Source: an uncultured Pelagibacteraceae bacterium (lineage in GTDB: Bacteria > Pseudomonadota > Alphaproteobacteria > Pelagibacterales > Pelagibacteraceae). Taken from it: a stretch of 64,000 bases of DNA. The DNA lies in the NCBI GenBank assembly GCA_902517535.1, contig CABYCK010000001.1, positions 85,317-149,316 of the forward strand, read 5' to 3'. Below the pieces are notes generated by a model. The model saw nothing but the letters and a program-made list of their open reading frames with translations, did not search any database and had not been told where the DNA came from. Shown here in pieces: positions 1 to 64,000 of this stretch. Numbering within the stretch: the first letter of the stretch is position 1; the number at the start of each line of letters is the position of its first letter. A program made the position numbers and the translations under genes.

Positions 1-670
1 AACCATTTACCATTGTTGTATGACTGTCTGTTCCAACTAAAGTGTCTGGGTAAGCATAAAGATCATTTTCACTCTTAGAAGACCAAACAACTTTTGATAA
101 ATATTCTAAATTTACTTGATGACAAATTCCTGTTCCTGGAGGCACTACCCTAAAATTATCAAAAGCGTTTTGACCCCACTTTAAAAAAGAATAACGCTCT
201 CCGTTTCTTAAAAACTCTTTTTCAACATTTTTCTCAAAAGATCTTCCTGACGCATATTCATCCACCATTACTGAGTGATCAATGACTAAATCTACAGTCG
301 ATAAAGGATTAATCTTATCTGGATTTTTGTTTTTGCTTTTTACTGCATCTCTCATGGCAGCTAAATCTGCTACAGCAGGAATTCCTGTGTAATCTTGCAT
401 TAAAACCCTGGCTGGCCTGTAGGCAATTTCAGTACTAGAATTCTTTGTTTTTAACCATTCTTTTAAAGCTAAGATTTGACTCTTATCTACTGTTACATCG
501 TCTTCATATCTAAGAAGATTTTCCAATAAAACTTTGAGAGATTTAGGTAGTTTAGATATTCCATCTAATCCATTTTTTTCAGCCTTATTTAGGTTAAAAA
601 TTTTATAATCTTTGCCTGATGATTTGATTGTATCTAATGATTGAAATGAATTCTTACTATTAAATTTCAT
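1..670 (-). CDS. acnA: aconitate hydratase, N-terminal part (cut by window edge)
   Basis: The first 223 codons of an AcnA-type aconitase are present; the rest lies beyond base 1. Aconitase isomerises citrate to isocitrate in the TCA cycle using a 4Fe-4S cluster. The visible part carries the N-terminal aconitase fold, with segments such as RPARVLMQDYTGIPA and DLVIDHSVMVD, and ends at the conserved GTDSHTT motif (about residues 213-219). The cluster cysteines would lie further downstream. The ATG at 668-670 follows the upstream LysE gene by only 3 bases, so the gene is probably the last of a proC-like/csaA/lysE/acnA transcript. Confidence 0.93.
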   Translation of the reverse strand, partial: MKFNSKNSFQSLDTIKSSGKDYKIFNLNKAEKNGLDGISKLPKSLKVLLENLLRYEDDVTVDKSQILALKEWLKTKNSSTEIAYRPARVLMQDYTGIPAVADLAAMRDAVKSKNKNPDKINPLSTVDLVIDHSVMVDEYASGRSFEKNVEKEFLRNGERYSFLKWGQNAFDNFRVVPPGTGICHQVNLEYLSKVVWSSKSENDLYAYPDTLVGTDSHTTMVNG

Positions 671-673
671 GGG

Positions 674-1264
674 CTATACATAGAACAAAATTACACAAAC
701 GATAAGTAAAAAAGACATTGTATAATTAAAATTCTTTATAAATTTATCACTTGTGGCAAATTTTCTCAAATATTTTCCCATTAAACACCATGCTGCTTGA
801 CTTCCAACGGCCATAAGAAAAAAAATGATAGTGAGGATGATTGAGTCTCGAAGAAAGTTGATTTGGGGATTGATAAACATCGAGATTGCTGTGAGAGCAA
901 TTATTATGGCTTTTGGATTTACAAATTGAAAAAAAAATGTATTTAAAAATGTTATCGGTTGTGGATCAACTTTTTCGTATTTATTTGATGAAAATGAGAG
1001 CTTATAAGCCATATACAACAAATATATTGAACCTAAAAGTCTTAATATTTTTTGAATTATTTCAAATTTTTGAAAAATAATAACCGAACCAATTTGTAAA
1101 AATATTACAAGTAATGTCCATCCAATTATAACTCCTAGCATCGTAGGAACAGTTTTTTTTATACCAAAATTAAATGCAGTATAAGAAGTCATTATATTGT
1201 TTGGTCCAGGGGAAAAAGAAGCAGCAATGCCAAAAAGTAACAGTGAAATTAATTGGGATGACAT
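674..1264 (-). CDS. LysE/RhtB family amino acid exporter
   Basis: 196 residues, a normal size for LysE-type translocators. These inner-membrane proteins export amino acids or related small molecules. The N-terminus has the family hallmark FSPGPNNIMT (about residues 17-26), followed by five or six hydrophobic segments and a short charged loop near residue 95. The substrate cannot be told from sequence. The start lies 1 base from the stop of the CsaA-like gene and the stop lies 3 bases before acnA, so it is embedded in one transcript. A second LysE paralogue lies at 9738-10352. Confidence 0.9.
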   Translation of the reverse strand: MSSQLISLLLFGIAASFSPGPNNIMTSYTAFNFGIKKTVPTMLGVIIGWTLLVIFLQIGSVIIFQKFEIIQKILRLLGSIYLLYMAYKLSFSSNKYEKVDPQPITFLNTFFFQFVNPKAIIIALTAISMFINPQINFLRDSIILTIIFFLMAVGSQAAWCLMGKYLRKFATSDKFIKNFNYTMSFLLIVCVILFYV

Positions 1265-1265
1265 C

Positions 1266-1601
1266 TCAAGCGATATCTAGTCCATTGTCAGTTTTATGAG
1301 AGGGATGAACTAAAACAACTTTTCCATCTTTTTCAATCGCTCCTAAAATTAATACCTCTGAAACAATTCCTGCAATATTTTTTGTTGGAAAATTGCAAAC
1401 ACCAATAACTTGCTTTCCAACAAGATTTTCAGAATTATAATAATGGGTGATTTGAGCAGACGACTGTTTAATACCTATTTCTTTTCCAAAATCTACTTTA
1501 ATAACCAAAGATGGTTTTCTTGCTTTTTCATTTTTTTTTACTTCTAAAACTGTACCAACTTTTATTTCAATTTTTTTAAAATCTTCATATGAAATTTCCA
1601 T
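1266..1601 (-). CDS. csaA: CsaA-like tRNA-binding domain protein
   Basis: 111 residues, the usual length of stand-alone tRNA-binding OB-fold proteins (CsaA/YgjH type). The same fold occurs as the C-terminal domain of methionyl-tRNA synthetase. Family-typical segments visible are IEIKVGTVLEV near the N-terminus, KQSSAQIT in the middle, and GKQVIGVCNFPTKNIAG with SEVLILGA toward the end. CsaA has been described as a secretion-related chaperone, but nucleic acid binding is the safer reading. It lies 13 bases after the proC-like gene in the same transcript. Confidence 0.88.
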   Translation of the reverse strand: MEISYEDFKKIEIKVGTVLEVKKNEKARKPSLVIKVDFGKEIGIKQSSAQITHYYNSENLVGKQVIGVCNFPTKNIAGIVSEVLILGAIEKDGKVVLVHPSHKTDNGLDIA

Positions 1602-1614
1602 AACTACTCCTAAT

Positions 1615-2373
1615 TTAAAATTTTTTAAATATAGTATTTAAAACTTTTTTTTGTACCTCATAAAATTTTTTCTTTTTAAGTTTTTGAAGTACAAATGCAT
1701 TAGTTCCTCCAGGCGTTTGTGAATTCAAAACAAGTTTAGTTAAAGATATATTATTTTTATGCATAGTGTCCTCTGATAATGCTAAAAAAAGTTCTTTTGT
1801 ATATTCTTCTGCTTCTTTTTTTTTAATTCCTTTAGAAGACAACCATTGGCTGGTATTTAGTAATAGATTGTAATATGGTGCCATAAAAGAGGAAGTTGAC
1901 CAAAAAGCCTTAGATAATTTTTCATTTTTTACTTCAAAAACTTTTCCTAAATACTTAAAAAATTTTTTAATACTTTTGTCTGCAGAGCAAATTACTATTG
2001 GCCCTTTTTTCATTCCTATAAACGGAAGGGGAATAACGCGAGATATATTATTACTATTTGTATATTTTTTTAAATTTTTTAAATCTATTGTAGAGATAAA
2101 ACTTATTATCTTTTTGTTCTTTTCAAAATTAAGTTTTTTTAAAATTTTATGTCCAACTTTTGGTGTTATAGCTAAAAAAATCCAATTAGAGTCATTTATT
2201 AAGTGTTGATTATTCTTGCTAATAATAACCTTGTTAAATCTTCTGTTTAATTTATTTGCTAATAATTTATTTCGAGGAGAAATATAGATTTTTTTAATCT
2301 TTAATTTAGACTTAAAAATTCCCTCAATTACTGAAGTTGTAATATGTCCTGTTCCTAAAAAACCCAAAATCAT
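1615..2373 (-). CDS. pyrroline-5-carboxylate reductase family protein
   Basis: 252 residues, slightly shorter than typical ProC (about 270). It has an N-terminal Rossmann motif GFLGTGHITTSVIEG (about 4-18). The ProC signature near the C-terminus reads QTPGGTNAFVL instead of the usual TPGGTT. ProC reduces pyrroline-5-carboxylate to proline with NAD(P)H. The protein is lysine-rich and diverged, so it may be a ProC-like paralogue with another imino substrate. It is first gene of the transcript leading to acnA. Confidence 0.75.
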   Translation of the reverse strand: MILGFLGTGHITTSVIEGIFKSKLKIKKIYISPRNKLLANKLNRRFNKVIISKNNQHLINDSNWIFLAITPKVGHKILKKLNFEKNKKIISFISTIDLKNLKKYTNSNNISRVIPLPFIGMKKGPIVICSADKSIKKFFKYLGKVFEVKNEKLSKAFWSTSSFMAPYYNLLLNTSQWLSSKGIKKKEAEEYTKELFLALSEDTMHKNNISLTKLVLNSQTPGGTNAFVLQKLKKKKFYEVQKKVLNTIFKKF

Positions 2374-2482
2374 GAATTATACAGAATAACCAAGACAAGC
2401 GGTTTAATAAAGAAAATTATAATCAAATATTTTATAGGAATTTCCCTTTTGACTTCTTTTTACTAATAAGTTTAAATAGCTC

Positions 2483-2869
2483 ATGGCAAATTTATTTGAT
2501 CTTATTGGTAGAATTTTTATCTCTTCAGTATTTTTGTTCTCGGGAGTCAATAAGATTTTTAGTTATGACTCCACAGTTTCTTGGATGGAAGGTTATGGTG
2601 TCCCAGGATTTTTACTATGGCCAACTATTATTTTAGAAATCTTATTACCTGTTTTTTTGATTATCGGTTTTAAAACTCAAATATCTGCATTTTTATTAGC
2701 AATTTTTTCTATAGCTACTGCTCTGATTTTTCATTTTGATATAAGTAACCAAATGCAAGTAATAGCGCTCTTAAAAAATTTTGGATTAGCCGGAGGTTTT
2801 ATTTTTATAGCAATTAATGGGCCAAAAGATTGGGCAGTAGATAAAACTAAAAAATACGTCAGACTTTAA
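2483..2869 (+). CDS. DoxX family membrane protein
   Basis: 128 residues with four predicted membrane segments. The beginning DLIGRIFISSVFLFSGVNKI and the later TIILEILLPVFLIIGF match the DoxX family of small quinol- or redox-associated membrane proteins of uncertain role. It is a monocistronic plus-strand gene between two minus-strand blocks. The start ATG follows a weakly purine-rich stretch. The function is not resolved beyond family membership. Confidence 0.85.
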   Translation: MANLFDLIGRIFISSVFLFSGVNKIFSYDSTVSWMEGYGVPGFLLWPTIILEILLPVFLIIGFKTQISAFLLAIFSIATALIFHFDISNQMQVIALLKNFGLAGGFIFIAINGPKDWAVDKTKKYVRL

Positions 2870-2882
2870 AATAAATTATAGT

Positions 2883-3779
2883 TTAAACAAAAAAAGTTCC
2901 TCTAATTCTAAGCAATTCTCTACTTAGATTACTATTTTCCTTAAATGGTTTTCTGCCATGTAACCAGAAGTAATTATTAGAAAATATTGTTGATCCAACA
3001 GGAAGTGGAATTTGTATTTTTTTTTTGCTTTCTTCTAAACAGTCAGACAGCCTTTGTAAAAATAAACCTTGTTCCATATTTTTTGGTTCTGGAAATTGAT
3101 CTATATAAGAAATTATAGGTTTCCCATTTTTATCTTTTGAAAAAACTGGATGTTCTACTTTATACTCTATATTTTTGCTTTTGGGAGATCCCCAAACAAA
3201 GTTCTGTTGACCTACTGGATTATTGCTCATCTCATTTAAGTGCTCCCAATCATCTAAGTGTAAAATTACACTTTCTCCTCCTGAAACTCCTTGTTCTTCC
3301 ATTTTTGTCATGATGAGCCAATCTGTTTTTTCTTTTACATAAGTGCCGTCAGTGTGAAGATCCAAATTTGTATAGGCTTTTCTTAAATAAGAGTCGCTAC
3401 TATCTTGATGCTTAACGTAAAACCTTGCGTAGTATTTTCCTGTCATCGAGTCAAAGTTAGGATTTCCAACTAAGTAAGCTAAGCCTGTGGATAATTTGAC
3501 TAAGAAGTCTTTATCAAACTTCTTATTATTAATCTCAGGTTCTATAATGGCAGTGCCAGTTTTTCGATCATTAAGAATCTCATTTAATATTTTGCTAAGT
3601 TTATTGTCAAATACTTCATCTAAACTTTTTGCTAAGCTGAATCTTGTAAATGGTTTGTATTCTAAAGATAAAATTGTATGCTTTTTAAATGGAAAAACTA
3701 ACCTATCTAGATCGTTTTCCTCAAATTTAATTACACGAACTCTTTCAGAGTTTAGATGATTTGTTGTAGAAAAACTCAT
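2883..3779 (-). CDS. glaH: CsiD/GlaH-type glutarate 2-hydroxylase (2OG-Fe(II) dioxygenase)
   Basis: 298 residues that follow the CsiD family from end to end. Recognisable blocks are LEYKPFTRF (39-47), SMTGKYYARF (111-120), DSYLRKA (129-135), HLDDWEHL (174-181), SYIDQFPEPK (224-233) and FWLHGR (271-276). The iron triad is probably H142, D144 (in LHTDGTYV) and H274, with 2-oxoglutarate held by arginines in RELLRIRG. The enzyme hydroxylates glutarate to L-2-hydroxyglutarate in lysine/glutarate breakdown. The usual partner, L-2-hydroxyglutarate oxidase (LhgO), is not adjacent. Confidence 0.85.
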   Translation of the reverse strand: MSFSTTNHLNSERVRVIKFEENDLDRLVFPFKKHTILSLEYKPFTRFSLAKSLDEVFDNKLSKILNEILNDRKTGTAIIEPEINNKKFDKDFLVKLSTGLAYLVGNPNFDSMTGKYYARFYVKHQDSSDSYLRKAYTNLDLHTDGTYVKEKTDWLIMTKMEEQGVSGGESVILHLDDWEHLNEMSNNPVGQQNFVWGSPKSKNIEYKVEHPVFSKDKNGKPIISYIDQFPEPKNMEQGLFLQRLSDCLEESKKKIQIPLPVGSTIFSNNYFWLHGRKPFKENSNLSRELLRIRGTFFV

Positions 3780-3861
3780 TTATATTTAATCTGCTACTCC
3801 AACTATCCACAAAGTGATAAAAATTAATAATATCGGTTCCATGAGAAAATTTTAACATAAT

Positions 3862-4188
3862 TTAAAAGTTAGTCAAAACACTAAGAAGAATAGCAGAAAT
3901 TATTGTTGGAATAACTAAATTTTTTTTTGTCATTATAAATAGAATAACACAAGTAAATATCACTATAAGCCTTACTATTAATTCAGACTCAGCTAAAACA
4001 CCTGCTGGAAAAATGATCATTCTGCCTAGTAATGCTGCTAAAGTAGAATAAGCAACGCAGTTAAACCAAAGAAAAATTTTAGATTTCACACTTACTCTTT
4101 CAGAAGTTAATGCGCCCATAAATCTTGAAATAAAAGTTGCTAAAGAAGTTACAATAATGGCTATAAGTATAAATTGGTTACTTTCCAT
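3862..4188 (-). CDS. azlD: AzlD family branched-chain amino acid transport subunit
   Basis: About 108 residues with three or four membrane helices; AzlD-like length and composition. I chose the ATG at 4186-4188 (MESNQFILIAI) over an upstream TTG. It overlaps the azlC stop by 11 bases, typical of translational coupling. AzlC and AzlD together form an exporter of branched-chain amino acids or analogues. The pair ends the livKHMGF-azlCD cluster. Confidence 0.8.
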   Translation of the reverse strand: MESNQFILIAIIVTSLATFISRFMGALTSERVSVKSKIFLWFNCVAYSTLAALLGRMIIFPAGVLAESELIVRLIVIFTCVILFIMTKKNLVIPTIISAILLSVLTNF

Positions 4189-4882
4189 ATTTGCCTCTAA
4201 ATAAAAAAGCAATTGATCCTGCAATTAATCCTGAAAATAATAAGGACCATTCAGTTGAGATTGTATAAATTACTGGGCCTAATATCGTACCTAGTATTAC
4301 TGCTACAGATATGCTTAAATTTTTCATAGCGCCAATCATCATGCAAAAAAAATAAACGGGATTTACAATAGCTAAACCTATCACCATATCTTTGTTTAGA
4401 TATTCTGCAGATAAGTAACCTACAACCGTCATTAAAATTGCTGTTGTCCAAGTTCCTACTCCAACTCCAATCCAAAAGTCTATTCTATTTTTTTTTTCTA
4501 TTTTTTTATAAGAGTCCTTTGCAATCAACCAAGAGGAAACAGCTAAAAAATGACAGGATAAATAATATTTCCATTTAGGCTGAGACTTATGAACTAATAA
4601 TGGAAAGAGAGAGACTGTCATTGGATAAAGTCTAAAATTAACTAACCAAACTGCAATAAAAATATTAATGATAGATGCTCCTAATAATAAAGACTCTGCC
4701 ATTACTAACTGACCTGGTAAAGCGTAAGTAAATAAACTTGAAGCAGCACTTTGTTGTAAGTTGAAACCGGCATCTCTCAATAAAGCTCCTAAGGCAATAA
4801 AACATGCTGCTAAGGGAATTGCGGGAGATTTTGAACCTTTTAAAGAATTTAAACCTTTAAAAAAAACTGTAGAATTTATCAT
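4178..4882 (-). CDS. azlC: AzlC family branched-chain amino acid permease
   Basis: 234 residues with about six or seven membrane segments. The N-terminal KGLNSLKGSKSPAIPLAACFIALGALLRDAG and the later VWLVNFRLYPMTVSLFPLL resemble the AzlC/YgaZ family, which exports branched-chain amino acids with AzlD. The ATG overlaps the stop of livF by 4 bases. The gene is therefore probably read from the same transcript as the ABC importer, so an apparent exporter is attached to an uptake operon. Confidence 0.85.
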   Translation of the reverse strand: MINSTVFFKGLNSLKGSKSPAIPLAACFIALGALLRDAGFNLQQSAASSLFTYALPGQLVMAESLLLGASIINIFIAVWLVNFRLYPMTVSLFPLLVHKSQPKWKYYLSCHFLAVSSWLIAKDSYKKIEKKNRIDFWIGVGVGTWTTAILMTVVGYLSAEYLNKDMVIGLAIVNPVYFFCMMIGAMKNLSISVAVILGTILGPVIYTISTEWSLLFSGLIAGSIAFLFRGKYGK

Positions 4883-5664
4883 CCCCCAAGGAATAATCTT
4901 CCTACGTCAGGATTTTTCAATAAGTCGTCTCCTTTGCCAGCTATTGCTGTTTGACCTGAAACTAAAACATATCCAATATCGGCGAACTCTAAACCTTTTT
5001 TAGCATTTTGTTCTACAAGTATAATAGTTTTCTTTTCAGCTTTTTGAAGGTCCTCTAAAATTTCAAACACCATATTTATGTATTTAGGCTCTAAACCGAT
5101 TGACGGTTCGTCTACTAATAATACTGAAGGTTTCATAACTAAGGCTCTAGAGATCTCTAATAATCTTCTCTCACCGCCTGACAAAACTTTTGCAGGTTGA
5201 TTTCTTCTATTTCTTAATCTTTCATATTTTTGAAAAATTCTTTCAGCTTCTTCATAGGCTTCGTCCTGCTTATCTTTAATATAACCACCCATTAAAAGAT
5301 TTTCCTCAACCGTCATATCAGGAAACACTGAATTGTCTTGCAGGATATAAGCTATACCAACTTTGCTTAGTTTTTGTGCAGGCGTTAATTTTGTAATTTC
5401 ATCACCTTCTAATTCAATTTTTCCATCAAAAATATTTGTAAAGCCGTAAATAGAATGAAGTATTGTAGATTTCCCTGCTCCATTCGGCCCTATTAAACAT
5501 AATGATTGAGCTTTACTGACCGTCAAATCAAAATTGTGGAGAATTTCCATTTTCCCATACCCAGCGTTTAAACCTCTAATAGTTAGATGAACATCATTAG
5601 GAGATAGTTTATTAAGGTCTTCTAATCCAGGTGCTTTACCTAAAACATCATATTGATTTGCCAT
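4879..5664 (-). CDS. livF: branched-chain amino acid-type ABC transporter ATP-binding protein (LivF-like)
   Basis: 261 residues. Walker A is GPNGAGKST (59-67), the ABC signature LSGGE (161-165) and Walker B VLLVDEP (181-187), followed by the switch histidine region (ILVEQNAKKGLEF). It is one of two ATPases energising a HAAT-family importer. It carries about 25 extra N-terminal residues before the usual LivF start, beginning MANQYDVLGKAP. It directly abuts livG (stop and start share base 5664). The substrate could be branched-chain amino acids or another small amide or amino acid. Confidence 0.93.
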   Translation of the reverse strand: MANQYDVLGKAPGLEDLNKLSPNDVHLTIRGLNAGYGKMEILHNFDLTVSKAQSLCLIGPNGAGKSTILHSIYGFTNIFDGKIELEGDEITKLTPAQKLSKVGIAYILQDNSVFPDMTVEENLLMGGYIKDKQDEAYEEAERIFQKYERLRNRRNQPAKVLSGGERRLLEISRALVMKPSVLLVDEPSIGLEPKYINMVFEILEDLQKAEKKTIILVEQNAKKGLEFADIGYVLVSGQTAIAGKGDDLLKNPDVGRLFLGG

Positions 5665-6398
5665 TACTGAGCTCCTAAATAAGCATCAACTACTCGCTTA
5701 TCATTTTTAATTTGATCAGGTGATCCCTCTGCTAACATTTTTCCATGAGCTAAACAGAATATTTTTTGCGCTAAACTCATAATCACTTTCATATTGTGTT
5801 CTATAACTAATAAAGTAATTCCATAATCTTTATTAATTGTGATTAATCTATCTATTATCCCATTAATTAAAGTTGGGTTAATTCCAGCTGTAGGCTCATC
5901 TAATAAAAGCATCTTAGGCTCATTCATTAAAGCCATTGCTAATTCTAGTAATTTTTGTTGTCCAAATGATAAATCACCTGCTCTCAAATTTCTTTTTTGG
6001 TAGAGACCTACAAAGTTTAAAAGAGTTTCTGCTTTTTCTGTAAGTTCAGCAGGTACTTTTGCGAAAATAAATCCTGAGTCACTAGCCTTGTGACTTATCA
6101 GCATGTTCTCTACACAATTAAGCTTTGAATAAATTCTTGTTTGTTGAAAAGTTCTTAACAGACCAAGTTTAGCTACTGCTGGAACAGGCATTTCTGACAC
6201 CTCTGTATTATCGAAAACAATAGATCCTTTATCTATTGGATGAGTTCCTACAATAGAATTAAATAAAGTAGTTTTGCCTGAACCATTTGGTCCTATTAGA
6301 CCAACAATTGATCCTTGTTCAACCGCAACAGAAATATCTACGTTGGCTTGCACACCGCCGAAAGATTTGCTTACACTTTTAACTTCTAAAATACTCAT
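5664..6398 (-). CDS. livG: branched-chain amino acid-type ABC transporter ATP-binding protein (LivG-like)
   Basis: 244 residues. Walker A is GPNGSGKTT (36-44), the signature is LSFGQ (143-147), an unusual form common in LivG, and Walker B is MLLLDEP (163-169), with IEHNMKVIMSL as the switch region. It partners LivF to drive the LivHM channel. It overlaps livM by 4 bases (6395-6398), so translation is probably coupled. Confidence 0.93.
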   Translation of the reverse strand: MSILEVKSVSKSFGGVQANVDISVAVEQGSIVGLIGPNGSGKTTLFNSIVGTHPIDKGSIVFDNTEVSEMPVPAVAKLGLLRTFQQTRIYSKLNCVENMLISHKASDSGFIFAKVPAELTEKAETLLNFVGLYQKRNLRAGDLSFGQQKLLELAMALMNEPKMLLLDEPTAGINPTLINGIIDRLITINKDYGITLLVIEHNMKVIMSLAQKIFCLAHGKMLAEGSPDQIKNDKRVVDAYLGAQ

Positions 6399-7459
6399 TT
6401 TATTTCAACCTGTGCTTTACGATCTTTTTCATCAATTACTTCACCAAATCTATCAGGGTATTTTTCTCTTAACCAACCCATTAATCCTTCTGGAAAATAA
6501 ACTACGATCACAACAATTAAAACTCCAAGCGCAACATATTGCCAACCCAATATAAAAGTCCAAAGACCTTCTTTAAAGAAGTGGAATAAAGTTGCACCAA
6601 TTACTGGTCCCCATAAAGTTCCTTTACCACCAAGTATTGCCATAAGAACCATGAATACTCCCATCTCTCTTCCATCAAATGCAACATCAGTGGAGTCTAT
6701 ATATCCAATTAGTCCACCCATGATTCCACCAGCAAGACCACAGAAAAATGCAGAGCACATCCAACCAACAATTTTATATTTCATTGTTTGAATGCCCATA
6801 GCTTCTGCTTTGTCTTCGTTGTCTCTTATCGCATTTAAAATTAATCTAAACCTAGAGCCATAAATATATTTAACAAAAACAAATGCTAGAACTAATACTA
6901 AAAAACTTAAGAAGTAGAAAAATTGTCCTCTTGCTTCAGGATCAACTATTTCTGCTGGAAAAGGTGGTGTAGTGAATCCCTGACCTGCCCCAATAATTTC
7001 TATCCCCCCGGCAATTTCACCTGCTGCAATACCAAGTCCTAAAGTACAAATCGCAAAGTAATGACCTCTTAAACCTAAAATAGCATAACCTATTGCGCCA
7101 GCAACAATGGTAGGAACAATAGCTGCAACTAACAAGCCAACGCCTATTCCTTGAAAATATTGTGCTGTAGTATGCACAAATGTTTTTTCTCCACCACTTT
7201 CTGTCCATTCTGCTAAAGGAAAAAACATACCCACTTGAACTGAAGCAGTAAGATACATTCCAAGACCGTAGAAAAGAATATTTCCAAAAGAATTGTAGCC
7301 CATCTCTCCACCTTGTAAATTCCAAGTCATCGCTAGAACGATCAATACACAAAGATATGTAAGCTGAACTTTAAAAGCAGAGAATAAAAAAGGCGCTGCT
7401 AAACCTAAGATTATTAGGCCTGAATATAAGATCAGATCTTTTTGTTTAACTGCATTCAT
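6395..7459 (-). CDS. livM: branched-chain amino acid-type ABC transporter permease (LivM-like)
   Basis: 354 residues with about nine hydrophobic segments. It carries the LivM-typical coupling region SRFRLILNAIRDNEDKAEAMG and the following cytoplasmic loop. A roughly 30-residue loop (around TESGGEKTFVHTTAQYF) between membrane segments is larger than in many LivM proteins. It is adjacent to livH with no gap. The soluble C-terminal tail is charged. Confidence 0.92.
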   Translation of the reverse strand: MNAVKQKDLILYSGLIILGLAAPFLFSAFKVQLTYLCVLIVLAMTWNLQGGEMGYNSFGNILFYGLGMYLTASVQVGMFFPLAEWTESGGEKTFVHTTAQYFQGIGVGLLVAAIVPTIVAGAIGYAILGLRGHYFAICTLGLGIAAGEIAGGIEIIGAGQGFTTPPFPAEIVDPEARGQFFYFLSFLVLVLAFVFVKYIYGSRFRLILNAIRDNEDKAEAMGIQTMKYKIVGWMCSAFFCGLAGGIMGGLIGYIDSTDVAFDGREMGVFMVLMAILGGKGTLWGPVIGATLFHFFKEGLWTFILGWQYVALGVLIVVIVVYFPEGLMGWLREKYPDRFGEVIDEKDRKAQVEIK

Positions 7460-8353
7460 TTATTTTAAATACTCCCTTTTTTTTGAAAGTTTAAATCTTC
7501 TGTAAACTAATATGAAAACTAGAAGCATAAACACTGCTCCTATTCTAAATTCTGTACCTAAAATATAATCTGCAAACTCTTCAAAAAGTCCTAATCCCAT
7601 TCCTGACAATGCTACCGCTGGTAAATTTCCAAGACCTGCAACAATAACTATCATAAAAGATCTTACTGTGTAAGGTAGCCCTACATAAGGATGAAGGGTA
7701 AGAGTGATTGATATTAAGGCGCCCGCAACTCCACATAACGCGGCATTAATGCCAAAAGTTGCAGCATAAACTTTTTCAGTATCCACACCTAAAATTTTTG
7801 CTGCTCTTGCATTTTGCGCTGTAGCTCTTATAGCTCGTCCGAGCTTAGATCTTCTCATATATATAACTAAACCAATTGCATATATAACACTTATAAAAGC
7901 AGCGAATATTTTAGAATTTGGTAGAGTTACTGAATTATCAAATAACATTGTCGTTCCGTACTCTGACTGAGCTACAACTACATCTGCACCAAAAATAAAA
8001 TTCATTAATTGTTGAAAAACAATTGCAATTCCAAAAGTCGCTAAAATAGAAATAAATAAATCTCGGTCCACAACTTTATTAATCACTAACTTATAAAGTC
8101 CCCAGCCAACAAAATACATTATAATTGGAGACACAATAACTCCCCAGGCTGGATGAATTCCAACTAGATACATCGTGTATGCAATATAGCCACCAAGAAT
8201 TACTAAATCACCTTGAGCAATATTAATTATATTCATTACGCCCCACTGAAGAGCCATGCCGTACGCAATCAGTGCAAATAAAATACCTAAGAGAATTCCG
8301 TCCAAAGAGGCTTGGACCATTAAAATGGGTGCTTGAAATATAAGTAAATCCAT
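7460..8353 (-). CDS. livH: branched-chain amino acid-type ABC transporter permease (LivH-like)
   Basis: 297 residues, normal for LivH. The family motif MNIINIAQGDLVILGGYIAY lies near residue 40, and the coupling helix region GRAIRATAQNARAAKILGVD lies near residues 170-190. It forms the inner-membrane channel with LivM. It is the first gene after the hairpin that follows livK, so its expression depends on read-through of that hairpin. Confidence 0.93.
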   Translation of the reverse strand: MDLLIFQAPILMVQASLDGILLGILFALIAYGMALQWGVMNIINIAQGDLVILGGYIAYTMYLVGIHPAWGVIVSPIIMYFVGWGLYKLVINKVVDRDLFISILATFGIAIVFQQLMNFIFGADVVVAQSEYGTTMLFDNSVTLPNSKIFAAFISVIYAIGLVIYMRRSKLGRAIRATAQNARAAKILGVDTEKVYAATFGINAALCGVAGALISITLTLHPYVGLPYTVRSFMIVIVAGLGNLPAVALSGMGLGLFEEFADYILGTEFRIGAVFMLLVFILVYRRFKLSKKREYLK

Positions 8354-8370
8354 TTTTTAGTTCTAAAAGA

Positions 8371-8394
8371 AAAGCCCCTAGAAAACTAGGGGCT
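8371..8394 (-). terminator. intercistronic attenuator/terminator between livK and livH
   Basis: A perfect inverted repeat with 11-bp arms (AAAGCCCCTAG / CTAGGGGCTTT) around an AAAA loop lies between the livK stop (8417) and the livH start (8353). Read on the minus strand, the stem is followed by a T-rich run, as in intrinsic terminators. Its likely role is to let the binding-protein gene be transcribed at a higher level than the permease and ATPase genes. Confidence 0.85.
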
Positions 8395-8416
8395 TTTTCA
8401 AATTAATTAGAAGTTA

Positions 8417-9658
8417 TTAACTTCTTTCTGACCACTTAGGTATTGGGTGGTAAAACTTGTCTGATGCCCATTTAGTTGGAGCAACAACTTTGTTCTCACA
8501 CGTATCACCTTTACATCTTACTTGGAACAAGATCATTGGCTTGGCAACGTTTTGACCGCCAGGACCAAATTTAATGTTTCCATAGAAAGTTTGCATGTCA
8601 GTCGCTTTCAAAGCATCTCTTACTTTATCTCTATCAAAAGAATTTGCTCTTTCGAACGCATCTTTAAATACTAATAAAGCTGCAGATGACTCTGCTGATT
8701 GATATGGAGGAGCATAGCCAAATTCTTTTTTAAAGTCTTTGTCATACTTTTTTCCACCACCAAAAAACTTATCTTTATAACTTAAGTTTTTATGCCACTG
8801 AGAAGCACATAATGCGTATTCTGAATTCTTTCCGTGTTGTTTAGAAAGTTTTGCAGCATCACAATGTGTCATCGCTAACATTGGTACATCAACTTTCATT
8901 TCAGATATTTGTCTGATTGCAGTTAATGCTCCTTTTGTGTGACCTGATACAACAAGTACATCTGGCTTAGTTGCTTTAACTTTTGCCAATGTTGCTGCCA
9001 TATCATTTAATTCTTTAGGTAGTTTGTCATCAATGATAATTTTAGATCCAGTTCTTTTTGCTGCATCCAAGATACCTAGTCTCACATCTTGTGAGAATGC
9101 ATCTTGTTCGAATGCTTGTGCAATTCTTACTGGTTTTCCACCATTTTTTTCTACCGCTAGATCAATTGCTACTTCAAGGTATTGGTTAGCTGGTGATAAC
9201 ACCGCGAACAAATATTTGTATCCTTTTGTAAATAAAGATCTTGATGCACCATTAGCTTCAACCATAGGAATTTTATATTTCTCGGTTACTGGTGCAATGG
9301 CTTTCGTTAAACCTGAGCTGTATGGCCCAAGCATATAATGAACTCCATCTTGTTTTATTAGTCTTTCAGCTAGCTGAGCGGCTCTTTTAGGATTTGACTC
9401 ATCATCGTAATAGATGATTTCAAATTTATAACTTTTTCCACCAACATTTACACCACCCATTTTATTTATTCTTTCAACAGCCATATTATAGCCGTTTTGA
9501 GTGTGAACTCCGTTAGATGAATATTTTCCTGTAAGAGATATCGCTGAACCCAACACTATGTATTCCCCTTCAACTTTTGCAAAAGAAGAAGAGATACTTG
9601 CTAATGTTAAAGTTATAGCTGAAATAAATATAGTAAATAGTTTTACTAGTTTATTCAT
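8417..9658 (-). CDS. livK: periplasmic amino acid-binding protein of the Liv/HAAT transporter
   Basis: 413 residues. A Sec signal peptide of about 27 residues ends in SSSFA before KVEGEY. The mature protein begins with the Peripla_BP_6 pattern IVLGSAISLTGKYSS and contains DDESNPKRAAQLAERLI and MLGPYSSGLTKAIAPV, typical of branched-chain amino acid or amide receptors. Two cysteines near the end (VRCKGDTCENK) may form a disulfide. It is first gene of the operon, with an AAAGGGG-type ribosome-binding site just before the ATG. The exact ligand is unknown. Confidence 0.93.
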   Translation of the reverse strand: MNKLVKLFTIFISAITLTLASISSSFAKVEGEYIVLGSAISLTGKYSSNGVHTQNGYNMAVERINKMGGVNVGGKSYKFEIIYYDDESNPKRAAQLAERLIKQDGVHYMLGPYSSGLTKAIAPVTEKYKIPMVEANGASRSLFTKGYKYLFAVLSPANQYLEVAIDLAVEKNGGKPVRIAQAFEQDAFSQDVRLGILDAAKRTGSKIIIDDKLPKELNDMAATLAKVKATKPDVLVVSGHTKGALTAIRQISEMKVDVPMLAMTHCDAAKLSKQHGKNSEYALCASQWHKNLSYKDKFFGGGKKYDKDFKKEFGYAPPYQSAESSAALLVFKDAFERANSFDRDKVRDALKATDMQTFYGNIKFGPGGQNVAKPMILFQVRCKGDTCENKVVAPTKWASDKFYHPIPKWSERS

Positions 9659-9737
9659 TAGTTCCCCTTTGTTAATTAATTAATTAATTTAAATTATTTA
9701 AGCAATAAATTGAGATGAAAACAACCTAAAGAATTAA

Positions 9738-10352
9738 TTAAAAACTCTGTGTCGCAGCGATGTATATTGCAATAATAATTAATACACACGCTGAGATTGT
9801 ATTTAAAATTCTTGGATTACTTTTTAACCATGAAGCGACTTTGCGAGCAGCTAGACCGTAAATCATTAAACTTAAAAAATCTAAAGACATCCAAGTTGAA
9901 ATCAATATTAAAAACTGTGCAATTACATTTTTCTCAAAATTTATAAATGAAAGAAAAATTGTACCAAAAAAAACTAGTGCTTTTGGGCTAAGACCGGCAA
10001 CTATGAATCCATCTCTAAACATGGATAAATTACTTTTTGTGCTTTTGTTTTTTATATTTACTTTTTGAATCCTCAAAGAAAATGTCTCGTAAGCTAAATA
10101 TAATAAATACAATATACCTGCCCATTTAAAGTATTTAAAAATACTTGGATTATCTATCAATAAGCTGCCTAAAACAAAAGTGACTAGAGTAGCCTGAACA
10201 AAATTAGCTGATATATCTCCTATGGCCGTCCAAACAGATTTTCTTAGACCATGATTTATTGTATTTGAAACTATTACGACACGTGGCGGTCCAGGTGTGA
10301 TAAAATAAAACAGTATCAACTGAATATAAATGAAGTAATTTTCGGGGAACAT
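9738..10352 (-). CDS. LysE/RhtB family amino acid exporter (second copy)
   Basis: 204 residues, about six membrane segments, with the motif ITPGPPRVVIVSNTINHG (about residues 17-34). This replaces the usual PGPN with PGPP. Blocks FRDGFIVAGLSPKALVFFGTIF and KWAGILYLLYLAYETF are typical of the family. It is diverged from the copy at 674-1264 and is transcribed alone. The substrate is unknown. Confidence 0.87.
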   Translation of the reverse strand: MFPENYFIYIQLILFYFITPGPPRVVIVSNTINHGLRKSVWTAIGDISANFVQATLVTFVLGSLLIDNPSIFKYFKWAGILYLLYLAYETFSLRIQKVNIKNKSTKSNLSMFRDGFIVAGLSPKALVFFGTIFLSFINFEKNVIAQFLILISTWMSLDFLSLMIYGLAARKVASWLKSNPRILNTISACVLIIIAIYIAATQSF

Positions 10353-10375
10353 TACTAGACTGTATATATATTTTT

Positions 10376-10672
10376 ATGAAAAAAAGAAGCCTTATTCCAG
10401 AAACTAAAGTCAAAAACCCTGAGCCAAAAAAATATAATTTAGATTGGATAATTTGGGCGGCTTGGGCTGATCGTATTACATTTGAAGAGATAAGAGAAAA
10501 AACAGGAAAAACAGAACCAGACGTAATTAAATTAATGAGAAAAAATTTAAAACCAAGTTCTTTTAGACTGTGGAGAAAAAGAGTTCATAAAACTAGTATA
10601 AAGCATAGAAAAAAATTTAAACTTGGGCGAAAAAAGCTCAGGGAAAAGATTAAAATAACTGATATATATTGA
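10376..10672 (+). CDS. DUF2805 (TIGR03643) family small basic protein
   Basis: 98 residues, strongly basic. The core NLDWIIWAAWADRITFEEI followed by KTGKTEPDVIKLMRKNLKPSSFRLWRKRV matches the DUF2805 family as I know it. The pattern resembles a helix-turn-helix, which would suit nucleic-acid binding, but no function is established. It starts 24 bases from the divergent LysE start. Its stop is 2 bases before the glutaredoxin ATG, and the three plus-strand genes to 11387 look like one transcript. Confidence 0.8.
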   Translation: MKKRSLIPETKVKNPEPKKYNLDWIIWAAWADRITFEEIREKTGKTEPDVIKLMRKNLKPSSFRLWRKRVHKTSIKHRKKFKLGRKKLREKIKITDIY

Positions 10673-10674
10673 TT

Positions 10675-10932
10675 ATGAAAAAAGTCACGATGTACACTGG
10701 GGATCCTTGCTCGTTTTGTGAAGCAGCAAAAGCTTTGCTAAAAACAAAAAACGCTGAAATTGAAGAATTTGATATTTGGAAAGATCCAGCTAAAGCAAAA
10801 GAAATGCTACAAAGAACTAATGGAGCAAGAACTATTCCTCAAATATTTGTTGGTGATCATTACATTGGAGGGAACGATAAACTCCAAGAGGCTAATAGAA
10901 CTGGTGAATTAGATAAAATTTTAAACTCGTAA
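10675..10932 (+). CDS. grxC: glutaredoxin (GrxC type)
   Basis: 85 residues, normal for a class I glutaredoxin. The redox motif is CSFC (12-15) rather than the common CPYC. The cis-proline loop TIPQIFVGDHYIGGNDKL is intact. I chose ATG 10675 instead of an upstream TTG, because it sits just after the preceding stop. It probably reduces protein or glutathione disulfides in the cytoplasm. Its last base is the first base of the exported MsrB start, suggesting a shared oxidative-repair role. Confidence 0.9.
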   Translation: MKKVTMYTGDPCSFCEAAKALLKTKNAEIEEFDIWKDPAKAKEMLQRTNGARTIPQIFVGDHYIGGNDKLQEANRTGELDKILNS

Positions 10933-11387
10933 TGCGAAGAAGTTTTTTAAAGATCTTAGGATTGTCATTAATTTCAACTTTATTTTTACCCTATAAACTT
11001 ATTAAAGCAGCAACGAAAAAACTTTTTAATGAAGCCTTAACTGACGAACAAAAAAACATAATGTTCAATGAAGGGACAGAAAGACCTTTTTCAAGTGAAC
11101 TTAATAATGAAAAAAGAAAAGGCTTTTATCATTGTGCTAATTGCGGGGCAAAACTTTTTGCTTCAACTTCAAAATTTGATAGTGGAACTGGTTGGCCCTC
11201 ATTTTCTGAAGCTTTACCGGGAGCTTTTAAAACAAAAGTTGATCGTAAATTTGGAATGGTAAGAACTGAATATCATTGCGCAAAGTGTGGAGTTCATCAT
11301 GGTCATGTTTTTAATGATGGGCCAAAAACGACCGGAAAAAGATTTTGCAACAATGGCCTTTGCTTAATTTTTAAACCGTCAAATTAA
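10932..11387 (+). CDS. msrB: exported peptide-methionine (R)-S-oxide reductase
   Basis: 151 residues. The N-terminus MRRSFLKILGLSLIS is Tat-like (RR at 2-3) and followed by a hydrophobic stretch to about residue 27, so the protein is probably exported or membrane-anchored. The MsrB domain has zinc cysteines C68, C71, C116 and C119, the GTGWPSF motif (85-91) and catalytic C139 in KRFCNNG. An extra cysteine, C144, lies five residues on. It repairs methionine-R-sulfoxide. The gene overlaps the glutaredoxin stop by one base and overlaps the convergent kinase gene by 17 bases. Confidence 0.9.
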   Translation: MRRSFLKILGLSLISTLFLPYKLIKAATKKLFNEALTDEQKNIMFNEGTERPFSSELNNEKRKGFYHCANCGAKLFASTSKFDSGTGWPSFSEALPGAFKTKVDRKFGMVRTEYHCAKCGVHHGHVFNDGPKTTGKRFCNNGLCLIFKPSN

Positions 11388-12276
11388 TATCTTTAAGAAT
11401 TGGCATTGAGTCACCTGCTCCTAATTTTGTAGTTGAAAGGCCAGCTACTTTATTTGCTATTTCCAAACATTCTTTTATTTTTTTTCCTTTTAATAATGCA
11501 AATGAGAATCCTCCATTAAAAGCATCTCCTGCGCCCGTAGTATCAACTGCTTTATCTGCAGTAGCTTTAATGTAAATTTCCTCCTTGCCATCTGAGTAAA
11601 GCAATCCTTTTTCACCTAAAGTAATTATTACCTTTTTAATTCCCATCTCTATTAGTTTTTTTGCACTAACTTTAGCATCATTTTCATTATTAATCTTAAC
11701 CCCAGTATAAAACTCCGCTTCAGTTTCATTAGGTGTAAAATAGTCAACCAACTTAAAAAAATCATTACTTAGTTCACATGCTGGAGCAGGATTTAATATA
11801 TTTATCAAGCCATATTTTTTTGCAGCTTTTAAGCAGTGCAAAGTAACTTCTATTGGAATTTCTAATTGCGTTAAGAATATTTTCGACTGTTTAAATAAAC
11901 TGGTGTCAACTTCCTTTGTGGTTAAGCTTGAGGGGGCACCTCTTACAACTGTAATTGCATTTTTACCAGTATTTCTATCTACATGAATACCCGCAACTCC
12001 AGTTTTGTGCTTATTAGAAATGATAATATTTGATGTATCAATATTATCTTTTTTAAGTTTATTAATTGCAAGTTTTCCATAATCATCATCGCCTAACTTA
12101 GAAATAAATTTTACTTTTCCACCTAACCTTGAGATTGCTATAGCTTGATTACATCCTTTTCCACCCGGTCCTACATTGTAACTATCACCAAGTATTGTTT
12201 CTCCCATGCTTGGAAGTTTGTTTCCTGAAAAACTTATATCTGCTACAAATATTCCGAGAACAGTTATATCGCTCAT
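11371..12276 (-). CDS. rbsK: ribokinase-like PfkB family sugar kinase
   Basis: 301 residues. It has the PfkB N-terminal signature GPGGKGCNQAIAISRLGG (37-54) and the C-terminal DTTGAGDAFNGGF (245-257), with catalytic base D251. The length and GGKGCNQA fit ribokinase, which phosphorylates ribose to ribose-5-phosphate. Nucleoside kinases of the same family cannot be excluded. It overlaps the start of the msrB stop region convergently and shares its first base with the ccdA-like stop. Confidence 0.85.
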   Translation of the reverse strand: MSDITVLGIFVADISFSGNKLPSMGETILGDSYNVGPGGKGCNQAIAISRLGGKVKFISKLGDDDYGKLAINKLKKDNIDTSNIIISNKHKTGVAGIHVDRNTGKNAITVVRGAPSSLTTKEVDTSLFKQSKIFLTQLEIPIEVTLHCLKAAKKYGLINILNPAPACELSNDFFKLVDYFTPNETEAEFYTGVKINNENDAKVSAKKLIEMGIKKVIITLGEKGLLYSDGKEEIYIKATADKAVDTTGAGDAFNGGFSFALLKGKKIKECLEIANKVAGLSTTKLGAGDSMPILKDINLTV

Positions 12277-12989
12277 TAACCCAGACTAGTAAGGAAAGGA
12301 AACGTTGTCAAAATATAATAACTGATAACTTGAATTTGATTAGTGGTGATTAAAATTCCTGTGAATAATAGAATTACCCCACCTGTTTTAGTAATTCTAT
12401 TGTAGTATTTACCAAATCCCTTTTTAGAAATTAAAAAACTATTCATATAATAACCAGATAAAATAAAAGGAATTGCTAATCCTAAAGAATAAAAAGAAAG
12501 CAAAAGAATTCCTTTGCTTATTGATGCGTCAGTAGCTGATAAAGCTAAAATAGAACCTAGAATTGGACCGATACAAGGAGTCCAACCAAAAGCGAAAGCT
12601 GATCCTACTACGAATGGAAATATATAATTATCTTTATATCCTTTTGTATCAATTCGCTTTTCTTGATTTAAGAATTGAAAATTAAAAATACCTAACATTT
12701 GCAAAGAAAATAAAATAATTATTACTCCTGCTGCTATTCTTAATTCATTAGATAAAAATAATAAAATATTTCCAACTGCTGATGCAGTAGCGCCAAGTGT
12801 TATAAATACAAATGAAAATCCTAAAGAAAATAATATTGTTTTATATAAGACAATTTTTTTATTCTGATCTATTTCAGTTAAATTTTTACCAGTTATGTAA
12901 GAAATATATCCTGGAATAATAGGTAATACACAAGGTGTCAAAAAACTTATAAATCCAGCACCAAAAGCAAAAGCTAGCTTAATAATCAT
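12276..12989 (-). CDS. ccdA: CcdA-type thiol-disulfide transport membrane protein
   Basis: 237 residues, six membrane helices. The two redox cysteines lie in the pseudo-symmetric PC motifs SFLTPCVLPIIPGY (C20) and FGWTPCIGPILG (about C139), exactly as in CcdA/DsbD-beta. Such proteins move electrons from cytoplasmic thioredoxin to periplasmic thiol proteins, for example in cytochrome c maturation. No other cytochrome c maturation gene is close by. The neighbouring exported MsrB is a plausible client, but that is inference. Confidence 0.9.
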   Translation of the reverse strand: MIIKLAFAFGAGFISFLTPCVLPIIPGYISYITGKNLTEIDQNKKIVLYKTILFSLGFSFVFITLGATASAVGNILLFLSNELRIAAGVIIILFSLQMLGIFNFQFLNQEKRIDTKGYKDNYIFPFVVGSAFAFGWTPCIGPILGSILALSATDASISKGILLLSFYSLGLAIPFILSGYYMNSFLISKKGFGKYYNRITKTGGVILLFTGILITTNQIQVISYYILTTFPFLTSLG

Positions 12990-13039
12990 ATTCTCTTTAT
13001 ATTTGCCTTTGATATCTCTCGCAATTACAATATTGGCTC

Positions 13040-13384
13040 ATGATATTTAAATACATAGGCTTTTTATTTACTCTTTTGTGGTCTTACACTTTTATAAAAT
13101 CTCAAAGTATTTTTAAAAAAGGGTCCGGTATACTAATTACATTATTCGTTTCAAATATCTCTTGGTTAACATTTATTGCTGCCTGCTTTTATGGGTTTAA
13201 GAATTTCTCATTTTATCAAACATTATTCGGAATTATAGTAAGTATAGTTTTAGTTCACTTAGCATTTGCAAGATTGAGTCTTTATATTAATTCAAAATTT
13301 AGTGACAAAAGATATCTGATAATGATTAAAACAACTGTTGAATATTTAATTATTGCAGTTTTTGCTTATTATATTTTTTTCTAA
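13040..13384 (+). CDS. small integral membrane protein of unknown function
   Basis: 114 residues with four hydrophobic segments (about 3-20, 29-53, 59-80, 92-113). The general shape is that of small GtrA- or DUF3147-like membrane proteins, but I recognise no family motif. It begins 50 bases from the divergent ccdA-like start, and its stop overlaps that of the convergent phosphatase gene by 4 bases. I do not assign a function. Confidence 0.6.
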   Translation: MIFKYIGFLFTLLWSYTFIKSQSIFKKGSGILITLFVSNISWLTFIAACFYGFKNFSFYQTLFGIIVSIVLVHLAFARLSLYINSKFSDKRYLIMIKTTVEYLIIAVFAYYIFF

Positions 13385-13941
13385 TTAGTTAAAATAGTTG
13401 AAAGAGTATTAAAATTTTTATCAATGATAACAATTTCACCAGATCTTGGTACTGTGTCTGTTATCGCTGTTATTATTACGTAATGAGTTACTAAAACTAA
13501 GTTGCCCCCATTCCCATCCCATTTTTGAATATAATTTCTCAATTCTTTAATTTGTTTATTTGCATTTTTGTCATGGGGAGGCTGAAAAGTAGAATTGAGC
13601 GCTGAAAATTCTTTGTAATTTTTAAAAGCGTATCTAGCAGTATCTTTACATCTGCACCATTGGCTACTTAAAACTCGGTGAATCTTAATTTTATTTTTTT
13701 TAAATAATTTCCCAATTTTTATTGATTGTTTAATTCCTTCTTGGCTAAGATTTCTTTGGGTCTTACAGTCTTTAATGGAAAAACCAGAAGGATCACCCGA
13801 ACCGGGAGCAATTGAGTGTCTTATTAAAATAATTTTATCTCCCTCCTTTGCAGGTTCCCAATTTGCATTAACTGGACTAGAAATTAAAAGCGAAAAAAGA
13901 AAAGTTAAAAAAATGATGTGGGGAACAATTTTTCTTATCAT
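13381..13941 (-). CDS. exported histidine phosphatase family protein
   Basis: 186 residues with an N-terminal signal or anchor segment (about 8-27, ending SPVNA). The histidine phosphatase core begins KIILIRHSIAPGSGDPSGF; the catalytic motif is RHS where RHG is usual. The second catalytic histidine is in LVLVTHYVIITAIT. Four cysteines occur, including SSQWCRCKDTARYAF. The substrate is unknown; it is probably a periplasmic phosphomonoesterase. Confidence 0.82.
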   Translation of the reverse strand: MIRKIVPHIIFLTFLFSLLISSPVNANWEPAKEGDKIILIRHSIAPGSGDPSGFSIKDCKTQRNLSQEGIKQSIKIGKLFKKNKIKIHRVLSSQWCRCKDTARYAFKNYKEFSALNSTFQPPHDKNANKQIKELRNYIQKWDGNGGNLVLVTHYVIITAITDTVPRSGEIVIIDKNFNTLSTILTN

Positions 13942-13998
13942 GGCGGATGAAAAGAAAGTTTAACAAATTTATGATGCCTTGGTCTAGTGGACATGGCA

Positions 13999-14021
13999 AA
14001 ATAAATCATATTGATTTATTT
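13999..14021. repeat. AT-rich inverted repeat between msrB and the phosphatase gene
   Basis: Perfect 10-bp arms AAATAAATCA / TGATTTATTT enclose a 3-base centre. It lies in the 120-base gap between the msrB stop (14062) and the phosphatase start (13941), both on the minus strand. It could be a weak terminator for msrB or an operator for the phosphatase gene. No G/C-rich stem or clear T-run supports a terminator. Confidence 0.35.
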
Positions 14022-14061
14022 AGTTGTATTCAAAACACTTGTAAGGTGAGTGAATAACTTT

Positions 14062-14439
14062 TCAACTTTTAGGCTTAAAAACTAAGCACACGCCATTGTT
14101 GCAATAACGTTTTCCAGTAGGCTTTGGTCCATCTTCAAAAATATGACCATGGTGTCCGCCACAGTTTTTACAGTGGTATTCTGTTCTAAGATAACCAATA
14201 TGCATGTCTGTTTTTTCTTCAAATACTCCGGGAATTGACTCGAAAAAAGAAGGCCAGCCTGAACCGCTTTCGTACTTGGTGTTGGATTCGAAAAGTTTTG
14301 CATCACAACCTACGCAATGATAACTGCCTTCTCTTTTTTCATTATTAAGAACACTCGATCCTGGAGCTTCCGTGCCCTCTTTCTTTAAAACATAATTTTG
14401 TTCTGGGGTTAAATTAGGATCCCAATCTTTACTTTTCAT
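14062..14439 (-). CDS. msrB: cytosolic peptide-methionine (R)-S-oxide reductase
   Basis: 125 residues without signal peptide. Zinc cysteines are C42, C45, C90 and C93; GSGWPSF lies at 59-65; catalytic C113 sits in KRYCNNG, with an extra C118 in the same spacing as in the exported paralogue. It repairs methionine-R-sulfoxide in cytoplasmic proteins. It overlaps the cysE stop region by 11 bases (14429-14439), so it is probably co-transcribed with cysE. Confidence 0.93.
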
Positions 14440-15007
14440 CTTTTACTTTTTGATCAACACCATAAGCTCTAAAATTTCCTTTGTTTCCCGTTTTGATAAC
14501 TTTTGCTGGAACTCCAACCATCGTTGCTCCTTCCGGAACATCGTTGACTACTACGGCGTTTGCGGCAATTCTAGATCCATTTCCAATTTTAATAGGTCCT
14601 ATTATCTGAGCGCCTGAACCTATCACAACATCATTTCCAATTGTTGGGTGTCTTTTTTCATGTCTTTGTCTTTCACTATCTATGCTTGGAGAAATACCTC
14701 CTAGAGTAACCGCATGATAAATAGTTACGTTATTTCCTATTTCAGATGTTTCTCCGATTACAACTCCCATGCCATGATCGATAAATAAATTTGATCCAAT
14801 TTTTGCTCCTGGATGAATTTCAATACCAGTAAAAAATCTATTTGTTTGAGAAATTATTCTAGCAATTAAATGAAATCCGGCTAAATGAAAGAAATTTGCT
14901 ATTTGATGTAAAAAAACAGCTTTTACCCCAGGATAGGTCAAAACAACACTAAGTGTAGATTTAGCCGCAGGGTCTCTTTCTTTTATAGATCTTATAAAAT
15001 CATTCAT
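14429..15007 (-). CDS. cysE: serine O-acetyltransferase
   Basis: 192 residues, the short form of CysE. N-terminal helices are followed by left-handed beta-helix hexapeptide repeats from about residue 65 on. [14 protein letters not shown] and YHAVTLGG carry the active-site histidine region, and the C-terminal [12 protein letters not shown] is typical. It makes O-acetylserine from serine and acetyl-CoA for cysteine synthesis. The start lies 63 bases from the divergent VOC gene. Confidence 0.92.
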
Positions 15008-15070
15008 ATCTTATTTGTATATATAATGACTACTTGAAAAATTTAAAGAATTAAATATATCAACGACAAT

Positions 15071-15463
15071 ATGAGCAATTCTTTTCATTTAGCTTTGCCA
15101 GCAGGCGATATACACAAAACTGAAAAGTTTTATACTGAAATCCTTGGATGTAAAACTGGCAATAGAGAAGAAGGTAAATGGGTTGATATCGATTTTTGGG
15201 GGAATGAACTAACTCTTCATCAAACAAAAATGAAGCTACCTAGAGAAAGACACGATGTAGATATGGGAAATGTTCCAGTTCCTCATTTTGGCGTTCATTT
15301 AAAAAAAGAAATTTTTGAACAAATAAAATCTAATCTAAAATCAAGAAAAATAAACTATATTGATAAACCTTATACCCGATTCAAAGGCACGAAATTTGAG
15401 CAAAATACATTCTTTATTGAAGATCCTAATGGAAATGTTCTAGAGCTAAAAACATTCGAGTAA
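15071..15463 (+). CDS. VOC (glyoxalase/dioxygenase) superfamily protein
   Basis: 130 residues. It opens with HLALPAGDIHKTEKFYTEILGC, the first beta-alpha-beta module of the VOC fold, and ends with FIEDPNGNVLELKTFE, the typical metal-ligand glutamate region. The central VPHFGVHL supplies a second likely ligand histidine. VOC proteins include lyases, isomerases and dioxygenases, so the reaction is not predictable. It lies 79 bases before the DMGDH-like gene. Confidence 0.82.
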   Translation: MSNSFHLALPAGDIHKTEKFYTEILGCKTGNREEGKWVDIDFWGNELTLHQTKMKLPRERHDVDMGNVPVPHFGVHLKKEIFEQIKSNLKSRKINYIDKPYTRFKGTKFEQNTFFIEDPNGNVLELKTFE

Positions 15464-15542
15464 ATACACAACTTTTGCACTATTTACAAATCAGATTATC
15501 TTGACGTATCATTCTCTTCTATTTAGAAATTATAAATAATCT

Positions 15543-17975
15543 ATGAAATCTAAAACAAAAGTAGTTGTGGTTGGTGGAGGTGTTGTAGGCGTTAGCGTAC
15601 TATATCACTTAGCTAAAAAGGGTTGGTCAGATGTAGTATTAGTAGAAAGAAAAGAGCTAACTTCAGGATCTACTTGGCACGCTGCAGGATTGTTGCCACT
15701 TTTTAATATGAGCTATTCTGTAGGGCAACTTCACAGATATGCAGTGCAACTTTATAAATCTTTAGAAAAAGAAACAGGAAAAAACGTTGGATTTAGTGTG
15801 GTGTCAAATATTCGTTTAGCCCAATCCCAAGACCGAATGGATGAATATCATCAATACGCTGGAGTAGCTAAAACAATAGGAGTAGATGTAAAATTTTTAA
15901 AACCTCAACAAGTAAAAGAGATTTGGCCTTTAATTAATACTGAGGGTTTAGTTGGAGCTATACAGCATCCAGAAGATGGTTATATTCAACCAGCAGATTT
16001 AACTCAAGCGTTAGCAACAGGGGCAAGAAACCATGGAGCTGAAATTTATAGAAACACATCAGTCACAGAAATTAAACAAACAAAAGATGGTTGGGTAGTT
16101 AAAACTGATAAAGGAGATATAGAGTGCGAACATGTTGTTTCTTGTAGTGGAAACTTTGCAAGACAAACAGGGCGGATGGTTGGTCTGGATATTCCAGTAA
16201 TTCCAGTTGAACACCAATACATTGTTACTGAACCTCACCCAGAAATTCAAAAAAGAAGGAAAGAAGGAAAACCCGAAATGGGAGTGCTTAGAGATAGCGA
16301 TAACTCTTGGTACATGAGAGAGGAGGCAGGTGGATTATTACTTGGACCTTATGAAAAAGGAGCACCTTGTTGTTATGTTGATGGACCTTCAAAAGATAGT
16401 GAGTATGAACTATTTCAAGAAGACTTAGATCGATTAGCTCCACACATTGAAGGAGCGATAAAAAGAGTTCCTGCATTTGGAGAAGTAGGAGTTAAAAAAG
16501 TTTATAATGGTGCCATTGCTTACACTCCAGATGGAAATCCTATAGTTGGTCCTGCTTGGGGATTAAAAAATTTCTGGATTAACGAAGGTCATAGTTTTGG
16601 AATTACTGCTGCAGGAGGTGCTGGTTGGCAATTAGCTGAATGGATTATTGATGGCGAACCAACAATTGATATGCTTGGAGTTGAACCAAGAAGATATGGT
16701 TCATACGCAACTAAATCTTATTTAAAAGCCAAGAATGAAGAAGCATATGCAAATGTATTTACAGTTCATTATCCTGATGAAGAAAGAGAAGCAGGTAGAC
16801 CTTTAAGACAGGCTCCATGCTACGATCGTTTAAAAAAATTAGGAGCAGTGTTCGGTGCAAAATTTGGATGGGAAAGAGCTAACTTTTTTGCAAAAGAGGG
16901 AGAGAAGGCAGAGGATGATTGGTCATTTAGAAGATCGAAGTGGTTTAAAAATGTGGAACAAGAATGTAAAAATGTAAAAGAAAATGTTGGGCTATTAGAT
17001 ATGTCTGCATTTGGAAAATGTAGAATTAAAGGTCCTGGAGCAGAAGAATTTTTAGATAAACTAGTTGCTAATAAACTTCCTAAGAAAATTGGAAGAATTA
17101 ATCTTTGTCATGCTTTAAATACTAAAGGTGGGGTTCACTCAGAATTTACTATTATGAGAGAAGCTGAAGATAGCTTTTATTTAGTTTCAGCGGGTGCATA
17201 TCAAAGACTTGATCATGATTGGATACATAAATGGATGCCTAAAGATGGAACTGTTCAATACGAAAATTTAACTAATAGTATGGGCGTATTAGTCATCTCT
17301 GGTCCTAAAGCCAGACAGCTAATGCAAAAAGTTTCTAGGTCTGATTTTTCTAATGAAAGATTTAAATGGTTAAGTGCACAAAATATAAACATTGGTCTAG
17401 CCCCTTGTAGCGCAATGAGAGTAAATTTTGTAGGCGAACTAGGCTGGGAGTTACACCACCCAATTGAGTATCAAAATCACATCTTTGATCAACTTATGAA
17501 AGCTGGTAAAGAATTTGGATTAAAACCTTACGGTATAAGAGCTATGAATAGTTTGAGAGTTGAGAAGTCTTACAAATTAGTTGGAACTGAATTATCAATT
17601 GAGTACTCACCATATGAATCAGGACTTGATAGATTTGTTCACCCAAATAAAGGAGATTTTATTGGTCGTGCGGCATTAGATAAATGGAGAGCTAAAGGCT
17701 TTTCGAATAAATTGGTCACTATGGAGATTCATGGCGTTACAGATGCAGATGTTTTAGGAAACAATCCTATATACGACAATGGTTCTGTTGTTGGTAGAGC
17801 TACAAGTGGTGACTTTGGTTTTAGATTAAATAAATCAATTGCTTTAGGTATGGTTAAGCCAGAATTAGCTAAAGTTGGTCAAAAATTAAAAATAGATATT
17901 CTTGGTAAAATGCATGAGGCTTCAATAGTTGAAGAATCTCCTTATGACTCTGAAAACAAATTACTGAGAGCTTAA
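15543..17975 (+). CDS. dimethylglycine/sarcosine dehydrogenase-like flavoprotein with GcvT domain
   Basis: 810 residues, the usual size for DMGDH-type enzymes. The N-terminal FAD domain begins VVVVGGGVVGVSVLYHLAKKG (about 7-27) and carries GSTWHAAGLL, whose histidine binds FAD covalently in the family. A FAO linker follows, then a C-terminal GcvT/aminomethyltransferase half (from about 430) with GELGWELHHP and the tetrahydrofolate fold. It would demethylate dimethylglycine or sarcosine, passing the C1 unit to folate and electrons to ETF. The stop directly abuts etfB. Confidence 0.88.
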   Translation: MKSKTKVVVVGGGVVGVSVLYHLAKKGWSDVVLVERKELTSGSTWHAAGLLPLFNMSYSVGQLHRYAVQLYKSLEKETGKNVGFSVVSNIRLAQSQDRMDEYHQYAGVAKTIGVDVKFLKPQQVKEIWPLINTEGLVGAIQHPEDGYIQPADLTQALATGARNHGAEIYRNTSVTEIKQTKDGWVVKTDKGDIECEHVVSCSGNFARQTGRMVGLDIPVIPVEHQYIVTEPHPEIQKRRKEGKPEMGVLRDSDNSWYMREEAGGLLLGPYEKGAPCCYVDGPSKDSEYELFQEDLDRLAPHIEGAIKRVPAFGEVGVKKVYNGAIAYTPDGNPIVGPAWGLKNFWINEGHSFGITAAGGAGWQLAEWIIDGEPTIDMLGVEPRRYGSYATKSYLKAKNEEAYANVFTVHYPDEEREAGRPLRQAPCYDRLKKLGAVFGAKFGWERANFFAKEGEKAEDDWSFRRSKWFKNVEQECKNVKENVGLLDMSAFGKCRIKGPGAEEFLDKLVANKLPKKIGRINLCHALNTKGGVHSEFTIMREAEDSFYLVSAGAYQRLDHDWIHKWMPKDGTVQYENLTNSMGVLVISGPKARQLMQKVSRSDFSNERFKWLSAQNINIGLAPCSAMRVNFVGELGWELHHPIEYQNHIFDQLMKAGKEFGLKPYGIRAMNSLRVEKSYKLVGTELSIEYSPYESGLDRFVHPNKGDFIGRAALDKWRAKGFSNKLVTMEIHGVTDADVLGNNPIYDNGSVVGRATSGDFGFRLNKSIALGMVKPELAKVGQKLKIDILGKMHEASIVEESPYDSENKLLRA

Positions 17976-18725
17976 ATGAAAATTCTAGTAGCTGTAAAAA
18001 GAGTCATTGATTATAACGTTCAAATAAGAGTTAAAGAGGATGGTTCAGGCGTTCATACTGATAACGTTAAAATGTCAACTAATCCCCCAGATGATAATGC
18101 GGTAGAAGAGTCAGTAAAACTCAAAGAGTCTGGTAAAATTAAAGAAATAGTTGCTATCTCAATTGGAGAAGATAAAGCTCAAGAAAGTATCAGAAAGGCT
18201 TTAGCAGTTGGTGCTGATAAAGGAATTCACGTTAAGTCAGATAGCTATATTGAACCTTTAGGAATTGCAAAAATTTTAAAAAAAATAGTAGAGAAGGAAA
18301 AGCCTGATATGGTTTTTTTAGGCAAACAAGCTATTGATGATGACTGTAATCAGACTGGTCAAATGCTTGCAGCAATGCTGAATTGGCCTCAAGCAACTTT
18401 TTCTTCAAAATTAAATATTAAAGAAAAATCATTAGAAGTGGTAAGAGAAATTGATGAAGGTTTAGAAACTCTTGAGATTAATTTACCAGCCATTGTGACC
18501 TGTGATTTAAGATTAAATGAACCAAGATTTGCTTCACTTCCAAATATTATGAAAGCAAAAAAGAAACCTATGGAGCAATTAAATGCAAAAGATATTGGAG
18601 TTGATCTATCAAATAGAATTGAACAATTAAAGGTAGAAGAACCTCCAAAAAGAAAAGCAGGTATAAAAGTTGCAAGTGTAGCGGAATTAGTAAGTAAACT
18701 TAAAAATGAAGCAAAGGTAATATAA
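17976..18725 (+). CDS. etfB: electron transfer flavoprotein, beta subunit
   Basis: 249 residues, full length. It shows the EtfB pattern MKILVAVKRVIDYNVQIRV, the region NPPDDNAVEESVKLKE and the AMP-site segment LGKQAIDDDCNQTGQMLAAML. It forms a heterodimer with EtfA and takes electrons from flavin dehydrogenases. The ATG follows the dehydrogenase stop with no gap, which identifies that enzyme as the probable electron donor. Confidence 0.95.
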   Translation: MKILVAVKRVIDYNVQIRVKEDGSGVHTDNVKMSTNPPDDNAVEESVKLKESGKIKEIVAISIGEDKAQESIRKALAVGADKGIHVKSDSYIEPLGIAKILKKIVEKEKPDMVFLGKQAIDDDCNQTGQMLAAMLNWPQATFSSKLNIKEKSLEVVREIDEGLETLEINLPAIVTCDLRLNEPRFASLPNIMKAKKKPMEQLNAKDIGVDLSNRIEQLKVEEPPKRKAGIKVASVAELVSKLKNEAKVI

Positions 18726-19678
18726 TGTCAGTGTTATTAATAGCAGAGCATGATAATTCAAAATTAAAACCTTTTACATTTAATGCAATTACTGCTGCAT
18801 CTAAAATAGACTCTGACGTACATGTTTTAGTAGCAGGAACTAGTTGTGAAAGTGTTTCAAAAGAAACTGCAAATATTCCTCTAGTTAAAAAAGTTTTAGT
18901 ATGTGACTCGCCAAATTACCAAAATTATCTGCCAGAAAATCTTGCTCCGTTAGTAATTAAAGTTTCAGAAAAATATGACCATATCGTAGCTTCAGCTAAT
19001 ACTTTTGGAAAAAACTTTATGCCAAGAGTAGCAGCTGCTTTAGATGTGTCTCAAGTAAGTGATATAATTAAAGTAAATGGACCAGACACTTTTGTAAGAC
19101 CTATCTATGCCGGGAATGCTTTTGCTACGGTAAAAAGTAACGACAAAAAAAAATGTGTAACGATAAGACCAACTTCTTTTGATGCTGCAGAAAAATCAGG
19201 TGGTTCTGCCCCTATTGAAAAAGTTGAAGCGGTAGATATTCCTAGTACTTCCAAATTTATTAAAAGGGAAGAAACTAAATCAGAGAGACCAGAGCTTGGA
19301 ACAGCAAGAATAGTTGTATCTGGAGGAAGAGGATTAGAAAGTGGAGACAACTTTAAGTTAATAAACGATATAGCTGATAAATTAAATGCAGCAGTGGGGG
19401 CATCAAGAGCAGCGGTTGATGCTGGTTACATAAGTAACGACCACCAAGTTGGTCAAACAGGAAAAGTAGTTGTGCCTGATTTATATATAGCAGTTGGTAT
19501 CTCAGGAGCTATTCAGCATTTAGCAGGAATGAAAGAGAGTAAAATAATTGTCGCGATTAATAAAGATGGTGAAGCTCCAATCTTTAGTGTTGCAGATTAT
19601 GGTTTAGAAGCAGATTTATTTACAGCTCTTCCAGAATTTTTAGCTGAATTGAATAAACTAAATACTATTCAAAAGTAA
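18725..19678 (+). CDS. etfA: electron transfer flavoprotein, alpha subunit
   Basis: 317 residues. The C-terminal FAD domain carries VVSGGRGLESGDNF, GASRAAVDAGYISNDHQVGQTG and the EtfA signature YIAVGISGAIQHLAGM. Its first base is the last base of etfB, so the two are translated together. It hands electrons to ETF-ubiquinone oxidoreductase, encoded at 20601-22208. Confidence 0.95.
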   Translation: MSVLLIAEHDNSKLKPFTFNAITAASKIDSDVHVLVAGTSCESVSKETANIPLVKKVLVCDSPNYQNYLPENLAPLVIKVSEKYDHIVASANTFGKNFMPRVAAALDVSQVSDIIKVNGPDTFVRPIYAGNAFATVKSNDKKKCVTIRPTSFDAAEKSGGSAPIEKVEAVDIPSTSKFIKREETKSERPELGTARIVVSGGRGLESGDNFKLINDIADKLNAAVGASRAAVDAGYISNDHQVGQTGKVVVPDLYIAVGISGAIQHLAGMKESKIIVAINKDGEAPIFSVADYGLEADLFTALPEFLAELNKLNTIQK

Positions 19679-20572
19679 TTAATTAGGAAAATTCATCATA
19701 TTAAAAATCTTTTTTTTAATACAATTTTTTTCTAGACAAGAAGTCCATGCGATAAGAAGTTTTTTATTATAAGTTGATATATAAATTTCTTGTTTAGGAT
19801 CAAGGCCTAAAAGGTTAGCCTCTGGAAAGCTATCATCTGAATAAAAATAAACTTCCCCTTTGTTTTTTTTTTTTACTTCAAAATCCCAATTGGTATATGG
19901 TTTAAAAGTAATGTCCTCTTTTGCTGCAGTTTTGATCCAGTTTTTTATATCTTTTTTTAGTGCGGATGAAGATTTATTATTGATTAAGTTATAAATATCT
20001 TTTGGTATTTTTTTATTTGACAAAATAATTCCTGATGTGGTTCCAGAAAGAATTTCATACTTTTTATCAAGCTTATTAATTAAAGGTAAAAATAATGAAT
20101 AGAATTTTTTTTGGAAACTTGATTTTGACATTAAGTTCTCTACAAATTCCTGTGTCTCAGTTTTAGACATTTTTTCTACTTGTACTCCAGATTGTTTTAT
20201 TTCCTCAAAGAATAATTTCTCAAAGTCCTCTCCATCTAAGATTTCTAAAGCTTGTTCATAGTACTTAATAAGCTTTTTTACGCCTACTTGATTAGTAAAG
20301 TCTTTATAAAATTGTAGATTTTTTGAACTTGTTGAGAAAATTAAAATATCTAAATTTCCGTCTAAACCAAGTTCTTTCAACCAATTTAAATCGTTGGAGG
20401 AGTGGGAATAATTAAACGCTTTATAAATTTTTTTGACATCTATTTGAAAAGTTTTGTAATTAGGTGGAATCGGAACACTTAAATCATTTCCAATTGTTAT
20501 ATTTTTCGCATTTAATATTGATCCAAAAAGAATATATGAGAATAAAACCGCGACTGATAGAAGTTTCTTCAT
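19679..20572 (-). CDS. exported protein of unknown function
   Basis: 297 residues with a signal peptide (MKKLLSVAVLFSYILFGSILNA, cleaved near 22). The mature part is hydrophilic and lysine-rich, with LKELGLDGNLDILIFS and a C-terminal CLEKNCIKKK that may form a disulfide. I recognise no family. It stands alone on the minus strand between etfA and ETF-QO. Its stop is adjacent to the etfA stop. Confidence 0.7.
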   Translation of the reverse strand: MKKLLSVAVLFSYILFGSILNAKNITIGNDLSVPIPPNYKTFQIDVKKIYKAFNYSHSSNDLNWLKELGLDGNLDILIFSTSSKNLQFYKDFTNQVGVKKLIKYYEQALEILDGEDFEKLFFEEIKQSGVQVEKMSKTETQEFVENLMSKSSFQKKFYSLFLPLINKLDKKYEILSGTTSGIILSNKKIPKDIYNLINNKSSSALKKDIKNWIKTAAKEDITFKPYTNWDFEVKKKNKGEVYFYSDDSFPEANLLGLDPKQEIYISTYNKKLLIAWTSCLEKNCIKKKIFNMMNFPN

Positions 20573-20600
20573 TTGAAAATACTATGCTATAGTTTTAAGC

Positions 20601-22208
20601 ATGTCTAGAGAAGCAATGGAATATGATGTAGTTATAGTTGGTGCTGGACCAGCAGGATTAACTACAGCAATAAAACTCAAACAATTAGACCCAAGTTTAA
20701 ACGTTTGTATACTTGAAAAGGGTTCTGAGGTTGGAGCACATATTTTGAGTGGAAATGTTTTTGAAACTAAAGCTCTTGATGAACTATTGCCTAATTGGAG
20801 AAATGAAAACACTCCTATTAAAACAAAAGTTTCTAAAGAAAAATTTTTATTTTTAAGTAAAAATTCTTCTTTAAGTTGGCCAACATGGTTATTACCGACA
20901 GTTCAAAAAAATCATAAAAATTACATAATAAGTCTTGCAAATTTATGTCGTTGGTTAGCTGAACAGGCAGAAAAATTAGGAGTTGAAATATTCCCTGGCT
21001 TTCCTGCTAGCGAAGTTCTTTACAATGATGATGATTCTGTAAAAGGTGTGGCTACTTTAGATATGGGTCTTGATAAAGAAGGTAATAAAAAAGATACTTA
21101 CCAAGAAGGAATGGAATTACATGCAAAGGTAACTGTATTTTCTGAAGGGTGCAGAGGTCATTTAGGTAAACAATTAATAAAAAAATTTAATTTAGATGAA
21201 GGTAAAAATCCACAGCAATATGGTATTGGACTTAAAGAAATTTGGGAAGTTAGTGAACAACAACATCAAGAGGGTTTAGTTATGCATACAGCTGGTTGGC
21301 CGCTTGATAGTAAAACTTATGGTGGAAGCTTCATTTACCATGCTGAAAATAGACAAATATATTTAGGCTATGTAATAGGTTTAGATTACCAAAATCCTTA
21401 TCTTTCTCCTTTTGATGAGTTTCAAAGATTTAAAACTCATCCCTCAATCAGAAAAATGTTTGAAGGTGGTAAAAGAATTTCTTTTGGTGCTAGAGCCTTA
21501 ATTGAAGGAGGAATTCAAAGTTTGCCTAAGATGTATATGCCGGGTGCTTTACTAATTGGTTGTGATGCTGGAACTTTAAATATGCCAAAGATAAAAGGTT
21601 CACACACTGCAATGAAAAGTGGAATAGTTGCAGCAGAAGCGATTGTAGAAAATATTAAAAATAAAGCTGATCTATCAATATATGAAAAGAAATTTAAGGA
21701 TAGCTGGGCTTATAAAGAATTGTACTCTGCAAGGAATGTTAAGCCAAGTTTTAGTTGGGGTTTAATCCTTGGAATAATATTTACTGGTATAGATCAAATT
21801 TTGTTTAGAGGAAGGATGCCTTTTACACTAAAACACAAACATGCAGATCACGAGGCTTTAAAACCAGCTAGTCAAATGCCTAAAATTGAATATCCAAAAC
21901 CTGATGGTAAGCTCACTTTCGATAAAACTAGTTCTGTTTATTTAACAGGGACTAATCATGCTGAAAACCAACCTGTCCATTTAAGGTTAAAAGATCCTAA
22001 TTTACCAATTAATTACACTTTGAAAGAGTACGATGAGCCAGCTCAAAGATACTGTCCGGTAGGCGTGTACGAAATTCAAAAAGAAAAGTTTGTTATAAAC
22101 TCTCAAAATTGTATCCACTGTAAGACCTGTGATATTAAAGAACCCTCTCAAAATATCACATGGGTTGCACCTGAAGGTGGTGGCGGTCCTAAATACGGCA
22201 ACATGTAA
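20601..22208 (+). CDS. etfD: electron transfer flavoprotein-ubiquinone oxidoreductase
   Basis: 535 residues. The N-terminal FAD motif is DVVIVGAGPAGLTTAIKL (about 9-26). Near residues 320-340 comes the family-typical LIGCDAGTLNMPKIKGSHTAMKSG. The C-terminus has a ferredoxin-like 4Fe-4S motif, CPVGVYE with CIHCKTCDIK. The enzyme carries ETF electrons to ubiquinone at the inner membrane. It serves the DMGDH-like and other flavin dehydrogenases nearby. Confidence 0.94.
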   Translation: MSREAMEYDVVIVGAGPAGLTTAIKLKQLDPSLNVCILEKGSEVGAHILSGNVFETKALDELLPNWRNENTPIKTKVSKEKFLFLSKNSSLSWPTWLLPTVQKNHKNYIISLANLCRWLAEQAEKLGVEIFPGFPASEVLYNDDDSVKGVATLDMGLDKEGNKKDTYQEGMELHAKVTVFSEGCRGHLGKQLIKKFNLDEGKNPQQYGIGLKEIWEVSEQQHQEGLVMHTAGWPLDSKTYGGSFIYHAENRQIYLGYVIGLDYQNPYLSPFDEFQRFKTHPSIRKMFEGGKRISFGARALIEGGIQSLPKMYMPGALLIGCDAGTLNMPKIKGSHTAMKSGIVAAEAIVENIKNKADLSIYEKKFKDSWAYKELYSARNVKPSFSWGLILGIIFTGIDQILFRGRMPFTLKHKHADHEALKPASQMPKIEYPKPDGKLTFDKTSSVYLTGTNHAENQPVHLRLKDPNLPINYTLKEYDEPAQRYCPVGVYEIQKEKFVINSQNCIHCKTCDIKEPSQNITWVAPEGGGGPKYGNM

Positions 22209-22254
22209 AAAGACTATTGCTTTTGTCTGTGAGAAAGCATAATGGCTTTCCAAC

Positions 22255-23577
22255 GTGTATAAAATTATAAAAAATTCTTGGGCTCTTTTCACTGGCTTTG
22301 CGGTGATTATGATTTCACATGGTTTTCAAGGAAACCTTTTGGGAATTAGAGCGGTCTTAGAAAATTTTAATTTTATCGCAACGGGAACAATGATGTCTGG
22401 TTATTTTATTGGATATTTCATTGGCGCTAACATCATTCCAAATCTTGTAAGCAAAGTAGGTCATATAAGAGTATTTGCAGCTTTTGCTTCTATGGCTTCT
22501 TTAAGTTCTTTAGTTCATGTAGTATTTGTAGATCCTATTATTTGGACTTTAGCAAGATTTTTAACAGGCTTTAGCATGATTGGAATTCTTATAATTGTTG
22601 AAAGTTGGTTAAATGATAGAGCGACTAACAAAACAAGAGGTAAAGTTTTATCTCTGTACATGTTTGTTACTTTTTTTGCCTTTGCTTTGGGAAACTTGTT
22701 GTTAAACGTAAGTAGTCCTAAAAACTATGAACCCTTTATACTAATTTCTTTATTGTTTTCTGTAGCCTTAGTTCCAATTCTTCTCACAAAGAGAAAGCCT
22801 CCTACTTTTAAAAAGACTAGCTCAATTAAGATTAAAGAACTTTTTAAAATTTCACCTTTTGGAAGTTTTTCTACATTTTGTTCAGGTTTCATATTTTCAG
22901 CAATGTTTACTATGTTATCAGTTTATGCTGTAACGATGAATTTAAACGTACTGGAGATTTCAATATTATTATTTTCGGTAACACTAGCAGGCGCACTTTT
23001 TCAGTGGCCTATAGGCTCTTTGTCAGACAATTACGATAGAAGAGTTGTAATTATCGGATGTTGTGTAGCATCATCTGCTTTTGCTATTCTCTCAATCATG
23101 GCATCAGGAATTTCTTTTGAAAATCTTTTTGTGGAAGAAATGTTCAGATTTAATTATTTTTCAACAGAAACAAGCATGAATAAAACAAAGTTATTTATTT
23201 ATATAATTCTTTTGTCCGGGATGACGCTTCCATTATTTGCTTTAAATCTAGCACTTGTAAATGATTATATTCCTAAAGAAAAATTTGTTGCAGCTGGAGC
23301 TGGTTTAAATATGATATTTGGTTTAGGAGCAATAGCTGGACCGATCGTGTGTTCTGTTTTAATGAGTATTTTTGGTCCAAATGGTTTTTTTATTCATTTG
23401 CTTATTTTTTTCATGGTAATTATTATTTTCGGAGTGTTTAGGATTAACAGAAGAAAATATGAAGACAATCCAGAGTCAACTTTTACTCCTTTGCCAAAAG
23501 ACATTACTCCACTAGGTATCGAGCTTGATCCAGACACAGGAGTAGATTTATCAAACACTTCAAATGATAAAAAATAG
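22255..23577 (+). CDS. MFS transporter (YcaD-like)
   Basis: 440 residues, 12 predicted membrane helices. The segment MSGYFIGYFIGANIIPNLVSKVGHIRVFAA is the MFS loop 2-3 region and GALFQWPIGSLSDNYDRR its second-half counterpart. It resembles the YcaD-type MFS group with unknown substrate. The reading frame opens with GTG at 22255, since no upstream in-frame ATG is available. Its last 14 bases overlap the next permease gene. Confidence 0.85.
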   Translation: MYKIIKNSWALFTGFAVIMISHGFQGNLLGIRAVLENFNFIATGTMMSGYFIGYFIGANIIPNLVSKVGHIRVFAAFASMASLSSLVHVVFVDPIIWTLARFLTGFSMIGILIIVESWLNDRATNKTRGKVLSLYMFVTFFAFALGNLLLNVSSPKNYEPFILISLLFSVALVPILLTKRKPPTFKKTSSIKIKELFKISPFGSFSTFCSGFIFSAMFTMLSVYAVTMNLNVLEISILLFSVTLAGALFQWPIGSLSDNYDRRVVIIGCCVASSAFAILSIMASGISFENLFVEEMFRFNYFSTETSMNKTKLFIYIILLSGMTLPLFALNLALVNDYIPKEKFVAAGAGLNMIFGLGAIAGPIVCSVLMSIFGPNGFFIHLLIFFMVIIIFGVFRINRRKYEDNPESTFTPLPKDITPLGIELDPDTGVDLSNTSNDKK

Positions 23578-24469
23578 TTCAGCCATACTAATTGTTTTAA
23601 TCGCAGGACTGTTCTGGTCTTTTGGACCTTTAGTTGTAAGATATATAGATGATGCACAATTAATTCCTTGGCAATATCTTTTTTTTAGAGGTTCGGTTAT
23701 TTTTTTAGTCTTAAATATTTATTTATTTTTAGCTGAAGGACTTAAATTTACCAAAAATTATTACAAGATTGGTTTATCTGGACTAATTGGTGGAGTAAGT
23801 CTTGGTATTGCTAATATATCTTTTATTCTTTCTATCACAACTACTACTGCAGCTGTAACTATGATGATGCTAGCAACTCAACCATTTGTAGCTGCAATTT
23901 TAGCATATATTTTTTTGAGAGAAAAAATTTCAAGGACAACATTAATATCAATAATAATTGCTGCTGGAGGCATAATATTTATGTCCTTAGATAGCAAAGG
24001 AGAAGGTTCTTTATTTGGTCTAATTAATGGTTTGTTGTCATCTTTAGGGTTTGCAGGATTTACAGTTTCACTAAGGTGGAGAAAGAAAACTCCAAAATTC
24101 ACTACAGTAGCTATAGCGGGAATTTTCTGTGCGGCTGTAGCAATCTTGGTTCTTATATTTAACGATAATAATATTTTTATTTCAGTTAAAAACTCTTCTC
24201 TTTCTGCATTGCATGGATTTTTAGTTTGTTCTGGACTTATATTATTTTCTATAAAATCAAAAGATTTGCCAGCCACAGATTTAACTCTTCTTTCTCTGAC
24301 GGAAGTCTTAGGTGGAATTTTCTGGGTTTGGTTACCAATATTTGGAATTAACGAAGTTCCAACTGTAAAAACTTTAATTGGTGGTGGAATTATTACATCT
24401 GCAATAATATTTTATGCCTTTAACGCAAGACGGCCTTTATTATCGAGATATGTGTGGGTAAAAAAATAA
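23564..24469 (+). CDS. DMT superfamily (EamA) permease
   Basis: 301 residues, ten helices in two EamA repeats (NSSAILIVLIAGLFWSFGP and LFGLINGLLSSLGFAGF). Family members export or import metabolites; no substrate is predictable. It starts within the MFS gene end, so the two transporters are coupled. It converges with the sarcosine oxidase operon, leaving only 4 bases between the stops. Confidence 0.87.
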   Translation: MIKNSSAILIVLIAGLFWSFGPLVVRYIDDAQLIPWQYLFFRGSVIFLVLNIYLFLAEGLKFTKNYYKIGLSGLIGGVSLGIANISFILSITTTTAAVTMMMLATQPFVAAILAYIFLREKISRTTLISIIIAAGGIIFMSLDSKGEGSLFGLINGLLSSLGFAGFTVSLRWRKKTPKFTTVAIAGIFCAAVAILVLIFNDNNIFISVKNSSLSALHGFLVCSGLILFSIKSKDLPATDLTLLSLTEVLGGIFWVWLPIFGINEVPTVKTLIGGGIITSAIIFYAFNARRPLLSRYVWVKK

Positions 24470-24473
24470 TACT

Positions 24474-24995
24474 CTACAAATTAATTAAATCAGTCAATCT
24501 CTCTTTAAAATAGTCCTCATATGACTTATTGCAAGTTATAATATATTTATTGTTTAACTTGTATATGTAGCAATCTATTCTGGCAATCAAAGTTTGTGCC
24601 ATTGAAAGATCTGGAAACTTTTTATTACGAAGATCAAATTGAGTTAATTTGTTTAAAAACTCATCTTTATTTTCACCTGATACTTCAAAATAAACTTGGC
24701 CATATGAGTAGTCAGAGGCAAGAATTTCATCATTGGAGTTTAAGTTAGAAATAGTTCGTATAATTTCCTTATAATCTTGTTCAACCAAATAAACTAAAGT
24801 CCATTGGTCAAAAGAATTTTTTGCAAAAATATATTTATCACTAGTTTTTATTTCAAGGTTTTTAGACGGGGGTTGCAAAAATGTCTCTTTGTTAATTATT
24901 TGATTAAATTGGTCCTTTCCATCACCTCTTATCAAAATCTGTTGAAAATTCTTTTGAATAATATTTACTCTATCAGTTGAAATTAATGTGGTCAT
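24474..24995 (-). CDS. soxG: sarcosine oxidase, gamma subunit
   Basis: 173 residues with weak sequence conservation, as is usual for SoxG. The identification rests on position after soxB, soxD and soxA and on features such as SMAQTLIARIDCYIYKLN and the GcvT-like short domain. It forms part of the heterotetrameric enzyme that oxidises sarcosine to glycine. Its start overlaps the soxA stop by 4 bases. Confidence 0.8.
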   Translation of the reverse strand: MTTLISTDRVNIIQKNFQQILIRGDGKDQFNQIINKETFLQPPSKNLEIKTSDKYIFAKNSFDQWTLVYLVEQDYKEIIRTISNLNSNDEILASDYSYGQVYFEVSGENKDEFLNKLTQFDLRNKKFPDLSMAQTLIARIDCYIYKLNNKYIITCNKSYEDYFKERLTDLINL

Positions 24996-27979
24996 GATGT
25001 TAACCTTTTATTTTCCGGATCAATGAATACTGGGCTAACTATTTCAACAGGAATATTTTTAGTTCCTTTAGGAGTTGAAACAAATAACTTCTTACCGATC
25101 AATTTATTTCCACTTTTAATCATAGCCATAGAGATACAATGATTTAAGTTAGGGCTGTGGTAGCTAGAAGAAATATGTCCAAGATATTCTATGGGAGTTT
25201 TAATTTTACTCGGTAAATTTTCACATTCAACAATGTGCTGCCCTTCTTCAATAAATTGAGATTTATCCAAAGGCACAATACCTACCAACCGTTTTCTATC
25301 TTCCCTAGCAGTATCACTTCTTGTTAAAGATCTTTTTCCAATAAAATCTTTCTTCTTTTTACCTATCATCCAATTGAAATTAATATCTATTGGAGTCACT
25401 GTTCCATCAGTCTCTTGTCCTATTACAACATATCCTTTTTCAGCTCTTAATAAATGCATGGTCTCAGTTCCGTATGGGACTAGATCAAAATCTTTTCCGT
25501 ATTTAAATATTAATTCCCAAAGTTCTAAGGCATGCTGGGGGCTGATATATATCTCATAACCTAATTCACCTGTAAAACTTGCTCTCATTATTCTTGCCTG
25601 GGTGTTCTTGTAATTAAATGTTTTGAAAGTCATGAATGGAAACTTTTCATTACTAAAGTCGATATCAGAAAATACTTTACTAACTATTTCTCGTGCTTTA
25701 GGACCACTTATATTAAAAGTGGTGAATTGCTCTGTGATTGAATTTAGATAAACTTGTAAATGCGGCCATTCTGTTTGAAGGAATTCTTCCATATGCGCAA
25801 ACACTTTTGGAGCCCCGCCTGAAGTAGTTGTTGCTAAAAAATGTTTGTCATTTATTTTACAAATTATCCCATCGTCCATAATCATTCCGTCTTCTCCTAA
25901 CATAAGCGCGTATCTTGATGTCATAGGCTTCATTTTTGTAAAAGCATTTGTGTACATTAAGTTCATAAATTCTAAAGCGTCTTTACCTTTAATTTCAATT
26001 TTTCCAAGAGTGCTACCATCTAAAATTCCTGCTGATTGTCTTGTTTGTTTTGACTCTCTTTGAACTGCTTGGTGCATAGTTTCTGTTTCATTTTTTTTAA
26101 AATACCAAGGTCGTTTCCACTGTCCTACGTCCTCAAAAATTGCATTATTTTTTATGTGCCAGTTGTGAATCGGTGTTTTTCTCTCTGGATCATAATATTC
26201 ATAGGTGCTTCTTCCAGCTATAGCTGCAAAACTTAGAGGAGCATAAGGCGGCCTATAAGTAGTAGTTCCAACCTCTGCAATTTTTTTGTTTAAAATTTTT
26301 GAGACAATTCCTAGAGAGTTGATACTGCTTATTTTACCTTGGTCTGTTCCCATGCTATTAGTTGTATACCTCTTTAGATGCTCTATTCGATCGTATCCCT
26401 CATTGATCGCTTGTTTTAAATCTTTTGTTGTAACATCGTTATGAAGATCAATAAAAGATTTAGACCATTTAGATTTCTTATTAGTTTTAGTTTCCCACAG
26501 CTCTTTAATTGAAAGATTATCTCTTATATTTGTTTCTATTTCTAGATTGAGATCGCCAACTTTTAAGAATGATAATTTTTTGTTAATTTCATTACAAAGA
26601 TTTTTAAATTCGTAGTTTCCACTTACTGATCCTAACGTGATTGTGTTTTGAAAAGCAGTATCTGGCTTAAATGAAATAATTTTATCATCCCACTTAACTA
26701 AACCTTTTGATTGTGTAAACAAATGTATGTCAGGATTAAATCCACCTGAAGGACACAACATTGTAGCATTAATAGATGATATTTTATTATTACTATTTCT
26801 TATATAAACTTTTTCTACTTTTTTATTACCTTCGCAACCCTCTACTTCAGACTCAGGATAAAATAGAATATTATTTTTTGAAAGATACTCTTTTGTTTCA
26901 TCTTCTATATCCTCTTCCTTTCTTGCGTCTATGTAAGCGCTAGGCTTACAATCTAAATTGATTAATGACTTAACCAAACTTACCGTTGATGAGTTGTTAG
27001 TAAAAATTACTGGTTTCTCATCAGGTGTTACTCCATATCTTTCAATATATTTTTCAAAGGAGGACGCTAGCATTACTCCAGGTAAGTCATTATTTCTAAA
27101 TGAAATAAATCTCTCTATATGGCCATTTGCCAAAATAGTATGGGTTGTTCTAATCTTATGTAATGTAAGTTCCGACTTACTAACGTCGATTTTTTTTCCT
27201 GAATATTTATCTTCTAGAGCTATTAAATGGTTAGTAAAATTATAAGTAGTTACAAGAGTATTTTTTAAAATTTTTATATTTTTCGATTTTAAAATTAATT
27301 TTTCTGTTTCTTTAACCCATTCAAAAACATTTTTACCATCGATTTGCTTTACTTTATTAGAATTTTTTAAAATTCCTCCTAAAAAACTATCTTGTTCAAC
27401 AAGAAGAACTTCGTTGTCTGTATCAATTAATTTTTTTGCAGCTATCAGCCCGCTTAAACCTCCACCGACTATTAGAATATCAACGTTATGGTTTTGATGA
27501 ATGCTTTTTGATCTAAAATTTTTTGGAGGTTTTCCTAAGCCAGCTGTTCGTCTGATCAATGGTTCGTAAATTTTTTTCCAAAATCCCTTAGGTCCCATAA
27601 AAGTTTTGTAATAAAATCCAGCTGAAAATATTGGAGATAAAATATTATTTATTGATCCAATATCAAAAGATAAAGACGGCCAACGGTTCTGACTGGAGAT
27701 ATTAATTCCATCATATGCTTTTTTTACCGTTGCTCTGGTATTAGGTTCATTGTGCTCATTTAAAATTTGAACAAGTGCATTTGGTTCTTCTATTCCACAA
27801 GTATAAATTCCTCTTGGTCTATGATATTTAAAACTTCTACCAATTAATCTAATATTATTTCTTAATAAAGCTGAAGCAATGGTATCTCCTTCGTAAGCAG
27901 AGTAGGATTTTCCATCAAAAGTTATCTTGATTTCTTTATTGGAAATATAATTGCAATCTTTATTTCTAAGAGCAGGCAT
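24992..27979 (-). CDS. soxA: sarcosine oxidase, alpha subunit
   Basis: 995 residues, full length. In order: a ferredoxin-like N-terminal domain (KITFDGKSYSAYEGDTIASALL), an NAD-binding Rossmann domain (VDILIVGGGLSGLIAAKKL, about 169-187), and a C-terminal GcvT/tetrahydrofolate domain from about residue 600 (GILDGSTLGKIEIKG, FTGELGYEIYI). With SoxBDG it converts sarcosine, O2 and THF to glycine, H2O2 and methylene-THF. It lies 3 bases downstream of soxD. Confidence 0.94.
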   Translation of the reverse strand: MPALRNKDCNYISNKEIKITFDGKSYSAYEGDTIASALLRNNIRLIGRSFKYHRPRGIYTCGIEEPNALVQILNEHNEPNTRATVKKAYDGINISSQNRWPSLSFDIGSINNILSPIFSAGFYYKTFMGPKGFWKKIYEPLIRRTAGLGKPPKNFRSKSIHQNHNVDILIVGGGLSGLIAAKKLIDTDNEVLLVEQDSFLGGILKNSNKVKQIDGKNVFEWVKETEKLILKSKNIKILKNTLVTTYNFTNHLIALEDKYSGKKIDVSKSELTLHKIRTTHTILANGHIERFISFRNNDLPGVMLASSFEKYIERYGVTPDEKPVIFTNNSSTVSLVKSLINLDCKPSAYIDARKEEDIEDETKEYLSKNNILFYPESEVEGCEGNKKVEKVYIRNSNNKISSINATMLCPSGGFNPDIHLFTQSKGLVKWDDKIISFKPDTAFQNTITLGSVSGNYEFKNLCNEINKKLSFLKVGDLNLEIETNIRDNLSIKELWETKTNKKSKWSKSFIDLHNDVTTKDLKQAINEGYDRIEHLKRYTTNSMGTDQGKISSINSLGIVSKILNKKIAEVGTTTYRPPYAPLSFAAIAGRSTYEYYDPERKTPIHNWHIKNNAIFEDVGQWKRPWYFKKNETETMHQAVQRESKQTRQSAGILDGSTLGKIEIKGKDALEFMNLMYTNAFTKMKPMTSRYALMLGEDGMIMDDGIICKINDKHFLATTTSGGAPKVFAHMEEFLQTEWPHLQVYLNSITEQFTTFNISGPKAREIVSKVFSDIDFSNEKFPFMTFKTFNYKNTQARIMRASFTGELGYEIYISPQHALELWELIFKYGKDFDLVPYGTETMHLLRAEKGYVVIGQETDGTVTPIDINFNWMIGKKKKDFIGKRSLTRSDTAREDRKRLVGIVPLDKSQFIEEGQHIVECENLPSKIKTPIEYLGHISSSYHSPNLNHCISMAMIKSGNKLIGKKLFVSTPKGTKNIPVEIVSPVFIDPENKRLTS

Positions 27980-27982
27980 AGT

Positions 27983-28333
27983 CTATTTCTTAACAGCAAA
28001 ATTTCCGGATCCTACTGCCGGTTCTCCTGATGGTGATTTAAGAGAGCTTTGGAATTCACTTATATCAGGCTTGTTATCAGTCAACTTATAAATTTTTAAT
28101 ATTGTATCAGTAGAAGTGTCACGCACAGCGTTAAACCATTTTCTGCATCCATGCGAATGTACCCACCTCTCATAAAAAATTCCTTTTGGGTTTGAACGAT
28201 AAAAAACGTATTGGCCCCAGTCTTTATCATTTAAAGAATCTGGATCTTTTGGTCGTATTACATGGGCTTCTCCACCATTGGTAAATTCGGACTGTTCTCG
28301 CTCTCCGCAATATGGGCAATTTATTAAAATCAT
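27983..28333 (-). CDS. soxD: sarcosine oxidase, delta subunit
   Basis: 116 residues. The zinc-binding start ILINCPYCGEREQSEFTNGGEAH and the later RWVHSHGCRKWFNAVRDT are diagnostic for SoxD. It is slightly longer than the common ~95-residue form because of a C-terminal tail (SGEPAVGSGNFAVKK). It sits between soxB and soxA with gaps of 2-3 bases. Confidence 0.94.
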   Translation of the reverse strand: MILINCPYCGEREQSEFTNGGEAHVIRPKDPDSLNDKDWGQYVFYRSNPKGIFYERWVHSHGCRKWFNAVRDTSTDTILKIYKLTDNKPDISEFQSSLKSPSGEPAVGSGNFAVKK

Positions 28334-28335
28334 AA

Positions 28336-29586
28336 TTAATGTGCTACGGCTGCAGCACCATGTTCATCGATTAATCTACCGTTAGAAAATCTTTCTAAAT
28401 TAAATGCTTCATTAATTTTATGAGGTTCATCTTTTGCTACTGTATGTGCAAACACATTTGCGCTTCCAGGAGTTGCTTTAAAGCCTCCGGTTCCCCAGCC
28501 ACAATTAAAATACAAACCTTTAACTTCACACTTGCTTATTATTGGGCTAGCGTCAGGACAAATATCAACTATTCCACCCCACTGTCTTAACATTTTCATT
28601 TTTCCGAAAATTGGATAGAGTTCTACGATAGCTCGTACGGTTTCTTCTATGACATCGTATCCACCTCTTTGAGTAAATGAATTGTAACCATCTGTTCCAG
28701 CTCCAATAACTAATTCACCTTTGTCTGATTGACTTACGTAAGCATGTACTGCGTTTGACATGACAACAGTATTTATTACAGGTTTAATTGGTTCAGAAAC
28801 TAAAGCTTGTAAAGGTCTACTTTGTAACGGTAACCTAACACCTGCGGTTTGTGCAAGTACGCTTGTGTGTCCAGATGCTACCACTGCAACTTTATTAGCT
28901 CTAATAAAACCTTTTGAAGTATTAACACCCTGTACTTTATGGTTATCTGTTTTAATATCTTTAACTTCACAATTTTGAATAATATCAACTCCCATTTCGT
29001 TTGATCTTAATGCATAACCCCAAGCAACAGCGTCGTGTCGAGCTACTCCTCCTCTAGGCTGAAAAGCTGCACCTAAAACTGGGTATCTTAAATTTTCCGT
29101 ATTCATAATCGGAACCAGCTCTTTAATTTGTTTTGTGTCTACCCATTGGGTATCTAATCCATTTAATCTATTTGCACTTATTCTTCTTTTCATCTCTTTA
29201 ATGTCATGTTCATTGTGCGCTAAATTCATTACCCCTCTCTGACTGAACATCATGTTAAAGTTCAATTCTTCAGATAAATTTTCCCACAATTTCACAGAAT
29301 GATCGTACAAGTGAGCACTTTCATTCCAGAGATAATTTGATCTAATAATTGTTGTATTACGACCTGTATTACCTCCACCAAGCCATCCTTTTTCTATAAC
29401 TGCTATATTTTTTATGCCATGCTCTTTTGCAAGGTAGTAGGCAGTACCTAAACCATGACCTCCACCTCCAACAATAATTACATCATAGCCTTTTTTTGGC
29501 TCTGGGCTTTCCCACATTTTTTCCCAATTTTCATTGTTAGAAAAAGCATTTTTTATCAGGCTTAAAATTGAATATTTTTTTTTCAC
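28336..29586 (-). CDS. soxB: sarcosine oxidase, beta subunit
   Basis: 416 residues. The FAD motif is [20 protein letters not shown] (about 35-54), followed by [20 protein letters not shown], the SoxB-specific pattern around the flavin site. This subunit holds the active site that oxidises sarcosine. It is first gene of the soxBDAG operon. Upstream lie about 100 bases with no obvious riboswitch on this strand. Confidence 0.95.
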
Positions 29587-29685
29587 AACTCAAATTAGCA
29601 AAAAAGCAGAAAATAACAAAAGAATTCCAGGGCAAAAAAGTATCAATTTTAAGAATTTCCTCTGATTTTGTCAGTTTTATACAAC

Positions 29686-29713
29686 TTGACAATCATTAGT
29701 AATGGTTGATAAT
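29686..29713 (+). promoter_or_regulatory. predicted sigma-70 promoter of the metY leader
   Basis: A consensus -35 TTGACA (29686-29691) is separated by 16 bases from GATAAT (29708-29713). A transcript starting about 7 bases downstream would begin exactly at the 5' edge of the SAM-II aptamer, which supports the assignment. Confidence 0.75.
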
Positions 29714-29719
29714 GAGTAA

Positions 29720-29773
29720 ATAGCGCTGATTTAAGTCAAATTGCTGAGCGCTTAAGAAATCCAGCTAAAGCGA
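29720..29773 (+). ncRNA. SAM-II riboswitch upstream of metY
   Basis: P1 forms between AGCGCT (29722-29727) and AGCGCT (29747-29752). The pseudoknot forms between GATTT (29728-29732) and AAATC (29757-29761). The conserved GCTAAA follows at 29764-29769. This is the classical H-type pseudoknot of SAM-II. The segment CTAAAGCG (29765-29772) can instead pair with CGCTTTAG (29791-29798), which would break the terminator stem. SAM binding should therefore promote termination, giving low metY expression when S-adenosylmethionine is plentiful. Confidence 0.88.
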
Positions 29774-29785
29774 TTAAGTCTCATG

Positions 29786-29814
29786 ACCACCGCTTTAGTC
29801 GGTGGTTTTTTTTT
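29786..29814 (+). terminator. SAM-II expression platform terminator
   Basis: The stem ACCACCG / CGGTGGT (29786-29792 with 29800-29806) has a 7-base loop and is followed by a run of T to 29814. It is a textbook intrinsic terminator placed between the aptamer and the metY coding region. It can be disrupted by the upstream CTAAAGCG antiterminator strand. Confidence 0.88.
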
Positions 29815-29835
29815 GAAATATCTTCAAATTAAAAC

Positions 29836-29890
29836 TGGGTATTTGAACTATATTGTACGCCCGACATTTCGTCAAAGTACTAAAAAGGAG
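29836..29890 (+). ncRNA. probable SAM-V riboswitch overlapping the metY ribosome-binding site
   Basis: After the terminator comes a second conserved-looking leader with TTGTACGCCCGACATTTCG and then GTCAAAGTACTAAAAAGGAG, which runs into the Shine-Dalgarno sequence (AGGAG at 29886-29890). GTAC at 29855-29858 can pair with GTAC at 29877-29880 just before the AAAAAGGAG. This is the layout of SAM-V, a SAM-II-like pseudoknot known from SAR11-type marine bacteria that controls translation. SAM-II followed by SAM-V is an established tandem arrangement. The identification is from memory of the motif, not from a covariance model. Confidence 0.65.
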
Positions 29891-29897
29891 AAAAAAA

Positions 29898-31190
29898 ATG
29901 GCTAATTTTAAACATCCAGAAACTATTGGTTTACATGGTGGAGAATTCAGAAGTGATCCAGCGACTACAGCCGTAGCAGTTCCTATTTACCAAACTTCTT
30001 CTTATCAATTTAAAAATGCTGAAACAGCTGCAAATTTATTTGGTTTGAAAGAATTTGGAAACATTTACACAAGGATTATGAATCCTACTTGTGATGTTTT
30101 AGAAAAACGGGTGGCAGCTTTAGAAGGTGGAATGGCAGCAGTAGCTGTTGGTTCAGGTCAAGCAGCGTCAGCTTATTGTGTTCTGAACGTTGCTAAAGCA
30201 GGTGATAACATCGTTGCTTCTACAGATCTTTACGGAGGCACAGTAAATCTATTTAAAAATCAGTTAAGATTGCAAGGTGTTGAGGTTAGGTTTGCAGATC
30301 CTGCAGATCCAAAAAACTTTGAAAAATTAACTGACGAAAAAACTAGAGCATACTATGGTGAGTCTTGTCCTAATCCATATCTTCGAGTTTTTCCAATCAA
30401 AGAAGTTGCAGATATCGGTAGAAAAAAAGGTATACCTTTGTTCATCGATAACACTGCCTCACCAGTTATATGCAAGCCCTTAGCTCATGGAGCTGCTGTT
30501 GTAATGCATTCATTAACAAAATATATTGGAGGTCATGGAACTTCAATAGGTGGAATCATTGTAGACGGTGGTAACTTTGACTGGACGAAAGACAGAAAAA
30601 GGCAACCATTGATGAACGAACCTGATCAAAGTTATAATGGCGCTATATGGGCAGATGCAGTTCCTCAATTAACTGGAGCTAATATCCCTTTTGCTATTAG
30701 AGCAAGAGTAGTTTTACTCAGAGACTTGGGCGCTCCATTGAGTCCATTTAATGCTTTCCAGATTATACAAGGTTTGGAGACAGTTGCGCTAAGAATGAAA
30801 CAACATTGTGTTAATGCTGAAAAAGTTGTGGCTTTCTTAGAAACACAAAAAAAAGTTACTAATGTAATTTACCCAACTAATCATCAAGGTGAGATTAAAG
30901 AAAGAGCAAAGAGGTATATGCAAGGTGGGTATGGCTCTTTAGTTGGAATGGACGTTGGCACAAGAGAAGCAGGTTCTAAATTTATAGATAATTTAAAAAT
31001 GCTTTACCATGTTGCGAACATAGGTGACGCTAGAAGTTTGGCAATACATCCTGCAACAACGACACATAGTCAATTAAATGATGAAGAGTTGTTGGCGGCT
31101 GGTGTAACACCAGGTTATGTTAGACTTTCAATTGGGATTGAACATCCAGACGATATTATTTCTGATATTAAACAAGCTTTAGCAGCTTAG
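29898..31190 (+). CDS. metY: O-acetylhomoserine sulfhydrylase (MetY-type PLP enzyme)
   Basis: 430 residues from ATG 29898, which follows AGGAG by 7 bases; an upstream in-frame ATG at 29853 lies inside the riboswitch and is rejected. The Cys/Met metabolism PLP-enzyme fold is clear: TIGLHGGEFRSDPATTAVAVPIYQT at the start, the FIDNTASPVICKP aspartate region, and the PLP lysine in VVMHSLTKYIGGHGTSIGG. It makes homocysteine (or methionine with methanethiol) from O-acetylhomoserine. Regulation by SAM riboswitches fits this role. Confidence 0.93.
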   Translation: MANFKHPETIGLHGGEFRSDPATTAVAVPIYQTSSYQFKNAETAANLFGLKEFGNIYTRIMNPTCDVLEKRVAALEGGMAAVAVGSGQAASAYCVLNVAKAGDNIVASTDLYGGTVNLFKNQLRLQGVEVRFADPADPKNFEKLTDEKTRAYYGESCPNPYLRVFPIKEVADIGRKKGIPLFIDNTASPVICKPLAHGAAVVMHSLTKYIGGHGTSIGGIIVDGGNFDWTKDRKRQPLMNEPDQSYNGAIWADAVPQLTGANIPFAIRARVVLLRDLGAPLSPFNAFQIIQGLETVALRMKQHCVNAEKVVAFLETQKKVTNVIYPTNHQGEIKERAKRYMQGGYGSLVGMDVGTREAGSKFIDNLKMLYHVANIGDARSLAIHPATTTHSQLNDEELLAAGVTPGYVRLSIGIEHPDDIISDIKQALAA

Positions 31191-31199
31191 AATATATAT

Positions 31200-31222
31200 G
31201 CCCCACTTAGAATAAGTGGGGC
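31200..31222. other. GC-rich hairpin after metY
   Basis: A perfect 9-bp inverted repeat GCCCCACTT / AAGTGGGGC surrounds AGAAT. It lies between the convergent metY stop (31190) and a lipoprotein stop (31238). It probably serves as a transcription end for metY or for both genes. Unusually, the run beside it is A on the plus strand (AAAAAAA after the stem), so neither strand has the canonical T-run 3' of the stem. Confidence 0.5.
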
Positions 31223-31237
31223 AAAAAAATAATTTAA

Positions 31238-31606
31238 CTATCTTCTTCTTTTTTTAAATGATTTAACAGCCAATTTTTCAATTTTTGATTTGTTAAAAAT
31301 TTTTTCTTTTGTTTCCTGAATATCTTTTCTAACTGCCGAACATATTTCTGAATTAGTTGCCTCTAAGAATTTTATGCATTTTTCTTTTTTTTTATCTGGA
31401 TTTCTATTCTCAATATATCTAATAGCGTGTTCTGTAGGTGATTTTCCAGTTTGCTTTTTAATCCCGTAAGATGTTATTGATGAAACTGCTGATTGAGCTA
31501 AATTCCCCCCTCCTGCTGCAGTTGAAGCGGGAGCAAGCAATGCTATTGTCTCAGCGCATCCATTTAATAACAATAAAATAAGAGAAAGATTTAAAAATTT
31601 TTTCAT
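31238..31606 (-). CDS. small predicted lipoprotein
   Basis: 122 residues from ATG 31606. The N-terminus MKKFLNLSLILLLLNGC is a lipoprotein signal with the lipidated cysteine at 17. A Gly/Ala-rich stretch follows (PASTAAGGGNLAQSAVSSI), then a charged C-terminal half ending KSFKKRRR. There is similarity in style to short alphaproteobacterial lipoproteins, but no known domain. An upstream in-frame ATG at 31651 would place 15 residues before the signal and is unlikely. Confidence 0.72.
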   Translation of the reverse strand: MKKFLNLSLILLLLNGCAETIALLAPASTAAGGGNLAQSAVSSITSYGIKKQTGKSPTEHAIRYIENRNPDKKKEKCIKFLEATNSEICSAVRKDIQETKEKIFNKSKIEKLAVKSFKKRRR

Positions 31607-31693
31607 TACAGGCTGCTTATACATAAGATTGGCTATAATAAAACAACTCACTCTATCAATATGAATTTTTTAGGTCCTATATATGATTATAAT

Positions 31694-32647
31694 CTAATTT
31701 TTTAATGTTCTTATAGGTTTGTTATCCACACAAGAGTCTAGATTTTCAATCATTTGCGTGTAAAATTTTGAATAATTTTCTGCAGTAACGTATCCAATAT
31801 GGGGCAACAACAAAGCGTTAGGAAGGAATCTTAATTTGTGATCCTGTGGCAAAGGTTCTTTATCATATACATCCAAGCCTACCCCAGCTATTGTTTCATC
31901 TTTCAATGCTTGAATTAAATCTTCTTCTTTAATGATTGCACCTCGAGAGGTGTTAATTAAAAAAGACGATTTTTTCATAATTTCTAACTCTTTTGTTGTG
32001 ATTAAATGTCTATATCTGTCTCCTAAAACTAAGTGAATTGAAACAATGTCAGAGTTTTTTAATAAATCTTCTTTGCTCATGGGTAGAACTCCTAATTTAT
32101 TTGCGTGCGTTAAATCTAAATTTTCACTCCAGGCACAAACTTCCATCCCAAATGCTTTAGCGACTGTTGCAACTTGGGTTCCTATCTTGCCAAGTCCTAT
32201 TAATCCTAATAATTTACCTTTTAATTCAAATCCTAAGGTCGTTTGCCAATAGCCTTGAAACATATTGTCTAACTCCTGCTTCATATTTCTTAATAGACCT
32301 AGTATTAAAGCCCAAGTAATTTCTGCTGCAGGATTGGGGTTCATTTCTGTTCCACACACTAAAATCTTATTTTCTTTAGCTGATTTTAAATCTATTGCAT
32401 TATTTCGCATGCCTGATGTCATGATATATTTTAATTTCGGAAGAGCAGTTATTAAAGATTTTGTGATTGAAGTTCTCTCTCTCATTACAAAGAGTACATC
32501 AAAATCTTCTAAGGCTACTATTGCTTCATTTTCAGTGGAAAAAGGTTCGTGAAAAATTTTGAATTCATATTTTCCTTTAAATTTTTCAATATCAATTATT
32601 TGATTAAATACTTCTTGGTAATCATCCAAAACTCCTACTTTAAGCAT
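31694..32647 (-). CDS. D-isomer-specific 2-hydroxyacid dehydrogenase
   Basis: 317 residues. The NAD-binding motif GLIGLGKIGTQVATVAKAFGM lies near residues 147-167. Substrate-side residues are visible in NTSRGAIIKEEDLIQAL (Arg) and DVYDKEPLP (Glu), with a histidine in LLLPHIGYVT. The family includes phosphoglycerate, glyoxylate and hydroxypyruvate reductases. The substrate is not determined. It overlaps the start region of the adjacent EamA gene by 8 bases. Confidence 0.87.
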   Translation of the reverse strand: MLKVGVLDDYQEVFNQIIDIEKFKGKYEFKIFHEPFSTENEAIVALEDFDVLFVMRERTSITKSLITALPKLKYIMTSGMRNNAIDLKSAKENKILVCGTEMNPNPAAEITWALILGLLRNMKQELDNMFQGYWQTTLGFELKGKLLGLIGLGKIGTQVATVAKAFGMEVCAWSENLDLTHANKLGVLPMSKEDLLKNSDIVSIHLVLGDRYRHLITTKELEIMKKSSFLINTSRGAIIKEEDLIQALKDETIAGVGLDVYDKEPLPQDHKLRFLPNALLLPHIGYVTAENYSKFYTQMIENLDSCVDNKPIRTLKN

Positions 32648-33533
32648 TTATTTTCCTATTAGATAAATAAATTCCAGTTAATATAAAACAGGCTCCAGTA
32701 AAATGGTATAATTCAAATTTTTCTTTGAAGATTATGATCGCCATGACCGCACTGAATAAAGGCATCAATTGAACAAACATGGTAGATCTATTTGGGCCAA
32801 TTATCTGAACACCTTTTTGCCAGCAATAATAAGCAGCAATAGCTGGAAAAACAACCACATAAAAAAGAATCGAAAAAAATGCTTTGTTTAAATTTAGTTC
32901 TAAACCAATAGATTTTTCATAAAAAAATTGAGGTATCAAAAAAAGTATCCCAACAGAAACCATAAGCTGAATTAAAGTAAACTGTGAAAATTTAAATTTA
33001 TGTTTTTTAAGTAAAGTAGTATAAAGAGACCACGTAACTACACAAACTAGCATCCATAAGTCACCTTTGTTAAAACTTAAAGAAATAATTTTTTGAATAT
33101 CACCGTTGGAAATAATTGATCCAATTCCTATAATTGACAACAACAGTCCAAGAATTTGAAAAATATTTGTTTTTTCAATTTTCATTAAAGACGAAAGCAC
33201 AATTGTTGCTGCAGGAATAGCAGCTAACATTAGAACTGCATTTATTACTTGTGTATAATTTAGTGCAAAATAAACAACAGAATTAAAAGTACTTATTGTA
33301 ATTACTCCCATAAAACTGATTACAAGCCAATTTTTTTTTATATAAGGTAAATTGTTGTAAATTTCTTTATATGTAAAAGGTATTAATATAAACCAAACTG
33401 AAATCCATCTAAAAACATTTAAAGTTAGTGGAGGAATTTCAAATAATGTTGCGAACTTTCCAACAATAAAATTACCTGACCAAAACAATGCTGCTAGCAC
33501 TAAAAATAGATAAGCTAAATAATTTTTTGACAA
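32640..33533 (-). CDS. DMT superfamily (EamA) permease
   Basis: 297 residues, ten helices as two EamA repeats (YLAYLFLVLAALFWSGNFIVG and DLWMLVCVVTWSLYTTLLKK). It lies between an FAD-dependent amino-acid dehydrogenase and a 2-hydroxyacid dehydrogenase in one transcript. It may move the substrate or product of those enzymes, but this is inference from context. Confidence 0.87.
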   Translation of the reverse strand: MSKNYLAYLFLVLAALFWSGNFIVGKFATLFEIPPLTLNVFRWISVWFILIPFTYKEIYNNLPYIKKNWLVISFMGVITISTFNSVVYFALNYTQVINAVLMLAAIPAATIVLSSLMKIEKTNIFQILGLLLSIIGIGSIISNGDIQKIISLSFNKGDLWMLVCVVTWSLYTTLLKKHKFKFSQFTLIQLMVSVGILFLIPQFFYEKSIGLELNLNKAFFSILFYVVVFPAIAAYYCWQKGVQIIGPNRSTMFVQLMPLFSAVMAIIIFKEKFELYHFTGACFILTGIYLSNRKINA

Positions 33534-33540
33534 AAAACTC

Positions 33541-34800
33541 CTAATTAAATCTTTTTGAGCTGTAGGGAGATAAATCTAAATTTGTTTTCTCTTCTGCAAC
33601 TATTCCAGAAATAATTTTGCCTGTTATTGCTCCTAGAGTCCAGCCTAAATGATGATGACCAAATGCATAGATAATATTTTTATTTTTCAAAGATGGACCA
33701 ATGACTGGAAGAAAATCTGGTAAAGTAGGTCTAAAACCTAGCCATTCATCCTCATGATTTTTAAGTTGTGGCAAAAGCTCTTTTGCACATCTTATAAGAT
33801 AATCTAATCTTTTTTTTGAGGGAGGATTCTTTAATCCACCCAGTTCTACAGTTCCTACTGCTCTCAATCCCTGATTCATCGGAGTCATGCCAAAACCTCT
33901 GTCTAGGAAGATTACTGGTCTAGAGATTAAGCTTTCCATATCTTTAAAATGAACATGGTATCCCCGCTCTGTATCTAAAGGAATATTTTCTTCCAATTGA
34001 TCTGTTAAGTTTTTTGAAAAAGCACCTGAGGCAATTACAGTTTTTTCAAAACTGTATTCTTGATCTTCTGATTTAATAATTGTTTGATTATTGTTAATTT
34101 GTTTTAGTCTTATAATATTTTCTTGAATATAATTTCCTCCTTTGTTTAAAAAAAGTCTAAATATTGCTTTTAAAATTCCATGGGGGTCTTTAGCATGCAT
34201 AGCTTTTTCATAAATTACACCAGCATCAAATACTGGACTCAAATTTGGTTCTAAGTCTAAAATTTCTTTTTGGGTTAAAAGTTTTTGTTCTATACCTAGG
34301 TCATTTCTAATTTTAATTTCAAGTTTCCTGCTTTTTAAGTTTTTGTTAGTCCAAACATAAATGATTCCTTTTTTCTCAACTAACTTAGATGTATCTATTT
34401 CTTTAAAAATTTCTTCATATGCATCATTTGATAAATTCAAGATTTGATGCATATTCTTTGCTGTATTCAACATAGATTTTTTATTGCAATTTTTTAAGTA
34501 GCGTAAAAACCAAGGAATCATTTTTGCAACGTAATTCCATTTCAACGCTAAAGGACCATAAGAACTAAATAACATTTTTGGAACATCATATAAAATATCT
34601 GGTCTGTTAAATTGCAAGACGGCATACGGAGAAAAATGACCTGCGTTCCCATAAGATGAAGGCTTGAAGTCAAAAGATAGTGGATCGTTTCTATCAAATA
34701 TTGTAACTGGTATCCCTTTTTTTACTAATTGCAAACCAATGCAAACTCCTTGAATCCCTGCTCCAATTATACCTACAGATTTACATTTATAATTTTCCAT
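33541..34800 (-). CDS. dadA: D-amino acid dehydrogenase-like FAD oxidoreductase
   Basis: 419 residues from ATG 34800; a TTG 18 bases upstream is the alternative. The FAD motif SVGIIGAGIQGVCIGLQLVKKG is at the N-terminus, and the DadA-like pattern GHFSPYAVLQFNRPDI plus WLGFRPTLPDFLPVIGP near the C-terminus support the family. Enzymes of this group deaminate D-amino acids or oxidise hydroxyproline-type substrates at the membrane. A neighbouring permease and 2-hydroxyacid dehydrogenase suggest a small amino-acid catabolic unit. Confidence 0.82.
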   Translation of the reverse strand: MENYKCKSVGIIGAGIQGVCIGLQLVKKGIPVTIFDRNDPLSFDFKPSSYGNAGHFSPYAVLQFNRPDILYDVPKMLFSSYGPLALKWNYVAKMIPWFLRYLKNCNKKSMLNTAKNMHQILNLSNDAYEEIFKEIDTSKLVEKKGIIYVWTNKNLKSRKLEIKIRNDLGIEQKLLTQKEILDLEPNLSPVFDAGVIYEKAMHAKDPHGILKAIFRLFLNKGGNYIQENIIRLKQINNNQTIIKSEDQEYSFEKTVIASGAFSKNLTDQLEENIPLDTERGYHVHFKDMESLISRPVIFLDRGFGMTPMNQGLRAVGTVELGGLKNPPSKKRLDYLIRCAKELLPQLKNHEDEWLGFRPTLPDFLPVIGPSLKNKNIIYAFGHHHLGWTLGAITGKIISGIVAEEKTNLDLSPYSSKRFN

Positions 34801-34845
34801 AGAGAAATTATATTTCAAAGTTGACTATTTTTGTAGTGCGGTAGA

Positions 34846-35307
34846 TTAGGCTACTATTTCTTTTTCTTTGTTTACAACCACTTCAGGTTTGCCGTTATCT
34901 TTAGATTTTTTTTCGTCTTTATTTTTAGAGAATAAAAAGTCAGTTGCTAGCTTAGATTTAGCTTTATTTGATTTTTTGATATAACCGTCTATATCTGCTC
35001 CATTTTCAGTTCTTAAATTATTTCCAAAATCAATATCTCCTTTTACAGTACCTGTGGCACCAATAACGATATTATCACCAGAAACTTTACCATCCATATG
35101 ACCGTGGATTTCTACATGATCAGCCTCTATAGATCCTGTAACTGATCCTGTCTCTCTTACAATAATTTCTTTAGAGTATACTGGGCCTTTAAGTAATCCT
35201 GCTACATCAATAGCACCAGAACTATTTATAGTCCCTTCAACACTCATTGTCTCGCTGATTAGAGATCTTTCAGTGTCTTTGATTTTGTCTTTTTTAGTAC
35301 CAAACAT
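34846..35307 (-). CDS. bactofilin (polymer-forming cytoskeletal protein)
   Basis: 153 residues. The central region (about 22-110) is the bactofilin beta-helix: ISETMSVEGTINSSGAIDVAGLLKGPV, then GSVTGSIEADHVEIHGHMDGKV and GTVKGDIDF repeats. The C-terminal tail is Lys/Glu-rich. Bactofilins form filaments that guide cell shape or wall enzymes. It lies next to the rod-shape cluster, which fits that role. Confidence 0.92.
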   Translation of the reverse strand: MFGTKKDKIKDTERSLISETMSVEGTINSSGAIDVAGLLKGPVYSKEIIVRETGSVTGSIEADHVEIHGHMDGKVSGDNIVIGATGTVKGDIDFGNNLRTENGADIDGYIKKSNKAKSKLATDFLFSKNKDEKKSKDNGKPEVVVNKEKEIVA

Positions 35308-35394
35308 AAAAATTTTTTTTAGAATTTAAACATTTATAAGTAATTATAACAAGGTTTAAATTTAAAATTTTTTGACCATTATAGGTCGTTTTAA

Positions 35395-36519
35395 TTAGTT
35401 AACTGGTATGTCTTTATATATTTTACATGACATTGCTATGCCTAATCCAAGCATTATTGCCATCATCGAAGACCCTCCATATGACATTATTGGTAAGGGA
35501 GAGCCTACAATCGGTAGTAAGCCTAAAACCATACTCATATTAACTATTACATAAACAAAGAAAGCAGTTGCAAAACTATAGCAATAAAGCTTTCCAAAGT
35601 TGCTACGTGTAATGTTTCCTATTTTAATTATTCTATAAATTATGATTCCATACAGTAATAAAATAAATATTGATCCAAAAAAACCAAACTCTTCAGTAAA
35701 TAATGTAAATATGAAATCTGTGTGCTTTTCTGGCAAATAATCTAAATAGCTTTGAGATCCATTTAAAAATCCTTTACCAAATAATCCACCTGAACCTATA
35801 GCAATTTTTGACTGAATAATTTGATAGCCTGCTCCCAATGGATCCTTTTCGGGGTTGAGAAAAGTTAGTATCCTAGCTTTTTGATATGGTTTCAAAAAAG
35901 ATATTGCAATAGGCAATAAAGTTATAAAAATTAGTGTGGCATATGTAAAAAATTTAGCTTTAACGCCTGCTAACCAAGCAACTATTATTCCACCAGCTGC
36001 AATTAAAAGAGATGTACCAAGATCTGGCTGCATTATGACTAAAAGAACTGGAGCCACTAAAGCAACAATTGGAATAAAAAGGTATTTTATTTTATTTATA
36101 TTTTCAATTGAAATACGATGATAATATTTTGCTAAAAATAATATTAAACCAATTTTCATTAATTCTGAAGGTTGTAAATTCATAAAGTAAAAATTTAACC
36201 ACCTTTGAGATCCAGATGATGTTAATCCAAAATATTTTACTCCCAACAAAAGCATAAAAAAAATAAAATACATGAGGTAACTCGAGCTGTGCCAAAATCT
36301 TATTTGTATAAAAGATAAAACAAAAAACATTACAAAAAATACAGAAAATCTTAAAATATGACTTTTGGTGTGGTATTTAAATTCTCCTCCATCGGTTGAA
36401 TACATTGCAAACATGCTAACTATGCCTAAAATTAAAATTGAAATTACTAAAATATAATCAATTGAAAGTAATTTATCTCTAAAACTCAAAGATGATTGGA
36501 TAGATCTGGGTTGAAACAT
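35395..36519 (-). CDS. rodA: rod shape-determining protein RodA (SEDS glycosyltransferase)
   Basis: 374 residues, about ten helices. SEDS landmarks are GSQRWLNFYFMNLQPSELMKIGLILFLA, QPDLGTSLLIAAGG, the catalytic-loop region LPEKHTDFIFTLFTEEFGFFG and the final GLLPIVGSPLPIMSYGGSSM. It polymerises lateral-wall peptidoglycan with PBP2. Its start shares base 36519 with the mrdA stop. Confidence 0.95.
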   Translation of the reverse strand: MFQPRSIQSSLSFRDKLLSIDYILVISILILGIVSMFAMYSTDGGEFKYHTKSHILRFSVFFVMFFVLSFIQIRFWHSSSYLMYFIFFMLLLGVKYFGLTSSGSQRWLNFYFMNLQPSELMKIGLILFLAKYYHRISIENINKIKYLFIPIVALVAPVLLVIMQPDLGTSLLIAAGGIIVAWLAGVKAKFFTYATLIFITLLPIAISFLKPYQKARILTFLNPEKDPLGAGYQIIQSKIAIGSGGLFGKGFLNGSQSYLDYLPEKHTDFIFTLFTEEFGFFGSIFILLLYGIIIYRIIKIGNITRSNFGKLYCYSFATAFFVYVIVNMSMVLGLLPIVGSPLPIMSYGGSSMMAIMLGLGIAMSCKIYKDIPVN

Positions 36520-38450
36520 TAAACTTCTTCTCCTTGAAAATTAATAGATTGACGTAAATCATGGCGCTCTAAAACTTTCTTAATAACTTTTTTTGCTATA
36601 GGAGCTGCTGCTTTACTTCCTGAGCCTCCGTGCTCAACTACAACACTAATTGCATATTTAGGATCGCTGACTGGTGCATAAGCAATAAATAGTGCATGAT
36701 CCCTGCTTTTGTAATCTAAACTTTCTTGTTTGACTTCAGCTTCTCTTTGTTCTTCAGTAAATCTTTTAATTTGTGAGGAGCCTGTTTTGCCAGCGAATGT
36801 GAATCTTTTATCTTCAAGTCTAGATCCGTAAGATGTTCCACCAGGTTCGTTGGTTGAAGAAAACATTGCATCTTTTACTATTTTAATGTTTTCTTGATTT
36901 CTGAATAAGGGTTTAAGATCAAAATTTGCGATTAATAAATCTGCTGGCAAAGGTTGACCTGGATTTTCATTTTTAAATTTCAAATATTCTTTTAAATTAT
37001 TTTTATCTTTATCAAAAATAATTCTTGGTTTTATTTCAAATCCACCATTTGCAATCTGCGCAGTCATAAGACATAATTGGATTGGAGTACTCTGAAAATA
37101 ACCTTGTCCAATACCTGAGTGTAAAGTTTCACCTAAATACCAATTTTGACCTATATATTTTTTCTTCCATGAAGTACTAGGTACTACTCCTGATCTTTCC
37201 TCTATAAAATTATTTAGTACCCTTTTTCCAAGACCAAATTTTTTTGCAGTTTCTGATATTCGATCTACTCCTAATTTTCGTGAAATTTCATAAAAATATA
37301 CATCGCAAGATCTTTTAATAGCTGACCTCATATTCATAACTCCATGACCTTTCTTTTTCCAGCAGTGAAACTTTTCACCAAATAATTCAATTTTGCCTTT
37401 ACATGTGACAGTATTTAAAGGTCGAGTAATTTTATTTTCTAAAGCACTTAATGCTACAATTGTTTTTATGGTTGATCCAGGAGGATACAATCCGGAAACA
37501 GCTTTATTTGTTAGAGGTTTTTTGTCATTACTTATTAAACTTTTCCAATAACCGCTCTCTATTCCATGGACAAATGCATTGGGATCATAAGATGGTGAAG
37601 AAACTAAAGATATAATATCACCATTATATATATCCATTACACAAACTGATGCTGCATTATCTTTTAATAATTCGGTAGTATATTTTTGCACTTCTAAATC
37701 TAAAGTTGTTGTAAAATCTTTGCCCGCTTGACCTTGGTCAACTTGAATTTGTTTTATTCTTTTGCCATAAGCATTTACCTCATACCTTTGGAAACCTACT
37801 TTCCCAATTATTTCTTCATCTAATCTTCTTTCTAATCCTGTTTTTCCAACAGCTATACCTGGAACAGACATATTTTTAAGGTAATCCTTGTTCTTCAAGT
37901 CTTTTGCACTTACTTGTGAAACATAGCCTAATACGTGAGCTGATGAATTATCTTTATAAACTCTTGCAACTGAAACAATAGGTTCTACTCCCTGAAGCTC
38001 ATGTAAAAATAAATTTACTCTTGAAAATTCTGACCAATTTAGATTATCTGAGATAATTATAGGGTCCCAAGGTTTCTGTTTAGATATTTTTTTCTTAAGT
38101 AAAAATATTTTATTATCACTAATATTTAAAATTGTTTTCAGTCTAAAGAAGACTTCCTCTATACTTTGAGTGTTTTCGGGTATTAGATGTATCTGGTAAA
38201 CTTGTTTGTTAGAAGCTATTTCTGTATTAAAATAATCTTTAATTATTCCTCTTTCAGGTGCTAACTTCCATTCTCTAAACCTGTTCTTATCAGATAGTGT
38301 TTTATATTTTTTACTTTCATTAATTTGAAGAGAAATTAACCTGCCTAAGACTCCAACTACAACTATAGCTTTACTTACAGATAATATAAACATTCTTCTG
38401 CTTATTAGTTTTGATTTGATAACTGTATTTCCTGATCCTGAGCTAAACAT
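36519..38450 (-). CDS. mrdA: penicillin-binding protein 2
   Basis: 643 residues. It has one N-terminal membrane anchor (about 18-40), the PBP dimer domain, and the transpeptidase domain with SxxK in YPPGSTIKTIVAL, SxN-type region RSCDVYFYE and KTG in FAGKTGSSQIKR. It cross-links peptidoglycan during elongation, paired with RodA. It overlaps mreD by 8 bases. Confidence 0.95.
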   Translation of the reverse strand: MFSSGSGNTVIKSKLISRRMFILSVSKAIVVVGVLGRLISLQINESKKYKTLSDKNRFREWKLAPERGIIKDYFNTEIASNKQVYQIHLIPENTQSIEEVFFRLKTILNISDNKIFLLKKKISKQKPWDPIIISDNLNWSEFSRVNLFLHELQGVEPIVSVARVYKDNSSAHVLGYVSQVSAKDLKNKDYLKNMSVPGIAVGKTGLERRLDEEIIGKVGFQRYEVNAYGKRIKQIQVDQGQAGKDFTTTLDLEVQKYTTELLKDNAASVCVMDIYNGDIISLVSSPSYDPNAFVHGIESGYWKSLISNDKKPLTNKAVSGLYPPGSTIKTIVALSALENKITRPLNTVTCKGKIELFGEKFHCWKKKGHGVMNMRSAIKRSCDVYFYEISRKLGVDRISETAKKFGLGKRVLNNFIEERSGVVPSTSWKKKYIGQNWYLGETLHSGIGQGYFQSTPIQLCLMTAQIANGGFEIKPRIIFDKDKNNLKEYLKFKNENPGQPLPADLLIANFDLKPLFRNQENIKIVKDAMFSSTNEPGGTSYGSRLEDKRFTFAGKTGSSQIKRFTEEQREAEVKQESLDYKSRDHALFIAYAPVSDPKYAISVVVEHGGSGSKAAAPIAKKVIKKVLERHDLRQSINFQGEEV

Positions 38451-38955
38451 ATCTATTTATTAGTAGTGTTGAGTTATAAAAAGAAAAAATAAACCAAAAA
38501 AATGGAAAAAAAATTAAAGTAAAAAAAGTATTGTACGAAATATCTACAAAACTAATTGATAAATCTGAAAAGTTTATTATTAAAAAATAGAATATTAAAT
38601 TTGAAAATAAAATGGCAATAAAAAAAGTAAACCAATCAGTAGTTATTCTTGTGTTTACCGTCATATTTTTTACATAAGTTGCTACTAGAGATACAGCTAA
38701 ATAGGTCAAAGAACTTAATCCTAATGGTATTCCCATCACAACATCGTTTATTAAACCTGCAAAAAAAATATGGCCATTTCCTAAAACTTCAGGTCTTTTA
38801 AGAACCCAAAAATATATTATTATTAGTTGTATGTTAAATGACAGAATTTCAAAAAAGTTTTCAAAATGAGTATCTATTTCGCTAATAGATAAATAATATA
38901 ATAAGATGATTGGACCAAAATTTATTAAACTTCTTAAAGTTTTGGAAATGATCAT
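38443..38955 (-). CDS. mreD: rod shape-determining protein MreD
   Basis: 170 residues with five hydrophobic helices. Conservation is low as always for MreD, but GHIFFAGLINDVVMGIPLGLSSL matches its best-conserved stretch. It lies exactly between mreC and mrdA, as in other rod-shape operons. It is part of the membrane elongasome. Confidence 0.9.
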   Translation of the reverse strand: MIISKTLRSLINFGPIILLYYLSISEIDTHFENFFEILSFNIQLIIIYFWVLKRPEVLGNGHIFFAGLINDVVMGIPLGLSSLTYLAVSLVATYVKNMTVNTRITTDWFTFFIAILFSNLIFYFLIINFSDLSISFVDISYNTFFTLIFFPFFWFIFSFYNSTLLINRYV

Positions 38956-39801
38956 TTAAAAATCCTCTTTACGTTTTTTAGCCAAATCAATTTTTACAAA
39001 TGAAAGTTGGCTTGGTTCTGAAAAAAGTTTTACTTCTTTGTTTTTTGTTGTGATACCTATTGGAGATCCTGGTAAAAAAATTCCATCTTTTCCAGAAGTA
39101 AATACATCAACTCCTTCTTCAACAATATATCCTTCAGGTAAATACTCTAATACTGGCTTAGTACCTCCGTTACCTTTTAATATTGCTTGGACTCCATTTT
39201 TTCCAAATGTGACAGGAATTCTACTATTTAAATCGTTTAGAAGTAAAACCCTCGATGATAAATAATTTGTTTCAACTATTCTTCCGATTAAAAAATCTTT
39301 ATCCATTACAGGCATTCCTTTTAAAATACCCGATTGAGAACCTCTGTTAATTATAATTGATTTAAGATACGGACTATTTTTGTCAATTAGAACTTTAGAA
39401 AGAATAATATTTTTTTCAAATAAAGTTTCATCTGTTTCTAAAATTTTTTTTAAATTTTTATTCTGATTAGTTAAATATTCAACATTAAGTTCTTTAAGTT
39501 TATATATTTCTAATTCTTTTTTTAATCTTGCGTTTTCGTTTTTAACACCTATCAAATTTGTAATACCTTCTGTTAGATTAGGTAGAAATCTAGAAGGAGA
39601 GGAGGCAACTAATGAAACCCTATATATTCCATCATTTATAACAGATCTAATTGGGTTCATAAATTTCAAATTATAAGTGTCTAAAAAAAAAATTATGATT
39701 GCTAAAATTATTAATGATATTAAAGAAAATTTTTGAGCAGCGCCTCTTTGTAAAAGGGCTGAACGAAACGCTATTCCAAAATCATCTCTGCTCGAAGACA
39801 T
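38956..39801 (-). CDS. mreC: rod shape-determining protein MreC
   Basis: 281 residues. An N-terminal transmembrane segment (about 26-45) is followed by a coiled coil (VKNENARLKKELEIYKL) and the two-beta-barrel periplasmic domain with INRGSQSGILKGMPVM and a C-terminal GITTKNKEVKLF. It scaffolds PBP2/RodA in the periplasm. The stop abuts mreD, and mreB lies 17 bases upstream. Confidence 0.93.
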   Translation of the reverse strand: MSSSRDDFGIAFRSALLQRGAAQKFSLISLIILAIIIFFLDTYNLKFMNPIRSVINDGIYRVSLVASSPSRFLPNLTEGITNLIGVKNENARLKKELEIYKLKELNVEYLTNQNKNLKKILETDETLFEKNIILSKVLIDKNSPYLKSIIINRGSQSGILKGMPVMDKDFLIGRIVETNYLSSRVLLLNDLNSRIPVTFGKNGVQAILKGNGGTKPVLEYLPEGYIVEEGVDVFTSGKDGIFLPGSPIGITTKNKEVKLFSEPSQLSFVKIDLAKKRKEDF

Positions 39802-39818
39802 TTATCTTTTTAGATGAA

Positions 39819-40868
<1,050 letters not shown>

Positions 40869-42425
40869 TTATATTTGTGCGCTCAAACTTGGGTCTGGCG
40901 CTGTTTTTTTTCTTTTAATAATTAATTTATTTAACGCACTCAAATATGCGTTCGCAGATGCTACTAATGTATCAGTATCTGCTGCTTGACCGACAGTTGT
41001 TTTGCCATTTTCTTCTATTCTTACACTCACCGTCGCTTGAGCATCAGTTCCTTCTGTAACAGCATGGACGTTATACAATAAAAGTTTCACATCATGCGAA
41101 TAAAGTTTTTTTATACACTTAAAAATAGCATCTACAGGTCCATCACCTGTATCAGATGCGCTTTTGACTTCACCAAATACTTCTAAAGTCATTTCTGCTT
41201 TTTGTGGTTCACCGGTTCCTGCAAAAACTTTTAGGGATTTTAATTTTATTACATTATCCTCCGAAACTAAGCTATCGTCTACTAGAGCTGCTATATCTTC
41301 ATCATATATGTGTTTTTTTTTGTCGGCTAGAACTTTAAATTTTCCAAATGCTGTTTGTATTACGTCATCGGTTATACCAACATATCCCAAATCATTAAGT
41401 TTATCTTTAAAAGCATGACGACCAGAATGTTTACCCATAACTAATGAAGTTTTGTGAACTCCAACACTTTCGGGTGTCATGATTTCATAAGTATTTCTAT
41501 TTTTAAGCATTCCGTCTTGATGAATGCCTGACTCATGAGCAAAAGCATTTTTGCCTACTATTGCTTTATTAAATTGAACAGGAAATCCAGTTGCATTTGA
41601 AACTACTTTAGAAGCTTTGCTTAAAAGTTTTGTATTAATATTCGTTGTATAGGGCATTAAATCATGTCTTGTTCTCATAGCCATAACAACTTCTTCTAAA
41701 GCAGCATTTCCAGCTCTTTCTCCTATTCCATTAATCGTACATTCTATTTGTCTTGCCCCAGCCATAACACCTGCTAAAGAATTAGCTACCGCTAAACCTA
41801 AATCGTTATGACAATGTGTTGAAATAATAGCTTTATCTATGTTTGGAACTTTATTTAACAGTGTTTCAATGATCTTTTTAAATTCTGATGGAACTGTGTA
41901 TCCGACTGTATCAGGAATATTAATTGTTTTAGCGCCAGATTTGATAGCAAGTTCTACGGTTTTGCACATATAATCCATATCTGTTCGTGTTCCATCTTCA
42001 CAAGACCATTCAACATCATCTGTAAATTTTCTTGCGTAAGTAACGCTTTCTTTAATTGCGCTTAATACTTCTTCGGGAGATTTATTAAGTTTGTGCTTCA
42101 TGTGAAGAGTGCTCGTGGATATAAATGTGTGTATTCTGAAATTTTTTGCATATTTTAGTGACTCGTGACATGCATCAATATCTTTTTTAGTTGCTCTAGC
42201 TAATCCAGCTGGAACAGATCTTTTTAATGATTTACTTATTTCTGTAACTGCTTCGAAGTCTCCAGGTGATGCAATCGGAAAACCTGCTTCTATTACATCA
42301 ACTCCAAGCTCATCAAAAACTCGAGAAATCTGAAGTTTTTCTTCTAAACTCATAGACGCGCCGGGAGATTGTTCTCCATCACGCATAGTAGTATCAAAAA
42401 TTATAATTCTATTTTTATCGCTCAT
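40869..42425 (-). CDS. leuA: 2-isopropylmalate synthase
   Basis: 518 residues from ATG 42425 (an in-frame ATG 15 bases upstream is less likely because MSDKNRIIIFDTTMRDGEQSPG is the family start). The metal and substrate residues are in FDTTMRDGEQSPGASM and STHCHNDLGLAVANSLAGV. The C-terminal regulatory domain, which senses leucine in the family, is present (from about 390). It condenses acetyl-CoA with 2-oxoisovalerate, committing carbon to leucine. Confidence 0.96.
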   Translation of the reverse strand: MSDKNRIIIFDTTMRDGEQSPGASMSLEEKLQISRVFDELGVDVIEAGFPIASPGDFEAVTEISKSLKRSVPAGLARATKKDIDACHESLKYAKNFRIHTFISTSTLHMKHKLNKSPEEVLSAIKESVTYARKFTDDVEWSCEDGTRTDMDYMCKTVELAIKSGAKTINIPDTVGYTVPSEFKKIIETLLNKVPNIDKAIISTHCHNDLGLAVANSLAGVMAGARQIECTINGIGERAGNAALEEVVMAMRTRHDLMPYTTNINTKLLSKASKVVSNATGFPVQFNKAIVGKNAFAHESGIHQDGMLKNRNTYEIMTPESVGVHKTSLVMGKHSGRHAFKDKLNDLGYVGITDDVIQTAFGKFKVLADKKKHIYDEDIAALVDDSLVSEDNVIKLKSLKVFAGTGEPQKAEMTLEVFGEVKSASDTGDGPVDAIFKCIKKLYSHDVKLLLYNVHAVTEGTDAQATVSVRIEENGKTTVGQAADTDTLVASANAYLSALNKLIIKRKKTAPDPSLSAQI

Positions 42426-42507
42426 AAGATTATGATGCATATTACCCGCAAAACGAGAATATGCAAATACTTAAGCAAAATAATATTAATTTATTGATCA
42501 GTTTGGG

Positions 42508-43533
<1,026 letters not shown>

Positions 43534-44082
43534 CTAATTAAATATTTTTGCACCTTTTGTCATTGCTACTGAACCTGTTCTAGAAGTGCTTATAAGGCCA
43601 AATCTTTTTAAATCAAGAGCTAATTTATCAATTTCTGCTCTAAGCGCAGTAACTTGTATTACAAAAGATTTGTTTGTTTTATCCAAAACTACTGGATTAA
43701 ATTTTTTGCACAATTTTTTTATTTTTTCTTGTTTTTTTGAATTTGCTAACATCTTAAATAATGCGAGTTCTCTAAATAGAATGTCTTTTTCACCTCGTTT
43801 AAAGTCAGCTACTTTATGAACTGGCACAAGCTTCTTTAATTGTAAATTTATCTGTTCAATTACTTGTGGTGTTCCTTCTGTTACAATTGTAATTCTTGAA
43901 ATATGTTTCTTTTTATCTACCTCAGCAACTGCTAATGACTCAATATTGTATCCTCTTCCAGAAAATAAACCTGCTATTCTTGCAAGCACTCCAGCTTCAT
44001 TATCAACCCAAACAACAATTATATGACGTTCGGTTTTACCAATTTTACCAGGAACGCTATATGCTGATTTTGATTTTGGCAT
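43534..44082 (-). CDS. ilvH: acetolactate synthase small (regulatory) subunit
   Basis: 182 residues. The N-terminal ACT domain reads HIIVVWVDNEAGVLARIAGLFSGRGYNIESLAV, the typical valine-binding pattern, and a second ACT-like domain follows. It activates IlvB and confers feedback inhibition by valine. Its start shares base 44082 with the ilvB stop. Confidence 0.95.
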   Translation of the reverse strand: MPKSKSAYSVPGKIGKTERHIIVVWVDNEAGVLARIAGLFSGRGYNIESLAVAEVDKKKHISRITIVTEGTPQVIEQINLQLKKLVPVHKVADFKRGEKDILFRELALFKMLANSKKQEKIKKLCKKFNPVVLDKTNKSFVIQVTALRAEIDKLALDLKRFGLISTSRTGSVAMTKGAKIFN

Positions 44083-45848
44083 TAGACTAAAATCTTGCCT
44101 TCATCAGAAATTTCTTCTTCTTCTTCTGGTCCTAAAATCATTTGGTTATGTGGTTTTCCAGATGGTATCATTGGAAAACAATTTTCTGATTTGTCTACCA
44201 CGCAATCAAATATTACTGGCCTTTGAACATTAATCATTTCTTTTATCTTTTCATCTAATTCATCTGGTGTTTTAGCTCTTATACCTACACAGCCATAAGA
44301 CTCAGCTAGCTTAACAAAGTCAGGGAGAGCTGCGGTATAACTTTCAGAGTAGTTTTTTTCATGCAAAAGTTCCTGCCATTGTCTAACCATACCCATATAC
44401 TCGTTATTTAAGATAAATATTTTAATTGGCAATTTATACTGAACTGCTGTCGACATTTCTTGCATTGTCATTAAAACTGATGCTTCACCAGCTATATCGA
44501 CAACTAATTTTCCCGGATTTGCTATTTGAACTCCGATCGCTGCTGGAAGCCCGTAACCCATTGTACCTAATCCACCAGACGTCATCCATCGATTAGGTTT
44601 GTTAAATTTATAATGTTGAGCTGCCCACATTTGGTGTTGGCCGACTTCAGTTGTAATAAAAGTATCTTGATCTTTTGTTAATTCATAAAGTCTTTGAACT
44701 GCATGCTGAGGTTTTATTATCTTATTACTGTTAATAAAATTTAAAGATTTTTTTTCTCTCCATTTGTCGATTTGTTCCCACCATTTAGATGTTTTTTGTT
44801 TATTAGAGTTTAAAAAGTTTTTATTCTTTTCTTTAAACCTTTTGATTAAACTTTTTAAAAGTTCTGAAACATCGCTTACTACAGCTAAATCAACCTTAAT
44901 ATTTTTTCCTATTGAGGAAGGATCTATATCAACATGTATCTTTTTAGACTTCGGTGAAAACTCATCAACCTTTCCAGTGATCCTGTCATCAAATCTTGCT
45001 CCGATATTAATCATCAAATCACAATCATGCATTGCATTGTTTGCTTCGAAAGTACCGTGCATTCCTAACATTCCTAAAAATTGAGGATCATCTCCAGGAT
45101 ATGACCCAAGTCCTTGTAAGGTCGATGTAATAGGAAAACCAGTTAAAGAAACTAGCTCTCTTAAATATTTACTAGCTTCAGGACCAGAGTTTATAACACC
45201 TCCTCCAGTATAAAAAATTGGTTTAGATGATTTTTTCATAAGGTCGATAAATTTATCTAACTCTTTATTAGATAATTTGTGCACAGCTTTACCATTAAGT
45301 TTTTTCTTTAAGCTATTTTTAAAAAATTTATATTTGCCTTTTTTAAATTGTATATCTTTAGGAATATCAACTAAAACTGGACCAGGTCTTCCAGTTGTAG
45401 CAACCTCAAAAGCTAAATGCAGAACTCTAGAAAGATCATTAACATCTTTAACTAACCAATTATGTTTCGTGCATGGTCTTGTTATACCTGTTGTGTCACA
45501 TTCTTGGAATGCATCTGTTCCAATTAAATGAGTCGGAACTTGTCCAGAAATACAAACTAAAGGAACCGAGTCCATGTAAGCATCTGTTAAGGCGGTCACT
45601 GCATTAGTTGCTCCCGGACCTGAAGTAACAAGAAGTACCCCAGGTTTACCACTTGATCTAGCATATCCCTCAGCCGCGTGACCAGCGCCTTGTTCGTGAC
45701 GAGCTAAAATATGTTTTACAGATTTATGGTTTTTTAGTTCATCATAAATTGGAAGGACTGCACCTCCTGGATAACCAAAAATATATTCCACTTTCTGATC
45801 TTCTAGAGCTTTAAAAACTATTTCTGCACCACTTATTAATTTAGGCAT
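44082..45848 (-). CDS. ilvB: acetolactate synthase large (catalytic) subunit
   Basis: 588 residues. ThDP enzyme landmarks: EYIFGYPGGAVLPIYDEL with the catalytic Glu in ARHEQGAGHAAEGYAR, FAD region, and the ThDP motif GEASVLMTMQEMSTAVQYKLPIKIFILNNEYMGMV. It makes acetolactate from pyruvate. It is first gene of ilvB-ilvH-ilvC. A promoter placed 6 bases before the ATG suggests a leaderless transcript. Confidence 0.96.
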   Translation of the reverse strand: MPKLISGAEIVFKALEDQKVEYIFGYPGGAVLPIYDELKNHKSVKHILARHEQGAGHAAEGYARSSGKPGVLLVTSGPGATNAVTALTDAYMDSVPLVCISGQVPTHLIGTDAFQECDTTGITRPCTKHNWLVKDVNDLSRVLHLAFEVATTGRPGPVLVDIPKDIQFKKGKYKFFKNSLKKKLNGKAVHKLSNKELDKFIDLMKKSSKPIFYTGGGVINSGPEASKYLRELVSLTGFPITSTLQGLGSYPGDDPQFLGMLGMHGTFEANNAMHDCDLMINIGARFDDRITGKVDEFSPKSKKIHVDIDPSSIGKNIKVDLAVVSDVSELLKSLIKRFKEKNKNFLNSNKQKTSKWWEQIDKWREKKSLNFINSNKIIKPQHAVQRLYELTKDQDTFITTEVGQHQMWAAQHYKFNKPNRWMTSGGLGTMGYGLPAAIGVQIANPGKLVVDIAGEASVLMTMQEMSTAVQYKLPIKIFILNNEYMGMVRQWQELLHEKNYSESYTAALPDFVKLAESYGCVGIRAKTPDELDEKIKEMINVQRPVIFDCVVDKSENCFPMIPSGKPHNQMILGPEEEEEISDEGKILV

Positions 45849-45854
45849 AGAAAC

Positions 45855-45882
45855 AATCTAGCCTAGAATTGGTTCCCGTCAA
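45855..45882 (-). promoter_or_regulatory. predicted promoter of ilvBHC, possibly giving a leaderless mRNA
   Basis: On the minus strand, TTGACG (45882-45877) is followed after 16 bases by TAGATT (45860-45855). Only 6 bases separate the -10 box from the ilvB ATG (45848), so transcription would start at or next to the A of the start codon. No Shine-Dalgarno sequence fits in between. Confidence 0.5.
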
Positions 45883-45885
45883 GTT

Positions 45886-46803
45886 TTAGCTTACAACTTT
45901 TAAAGTTTTTTTTAAAAGATTAGGAAAATCTTTAGAATAAAGCTTATTCCAGTTCTTCATATTGCCACGAGCCCAGGTATTTTGCCTTTTAGCATACTGC
46001 CTAGTTTTGATATTAATCAGATTTTTACATTGATCCAAAGAAATAAGATTTTTTAGGTAGTTATTAATTTCTTGAACACCAATCAATTTATTTGCTGAGA
46101 AAGACTTGTTTAATCTTAGTAAATTAAATCTTTGAACTTCTTCGATGCATTTGTTTCTAAACATCGTTTCCGTTCTTTCTAAAATCTTTTTAAGAAGTTG
46201 ATCTCTGGGAATATCTATAAAAATTTTTTTAACTTCAAAATTAATAAAGTCTGATTGAGTATTCTTAACCCAATCAATTAAGGATTTTTTTGTTTTTAAG
46301 ATAACCTCATAAGCTCTTTGAGCTCTCTGAGAGTCAGTGGGTAGTATTCTATTTTTTATTTTTGGATCAATTTTTAAAAGTTTTTCGTAAAATTTTTCAT
46401 TACCTACCTTGTTAAAATAGTCCCTAACTTTGCTTCTTGTTTTGATGTCTATATTAGGTATTTTGCTAATACCTTTGGTAATAGTATTGAAATATAAACC
46501 TGTTCCTCCAACTATTATTGGTAATTTGTTTTTTTTAAAACAATTATTTATCTTAATTTTTGCTAAATTTAGCCAATCTCCAGCTGAAAAGTACTCTTTC
46601 ACAGAAATGAACCCATACAAATGATGCCTTACTTTTTGTTCTTCTTTTTTGTTTGGTCTTGATGATAAGATTAAAAATTCTTTATATACTTGCATACTAT
46701 CTGCATTGATAATTTCCCCATTAAGTTTTTTTGCTAAATGAATTGCTAAATTTGATTTACCTGAAGCTGTTGGACCTGCTAAAAGAATAATTTTTTTTGA
46801 CAA
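45886..46803 (-). CDS. miaA: tRNA dimethylallyltransferase
   Basis: 305 residues. P-loop LLAGPTASGKSNLAIHLA (6-23) and NADSMQVYKEFLILSSRP match MiaA, as do PIIVGGTGLYFNTITKGIS and the C-terminal RQYAKRQNTWARG. It adds the dimethylallyl group to A37 of tRNAs reading U-starting codons. The start codon is TTG at 46803, placed one base after the degP stop. No in-frame ATG lies before the P-loop. Confidence 0.94.
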   Translation of the reverse strand: MSKKIILLAGPTASGKSNLAIHLAKKLNGEIINADSMQVYKEFLILSSRPNKKEEQKVRHHLYGFISVKEYFSAGDWLNLAKIKINNCFKKNKLPIIVGGTGLYFNTITKGISKIPNIDIKTRSKVRDYFNKVGNEKFYEKLLKIDPKIKNRILPTDSQRAQRAYEVILKTKKSLIDWVKNTQSDFINFEVKKIFIDIPRDQLLKKILERTETMFRNKCIEEVQRFNLLRLNKSFSANKLIGVQEINNYLKNLISLDQCKNLINIKTRQYAKRQNTWARGNMKNWNKLYSKDFPNLLKKTLKVVS

Positions 46804-46804
46804 A

Positions 46805-48214
46805 CTAATTTATTTTTACACCAAGGTATCTTCTTTGGTTATTATTGTTAATTATTGATAACAACAAATTTTTATCTCCTCTTTTTATTAATTTATTTAC
46901 AATGTTTTCTAAATCAGCTGATTTCGATATTGGTGTCTTTTGAGCTTCGATAATAATATCATTAACACTTAACAAACCATTTAAAGGGCTTCTGTTTGAA
47001 ATTTCAACAATGACTGCACCCTTAGAAATTTTTTTTAATTTTCTTGAAGAAATATCTTCTTTAGTTAAATCCCTAACTGTAATCTTTAATTTTTCTATCT
47101 CTAATAATTCTGTTTTTTTGTTTTTTGGTTTTTTTACTTTAAATTCTTCTGAGGACTCCAACCTACCTAATCTTAAATCTTTTGTTATTAATTTTTTATT
47201 TCTCCAAATTTTTACTTTAACATTTTTTCCAACTTTTGTGTTTGCAACGACTTTTGGTAAAGTTCGCATGACATCTATCTTTTTGCCATCAAATTCAAGA
47301 ATGATGTCACCTGCTTGAACTCCTGCTTTGTCTGCTGGGCTTTTTTCTCCAACGCTAGCAACTAATGCTCCTTCTGCTTTTTTGAGTTCTACAGCTTCGG
47401 CTATTTCTTTTGTAACGTCTTGAATTCTAACTCCTAGCCAACCTCGTCTAGTTTCACCGAAGTTTAATAATTGATTAATTACTTTTGCTGCAGCATTTGA
47501 TGGAATTGCAAAACCGATACCTATTGATCCTGATCGACCGGGAGCAATTATGGCAGTGTTAATTCCAACCACTTCTCCTTTTAAATTAAATAATGGTCCT
47601 CCTGAATTTCCTTGATTGATGGAAGCGTCTGTTTGAATAAAATCATCGTACCTAGTCATTCCAATATCTCTATTCCTCGCAGAAACTATCCCTGAAGTAA
47701 CTGTTCCGCCTAATCCAAAAGGATTACCTATTGCGACTACCCAATCTCCAACTCTAGCTTTATCTGAGTCTCCAAATTTAATTGGTATGAATTTATCTTT
47801 TGTTTGCATCTTTAAAACGGCAACATCCATATATGGGTCTGCTCCAATTACTTTTGCTTTGTATTCTTTAGAATTAACTTTAATTAATATGTCATCTGCA
47901 TCAGCTATAACATGATTATTTGTTATAACAGTGCCATCTTCTTTTAAAATAAAACCTGATCCCAAAGATGATGCTTTTCTCTCTGTTGGTCTTTCAAAAT
48001 CCTTAAACATTTCTTCAAAAGGTGATCCAGGAGGAAATTTAAAAGGAAATTGATTTGTAGTAGTTTTTACTGTTTGAGTTGTTGAAATATTTACAACTGA
48101 TGGCATTAGCCTTTCTGCTAAATCCGCAAAAGACTCTGGAATAGGATTGGCATTACTTTGAAAGCTGAAATTTAAAACAATTACAATAAAAAATATTTTT
48201 TTAATAATATTCAT
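46805..48214 (-). CDS. degP: DegP/HtrA (Do family) periplasmic serine protease
   Basis: 469 residues with a signal peptide (about 1-22, cleaved after SNA). The trypsin-like domain has the triad His in NNHVIADADDI, Asp in DPYMDVAVLKM and Ser in QGNSGGPLF. PDZ1 (GWLGVRIQDVT) and a degenerate PDZ2 near the C-terminus follow. It degrades or refolds misfolded envelope proteins. It lies with hflKC and DUF2065, the usual alphaproteobacterial quality-control cluster. Confidence 0.95.
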   Translation of the reverse strand: MNIIKKIFFIVIVLNFSFQSNANPIPESFADLAERLMPSVVNISTTQTVKTTTNQFPFKFPPGSPFEEMFKDFERPTERKASSLGSGFILKEDGTVITNNHVIADADDILIKVNSKEYKAKVIGADPYMDVAVLKMQTKDKFIPIKFGDSDKARVGDWVVAIGNPFGLGGTVTSGIVSARNRDIGMTRYDDFIQTDASINQGNSGGPLFNLKGEVVGINTAIIAPGRSGSIGIGFAIPSNAAAKVINQLLNFGETRRGWLGVRIQDVTKEIAEAVELKKAEGALVASVGEKSPADKAGVQAGDIILEFDGKKIDVMRTLPKVVANTKVGKNVKVKIWRNKKLITKDLRLGRLESSEEFKVKKPKNKKTELLEIEKLKITVRDLTKEDISSRKLKKISKGAVIVEISNRSPLNGLLSVNDIIIEAQKTPISKSADLENIVNKLIKRGDKNLLLSIINNNNQRRYLGVKIN

Positions 48215-48400
48215 TTATTTTTTTATATACCAAATTATCGAAAAACCTAAAATTAAGAATAAAATTCCAAGAGTTCTTAGTTTGTTTTCTGGTGTATTCT
48301 TAATTAGTTCAAGCATACTTTTGATTCTTGACGGGAAAATGGCAATTAGCAAACCTTCTATAAAAAATATAAGTCCTATTGCAGTAAAAATTTCGCCCAT
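48215..48400 (-). CDS. DUF2065 family small membrane protein
   Basis: 61 residues with two membrane helices. It begins MGEIFTAIGLIFFIEGLLIAIFP and ends LGILFLILGFSIIWYIKK, the DUF2065 pattern. It sits between hflC and degP with gaps of 12 and 0 bases, a conserved position in alphaproteobacteria. The function is unknown, presumably membrane quality control. Confidence 0.85.
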   Translation of the reverse strand: MGEIFTAIGLIFFIEGLLIAIFPSRIKSMLELIKNTPENKLRTLGILFLILGFSIIWYIKK

Positions 48401-48412
48401 GTAAGAGCCCTA

Positions 48413-49282
48413 TTATCTTTTGGGAGATATTGATTTTCCAAAAAATTTGAAAAATTCACTATCAGGTGATAAAACTAAAGAGGTTTCTCCGCCTATTAAA
48501 GCTGTTTCATAGGCCTGCATTGCTCTATAAAATGCAAAAAATTGTGGATCTTGTCCAAATGCGTCGGCAAAGATCTTATTTCTCAAACCATCTCCTTCAC
48601 CTTTCATAATTTCAGATTTTTTATTTGCGTTGGCTAAAATTACAGTAACATCTTTGTCTGCTGTAGACCTAATTTTTTGAGCAATCTCTGCTCCTTGAGC
48701 TCTAAACTCTTTTGCTTCTCTCTCTCTTTCAGTTTGCATTCTTTTATAAATAGCTTCACTGTTAGCGGGAGGAAGATCTGCTCTTTTTATTCTTACATCA
48801 ACAATTTCGATACCAAAATTTTTAGCTTCATTGTTCACATCGTTTTGAATTATAGCCATTTGTTTAGCTCTATCAGTGGATAGTAATGTAGCTAATTCTT
48901 GTTTACCTAAAACACCTCTTATTCTTGAATTTATAATTGTAGAAAGTCTTGATCTAGCAACCCTCTCATTTCCTACAGATATATAAAATTTAAGAGGATC
49001 TATAATTTTAAATCTGGCTATGGCATCAACTATTAATCTTTTCTGATCTGCTGCAATAACTTCTTCTGGAGCATTATCTAAGTTTAAAATTCTTCGATCT
49101 AAATAAACAACGTTTTGAATAAAAGGTAATTTAAAATTTAAACCAGCTTTAGTGATAATTTTTTTGGGATCACCAAATTGTAATACTATCGCTTGGCTAA
49201 TCTCTTGAACAACAAATAATGATTGAAATACCACTACTCCAATTATTACAATTGCTGGAATTAAAATTTTATTTATTTTCAT
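48413..49282 (-). CDS. hflC: HflC, FtsH protease modulator
   Basis: 289 residues. N-terminal membrane anchor (8-25) and SPFH/band 7 domain with QEISQAIVLQFGDPKKII, then the helical region RMQTEREREAKEFRAQGAEIAQKIR. With HflK it forms a cage around FtsH. It overlaps the hflK stop by 4 bases. Confidence 0.95.
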   Translation of the reverse strand: MKINKILIPAIVIIGVVVFQSLFVVQEISQAIVLQFGDPKKIITKAGLNFKLPFIQNVVYLDRRILNLDNAPEEVIAADQKRLIVDAIARFKIIDPLKFYISVGNERVARSRLSTIINSRIRGVLGKQELATLLSTDRAKQMAIIQNDVNNEAKNFGIEIVDVRIKRADLPPANSEAIYKRMQTEREREAKEFRAQGAEIAQKIRSTADKDVTVILANANKKSEIMKGEGDGLRNKIFADAFGQDPQFFAFYRAMQAYETALIGGETSLVLSPDSEFFKFFGKSISPKR

Positions 49283-50391
49283 TGATTAGTTGTTCCTTTT
49301 CTTTTAAGTTCTGGCAAAGGTAAGTAAGGTACAACTCCTGAGCCTGATTCTTTATCAATTATCACCTTATCAATGTCTGCCAAAACTTTTTCCATAGTTT
49401 CAAGATACATTCTTTCTTGAGTAACTTGTTTCGCATTTTTGTATTCATTATAAATTGCTAAAAATCTACTTGCTTCACCCTCTGCTTTAGCTACTACTTC
49501 TTTCTTATAAGCTTCAGCTTGTTGTAAAACTTGTTCAGCCTCACCTCGTGCCCTTGGTATGACGTCATTAGCATAAGCTTCTGCTTCATTTTTTGATCTC
49601 TCTCTATCTGCTCTAGCAGCTTGCACATCTCTAAAAGCATCAATAACTTGTGCTGGAGGGTCAGCTTGTTGAGTTTGTACTTGAGTGATTTGAATTCCAG
49701 AATTGTATTCGTCTAATATTTGTTGTGTTATTTCTTGTACTTCAACTTCTATATTTGATCTTCCTTCGGTTAATATTGTTTGAATTTCGTTTTTAGCAAT
49801 TACCTCTCTCATAGCTGTCTCTGAAGTAGCTTTGACTGTTTCTATTGGGCTTTGAATGTTAAATAAAAATTTTCCAGCGTCTTTAATTACCCAAAAAACT
49901 GAATAGTTAATATCTACGATATTTTCATCTCCAGTAAGCATTAAACTTTCTTCTGGGACGTTTCCAACACCTGATGATCTTCCTGTATCACTTGCTGGCC
50001 TAAAACCAACATCAACTCTGTTAACTTTTGTAACTTTTGGAGTTAACACTCTCTCAAAAGGTAAAGGGAAATGATAGTGTAATCCTGGCTGAGTAGTATT
50101 GACAAATTTACCAAATCTTAAAACTACTCCTTGTTCATCAGGTAAAACTCTATAAAGACCACTCGCAACATACAGCACTAATAAAATTAAAAGACCTATA
50201 ATTATAGGTTTAGGTCCTCCAGATTTTCCTCCTGAGAACTTATTTATTTTTTTCTGAAAATTTCTGATTACTTCATCTAAATTAGGAGGGTCTCTTCTAG
50301 TTCCTGAGCCATTACCTCCTGTTTGGCCTCCGCCTCCTGGAGGTGTGCCCCACGGTGATTGATTTTTGAAAATCTTGTCCTTAAAACTCAT
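49279..50391 (-). CDS. hflK: HflK, FtsH protease modulator
   Basis: 370 residues. A Gly/Pro-rich cytoplasmic N-terminus (SPWGTPPGGGGQTGGNGSG) precedes the anchor (about 65-82) and the SPFH domain (SGLYRVLPDEQGVVLRFGKF). The long helical C-terminal region includes AYANDVIPRARGEAEQVLQQAEAYK. It is first gene of hflK-hflC-DUF2065-degP-miaA. It diverges from mrp, with 77 bases between the starts. Confidence 0.95.
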   Translation of the reverse strand: MSFKDKIFKNQSPWGTPPGGGGQTGGNGSGTRRDPPNLDEVIRNFQKKINKFSGGKSGGPKPIIIGLLILLVLYVASGLYRVLPDEQGVVLRFGKFVNTTQPGLHYHFPLPFERVLTPKVTKVNRVDVGFRPASDTGRSSGVGNVPEESLMLTGDENIVDINYSVFWVIKDAGKFLFNIQSPIETVKATSETAMREVIAKNEIQTILTEGRSNIEVEVQEITQQILDEYNSGIQITQVQTQQADPPAQVIDAFRDVQAARADRERSKNEAEAYANDVIPRARGEAEQVLQQAEAYKKEVVAKAEGEASRFLAIYNEYKNAKQVTQERMYLETMEKVLADIDKVIIDKESGSGVVPYLPLPELKRKGTTNQ

Positions 50392-50468
50392 GACACTTTA
50401 TATAGTGACTTTTTATATAAAAACAAGTTAAGTAAGAGCGTTATAATGACCAAAAAATTGATACTATT

Positions 50469-51263
50469 ATGAGCCAAAAACCTCCACCAAAGAAATTTGT
50501 AAAAACCCCGATAAATGGAACTAGATTTACATTGTTGGTTTCAAGTGCAAAAGGTGGAGTAGGAAAATCTACTGTAGCAGTTAATCTTGCTTTTGCTCTT
50601 CAAAATTTAGGGTTAAAAGTTGGTATCTTAGATGCTGATGTTTACGGGCCATCTTTGCCAAAATTACTTGATCTTAACGAGAAACCAAAAAGTGAAGATG
50701 GTAAGGCAATGATCCCAGTTGAAAAGTATAATGTACAATGTATGTCCATGGGATTTTTAGTAGATGAACAGACACCAATGATATGGCGTGGTCCAATGGT
50801 TATAAGTGCAATTAAAACTATGACACAAAAAGTTTTGTGGAAAGATAGAGACGTCATTGTGGTTGATATGCCGCCAGGAACTGGAGACACTCAATTAACG
50901 TTTGCTCAAGAAGTAAAGGTCGATGGAGCTGTAATAGTTTCTACTCCTCAGGATCTTGCCTTACTAGATGTTAAAAGAGGAATTCAAATGTTTGACAAAA
51001 CTGGTGTGAAAATTTTAGGTTTAATAGACAATATGAGTTATTTTAAAGGTGATGATGGTAAAGAATATAAGATATTTGGCGAGGGAGGAGTAGAAAAGAC
51101 TGCTAAAGAATTTAAAAAGGAATTTTTAGGGCATCTTCCTTTAAATAAAGATTTAAGAAATTCAGCCGATGAGGGCGATCCTTTAGTTCACTCAAAACCA
51201 GATCACGAAGTTTCTAAATTATTCAAAAAAATTGCTGAAAAAATTAAATTATCTTTTCTGTAA
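50469..51263 (+). CDS. mrp: Mrp/ApbC family Fe-S cluster carrier ATPase
   Basis: 264 residues. The deviant Walker A is [20 protein letters not shown] (26-45), followed by [13 protein letters not shown] and [18 protein letters not shown]. The common N-terminal MIP18 domain is absent, so it is a short form. It likely delivers Fe-S clusters to apoproteins. The usual CxxC near the C-terminus is not seen ([20 protein letters not shown] replaces it), which is notable. Its 3' end overlaps thyX by 20 bases. Confidence 0.9.
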
Positions 51264-52191
51264 ATTCAAAAGAGGTCATTAATTCATTCCATTCTCTTTT
51301 AGAGAGCCCAGAACTTTCGTAAGTAACTTGTTTACCTTTTGCCATTTGTTGGATAACTTTTTTTCCTTTTGCTGAAACATGAACAGCTCCTACTCTATAA
51401 TCTAAAAAGGCTGCGTGCGTGATAGGAACCCATTTTTTTACCGTTTCCAACATTGCTTCTGCATAAACTCTAATTTCATATTGCGCGTGAGTATCAGCCC
51501 TTAAAAATAAGAAATTTAGTAAATTTAATAAATCTGTTTTCCAATACCATTGAGTATAAGAGTTAAGTGTTAAATTCATTCGTGCTAGCTCTCTAGCTAA
51601 CCCATCTTTATTTTCATCAATAATTGTACCGTCAAATCTCTCGTTAAGCATTTTTTCATAATTATCATAAGTTCTTGTAGCATCATCTTTTAAAATTTTT
51701 AGAACCTCATCAGCTTGCTCTCCGGTAATTAACGCTCCTCTACCTTGACGGTTAGATTTTGATTGAGCAGATAATTGGTCTTTAGACGGAATATAAAATT
51801 CTTTATCTAATATAGAGTATCTTGCTGAATATTCATTAACATTTGCAGTTCTATGTCTTATCCATTGACGGGCTATAAAAATTGGAAGTTTAATATGATA
51901 TTTTATTTCACACATTTCAAAAGGGGTTGAATGCCAATGTCTCATTAGATATTTGATTAAACCTTCATCTGTTGAAACTTTTTTAGTTCCTTTTCCATAA
52001 GAAACTCTCGCTGACTGAACTATAGAAGTGTCATCTCCCATATAATCAATTACTCTAACAAAGCCGTGGTCTAAAACAGGCAAAGCTGTATAAAGTATTT
52101 TTTCTAATGCGCTTGAGGTAACCCTTTTAGTTTTGTTTTCTAAAGACTGTTGGTCTTTTATATCTTGCTCTTGCTCTTTAGTTAATTTCAT
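51244..52191 (-). CDS. thyX: FAD-dependent thymidylate synthase
   Basis: 315 residues, the long alphaproteobacterial form. The ThyX signature [11 protein letters not shown] fits RHR-x7-S exactly. [18 protein letters not shown] and [18 protein letters not shown] support it. It methylates dUMP using methylene-THF and FAD/NADPH, replacing ThyA. It overlaps mrp tail to tail. Confidence 0.97.
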
Positions 52192-52286
52192 TATGAAATA
52201 ATAAGTAAAATTTAATAAAGATTGATTATTCTAATAAGCTTAATTCAACAACAAAAATTTAATTTTATCAACAATACTAAAACAAT

Positions 52287-53357
52287 TTAAAATTGAAAAT
52301 ATTCGTAAATTTGCCTAATGCACAACAATCTTTTATTAAAATTTTTTCCACCTTTATGCCATTCAATAATTTTTTTAATCGACTCATCCAAGGACCATTT
52401 GGGGTGCCAATTTAGAGTTTTCTTAGCTTTATTATTGTTTAATCGTAATAGCCCTGTTTCTTTTTTAAGATTTTTTTTGTTATCTTTTTTTATCTTTATT
52501 TTAACTTTGTAAGAATTTGAAAATTTTTTGGCTATATAAGAAACTGTTTTACAATTTTTTAGATTAGGTCCAAAATTCCAAGATTGATTGTCATTTTTCA
52601 TTTTTTTATTAAACAATTTTTCTGCTAAAATTATATACCCAGATAATGGCTCTAACACATGTTGCCATGGCCTAATAGAATTTGGATTTCTAACAATAAT
52701 TTTTTTATTTTTATCTACTGATTTTATAATGTCAGGTATTAGTCTGTCTTCAGAATAATCGCCTCCACCTATAACATTTCCCGCTCTAGCCGTTGCAAGT
52801 ATTTTTCTTCTATCTTTAGTAAAAAAAGAATTAATATAAGAATAAAAAATGGTCTCACAACAAACTTTGGATGCACTATAAGGATCAATTCCTCCTAATA
52901 AGTCACTCTCTTTAAATACTTTGTTTTTCTTTACATCGTAAACTTTGTCTGAAGTGACTAATACTGCTGATTTAATTGATTGAATGTTTTTAATTGCATT
53001 CAAAATATTTAAAGTACCATTGGCATTTGTTTCTATTGTTTCTATTGGATTTGTATAAGATTTTCTTACTAAAGCTTGGGCTGCCAAATGAAAAATAATA
53101 GTTGCTTTTGAATTTTTTATTGCTGAATGAATTTTAGATCTATCTCTTATATCTCCAATAATAGATCTATATATAAAATTTTTAATTTTTGCCTGATCAA
53201 ATAAATTTGTATGACTGTATGGTTTTAAAGAATAACCAGTAACATGTGCTCCAAGACTTTTTAAAACTAAACATAGCCAACTACCCTTAAAACCTGTGTG
53301 ACCTGTAACAAAAACTTTCTTATTTTTCCAGAAATTAGGGTTAATAATTTTTTTCAT
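52287..53357 (-). CDS. rfbG: CDP-glucose 4,6-dehydratase
   Basis: 356 residues. SDR Rossmann motif VFVTGHTGFKGSWLCLVLKSLG (15-36). The catalytic YxxxK is in DPYSASKVCCE, after VTSDKVYD; ARAGNVIGGGDYSEDRLIPD and SIRPWQHVLEPLSGY are typical of RfbG. It makes CDP-4-keto-6-deoxyglucose for cell-surface sugars. It stands alone here, just upstream of the tmRNA and its array, with no rfbF or rfbH next to it. Confidence 0.92.
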   Translation of the reverse strand: MKKIINPNFWKNKKVFVTGHTGFKGSWLCLVLKSLGAHVTGYSLKPYSHTNLFDQAKIKNFIYRSIIGDIRDRSKIHSAIKNSKATIIFHLAAQALVRKSYTNPIETIETNANGTLNILNAIKNIQSIKSAVLVTSDKVYDVKKNKVFKESDLLGGIDPYSASKVCCETIFYSYINSFFTKDRRKILATARAGNVIGGGDYSEDRLIPDIIKSVDKNKKIIVRNPNSIRPWQHVLEPLSGYIILAEKLFNKKMKNDNQSWNFGPNLKNCKTVSYIAKKFSNSYKVKIKIKKDNKKNLKKETGLLRLNNNKAKKTLNWHPKWSLDESIKKIIEWHKGGKNFNKRLLCIRQIYEYFQF

Positions 53358-53394
53358 TGAATATATATAAATTAGTTTTATATTAAAAATGTTG

Positions 53395-53660
53395 GTTTAC
53401 CAACTATGACGATAAACGAATTTCGTAATAAACATTGCGGACGTGGGGGCAGTACCCACCACCTCCACCAAATATATTAAAATAAGGGGGGTGAATTAGG
53501 ATCGACGAATGTCTAAAAGCTATTCTTTCGTACGAGATGGTTCCGACGTAACGGGCCAATTTACAAATGCTAACGAAAGTTACGCACTTGCTGCTTAATT
53601 AACCTAGTTAATTAAGTTACGGGGTTTGGGGCACCTGGCAACAGAACGCCCCTTCGTAAC
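53395..53660 (+). ncRNA. ssrA: circularly permuted two-piece tmRNA
   Basis: The acceptor piece comes first and ends with encoded CCA at 53468-53470. The coding piece starts at 53487 (GGGGGTG). The acceptor stem pairs 53487-53493 with 53460-53466 and includes G89 opposite T64 as the third pair, the alanine identity wobble. Helix 2 pairs ACATT (53432-53436) with AATGT (53508-53512). GGATCGACG is the conserved D-like region. The tag frame (53569-53598) encodes ANESYALAA, followed by the CTTAATTAA-CCTAG-TTAATTAAG hairpin. The 3' part is enclosed by GTTACG (53616-53621) and CGTAAC (53655-53660). The T-loop reads GGCAGTA and lacks TTC. The outer boundaries are approximate. Confidence 0.92.
53569..53598 (+). 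other. tmRNA proteolysis-tag reading frame
   Basis: Resume codon GCT (53569) followed by AAC GAA AGT TAC GCA CTT GCT GCT TAA gives ANESYALAA. The C-terminal YALAA matches the ClpXP-recognised tag ending. It is one residue shorter than the E. coli ANDENYALAA, by alignment to that tag. The resume codon is inferred from alignment and not from experiment. Confidence 0.8.
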
Positions 53661-53754
53661 GGCTTAAACTATTATCAATTTAACGTTTTTTAGATTCTGA
53701 TCACAATTGGATCACAGTGAGAAAAGAAATTTTAGTGTGCGGGGGAATTATTTA
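53628..53754 (+). repeat. repeat R1 (inside ssrA) with long right tail
   Basis: The core hairpin (53628-53652) is GGGGC, CACCTGGCAACAGAAC minus overlaps, GCCCC, and lies within the tmRNA coding piece. The right tail continues to 53754. From 53630 the 125 bases match R2 at 114 positions by hand count. The tail contains a direct repeat GATCACA-ATTG-GATCACA (53699-53717 region) and ends AGTGTGCGGGGGAATTATTTA-like. Confidence 0.9.
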
Positions 53755-53782
53755 AAATTTTCCACTTTTCTTAACATTTTCT

Positions 53783-54613
53783 TTAACTAACTTTCTTTAT
53801 ATTATCAAGATTTTCAGCAGACGGATTTTTTAAAAAAAATAAAAATTTTTCTTTAAGTTTTATCATTTTTAAATCTTTGTTTTCAAGCATATTCAATTCT
53901 TCTCTAATAGATTTTTCTTCACTTAAAAGTGTATGACAAAAAAGACCCATTGTTCTTTCCTGTGGAACAGAATTATAACAATATTTATTTTTCGTTTTGT
54001 CATATGATTTTAAATATTGTTCAGCAGAAATTATAAAATATTTTTTTGCTTCCTCAAAATTATCATCAAAACCTATTTGTCCGTGATAGAAAAAAAATGC
54101 TAAATTATAGGAAGCTAATGGATGACCAAGCATTGAGGCACTTTCAGTTAATTGTAGAGATTTCTTAAAATCTTTTTGAACTTTGCCATCCTCTCCTGAA
54201 TAATATATCCACCCCAAATATACCATTGCGGGTGTGAAAAATTGTTTAGCTGACTCTTCAAGCCAGAAAACACCTTGCCTAACATCTGTCTCAAAACCTT
54301 CAGAACCTTCAATAAAAGCCTTGCCAACACCAAACTGAATTATTGCATCACCTTTTTTAGCTATTTGAACTCCTCTCTCTTGCACGGATAAATTTTTAGT
54401 TGTTTTTTTTTGTTTTAATTTTCTTTCTAATTCAAGTTGGCGAATTCTTCTTTCAAGCTGTCTTTGTTTTTTTTTATTATTTCCTTTTTCCAAAGACTCG
54501 AATGCTCTATCTAAAGAACTTTTTTTGTTAGGGTCGTGTCCTAAATAATGATTTGCGTTAGTATTTGAAGATAAAAACAAACCCAGAACCACGATCGCTA
54601 AAATTTTTTTCAT
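53783..54613 (-). CDS. exported Sel1-like repeat protein (array unit 1)
   Basis: 276 residues from ATG 54613; a longer in-frame start (54634) would precede the signal peptide. MKKILAIVVLGLFLSSNTNA is a signal peptide. A basic coiled-coil stretch (NNKKKQRQLERRIRQLELERKLKQKK, about 46-71) is followed by Sel1/TPR-like repeats (GVFWLEESAKQFFTPAMVYLGWIYYSG, ASMLGHPLASYNLAFFFYHG, AKKYFIISAEQYLKS). Sel1 repeats mediate protein contacts. The client is unknown. The 5' 27 bases of the signal-peptide region are identical to those of the lipoprotein gene in unit 3. Confidence 0.75.
   Translation of the reverse strand: MKKILAIVVLGLFLSSNTNANHYLGHDPNKKSSLDRAFESLEKGNNKKKQRQLERRIRQLELERKLKQKKTTKNLSVQERGVQIAKKGDAIIQFGVGKAFIEGSEGFETDVRQGVFWLEESAKQFFTPAMVYLGWIYYSGEDGKVQKDFKKSLQLTESASMLGHPLASYNLAFFFYHGQIGFDDNFEEAKKYFIISAEQYLKSYDKTKNKYCYNSVPQERTMGLFCHTLLSEEKSIREELNMLENKDLKMIKLKEKFLFFLKNPSAENLDNIKKVS
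54577..54603 (-). repeat. shared signal-peptide coding segment, copy 1
   Basis: These 27 bases (containing CCAGAACCACGATCGCTAAA on the plus strand) are identical to 55998-56024. In both places they encode the LAIVVLGL part of a signal sequence of otherwise unrelated proteins. Confidence 0.85.
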
Positions 54614-54641
54614 GGACTCAGCATAACCCGTCACACCGTTG

Positions 54642-54672
54642 GACTCAATACGGACTCATCCAGCAAAGAAAT
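54642..54672. repeat. shared upstream block, copy 1 (GACTCA repeats)
   Basis: GACTCAATACGGACTCATCC followed by AGCAAAGAAAT matches 55452-55482 at 30 of 31 bases. Further GGACTCA copies lie at 54614 and 54641. The block is upstream (minus strand) of the unit 1 gene. It may be an operator or the right end of the mobile unit. Confidence 0.7.
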
Positions 54673-54730
54673 CAGGGCTTCTGGTTGTATTAGAATTGTT
54701 GTATATTAATAAATAACGTTAACAGGTTCA

Positions 54731-54856
54731 CGGCACCTGGCAACAGAACGCCCCTTCGTAACGGCTTAAACTATTATCAATTCAACGTTTTTTAGATTCT
54801 CAACACACATACGACACAGTGACGAAAGAAATTTTAGTGTGCGGGGGAATTATTTA
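54731..54856 (+). repeat. repeat R2 with long right tail
   Basis: Core at 54731-54754 (GGCACCTGGCAACAGAACGC then CCC). From 54732 it follows R1 for 125 bases with 11 mismatches. The last bases of the tail contain the stop codon of the unit 2 gene (54850-54852). Its left side lacks the ssrA-type TTACGGGG arm and instead carries AACGTTAACAGGTT, as does R3. Confidence 0.9.
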
Positions 54857-55422
54857 TAAGCTTTATTTTCAAGCCAATTTATAAATTCTTGTGAAGAAAT
54901 TGCGATATTGAAACTATCTTTCCAATTGTTCTTTTTCGTATATTTATCGCTCCAATTATCACAATAAATTCTTACTAAACCATTCTTAATTTTTAGTTCA
55001 GTTACGTTAGAAAAGCTCTTGCCATATTTTTTTTGATAATCACTTATATAATTTTTTTCACTTTTTACTCCTAAAACATCTTTAACTTCTTTTATAGCAA
55101 TTTTTTTTATTTCTAAACATTCATTAAATTCTATTATATTTCTCCCTGCCATGGAATACACTACGAATTTATTATCATTTTTTTTTAAATGAAAGTTGAT
55201 TAATTCATAGACGCTCTTCTTACTGTTAAAATTTATTTTATGAAAATTATCATCACCTAGATAAAACATTTTTTTTCTTGAATTAATCTGATTTTTATCA
55301 AAATAATCTAACAAACTATCTCCTATACTTATCCCGTTTATCTGAAAGTCCCTTATATCATCCGCCTGGGATGGTAGCATGAAGCATAAGCTTAGAGTGA
55401 TGATAACTAAAAGTTTTTTCAT
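54850..55422 (-). CDS. exported protein, DIRDFQI family member A (array unit 2)
   Basis: 190 residues from ATG 55422. Signal peptide MKKLLVIITLSLCFMLPSQA, then DDIRDFQINGISIGDSLLDYF, which closely matches the start of the unit 3 protein at 56089-56670. The C-terminal ends also correspond (SSQEFINWLENKAYK versus NTSEFSTWLNTKAYK), so the two are paralogues over their length. I recognise no known domain. The stop codon lies inside the R2 tail. Confidence 0.75.
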   Translation of the reverse strand: MKKLLVIITLSLCFMLPSQADDIRDFQINGISIGDSLLDYFDKNQINSRKKMFYLGDDNFHKINFNSKKSVYELINFHLKKNDNKFVVYSMAGRNIIEFNECLEIKKIAIKEVKDVLGVKSEKNYISDYQKKYGKSFSNVTELKIKNGLVRIYCDNWSDKYTKKNNWKDSFNIAISSQEFINWLENKAYK

Positions 55423-55451
55423 TGAACTCATCATATCCGGACTCAATGGCA

Positions 55452-55482
55452 GACTCAATACGGACTCACCCAGCAAAGAAAT
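55452..55482. repeat. shared upstream block, copy 2 (GACTCA repeats)
   Basis: It matches 54642-54672 with one C/T difference. Additional GGACTCA or AGACTCA copies lie at 55439 and 55451, giving an iterated GACTCA pattern upstream of the unit 2 gene. Confidence 0.7.
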
Positions 55483-55529
55483 AGCCGTTTTTTATGATCT
55501 AGAATTGTTGTATAACGTTAACAGGTTAA

Positions 55530-55650
55530 GGGCACCTGGCAACAGAACGCTCCTTCAAAAGACTCGAAACTCCCGTTAAACAATAATTTTTAAAAAGTGG
55601 TCACACTGGTGGCACAGTGAGAAAAGAAATTTTAGTGTGCGGGGATATTA
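55530..55650 (+). repeat. repeat R3 with partly conserved right tail
   Basis: Core at 55530-55553 with one change (GCTCC instead of GCCCC). The middle of the tail has diverged, but the last 32 bases (55613-55644) are identical to R1 53713-53744. The tail runs into the stop codon of the lipoprotein gene (55648-55650). The left side AACGTTAACAGGTT is shared with R2. Confidence 0.85.
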
Positions 55651-56049
55651 GTCTTTTAAGTCTATTTTTATAGTAAATATTTTTCTCTGAGTAGGTCCAA
55701 AATTTTGATGGGGAGTCAAAGTATCTTCAAATTCCAATAAGACTAAAGAAGCGTAATTAATTGATGGTAAGTTATTTAAATTTGCTATTAATGTCACAGC
55801 TGTTTGATCTCTGAATGCAAATAATCTTATAATTATATCGTCGTTGCATTTTATTGAAGTTTTTTTCCATTCTTTTTCACATTTAAAAATTTCTAACTTT
55901 ACATCACCTAATCTTTGCCATTCGGAAGGTAAACTGTCTTCAATCTGATTTTTAATACCGATTTTATTTTTCGTTGTGGTAGCACATCCCGTTAACAACA
56001 AACCCAGAACCACGATCGCTAAAAGTTTTTTTATTTTAATCTTCACCAT
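55648..56049 (-). CDS. predicted lipoprotein (array unit 3, distal gene)
   Basis: 133 residues. The signal ends at a lipobox LLLTGC (about 16-21), after KKLLAIVVLGL. The mature part contains DSLPSEWQRLGDVKLEIFKCEKEW and a paired cysteine (KTSIKCNDDIIIRLF). I know no matching family. It lies 39 bases downstream of the DIRDFQI paralogue on the same strand, so unit 3 is a two-gene operon. Its signal-coding bases are identical to those of unit 1. Confidence 0.7.
   Translation of the reverse strand: MVKIKIKKLLAIVVLGLLLTGCATTTKNKIGIKNQIEDSLPSEWQRLGDVKLEIFKCEKEWKKTSIKCNDDIIIRLFAFRDQTAVTLIANLNNLPSINYASLVLLEFEDTLTPHQNFGPTQRKIFTIKIDLKD
55998..56024 (-). repeat. shared signal-peptide coding segment, copy 2
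   Basis: Identical over 27 bases to 54577-54603, inside the 5' end of the unit 3 lipoprotein gene. Confidence 0.85.
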
Positions 56050-56088
56050 ATTTATGTGACTCCTGATCTTTAAATCCGTGTCTATATT

Positions 56089-56670
56089 TTATTTATAAGC
56101 TTTGGTGTTTAGCCATGTAGAAAATTCACTTGTATTAATAATTAATCTTAGGTTATCTGTATACTTCATCTTTTTTGACCAGTCATAACAAGAAATCTTT
56201 ATTACATCGCCACTACTAAAATTAAATTGAACAGTTGTATTCTTGCTATTACCAGTTTTATCAGCTGAGTGATTTTTTTTATATTCATTTTTGGTTGTAT
56301 CTATATTTAAATTTTCTACATCTGAAACCAAAGTCTTCATATCTTCGTAGCATTCATTAATATTTTTTCTGTAAAGTATTTTTCCTGTAATGTTGTAAAT
56401 TATATATTTAGGATCATCTTTTTTAATATGAAATTGAGTTCTGTCATACACTTCAGCATTTTTAGTAATACCAACTAGTGAAAATGAATTATCTTTATAA
56501 TTTGTTTTTTTAAAGGGTACTATTCCTTTTTTTATTTCAGATTCTTTAAAATAATCGAGCAAACTATCTCCGACGCTAAACTCTTCTATCTGAAAGTCCC
56601 TTATATCATTCGCATGGGTTGGGGTTATAAAGCATAAGCTTAGGATGATGATCGCTAAAAGTTTTTTCAT
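56089..56670 (-). CDS. exported protein, DIRDFQI family member B (array unit 3)
   Basis: 193 residues from ATG 56670. Signal peptide MKKLLAIIILSLCFITPTHA, then NDIRDFQIEEFSVGDSLLDYF. A conserved cysteine pair is suggested by INECYEDMK and KISCYDWSKK, which align with FNECLEIKK and RIYCDNWSDK in the unit 2 paralogue. No known domain. The presence of two diverged copies in neighbouring units suggests duplication or repeated capture. Confidence 0.75.
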   Translation of the reverse strand: MKKLLAIIILSLCFITPTHANDIRDFQIEEFSVGDSLLDYFKESEIKKGIVPFKKTNYKDNSFSLVGITKNAEVYDRTQFHIKKDDPKYIIYNITGKILYRKNINECYEDMKTLVSDVENLNIDTTKNEYKKNHSADKTGNSKNTTVQFNFSSGDVIKISCYDWSKKMKYTDNLRLIINTSEFSTWLNTKAYK

Positions 56671-56720
56671 ACTCCACGATCCTAGCATAAGTTTGGACGC
56701 ATCTGTGACGCAATTTTCAT

Positions 56721-56780
56721 CAAAGTTTTAGATCTTTAACAATCGCAAATGGCGTATATTAAGGAATAATGTTACAAAGT
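56721..56780. repeat. right-end block type B, copy 1
   Basis: This 60-base block immediately left of R4 matches 57482-57541 left of R5 at 52 of 60 positions by hand count. It includes GCAAATGGCGTA and AAGGAATAATG. It is distinct from the block left of R2 and R3. Confidence 0.75.
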
Positions 56781-56783
56781 TAA

Positions 56784-56808
56784 GGGCACCTGGCAACAGA
56801 ACGCCACC
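56784..56808 (+). repeat. repeat R4
   Basis: Core GGGCACCTGGCAACAGAACG then CCACC. No long right tail; the superoxide dismutase stop codon begins 2 bases later (56810). Confidence 0.9.
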
Positions 56809-56809
56809 T

Positions 56810-57403
56810 TTAATCTAATTGAGATTCAACAAACTCCCAATTAATTAATTTTTCGAAAAAATTTTCTAAGTACTCAGGTCTCCTATTTTTATAATCTATA
56901 TAATATGAATGCTCCCATACATCACAACCTAAAATAGGTTTCATGTCTTGAATTAATGTATTCTCAGCATTTGGCGTCTTGCTTATTACCAATTTACCAT
57001 TATTAATTGATAACCAACACCAACCTGATCCAAACTGGGTAATGCCTGCTTGTATAAACTGTTTTTTAAACTCATCTGTGCTGCTAAAATCTGATTCAAT
57101 TCTTTTTTTTAACTTTTCAGGCATTGTGCCCCCACCTTTTGGTTTCATACATTTCCAGAACATTATATGGTTCCAGTGTTGACTGGCATTATTAAAGATT
57201 CCAGCTTTAGATTTATCTTTCGATGAATTAATAATAATTTCCTCTAAAGACATTTTAGACATTTCAGTCTCTTTAATTAAATTATTAAGATTTGTTATGT
57301 AAGTCTGATGATGTTTTCCATGATGAAGGTCGAGGGTTTCTTCAGACATAATTGGAGCTAAAGCAGTTTTTGGATAATCTAATTTTGGTAACTCGAAAGA
57401 CAT
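56810..57403 (-). CDS. sodB: Fe/Mn superoxide dismutase (array unit 4)
   Basis: 197 residues, complete. Metal ligands are likely H27 (LDLHHGKHHQTYITNLNNL), H79 (SQHWNHIMFW), D161 and H165 (CDVWEHSYYIDYKNRR). FGSGWCWL lies at 124-131, and the pattern favours the Fe or cambialistic type. It disproportionates superoxide in the cytoplasm; no signal peptide. It is a recognised metabolic enzyme placed between R4 and R5, with its stop 2 bases from R4. That makes it the most informative cargo gene of the array. Confidence 0.94.
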   Translation of the reverse strand: MSFELPKLDYPKTALAPIMSEETLDLHHGKHHQTYITNLNNLIKETEMSKMSLEEIIINSSKDKSKAGIFNNASQHWNHIMFWKCMKPKGGGTMPEKLKKRIESDFSSTDEFKKQFIQAGITQFGSGWCWLSINNGKLVISKTPNAENTLIQDMKPILGCDVWEHSYYIDYKNRRPEYLENFFEKLINWEFVESQLD

Positions 57404-57481
57404 GTCTAACCATATAATTTTAAATGATTTTTTACATGATCAAAATGACGCTAGGAGATCGTAGCTAGGTCATAAATTCCC

Positions 57482-57541
57482 CAAAGTTTTAGATTTTATG
57501 CAATTGCAAATGGCGTACAATAAGGAATAATGATACAAAGT
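57482..57541. repeat. right-end block type B, copy 2
   Basis: It corresponds to 56721-56780 without gaps. It lies upstream of sodB on the minus strand, so it may also hold the sodB promoter. Confidence 0.75.
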
Positions 57542-57543
57542 CC

Positions 57544-57567
57544 GGGCACCTGGCAACAGAGCGCCCC
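57544..57567 (+). repeat. repeat R5
   Basis: Core GGGCACCTGGCAACAGAGCG then CCCC, with one A-to-G change in the loop. It is flanked on the left by block B. Confidence 0.9.
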
Positions 57568-57627
57568 TTAGAAATTAAGTTTATAAGTCGCATTTTAATT
57601 TTTATTTTTTAGATTAAAAAATAGTTG

Positions 57628-57750
57628 ATGAAAACATTAATACTCCTATCTTTGACGGTGGTAATTTTCTACATACTTTTCAGACCAGCTTCTAAAAAGG
57701 AGCTTAAAAAGTTTCAAGATTATGACAACTGGTCAAATATGGGTTTTTAA
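57628..57750 (+). CDS. 40-residue membrane microprotein (array unit 5)
   Basis: Short frame from ATG 57628 to TAA 57750. It has one hydrophobic segment (LILLSLTVVIFYILF, about 4-18) and a charged tail SKKELKKFQDYDNWSNMGF. No family is recognised. It precedes the 68-residue exported protein by 13 bases, consistent with a two-gene transcript. Length alone gives limited support. Confidence 0.4.
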   Translation: MKTLILLSLTVVIFYILFRPASKKELKKFQDYDNWSNMGF

Positions 57751-57763
57751 CAAAAGGAAAAAA

Positions 57764-57970
57764 ATGAAAAAAACTTTAATTCTTTTAGTTCTAAGTCTTT
57801 TCACTAGTTCAGCGATCGCTGGTTCGTGCCCAATGTTAGCTGGAAAAGTTGATAATAAAATTAAAGCTGCTCAAAAACTTCATGATGAGGGAATGGCAGC
57901 GCATTCAAACGGTGATCATGCAAAATCTGAAGAGCTTTTAAAACAAGCTTTAAATCTTTTTAAAGGTTAG
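57764..57970 (+). CDS. small exported protein (array unit 5)
   Basis: 68 residues from ATG 57764, which follows an AAAAGGAA purine stretch. Signal peptide MKKTLILLVLSLFTSSAIA, then GSCPMLAGKVDNKIKAAQKL and an alpha-helical TPR-like hairpin (HDEGMAAHSNGDHAKSEELLKQALNLF). A longer in-frame start at 57722 would bury the signal peptide. It resembles small periplasmic helical proteins of unknown role. Its stop lies 15 bases before R6. Confidence 0.72.
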   Translation: MKKTLILLVLSLFTSSAIAGSCPMLAGKVDNKIKAAQKLHDEGMAAHSNGDHAKSEELLKQALNLFKG

Positions 57971-57985
57971 ATTTACGAGGGGTCC

Positions 57986-58010
57986 GGGGCACCTGGCAAC
58001 AAAACGCCCC
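57986..58010 (+). repeat. repeat R6
   Basis: Perfect GGGGC/GCCCC arms with loop ACCTGGCAACAAAAC (one G-to-A change). The left side TTACGAGGGGTCC resembles the ssrA arm TTACGGGGTTT, unlike R2-R5. The next base (58011) starts the stop codon of the DUF2784 gene. Confidence 0.9.
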
Positions 58011-58373
58011 TTATTCTTTCTTAAAATTTTTGTAAATTAATCCGTAAATTAAAATATTAATAACTATAAGCGATATACCAAAATATATTTGAATTTCAGC
58101 AGTTAAGCCCTCAGGATAAATAATTGGAAAAAGATAGTTGTTGATAAAATCGTTTGAATAAGTTGTTAAATCTCCTTTATACAAAAACCAATTTTCGAGA
58201 TAAGTTAATGGACAAACAGAATTTGTTAATTCTATATAAATTCCCCATAATAACGCTGGGAGGTGAATATAGATGATTTTTGAAAAAACAAAAAAGAGCA
58301 ATCCACCAAAAATAACAAATAAGATAAAAATTAAATGTGCAATTAAAGTAAGATTTGCAAACAATTCGTACAT
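58011..58373 (-). CDS. DUF2784 family membrane protein (array unit 6)
   Basis: 120 residues with three or four helices. The DUF2784 pattern is visible in ANLTLIAHLIFILFVIFGG, HLPALLWGIYIELTNSVCPLTYLENW and the late IQIYFGISLIVINILIYG. The function is unknown. The stop codon directly abuts R6 and the start lies 24 bases from R7, so the gene fills its unit completely. Confidence 0.85.
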   Translation of the reverse strand: MYELFANLTLIAHLIFILFVIFGGLLFFVFSKIIYIHLPALLWGIYIELTNSVCPLTYLENWFLYKGDLTTYSNDFINNYLFPIIYPEGLTAEIQIYFGISLIVINILIYGLIYKNFKKE

Positions 58374-58396
58374 TCAATATATTAACTAAAATTAAA

Positions 58397-58419
58397 GGCA
58401 ACTGGCAACAGAACGCCCC
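58397..58419 (+). repeat. repeat R7
   Basis: Shorter arms (GGC/GCC) with AACTGGCAACAGAACG in the loop (C-to-A change) and a following run of T (58420-58425). It is the most eroded left half of the family. The T-run would allow it to act as a terminator. Confidence 0.85.
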
Positions 58420-58434
58420 TTTTTTCTTCCACTA

Positions 58435-58530
58435 TTATTCAATAGCTTTAACTTCTCCTATTTTTCCTAGATCAGATAAAAAGATCGTCAGAAAAAAAAT
58501 AATTAATATTGAGTGAAAATTTAAACTCAT
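58435..58530 (-). CDS. 31-residue hydrophobic microprotein (array unit 7)
   Basis: Short frame on the minus strand: MSLNFHSILIIFFLTIFLSD then LGKIGEVKAIE. An AAAGG sequence lies about 7 bases before the ATG. One membrane segment is predicted. The stop lies 15 bases from R7. Evidence is limited to the ribosome-binding site and hydrophobicity. Confidence 0.35.
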   Translation of the reverse strand: MSLNFHSILIIFFLTIFLSDLGKIGEVKAIE

Positions 58531-58580
58531 TTTGAGCCTTTAGCATAAAATTGGCTAATGGTGTACAGTCGTGATATCTC

Positions 58581-58586
58581 TATAAT
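58581..58586 (+). promoter_or_regulatory. possible -10 box for the unit 7 lipoprotein gene
   Basis: A consensus TATAAT lies 33 bases before the ATG at 58619. I found no convincing -35 at 16-18 bases. Confidence 0.3.
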
Positions 58587-58618
58587 TGGTTAAAATATTC
58601 TGCTAAAGTGAAAAAAAT

Positions 58619-59074
58619 ATGAAAAAATTTTTATTAATCTTACTTATATTTAATTATGGCTGCGCATCTACCGGAGTTAAAAATGAGTCCCAATTAGTTG
58701 TTGATTCAAAAGATATGGCTAATGTTTATATTTATAGACAAGGTGGTTTTTTATATGGAGGAGTTAGAGCTATAATTAAATTAAATAATCTTGAGGTTGG
58801 ATCAATATATCCTAAAGATTTTTTAAAATTTTATGCGCCTGAGGGTAGCAATATGATAACGGTACGTGCAGATCCTCTGTCTCTAGTATTCGGAGAAACT
58901 AATATTCCAATAAATTTCAAAAAAGGTAAAAGTTATTACTTTATAACTGGAGTTAACTCAGCAAATGTAGCTGGTGCTATATTAGGTGGAGCTATTGGTA
59001 CAGCTATAGTTGGCGGCCCTTTTCCATCTCATCAAGTTACAAAAGAAATTTTTGATAGAAACAAAGGCAAATAG
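58619..59074 (+). CDS. DUF2846-like lipoprotein (array unit 7)
   Basis: 151 residues. Lipoprotein signal MKKFLLILLIFNYGC (Cys15). The domain ANVYIYRQGGFLYGGVRAII, then EVGSIYPKDFLKFYAPEGSN and KKGKSYYFITGV, resembles DUF2846 of small lipoproteins. A glycine-rich hydrophobic stretch (VAGAILGGAIGTAIVGGP) near the end could insert in a membrane. The function is unknown. Confidence 0.78.
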   Translation: MKKFLLILLIFNYGCASTGVKNESQLVVDSKDMANVYIYRQGGFLYGGVRAIIKLNNLEVGSIYPKDFLKFYAPEGSNMITVRADPLSLVFGETNIPINFKKGKSYYFITGVNSANVAGAILGGAIGTAIVGGPFPSHQVTKEIFDRNKGK

Positions 59075-59133
59075 TTAGTAAGCTAGTAACCGAACATATC
59101 ATAGTATATAGTTTAGTAAGGAAAGGAGTCTCA

Positions 59134-59193
59134 ATGAGTGGTTTTGAAATTTTAGCAGTTGTAGCTGTTATATATTGGATAGTAAGTAATTAA
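59134..59193 (+). CDS. 19-residue membrane microprotein (array unit 7)
   Basis: Frame MSGFEILAVVAVIYWIVSN. A strong Shine-Dalgarno AAAGGAG (59122-59128) lies 5 bases before the ATG, better than for most genes here. The peptide is almost wholly hydrophobic. It lies 60 bases after the DUF2846-like gene and stops 16 bases before R8. Confidence 0.5.
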   Translation: MSGFEILAVVAVIYWIVSN

Positions 59194-59209
59194 ATTATTT
59201 ACGGGGCTA

Positions 59210-59234
59210 GGGGCACCTGGCAACAGAACGCCCC
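59210..59234 (+). repeat. repeat R8 (distal end of the array)
   Basis: Identical to R1 over the 25-base core with intact GGGGC/GCCCC arms. Its left side TTACGGGGCTA closely matches the ssrA left arm TTACGGGGTTT. After R8 no further copy was found up to 64000. Confidence 0.92.
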
Positions 59235-59290
59235 GTATAATTAAGAATTTAAGGCTTGATTAAAAAAAATTAAAACTATAAAGTTTGATT

Positions 59291-59656
59291 ATGAAATACG
59301 CTTTTCTAATCATTACTGGATTAATACTTTCGTCTTGCGCGACTATAGTAAACGACGCTAACGTTCCAGTTTCGTTGTCTTTCTCTGATGGAAGTAGTGG
59401 TACATGTCAATTATCTAATAAAAGAGTTTCTTTGAGCGTAAAAATTCCAGGTCAGCCTTTAATAAGAAGATCAGATGATCCATTGAGATTTAACTGTGAA
59501 ACCAACAGTGGTAAAAAAGGTTTTGGGAGCATTCCAAGTTCAATCGAGTCAGGAAAACTTGCAGGAAGTGTAATTTTTTGGGATTTGGGTATAACTGACT
59601 CCATCACCGATAAACACAGAACTTATCCTACAAGTTTCGTAATTCCTGTTAATTGA
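59291..59656 (+). CDS. small predicted lipoprotein
   Basis: 121 residues from ATG 59291 (a TTG 6 bases earlier is less likely). Lipobox LILSSC (Cys17). Mature part: ATIVNDANVPVSLSFSDGSSG, then a beta-rich segment and FWDLGITDSITDKHRTYPTSFVIP. It has a look of the small lipoproteins that carry a TIVN-x-Pro-V pattern, but I cannot name a family. It is the first gene beyond R8 and may be the oldest cargo or original flank. Confidence 0.72.
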   Translation: MKYAFLIITGLILSSCATIVNDANVPVSLSFSDGSSGTCQLSNKRVSLSVKIPGQPLIRRSDDPLRFNCETNSGKKGFGSIPSSIESGKLAGSVIFWDLGITDSITDKHRTYPTSFVIPVN

Positions 59657-59768
59657 TTTTAAATTAAATAAACTGTCGTTATAAAGTTTTAATATTAAAA
59701 AAAATTAACATTTTTAATAAAAATTTTAAAGATGAGATTGTGGTATTTTTTTGCTATCATTAATTCCT

Positions 59769-60545
59769 ATGAAGAAATTTCTTACTACAGTTAGCTTTTG
59801 TATTTTCTTTAGCAATTTATCTTTGGCTGGATCTTTATATGGATATGGAAAATTTGAGATTTCTAAAACTGTCTTAAATAAGATTTATGATTATTTAGGC
59901 TCTGGAACAAAAAATAAAAAAAGAGGAGCAAAAAAATCTGGTCCTGGAACTTATTTTGCAGTAGCAGAGTCTGGAAATTGGTATGGAGCAGGTTACTGTC
60001 CTTATAGTCAATGCTCAGATAATCCTCTCATGATAAAAAGTCATTGTGAAAAACAAACTTTAAAAACATTAGGTAGAAAAGAAAAATGTAAATTAATGTT
60101 TAAAGGAAATACATTAAAATGGAACGGTTTAGGATTGAGAATGTCTCAAAATGATGATGTGGAGAGTTTAATCTCTAAAGCTGGAATTACTATTATTGGT
60201 TCTAAATCCTCTAATCAAAAATCTGTTTACATTTCAAAAAAAAGAAAAGGTGTCCGTTCATTTACTATGAACTGGCGAGGATATAATAATTCGATAACTG
60301 GAAAATTAAGTTTTGTTGAAGAAGAAAAGAGGGGAAATATTAATATTACCCTACCTAAAAGGGATGGAAATTGCATCGGATCATATATTTTATCCTCTAC
60401 TCAAGGCACTTGGTCAATAATTTGTGATAAAATTAATAAAAGTGCTTCAGGTTTTTTAAAATGGAATACGAAAGATGGAAGTGTTAATGGGACTGGTCAA
60501 GATGCAAGAGGTAACTTTGTGTCTTTTGCTGTTAACGGAGTTTAA
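59769..60545 (+). CDS. exported protein of unknown function
   Basis: 258 residues from ATG 59769; in-frame ATG-less sequence upstream is rejected. Signal peptide MKKFLTTVSFCIFFSNLSLA. The mature part includes YGYGKFEISKTVLNKIYDYLG, AVAESGNWYGAGYCPYSQC with several cysteines, and a C-terminal repeat-like beta region (SGFLKWNTKDGSVNGTGQDA). No family recognised. Cysteine content suggests a disulfide-stabilised periplasmic protein. Confidence 0.72.
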   Translation: MKKFLTTVSFCIFFSNLSLAGSLYGYGKFEISKTVLNKIYDYLGSGTKNKKRGAKKSGPGTYFAVAESGNWYGAGYCPYSQCSDNPLMIKSHCEKQTLKTLGRKEKCKLMFKGNTLKWNGLGLRMSQNDDVESLISKAGITIIGSKSSNQKSVYISKKRKGVRSFTMNWRGYNNSITGKLSFVEEEKRGNINITLPKRDGNCIGSYILSSTQGTWSIICDKINKSASGFLKWNTKDGSVNGTGQDARGNFVSFAVNGV

Positions 60546-60562
60546 TTAATTTAAATAAAATT

Positions 60563-60877
60563 ATGAAAAATAGTATAGTTTTTTTTACCTTATTTATATT
60601 TTGTGTTTCTTGCGCTACTCCGACTGTAGTAAACGTAATTGGTCCTAATGATAATGAGCTTACATGTAAAGAATTAAATGCAGAGATTGCATTAGCAAAC
60701 AAGTATGCAGACGAAGCACAGGAGGCAAAAAAAATGGATAAGCCACATAACATAAGTGCACTATTATTTTTTCTACCTGGTTATGGAATTACTTTAAAGA
60801 ATATTGAAGAAGCTACTAAAGCTGCTAGGGAAAGAGCGGTGCATTTGAATAAAATTAAAGAAAAGAAAAATTGTTAA
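60563..60877 (+). CDS. small predicted lipoprotein
   Basis: 104 residues. Signal MKNSIVFFTLFIFCVSC with Cys17. It contains LTCKELNAEIALANKYADEAQ, a helical segment typical of small alphaproteobacterial lipoproteins, and a hydrophobic ISALLFFLPGYGITLKN. It lies 17 bases after the preceding gene and ends 5 bases before the methyltransferase ATG. Confidence 0.72.
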   Translation: MKNSIVFFTLFIFCVSCATPTVVNVIGPNDNELTCKELNAEIALANKYADEAQEAKKMDKPHNISALLFFLPGYGITLKNIEEATKAARERAVHLNKIKEKKNC

Positions 60878-60882
60878 AAATT

Positions 60883-61344
60883 ATGGAGTTTGTAATTAAT
60901 CACAAAAGATTTTCAAAGACTTATGAAAATGAAGAGGCTAAAAAATATTCTTTTTCAGAAAATAGAATTAGAAGATTTCCAGATTACGTACCAGGTTATT
61001 ATAACTTTTTTACTCATCATGCACAAAAAAATTACAAACTAGAAAAGATAAAATGTATTTGTGGGGAAGAAAATGATTTAATTTTATCTAACACAGATAG
61101 ACATTGCGTAAAGTTTATAACAGTTATCTGTAAAAATTGTGGTTTGATAAGAGCAAAAGAATATTTTAGAGACGAAGACGTTACTGATTTTTACACAAAT
61201 TATTATAGAGATAAAGACTTTAGAAGTGGAAAAGAAAAAGGAGGTAAAGAAAAGTTTGATGAACAGTTTAAAGAAAAAAAATTTCAATTTGATCTAATTA
61301 ATCGTTATAAAATTTATGAACTTAAAAAAAAAAAAAATTGTTGA
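60883..61344 (+). CDS. SAM-dependent methyltransferase, N-terminal part (frameshifted gene)
   Basis: About 153 residues from ATG 60883 to a premature stop at 61344. It holds a zinc-ribbon-like region with CICGEENDLIL and VICKNCGLIRA (C-x-C and C-x2-C), then YYRDKDFRSGKEK, as in class I methyltransferases of surface-sugar biosynthesis. At 61324-61337 a run of 14 A shifts the frame. With 13 A the protein would continue directly into the methyltransferase domain encoded from 61316 on. Confidence 0.7.
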   Translation: MEFVINHKRFSKTYENEEAKKYSFSENRIRRFPDYVPGYYNFFTHHAQKNYKLEKIKCICGEENDLILSNTDRHCVKFITVICKNCGLIRAKEYFRDEDVTDFYTNYYRDKDFRSGKEKGGKEKFDEQFKEKKFQFDLINRYKIYELKKKKNC

Positions 61345-61945
61345 TTTAGGTGGTGCTGCAGGAGGAGTTCTTAAACATTTTGGAGAAGAAAATGATCTAT
61401 TTTTATTTGATTTTTACGATCCCTATTTGGAATATGCAAAAAGTCAAGGCATCAATGTTGTTAAAGGGGGGTTAGAAGAAATTAATTTTAAGCCTGATGT
61501 AATAATTTTATCTCATGTTATTGAGCATTGGAATAATTTTGAGAGAGAGATCGAAAAATTAATTAAAGTACAGGAAGTTGGAAAAACAATGAATTATATC
61601 GAATTTCCTGGAATAGACAGTATTAAGAAAGGTCGAAGAGAGGGAGATGTATTAGGAGATTTGCAAGTACCTCACGTTTATTATTTTACTTCTTACGTGT
61701 TTGAAAATCTTATGAATAGATATGGTTTTGAAAAGTTATATATAGACACTTTAATAAAATCAGTGTTTGTTTATACTGGAAAAAAAAAGACATTAATCAA
61801 TCATTATCAGACAGTTTATAACGATCTTATAAAAGCGGAAACCACAAGAAAAATTCAAATATTTAAAAACTTTATAAAATTGTTAATTCCGAAATTTTTG
61901 ATAACAACAATAAGAAAATTTAGAAATAAAGGTATTAAATTTTAA
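61316..61945 (+). CDS. SAM-dependent methyltransferase, C-terminal part (frameshifted gene)
   Basis: About 209 codons in the next frame. Motif I of class I methyltransferases is KIVDLGGAAGGVLKHFG, and ILSHVIEHWNNFEREIEKLI is the Methyltransf_23-like motif. The apparent ATG start at 61316 is probably not used; the segment is best read as the second half of the preceding gene, joined across the poly-A run. A stand-alone domain or an expressed pair cannot be excluded. The acceptor is unknown. Confidence 0.7.
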   Translation: MNLKKKKIVDLGGAAGGVLKHFGEENDLFLFDFYDPYLEYAKSQGINVVKGGLEEINFKPDVIILSHVIEHWNNFEREIEKLIKVQEVGKTMNYIEFPGIDSIKKGRREGDVLGDLQVPHVYYFTSYVFENLMNRYGFEKLYIDTLIKSVFVYTGKKKTLINHYQTVYNDLIKAETTRKIQIFKNFIKLLIPKFLITTIRKFRNKGIKF

Positions 61946-61948
61946 AAA

Positions 61949-62029
61949 TTAAAAAATATATTTATCTCCTAAATAAAATAATATTCCAATGGCGATACCT
62001 AAAAAAATCCAATAATAATTTTCTTTCAT
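61949..62029 (-). CDS. 26-residue membrane microprotein coupled to the pyrophosphohydrolase gene
   Basis: Frame MKENYYWIFLGIAIGILFYL then GDKYIF. Its ATG overlaps the TGA of the upstream pyrophosphohydrolase gene as ATGA (62026-62029), the classic arrangement for translational coupling. One membrane helix is predicted. No family recognised. Confidence 0.5.
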   Translation of the reverse strand: MKENYYWIFLGIAIGILFYLGDKYIF

Positions 62030-62400
62030 TTCAATAAAATGTTTTTTAAATTTGGTTTAAAGTATTTTGGTCCTTTCATAACTTTTCCTTTTTCATTGTA
62101 TATTGGTTTTCCATTATCGTCTAATTTACTCATGTTTGAATTTTGAACTTCATCAAAACACTCGTCTAAATCAATACCAAAAGCATGGCCTGCCCCATAA
62201 GTAACATATAAAATATCTGTGAGAGCGTCGGCCACTTCGACAATATCCTTGTTTTTTAAAGCTAAGTTTAATTCTTCAAGTTCCTCTTTTATTAATCCAT
62301 ACCTAAGATTAACAATATCCTCTTTAGGAAAAATAGCTTTATCTTTAATTTCTTGGCCAAATGTTTGCATAAATTTTTTAACTTTCTGAAAATTGCTCAT
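62026..62400 (-). CDS. MazG-like nucleotide pyrophosphohydrolase
   Basis: 124 residues. The all-alpha NTP pyrophosphatase pattern is YGLIKEELEELNLAL (EExxE) followed by VEVADALTDILYVTYGAGHAFGIDL (ExxD). It hydrolyses nucleoside triphosphates or related compounds. The C-terminal DDNGKPIYNEKGKVMKGPKYF is typical of a subgroup found in bacteria and phages. It starts 60 bases from the divergent fumC. Confidence 0.85.
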   Translation of the reverse strand: MSNFQKVKKFMQTFGQEIKDKAIFPKEDIVNLRYGLIKEELEELNLALKNKDIVEVADALTDILYVTYGAGHAFGIDLDECFDEVQNSNMSKLDDNGKPIYNEKGKVMKGPKYFKPNLKNILLK

Positions 62401-62460
62401 TTATTTCTCCAATTGTATTTTGTCTAACATAAAATAAAGTGTATTATAAAAGAATCACAT

Positions 62461-63849
62461 ATGAAATATAGAAATGAATTTGATAGTATTGGTAAAATAA
62501 AGGTGTCTGGTGATAAGTATTGGGGGGCGTCCACAGAGAGATCAAATAAATATTTTAATATAGGTGATTTTTTAGTAAGGCCAATTGTAATCCACTCAAT
62601 AGCTTTAATTAAAAAGGCCGCGGCTATAGTAAATTCTAAAAATAAAGACTTGGAACCAAAATTAGCAAAGTTTATCATTAAAGCTGCTAACGAAGTGATC
62701 AATGGCAAACTTGATCATCATTTCCCTTTGAAAGTTTGGCAAACTGGCTCTGGGACTCAAACGAATATGAACGTTAATGAAGTTATAGCTAATCGAGCTA
62801 TTCAATTAATGGGTGGGAAAATGGGGACCAAAAAACCAGTGCATCCCAATGATCATGTAAATAAATCACAGTCGACAAATGACGTTTTTCCTACAGCTAT
62901 GCATATTGCTATAGCAATGAAATCAAGAGAAAAACTATTGCCATCATTAAAATTATTGGAGAAAGAATTATCAAAAAAAGCAAGAGAGTTTAAAAATATA
63001 GTAAAAGTTGGAAGAACTCATTTGCAAGATGCTACTCCATTGACTTTGGGACAGGAGTTTTCTGGTTATCATTTTCAATTAAAAAATTCCATAACCAGAA
63101 TTGAAAATTCTTTAAAAGAAATATATTATTTAGCACAAGGAGGTACTGCGGTAGGAACTGGATTAAATACTAGAAAAAATTTTGACAAGAAAATTATTAA
63201 AGAGATAAGTAAAATCACAAAATTACCATTTAAACCATCTTTAAATAAGTTTGCGGCTTTAGCGGCTCACGATGAAATAGTAAATTTCTCTGGAACTCTA
63301 AATACTACAGCTGTTTGTTTAATGAAAATAGCAAATGATATTAGATTTTTAGGTTCAGGACCTAGGGCAGGATACGGAGAATTAATTTTACCTTCTAATG
63401 AACCAGGGTCTTCTATAATGCCAGGAAAAATAAACCCTACTCAATCAGAAGCAGTCACAATGGTTTGCGTAAAAGTAATTGGAAATCATAACGGTATTAC
63501 AATGGCTGGATCACATGGTCATTTTGAATTAAATGTATTTAAACCTCTAATTATTCATAATATTTTACAATCAGTAGAAATAATGAGTGACTCCGCAAAG
63601 ACCTTTGCAATGTATTGTGTCAAAGGAATTAAAGCGGATAAAAAAAGAATAAAATATCTCTTGGATAATTCTTTAATGTTGGTTACGGCTTTAGCTCCTA
63701 CAATAGGATACGACAAAGCTGCAAAAATTGCTAAGACTGCGTATAAAAATGGAACAACCCTTAAAGAAGAGGTAATTAAAAGTGGCTTAATAAATGCTAA
63801 AGAGTACGATAAAATAATGAGTCCAATAAAAATGACAAAACCAAAATAA
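62461..63849 (+). CDS. fumC: fumarate hydratase, class II
   Basis: 462 residues, full length. The signature [16 protein letters not shown] is present (about 318-333), as are [17 protein letters not shown] and the active-site [15 protein letters not shown] region with the catalytic histidine. It hydrates fumarate to malate in the TCA cycle. The Fe-free class II enzyme suits oxidative surface waters. It has a start 60 bases from the divergent pyrophosphohydrolase gene. Confidence 0.96.
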
Positions 63850-63851
63850 GA

Positions 63852-64000
63852 TTAATCTATTTCTAAAAGAAATTTTTCAATTTTAGTTATTTCAAAAATA
63901 TTCAAAAAATTTTCATTAAATAAAATCTTCTCAAAAATTTCTTTATAATATTTTAAATCTTGTTCGTTAGCAGAATAATTTTCATTATAACTTATCTTAT
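63852..64000 (-). CDS. C-terminal end of an unidentified gene (cut by window edge)
   Basis: An open minus-strand frame from the window edge ends at TAA 63852. It encodes about 48 residues with YNENYSANEQDLKYYKEIFE and ending ITKIEKFLLEID. It is convergent with fumC, 2 bases apart. No family can be assigned from so short a piece. Confidence 0.4.
   Translation of the reverse strand, partial: KISYNENYSANEQDLKYYKEIFEKILFNENFLNIFEITKIEKFLLEID

Follow-up and report, generated by a model that had tools for sequence, protein, structure and literature searches.

The question raised by this locus is whether a stretch of sequence that directly follows a tmRNA gene, and recurs farther along the same contig, belongs to that gene or to DNA that has been brought to it. 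The organism, an uncultured member of the Pelagibacteraceae, is of the SAR11 type; SAR11 cells, which rank with Earth's most abundant, have small, streamlined genomes with few known mobile elements. The window (the whole stretch of DNA that was analysed, 64,000 nucleotides) carries on its plus strand, at 53353..53655, an ssrA gene for a permuted two-piece tmRNA with the tag ANESYALAA (Rfam RF01849, 222.9 bits, ending at 53655; ARAGORN). The gene is full length by Rfam and its 3' end is also the first of a series of attachment cores: the 3' hairpin of ssrA, GGGGCACCTGGCAACAGAACGCCCC, is present in eight copies over 5.6 kb, running rightwards from the ssrA 3' end, where zero copies of the pattern would be expected in the window by chance. 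Core R1 (GGCACCTGGCAACAGAACGCC; 53630..53650) lies within ssrA and is followed, all on the plus strand, by R2 (54732..54752), R3 (55531..55551), R4 (56785..56805; without a tail, and with the stop codon of a superoxide dismutase gene directly to its right), R5 (57545..57565; one mismatch), R6 (57988..58008; the start of a 409-bp DUF2784 unit), R7 (58397..58417) and R8 (59212..59232), the last core that can be recognised. The same internal sites were also seen in named Pelagibacteraceae single-cell and metagenome genomes.

An earlier note on the window, made from the sequence alone, had described tails shared to the right of R1, R2 and R3, and its measurements held. R1 and R2 agree at exactly the 114 of 125 bases claimed (counted from the core starts at 53630 and 54732); the final 32 bases of the R3 tail are identical to those of R1 (55613-55644 and 53713-53744, 32/32), R2 departing from them at two positions; the tails of R2 and R3 do end at a stop codon, that of minus-strand open reading frames ending at 54850 and 55648; and the repeat GATCACA-ATTG-GATCACA is present in the R1 tail at 53699-53716. 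The three tails lie on the plus strand at 53653..53753 (R1, the proposed P' arm of unit 1; profile E 1.3e-28), 54755..54855 (R2) and 55554..55653 (R3), all matching the tail profile with E-values of 1e-25 to 1e-29, and over core plus tail R2 is 92% and R3 76% identical to R1. The differences between R1 and R2 are unevenly distributed, 8 of the 11 falling inside the 18-bp direct-repeat box (hypergeometric p = 2e-5).

One explanation of the tail is that it forms a conserved 3' part, or the terminator, of the ssrA transcript, in which case R2 and R3 would be duplicated ssrA ends. In its favour, the tail of R1 comes immediately after ssrA, whose 3' end is the core; against it, the Rfam tmRNA match ends at 53655, where the tail starts, most relatives have other sequence after ssrA, and none of the tail is present in G002, a genome without an array. 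For the comparison with relatives, stretches of at most 20 kb about the cores were taken from another 80 genomes of the genus, with the loci turned core-forward; counts of tail placement at ssrA versus internal cores cover the first 40 of these, and all are incomplete single-cell or metagenome assemblies. G002 represents the empty site: its ssrA core is adjoined at once by the outer flank (B' side), which in the window occupies 61949..64000 (79% identity over 2,048 nt), and in loci L033 and L036 the outer flank comes directly after the last core. Because of these flank junctions, the 8.3 kb between 53653 and 61949 can be identified as inserted DNA, with which the tail came along, and the sequence shows that the array was inserted where the 3' end of ssrA would otherwise meet the outer flank. 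Two criteria for a tmRNA island are met here, namely that direct repeats of the tmRNA end bound the element whilst ssrA is left whole, and that an empty site is found in a relative (G002).

The placement of the tail in other genomes bears on the same point. The earlier note had held that the tail belongs to the incoming units rather than to ssrA alone, and this was upheld, as the tail follows either ssrA or internal cores depending on the genome. It comes after the ssrA core in about ten loci of the first 40 further genomes, and is found at the second core in L032, the third in L035 and L037, and the second and fourth in L039; ssrA is without a tail in most genomes, and L037 and L039, where the tail is internal but absent at ssrA, argue further against the transcript explanation. 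The note had also proposed that a tail profile be searched against relatives, asking whether tails always adjoin a cargo stop codon or an ssrA copy, and that its reading would be refuted if the tail were a conserved part of the ssrA precursor in genomes lacking an array. In that search every tail found adjoins a core, with zero orphan tails; G002 does not fulfil the refuting condition; and the association with a cargo stop codon held only in part across the genus, at 7/11 tails of type I and roughly 14/33 of type II. These two types are mutually homologous, type I being that of the window and type II CCTGCGTATTGGCGTTAACACTTATTAATTCACA, and the part that precedes the repeats is near-invariant in the 33 distinct tails of type II (mean diversity 0.05). 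An ssrA precursor was ruled out as the identity of the tail by the empty site of G002 together with the tail-free ssrA genes, and scarcely anything remains of the transcript explanation as a whole. The tail probably represents instead the P' (right) arm of an attachment site of the lambda kind, with the tmRNA 3' end as its core.

Such an attachment site would be expected to carry arm-type repeats, and by a criterion for lambda-type att sites these are short direct repeats that flank the core left and right at a fixed distance. This criterion is met. Alignment of 18 tails revealed a doubled 7-mer that recurs after 11 bases, the right tag, about 60 bp right of the core (~69 bases from the core start), of which the GATCACA pair of R1 is one form. 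When the sequence to the left and right of each core was scanned, matching tag pairs were located 80-90 bp left of the next (internal) core. With tag positions and thresholds fixed, the search was then run on 40 unused genomes and later on 21 more loci, giving one discovery and two independent sets, with stretches of equal length as controls: right tags were found at 28/105, 32/115 and 29/57 cores (controls 1, 1 and 0), and left tags at 22/65, 23/75 and 22/37 (controls 1, 1 and 0). The sequence of the tag varies from unit to unit, and the two ends of one unit match, the mean longest common substring (a simple measure) being 7.13 vs 4.12 when permuted, with such a match in 0/5000 permutations for each of the three sets. 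Among units with both tags, 34/54 share at least six bases and 20/54 do not match, and tags that flank one core, and so belong to different units, show no match (3.60 vs 3.90 permuted); related units are not fully independent of one another. Examples of codes present at both ends of their own unit are GGGCGGA, GTCGCCC, ACTCGTC, TGGCACA, GTACGGG, GATCACA and GGACTCA, and the 33 distinct type II tails include three discrete doubled forms (GATCACA in 12, GGACTCA in 9 and GGGCACA in 8). The code changes jointly in both copies and, in most units, at both ends. Mismatched ends are commoner where the right tags lie near the core, the class with shared long tails (15/33 vs 5/21 in the others), as would be expected if homologous tails permit an exchange of ends.

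It could be proposed that these 7-4-7 repeats are instead sites for a transcription regulator of the cargo genes, similar to PhoB boxes. The geometry does resemble that of Pho boxes, and the left tags are found immediately 5' of minus-strand cargo genes, the longest frame being on the minus strand in 53/54 tagged units. However, the same code also occurs at the opposite end of the unit, beyond the stop codon, the codes vary by unit, the distances are fixed relative to the core, and in two large integrase-encoding elements (G048 and G329, described below) the left tags are situated at the 3' end of the integrase gene and the tags flank two att cores; this explanation is held to be very improbable. 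A second proposal accepts that the cassettes are flanked by att sites and assigns the tags to an excisionase (recombination directionality factor) rather than to the integrase. Excisionase sites can be direct repeats spaced one helical turn apart, as for Apl of phage 186 (PMC7498355), but they are normally confined to one arm and here both arms bear the same code, so that this too is unlikely. The suggestion in the earlier note that the repeats could be recombinase arm sites is supported by the paired, co-varying codes and by the layout of the integrase elements; that the tags are arm-type sites remains an inference, made without binding data.

Within the window, the tag box of R1, GATCACA-attg-GATCACA (53699..53716, plus strand; proposed arm-type sites), is followed by the unit 1 cargo gene for an exported Sel1-repeat protein of 283 aa (53783..54634, minus strand; PF08238, 6e-13) and by the left-arm tag box GGACTCA-atac-GGACTCA (54641..54658, plus), with a third GGACTCA at 54614-54620. 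Unit 2 has the right tag box CAACACA-cata-CGACACA (54801-54818, plus), an open reading frame for an exported protein (54850..55476, minus) whose stop codon constitutes the last bases of the tail and whose family is unknown, no Pfam match having been obtained, and the left-arm tag box AGACTCA-atac-GGACTCA (55451..55468, plus). In unit 3, the right tag box GGTCACA-ctgg-TGGCACA (55599-55616, plus) and the left-arm tag box GGACGCA-tctg-TGACGCA (56695..56712, plus) enclose two minus-strand cargo genes (55648..56688; open reading frames), one lipoprotein-like (55648-56049) and the other, by repeats D4 and D12, an exported relative of the unit 2 cargo (56089-56688). The cargo of unit 4 is an Fe/Mn superoxide dismutase (56810..57403, minus; PF02777, PF00081), to the right of which lie degenerate left-arm tags, GATCGTA-gcta-GGTCATA (57457..57474, plus), comparable to GGTCGTA-gcta-GGTCGTA in L050 and L058, and the DUF2784 gene occupies 58011-58373 on the minus strand. 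Right and left codes are mismatched in each of units 1-3, and the window alone is therefore insufficient to prove the code rule; as the codes no longer match, the three similar tails of the window are taken to belong to related cassettes whose ends appear to have been partly swapped or fused, and unit 3 is a probable fusion of two units, since it has two genes of which one is related to the unit 2 cargo. The 'mix-and-match' unit ends of the earlier note thus fit the window, the exchange of ends itself being inferred, with tag decay as an alternative in single cases. Unit length has a median of about 0.8 kb. Where a unit has a frame of 100 aa or more, the minus strand is strongly preferred in the first position (41 to 6) and less so farther out. 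Most of 129 units are unique, the 409-bp DUF2784 unit was found in 12 loci at differing positions, and large units elsewhere encode type I and type III restriction-modification systems and methyltransferases.

What enzyme might act on these sites? No PF00589 integrase was found near cores in 86 genomes, although integrases that are too divergent would escape such a search, as that of G048 did, and a further criterion for tmRNA islands, that the element encodes a tyrosine integrase, is unmet by the small units and met only by the large G048 and G329 elements. Of the larger units only the G048 element was found to hold a recombinase, several others holding restriction-modification genes. Rare elements of 8-9 kb at ssrA do come with their own tyrosine integrase, a divergent one, and share the core-plus-tag anatomy of the small units. 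The G048 element (locus L049) spans from the ssrA core to about 12.1 kb of the turned locus, and its far end is adjoined by the gene for this integrase, which is 409 aa long and is matched by no Pfam model. Its relatives give weak matches to integrase models in some cases and good matches in others (phrog_1 integrase, 4.8e-13, for the G329 copy); residues R235, K269, R345 and Y377 of the G048 protein are invariant in five relatives; and Foldseek matched its model to XerA, Cre, Tn1549 Int and IntI with probability 1.00, its N-terminal strands and helix being predicted at low confidence (pLDDT mostly below 50, residues 1-45). Integrase relatives are present in 10/397 family genomes, several of them fragmentary. 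Four of them, in G048, G329, G314 and G133, are found downstream of ssrA at a distance of no more than about 9 kb, those of G314 and G133 being element remnants at ssrA, and others (G148 near tRNA-Gly, G160 and G258) were not resolved to an attachment site. In G048 the tag ATGTACC has three copies to the right of the ssrA core (at +74, +85 and +97) and two that precede the far core (at -55 and -43), and in G329 the tag CAACGAAG has three copies on the right (+71, +83, +94) and three on the left (-104, -59, -47); in both, the left tags are placed either after the stop codon of the integrase gene or overlapping its 3' end, with tags flanking both att cores. A sequence similar to TTAGTAAGTAAATATGCTAATT, the left arm of the element in G329, is also present at two cores of small units (L049 at 12935 and L055 at 10811). 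Neither the codes of these two intact integrase elements nor the left half of their core are those of the window units, and no integrase matching the codes of the window was found in the genomes searched. In IMG/VR the exact core was found only in phage-borne tmRNA genes and a 17-base core mostly in tmRNA genes, a search for a source phage with the tail and left-arm patterns gave no matches, and no phage records match the tail or the integrase. Charybdis elements, considered as a candidate, are archaeal and unrelated.

Alternatively, the single Xer-like recombinase of the host could build the array, as in Xer/dif cassette modules. One such recombinase is indeed present in most genomes (that of the window genome being L001); against this proposal, a length of 304-325 aa leaves little space for an arm-binding domain, the core, as the end of the tmRNA, does not appear dif-like, and the unit-specific paired codes are left unexplained. 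The sequence common to all sites is the tmRNA core (the dif of this genome was not located), and P. ubique has been described as lacking dif/Xer (PMC2731167). This proposal is very unlikely to be correct.

The reading that we favour, and regard as likely, is that the tail is the P' arm of small integrative cassettes that insert at the ssrA 3' end. A cassette circle would then comprise the core (tmRNA 3' end), the tail with its two 7-bp tags, the cargo gene (for the most part minus-strand), the same tag pair again and the left (P) arm, leading back to the core. An integrase supplied in trans would bind the tags through its N-terminal arm-binding domain and cross the cassette core into that of ssrA, which remains intact after insertion because the unit brings the same core. 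New cassettes would land beside ssrA and old ones decay outward, and differing codes would reflect differing integrase specificities. Core mismatches are 0.01 at ssrA and then 0.82, 1.42, 1.35, 1.79 and 2.47 outward, and they grow more numerous the farther a core lies from ssrA (rho 0.34, p 3e-5, calculated on internal cores, with ssrA excluded); insertion next to ssrA is itself inferred. Possession of the same code at both ends of the cassette would explain movement by an integrase that the cassettes do not encode. Binding of integrase to tags, core-to-core crossover, action in trans and mobility are likewise inferences, as no circle, excision or transfer has been observed. Gene uptake in SAR11 is an open question, for which tiny cassettes with matched end codes offer a concrete and testable route, and the loci furnish a natural collection of attachment sites, with constant core and varying arm tags, that can be used to study integrase arm-site choice and the evolution of helper dependence.

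Tandem ssrA islands, tmRNA integrase islands and cassette islands at RNA gene ends are already known elsewhere. In the vcr-GEI of Dehalococcoides (PMC2764846), ssrA direct repeats of about 20 bp, 11 of them downstream of ssrA in one strain, have cargo between them and some similarity in the 150 bp around each repeat. The SAR11 array likewise shows site-specific insertion at the ssrA 3' end with repeats interspersed with cargo, but the Dehalococcoides islands carry a block of recombination genes beside ssrA whilst SAR11 units mostly consist of one gene with no detected recombinase, and paired unit-specific tags are not described in the relevant sections of that paper. The IntY tmRNA islands of Pseudomonas (PMC12595487) also insert directly downstream of tmRNA and have tmRNA-end direct repeats; they bear defence cargo, and one is transduced by a jumbo phage. 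Helper transfer and defence cargo can be listed as shared features, transfer in SAR11 being inferred with none observed, whereas the IntY islands have their own integrase (and AlpA) and many genes and the SAR11 array is a row of sub-kilobase cassettes. In additive flexible genomic islands, such as those at tRNA-Lys repeats in Methylopumilus (PMC10872708) and those of Alteromonas (PMC5217437), cassettes are similarly gained and lost largely by site-directed recombination, with recurring RNA-gene-end repeats in Methylopumilus; the SAR11 arrays differ in that the target is ssrA and the unit ends are resolved into a core plus coded arms. Tycheposons, defined as elements of 4-200 kb beside a tRNA gene with a tyrosine recombinase (quoted in PMC10872708), were ruled out by the median unit of 0.8 kb, the absence of a recombinase and the ssrA target. 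Neither rows of ssrA cassettes in SAR11 nor paired unit-specific tags were described in the open-access literature searched, subscription papers being mostly outside it, and novelty is unproven.

Integrons resemble the SAR11 arrays in having a row of single-gene cassettes at a fixed site, with the proximal ones mostly in one orientation. The integron criterion of an IntI at the array is unmet, with no PF00589 match nearby and the single recombinase of the genome scoring 34 bits on TIGR02249 (cut-off 265), so that no integron integrase was detected, and the SAR11 core is a tmRNA 3' end, apparently in place of attC. A bolder reading, which may as easily prove wrong as right, is that SAR11 possesses an integron-like but mechanistically separate means of gene capture, in which integrase-free cassettes share one tmRNA-end core and carry private, doubled 7-bp codes that would be read by cognate integrases in trans. 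The attP of lambda-type phages consists of a core with arm-type direct repeats on both sides, those of the right arm lying about 50-70 bp from the core. The SAR11 core is likewise flanked on both sides by direct repeats, here the proposed arm-type sites, and differs from the lambda attP in that the unit is without a detected integrase gene and that many alternative codes are set upon one shared core.

The signal-peptide and upstream DNA is common to the cargo genes of neighbouring units (repeats D6 and D7, at window positions 54553-54672, 55410-55482, 55974-56034 and 56610-56670), and the mature proteins that follow differ; swapping of cargo behind a common leader is one possibility. Of the 54 units that bear the tag, the doubled 7-bp repeat at unit ends, 53 have their cargo on the other strand from ssrA (all sets). 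A stretch of 2.7 kb with five plus-strand genes (59232-61949) separates the outer flank from the last core that can still be recognised, and it is likely to consist of old units whose cores have decayed. Elsewhere in the window a SAM-V riboswitch was found at 29828-29893 (75.1 bits).

Most genomes of the genus encode one Xer-like tyrosine recombinase of 304-325 amino acids. That of the window genome (contig L001, 1138-2052) scores far under the XerC and XerD cut-offs; in P. ubique, dif/Xer has been reported to be absent (PMC2731167).

At locus L193, a tandem GGCAGACAACT with a period of 11 (7837-7865) follows a tRNA-Gly gene at a distance of ~50 bp and lies upstream of a relative of the ssrA-element integrase; arms resembling the tags may also be present where the target is a tRNA gene. 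Complete permuted tmRNA genes with the exact 21-base core are present on IMG/VR phage contigs (L072-L079), where most encode the tag peptide ADENLALAA; the integrases that act on the ssrA arrays could therefore have incoming phage DNA as a second target.

The integrase-bearing element at ssrA in genome G329 encodes a relative of the T4-type gp45 sliding clamp just before its integrase gene (L184, 768-1505; phrog_223, 1.5e-41), alongside a serine resolvase, which together suggest that this element is a satellite of T4-like phages.
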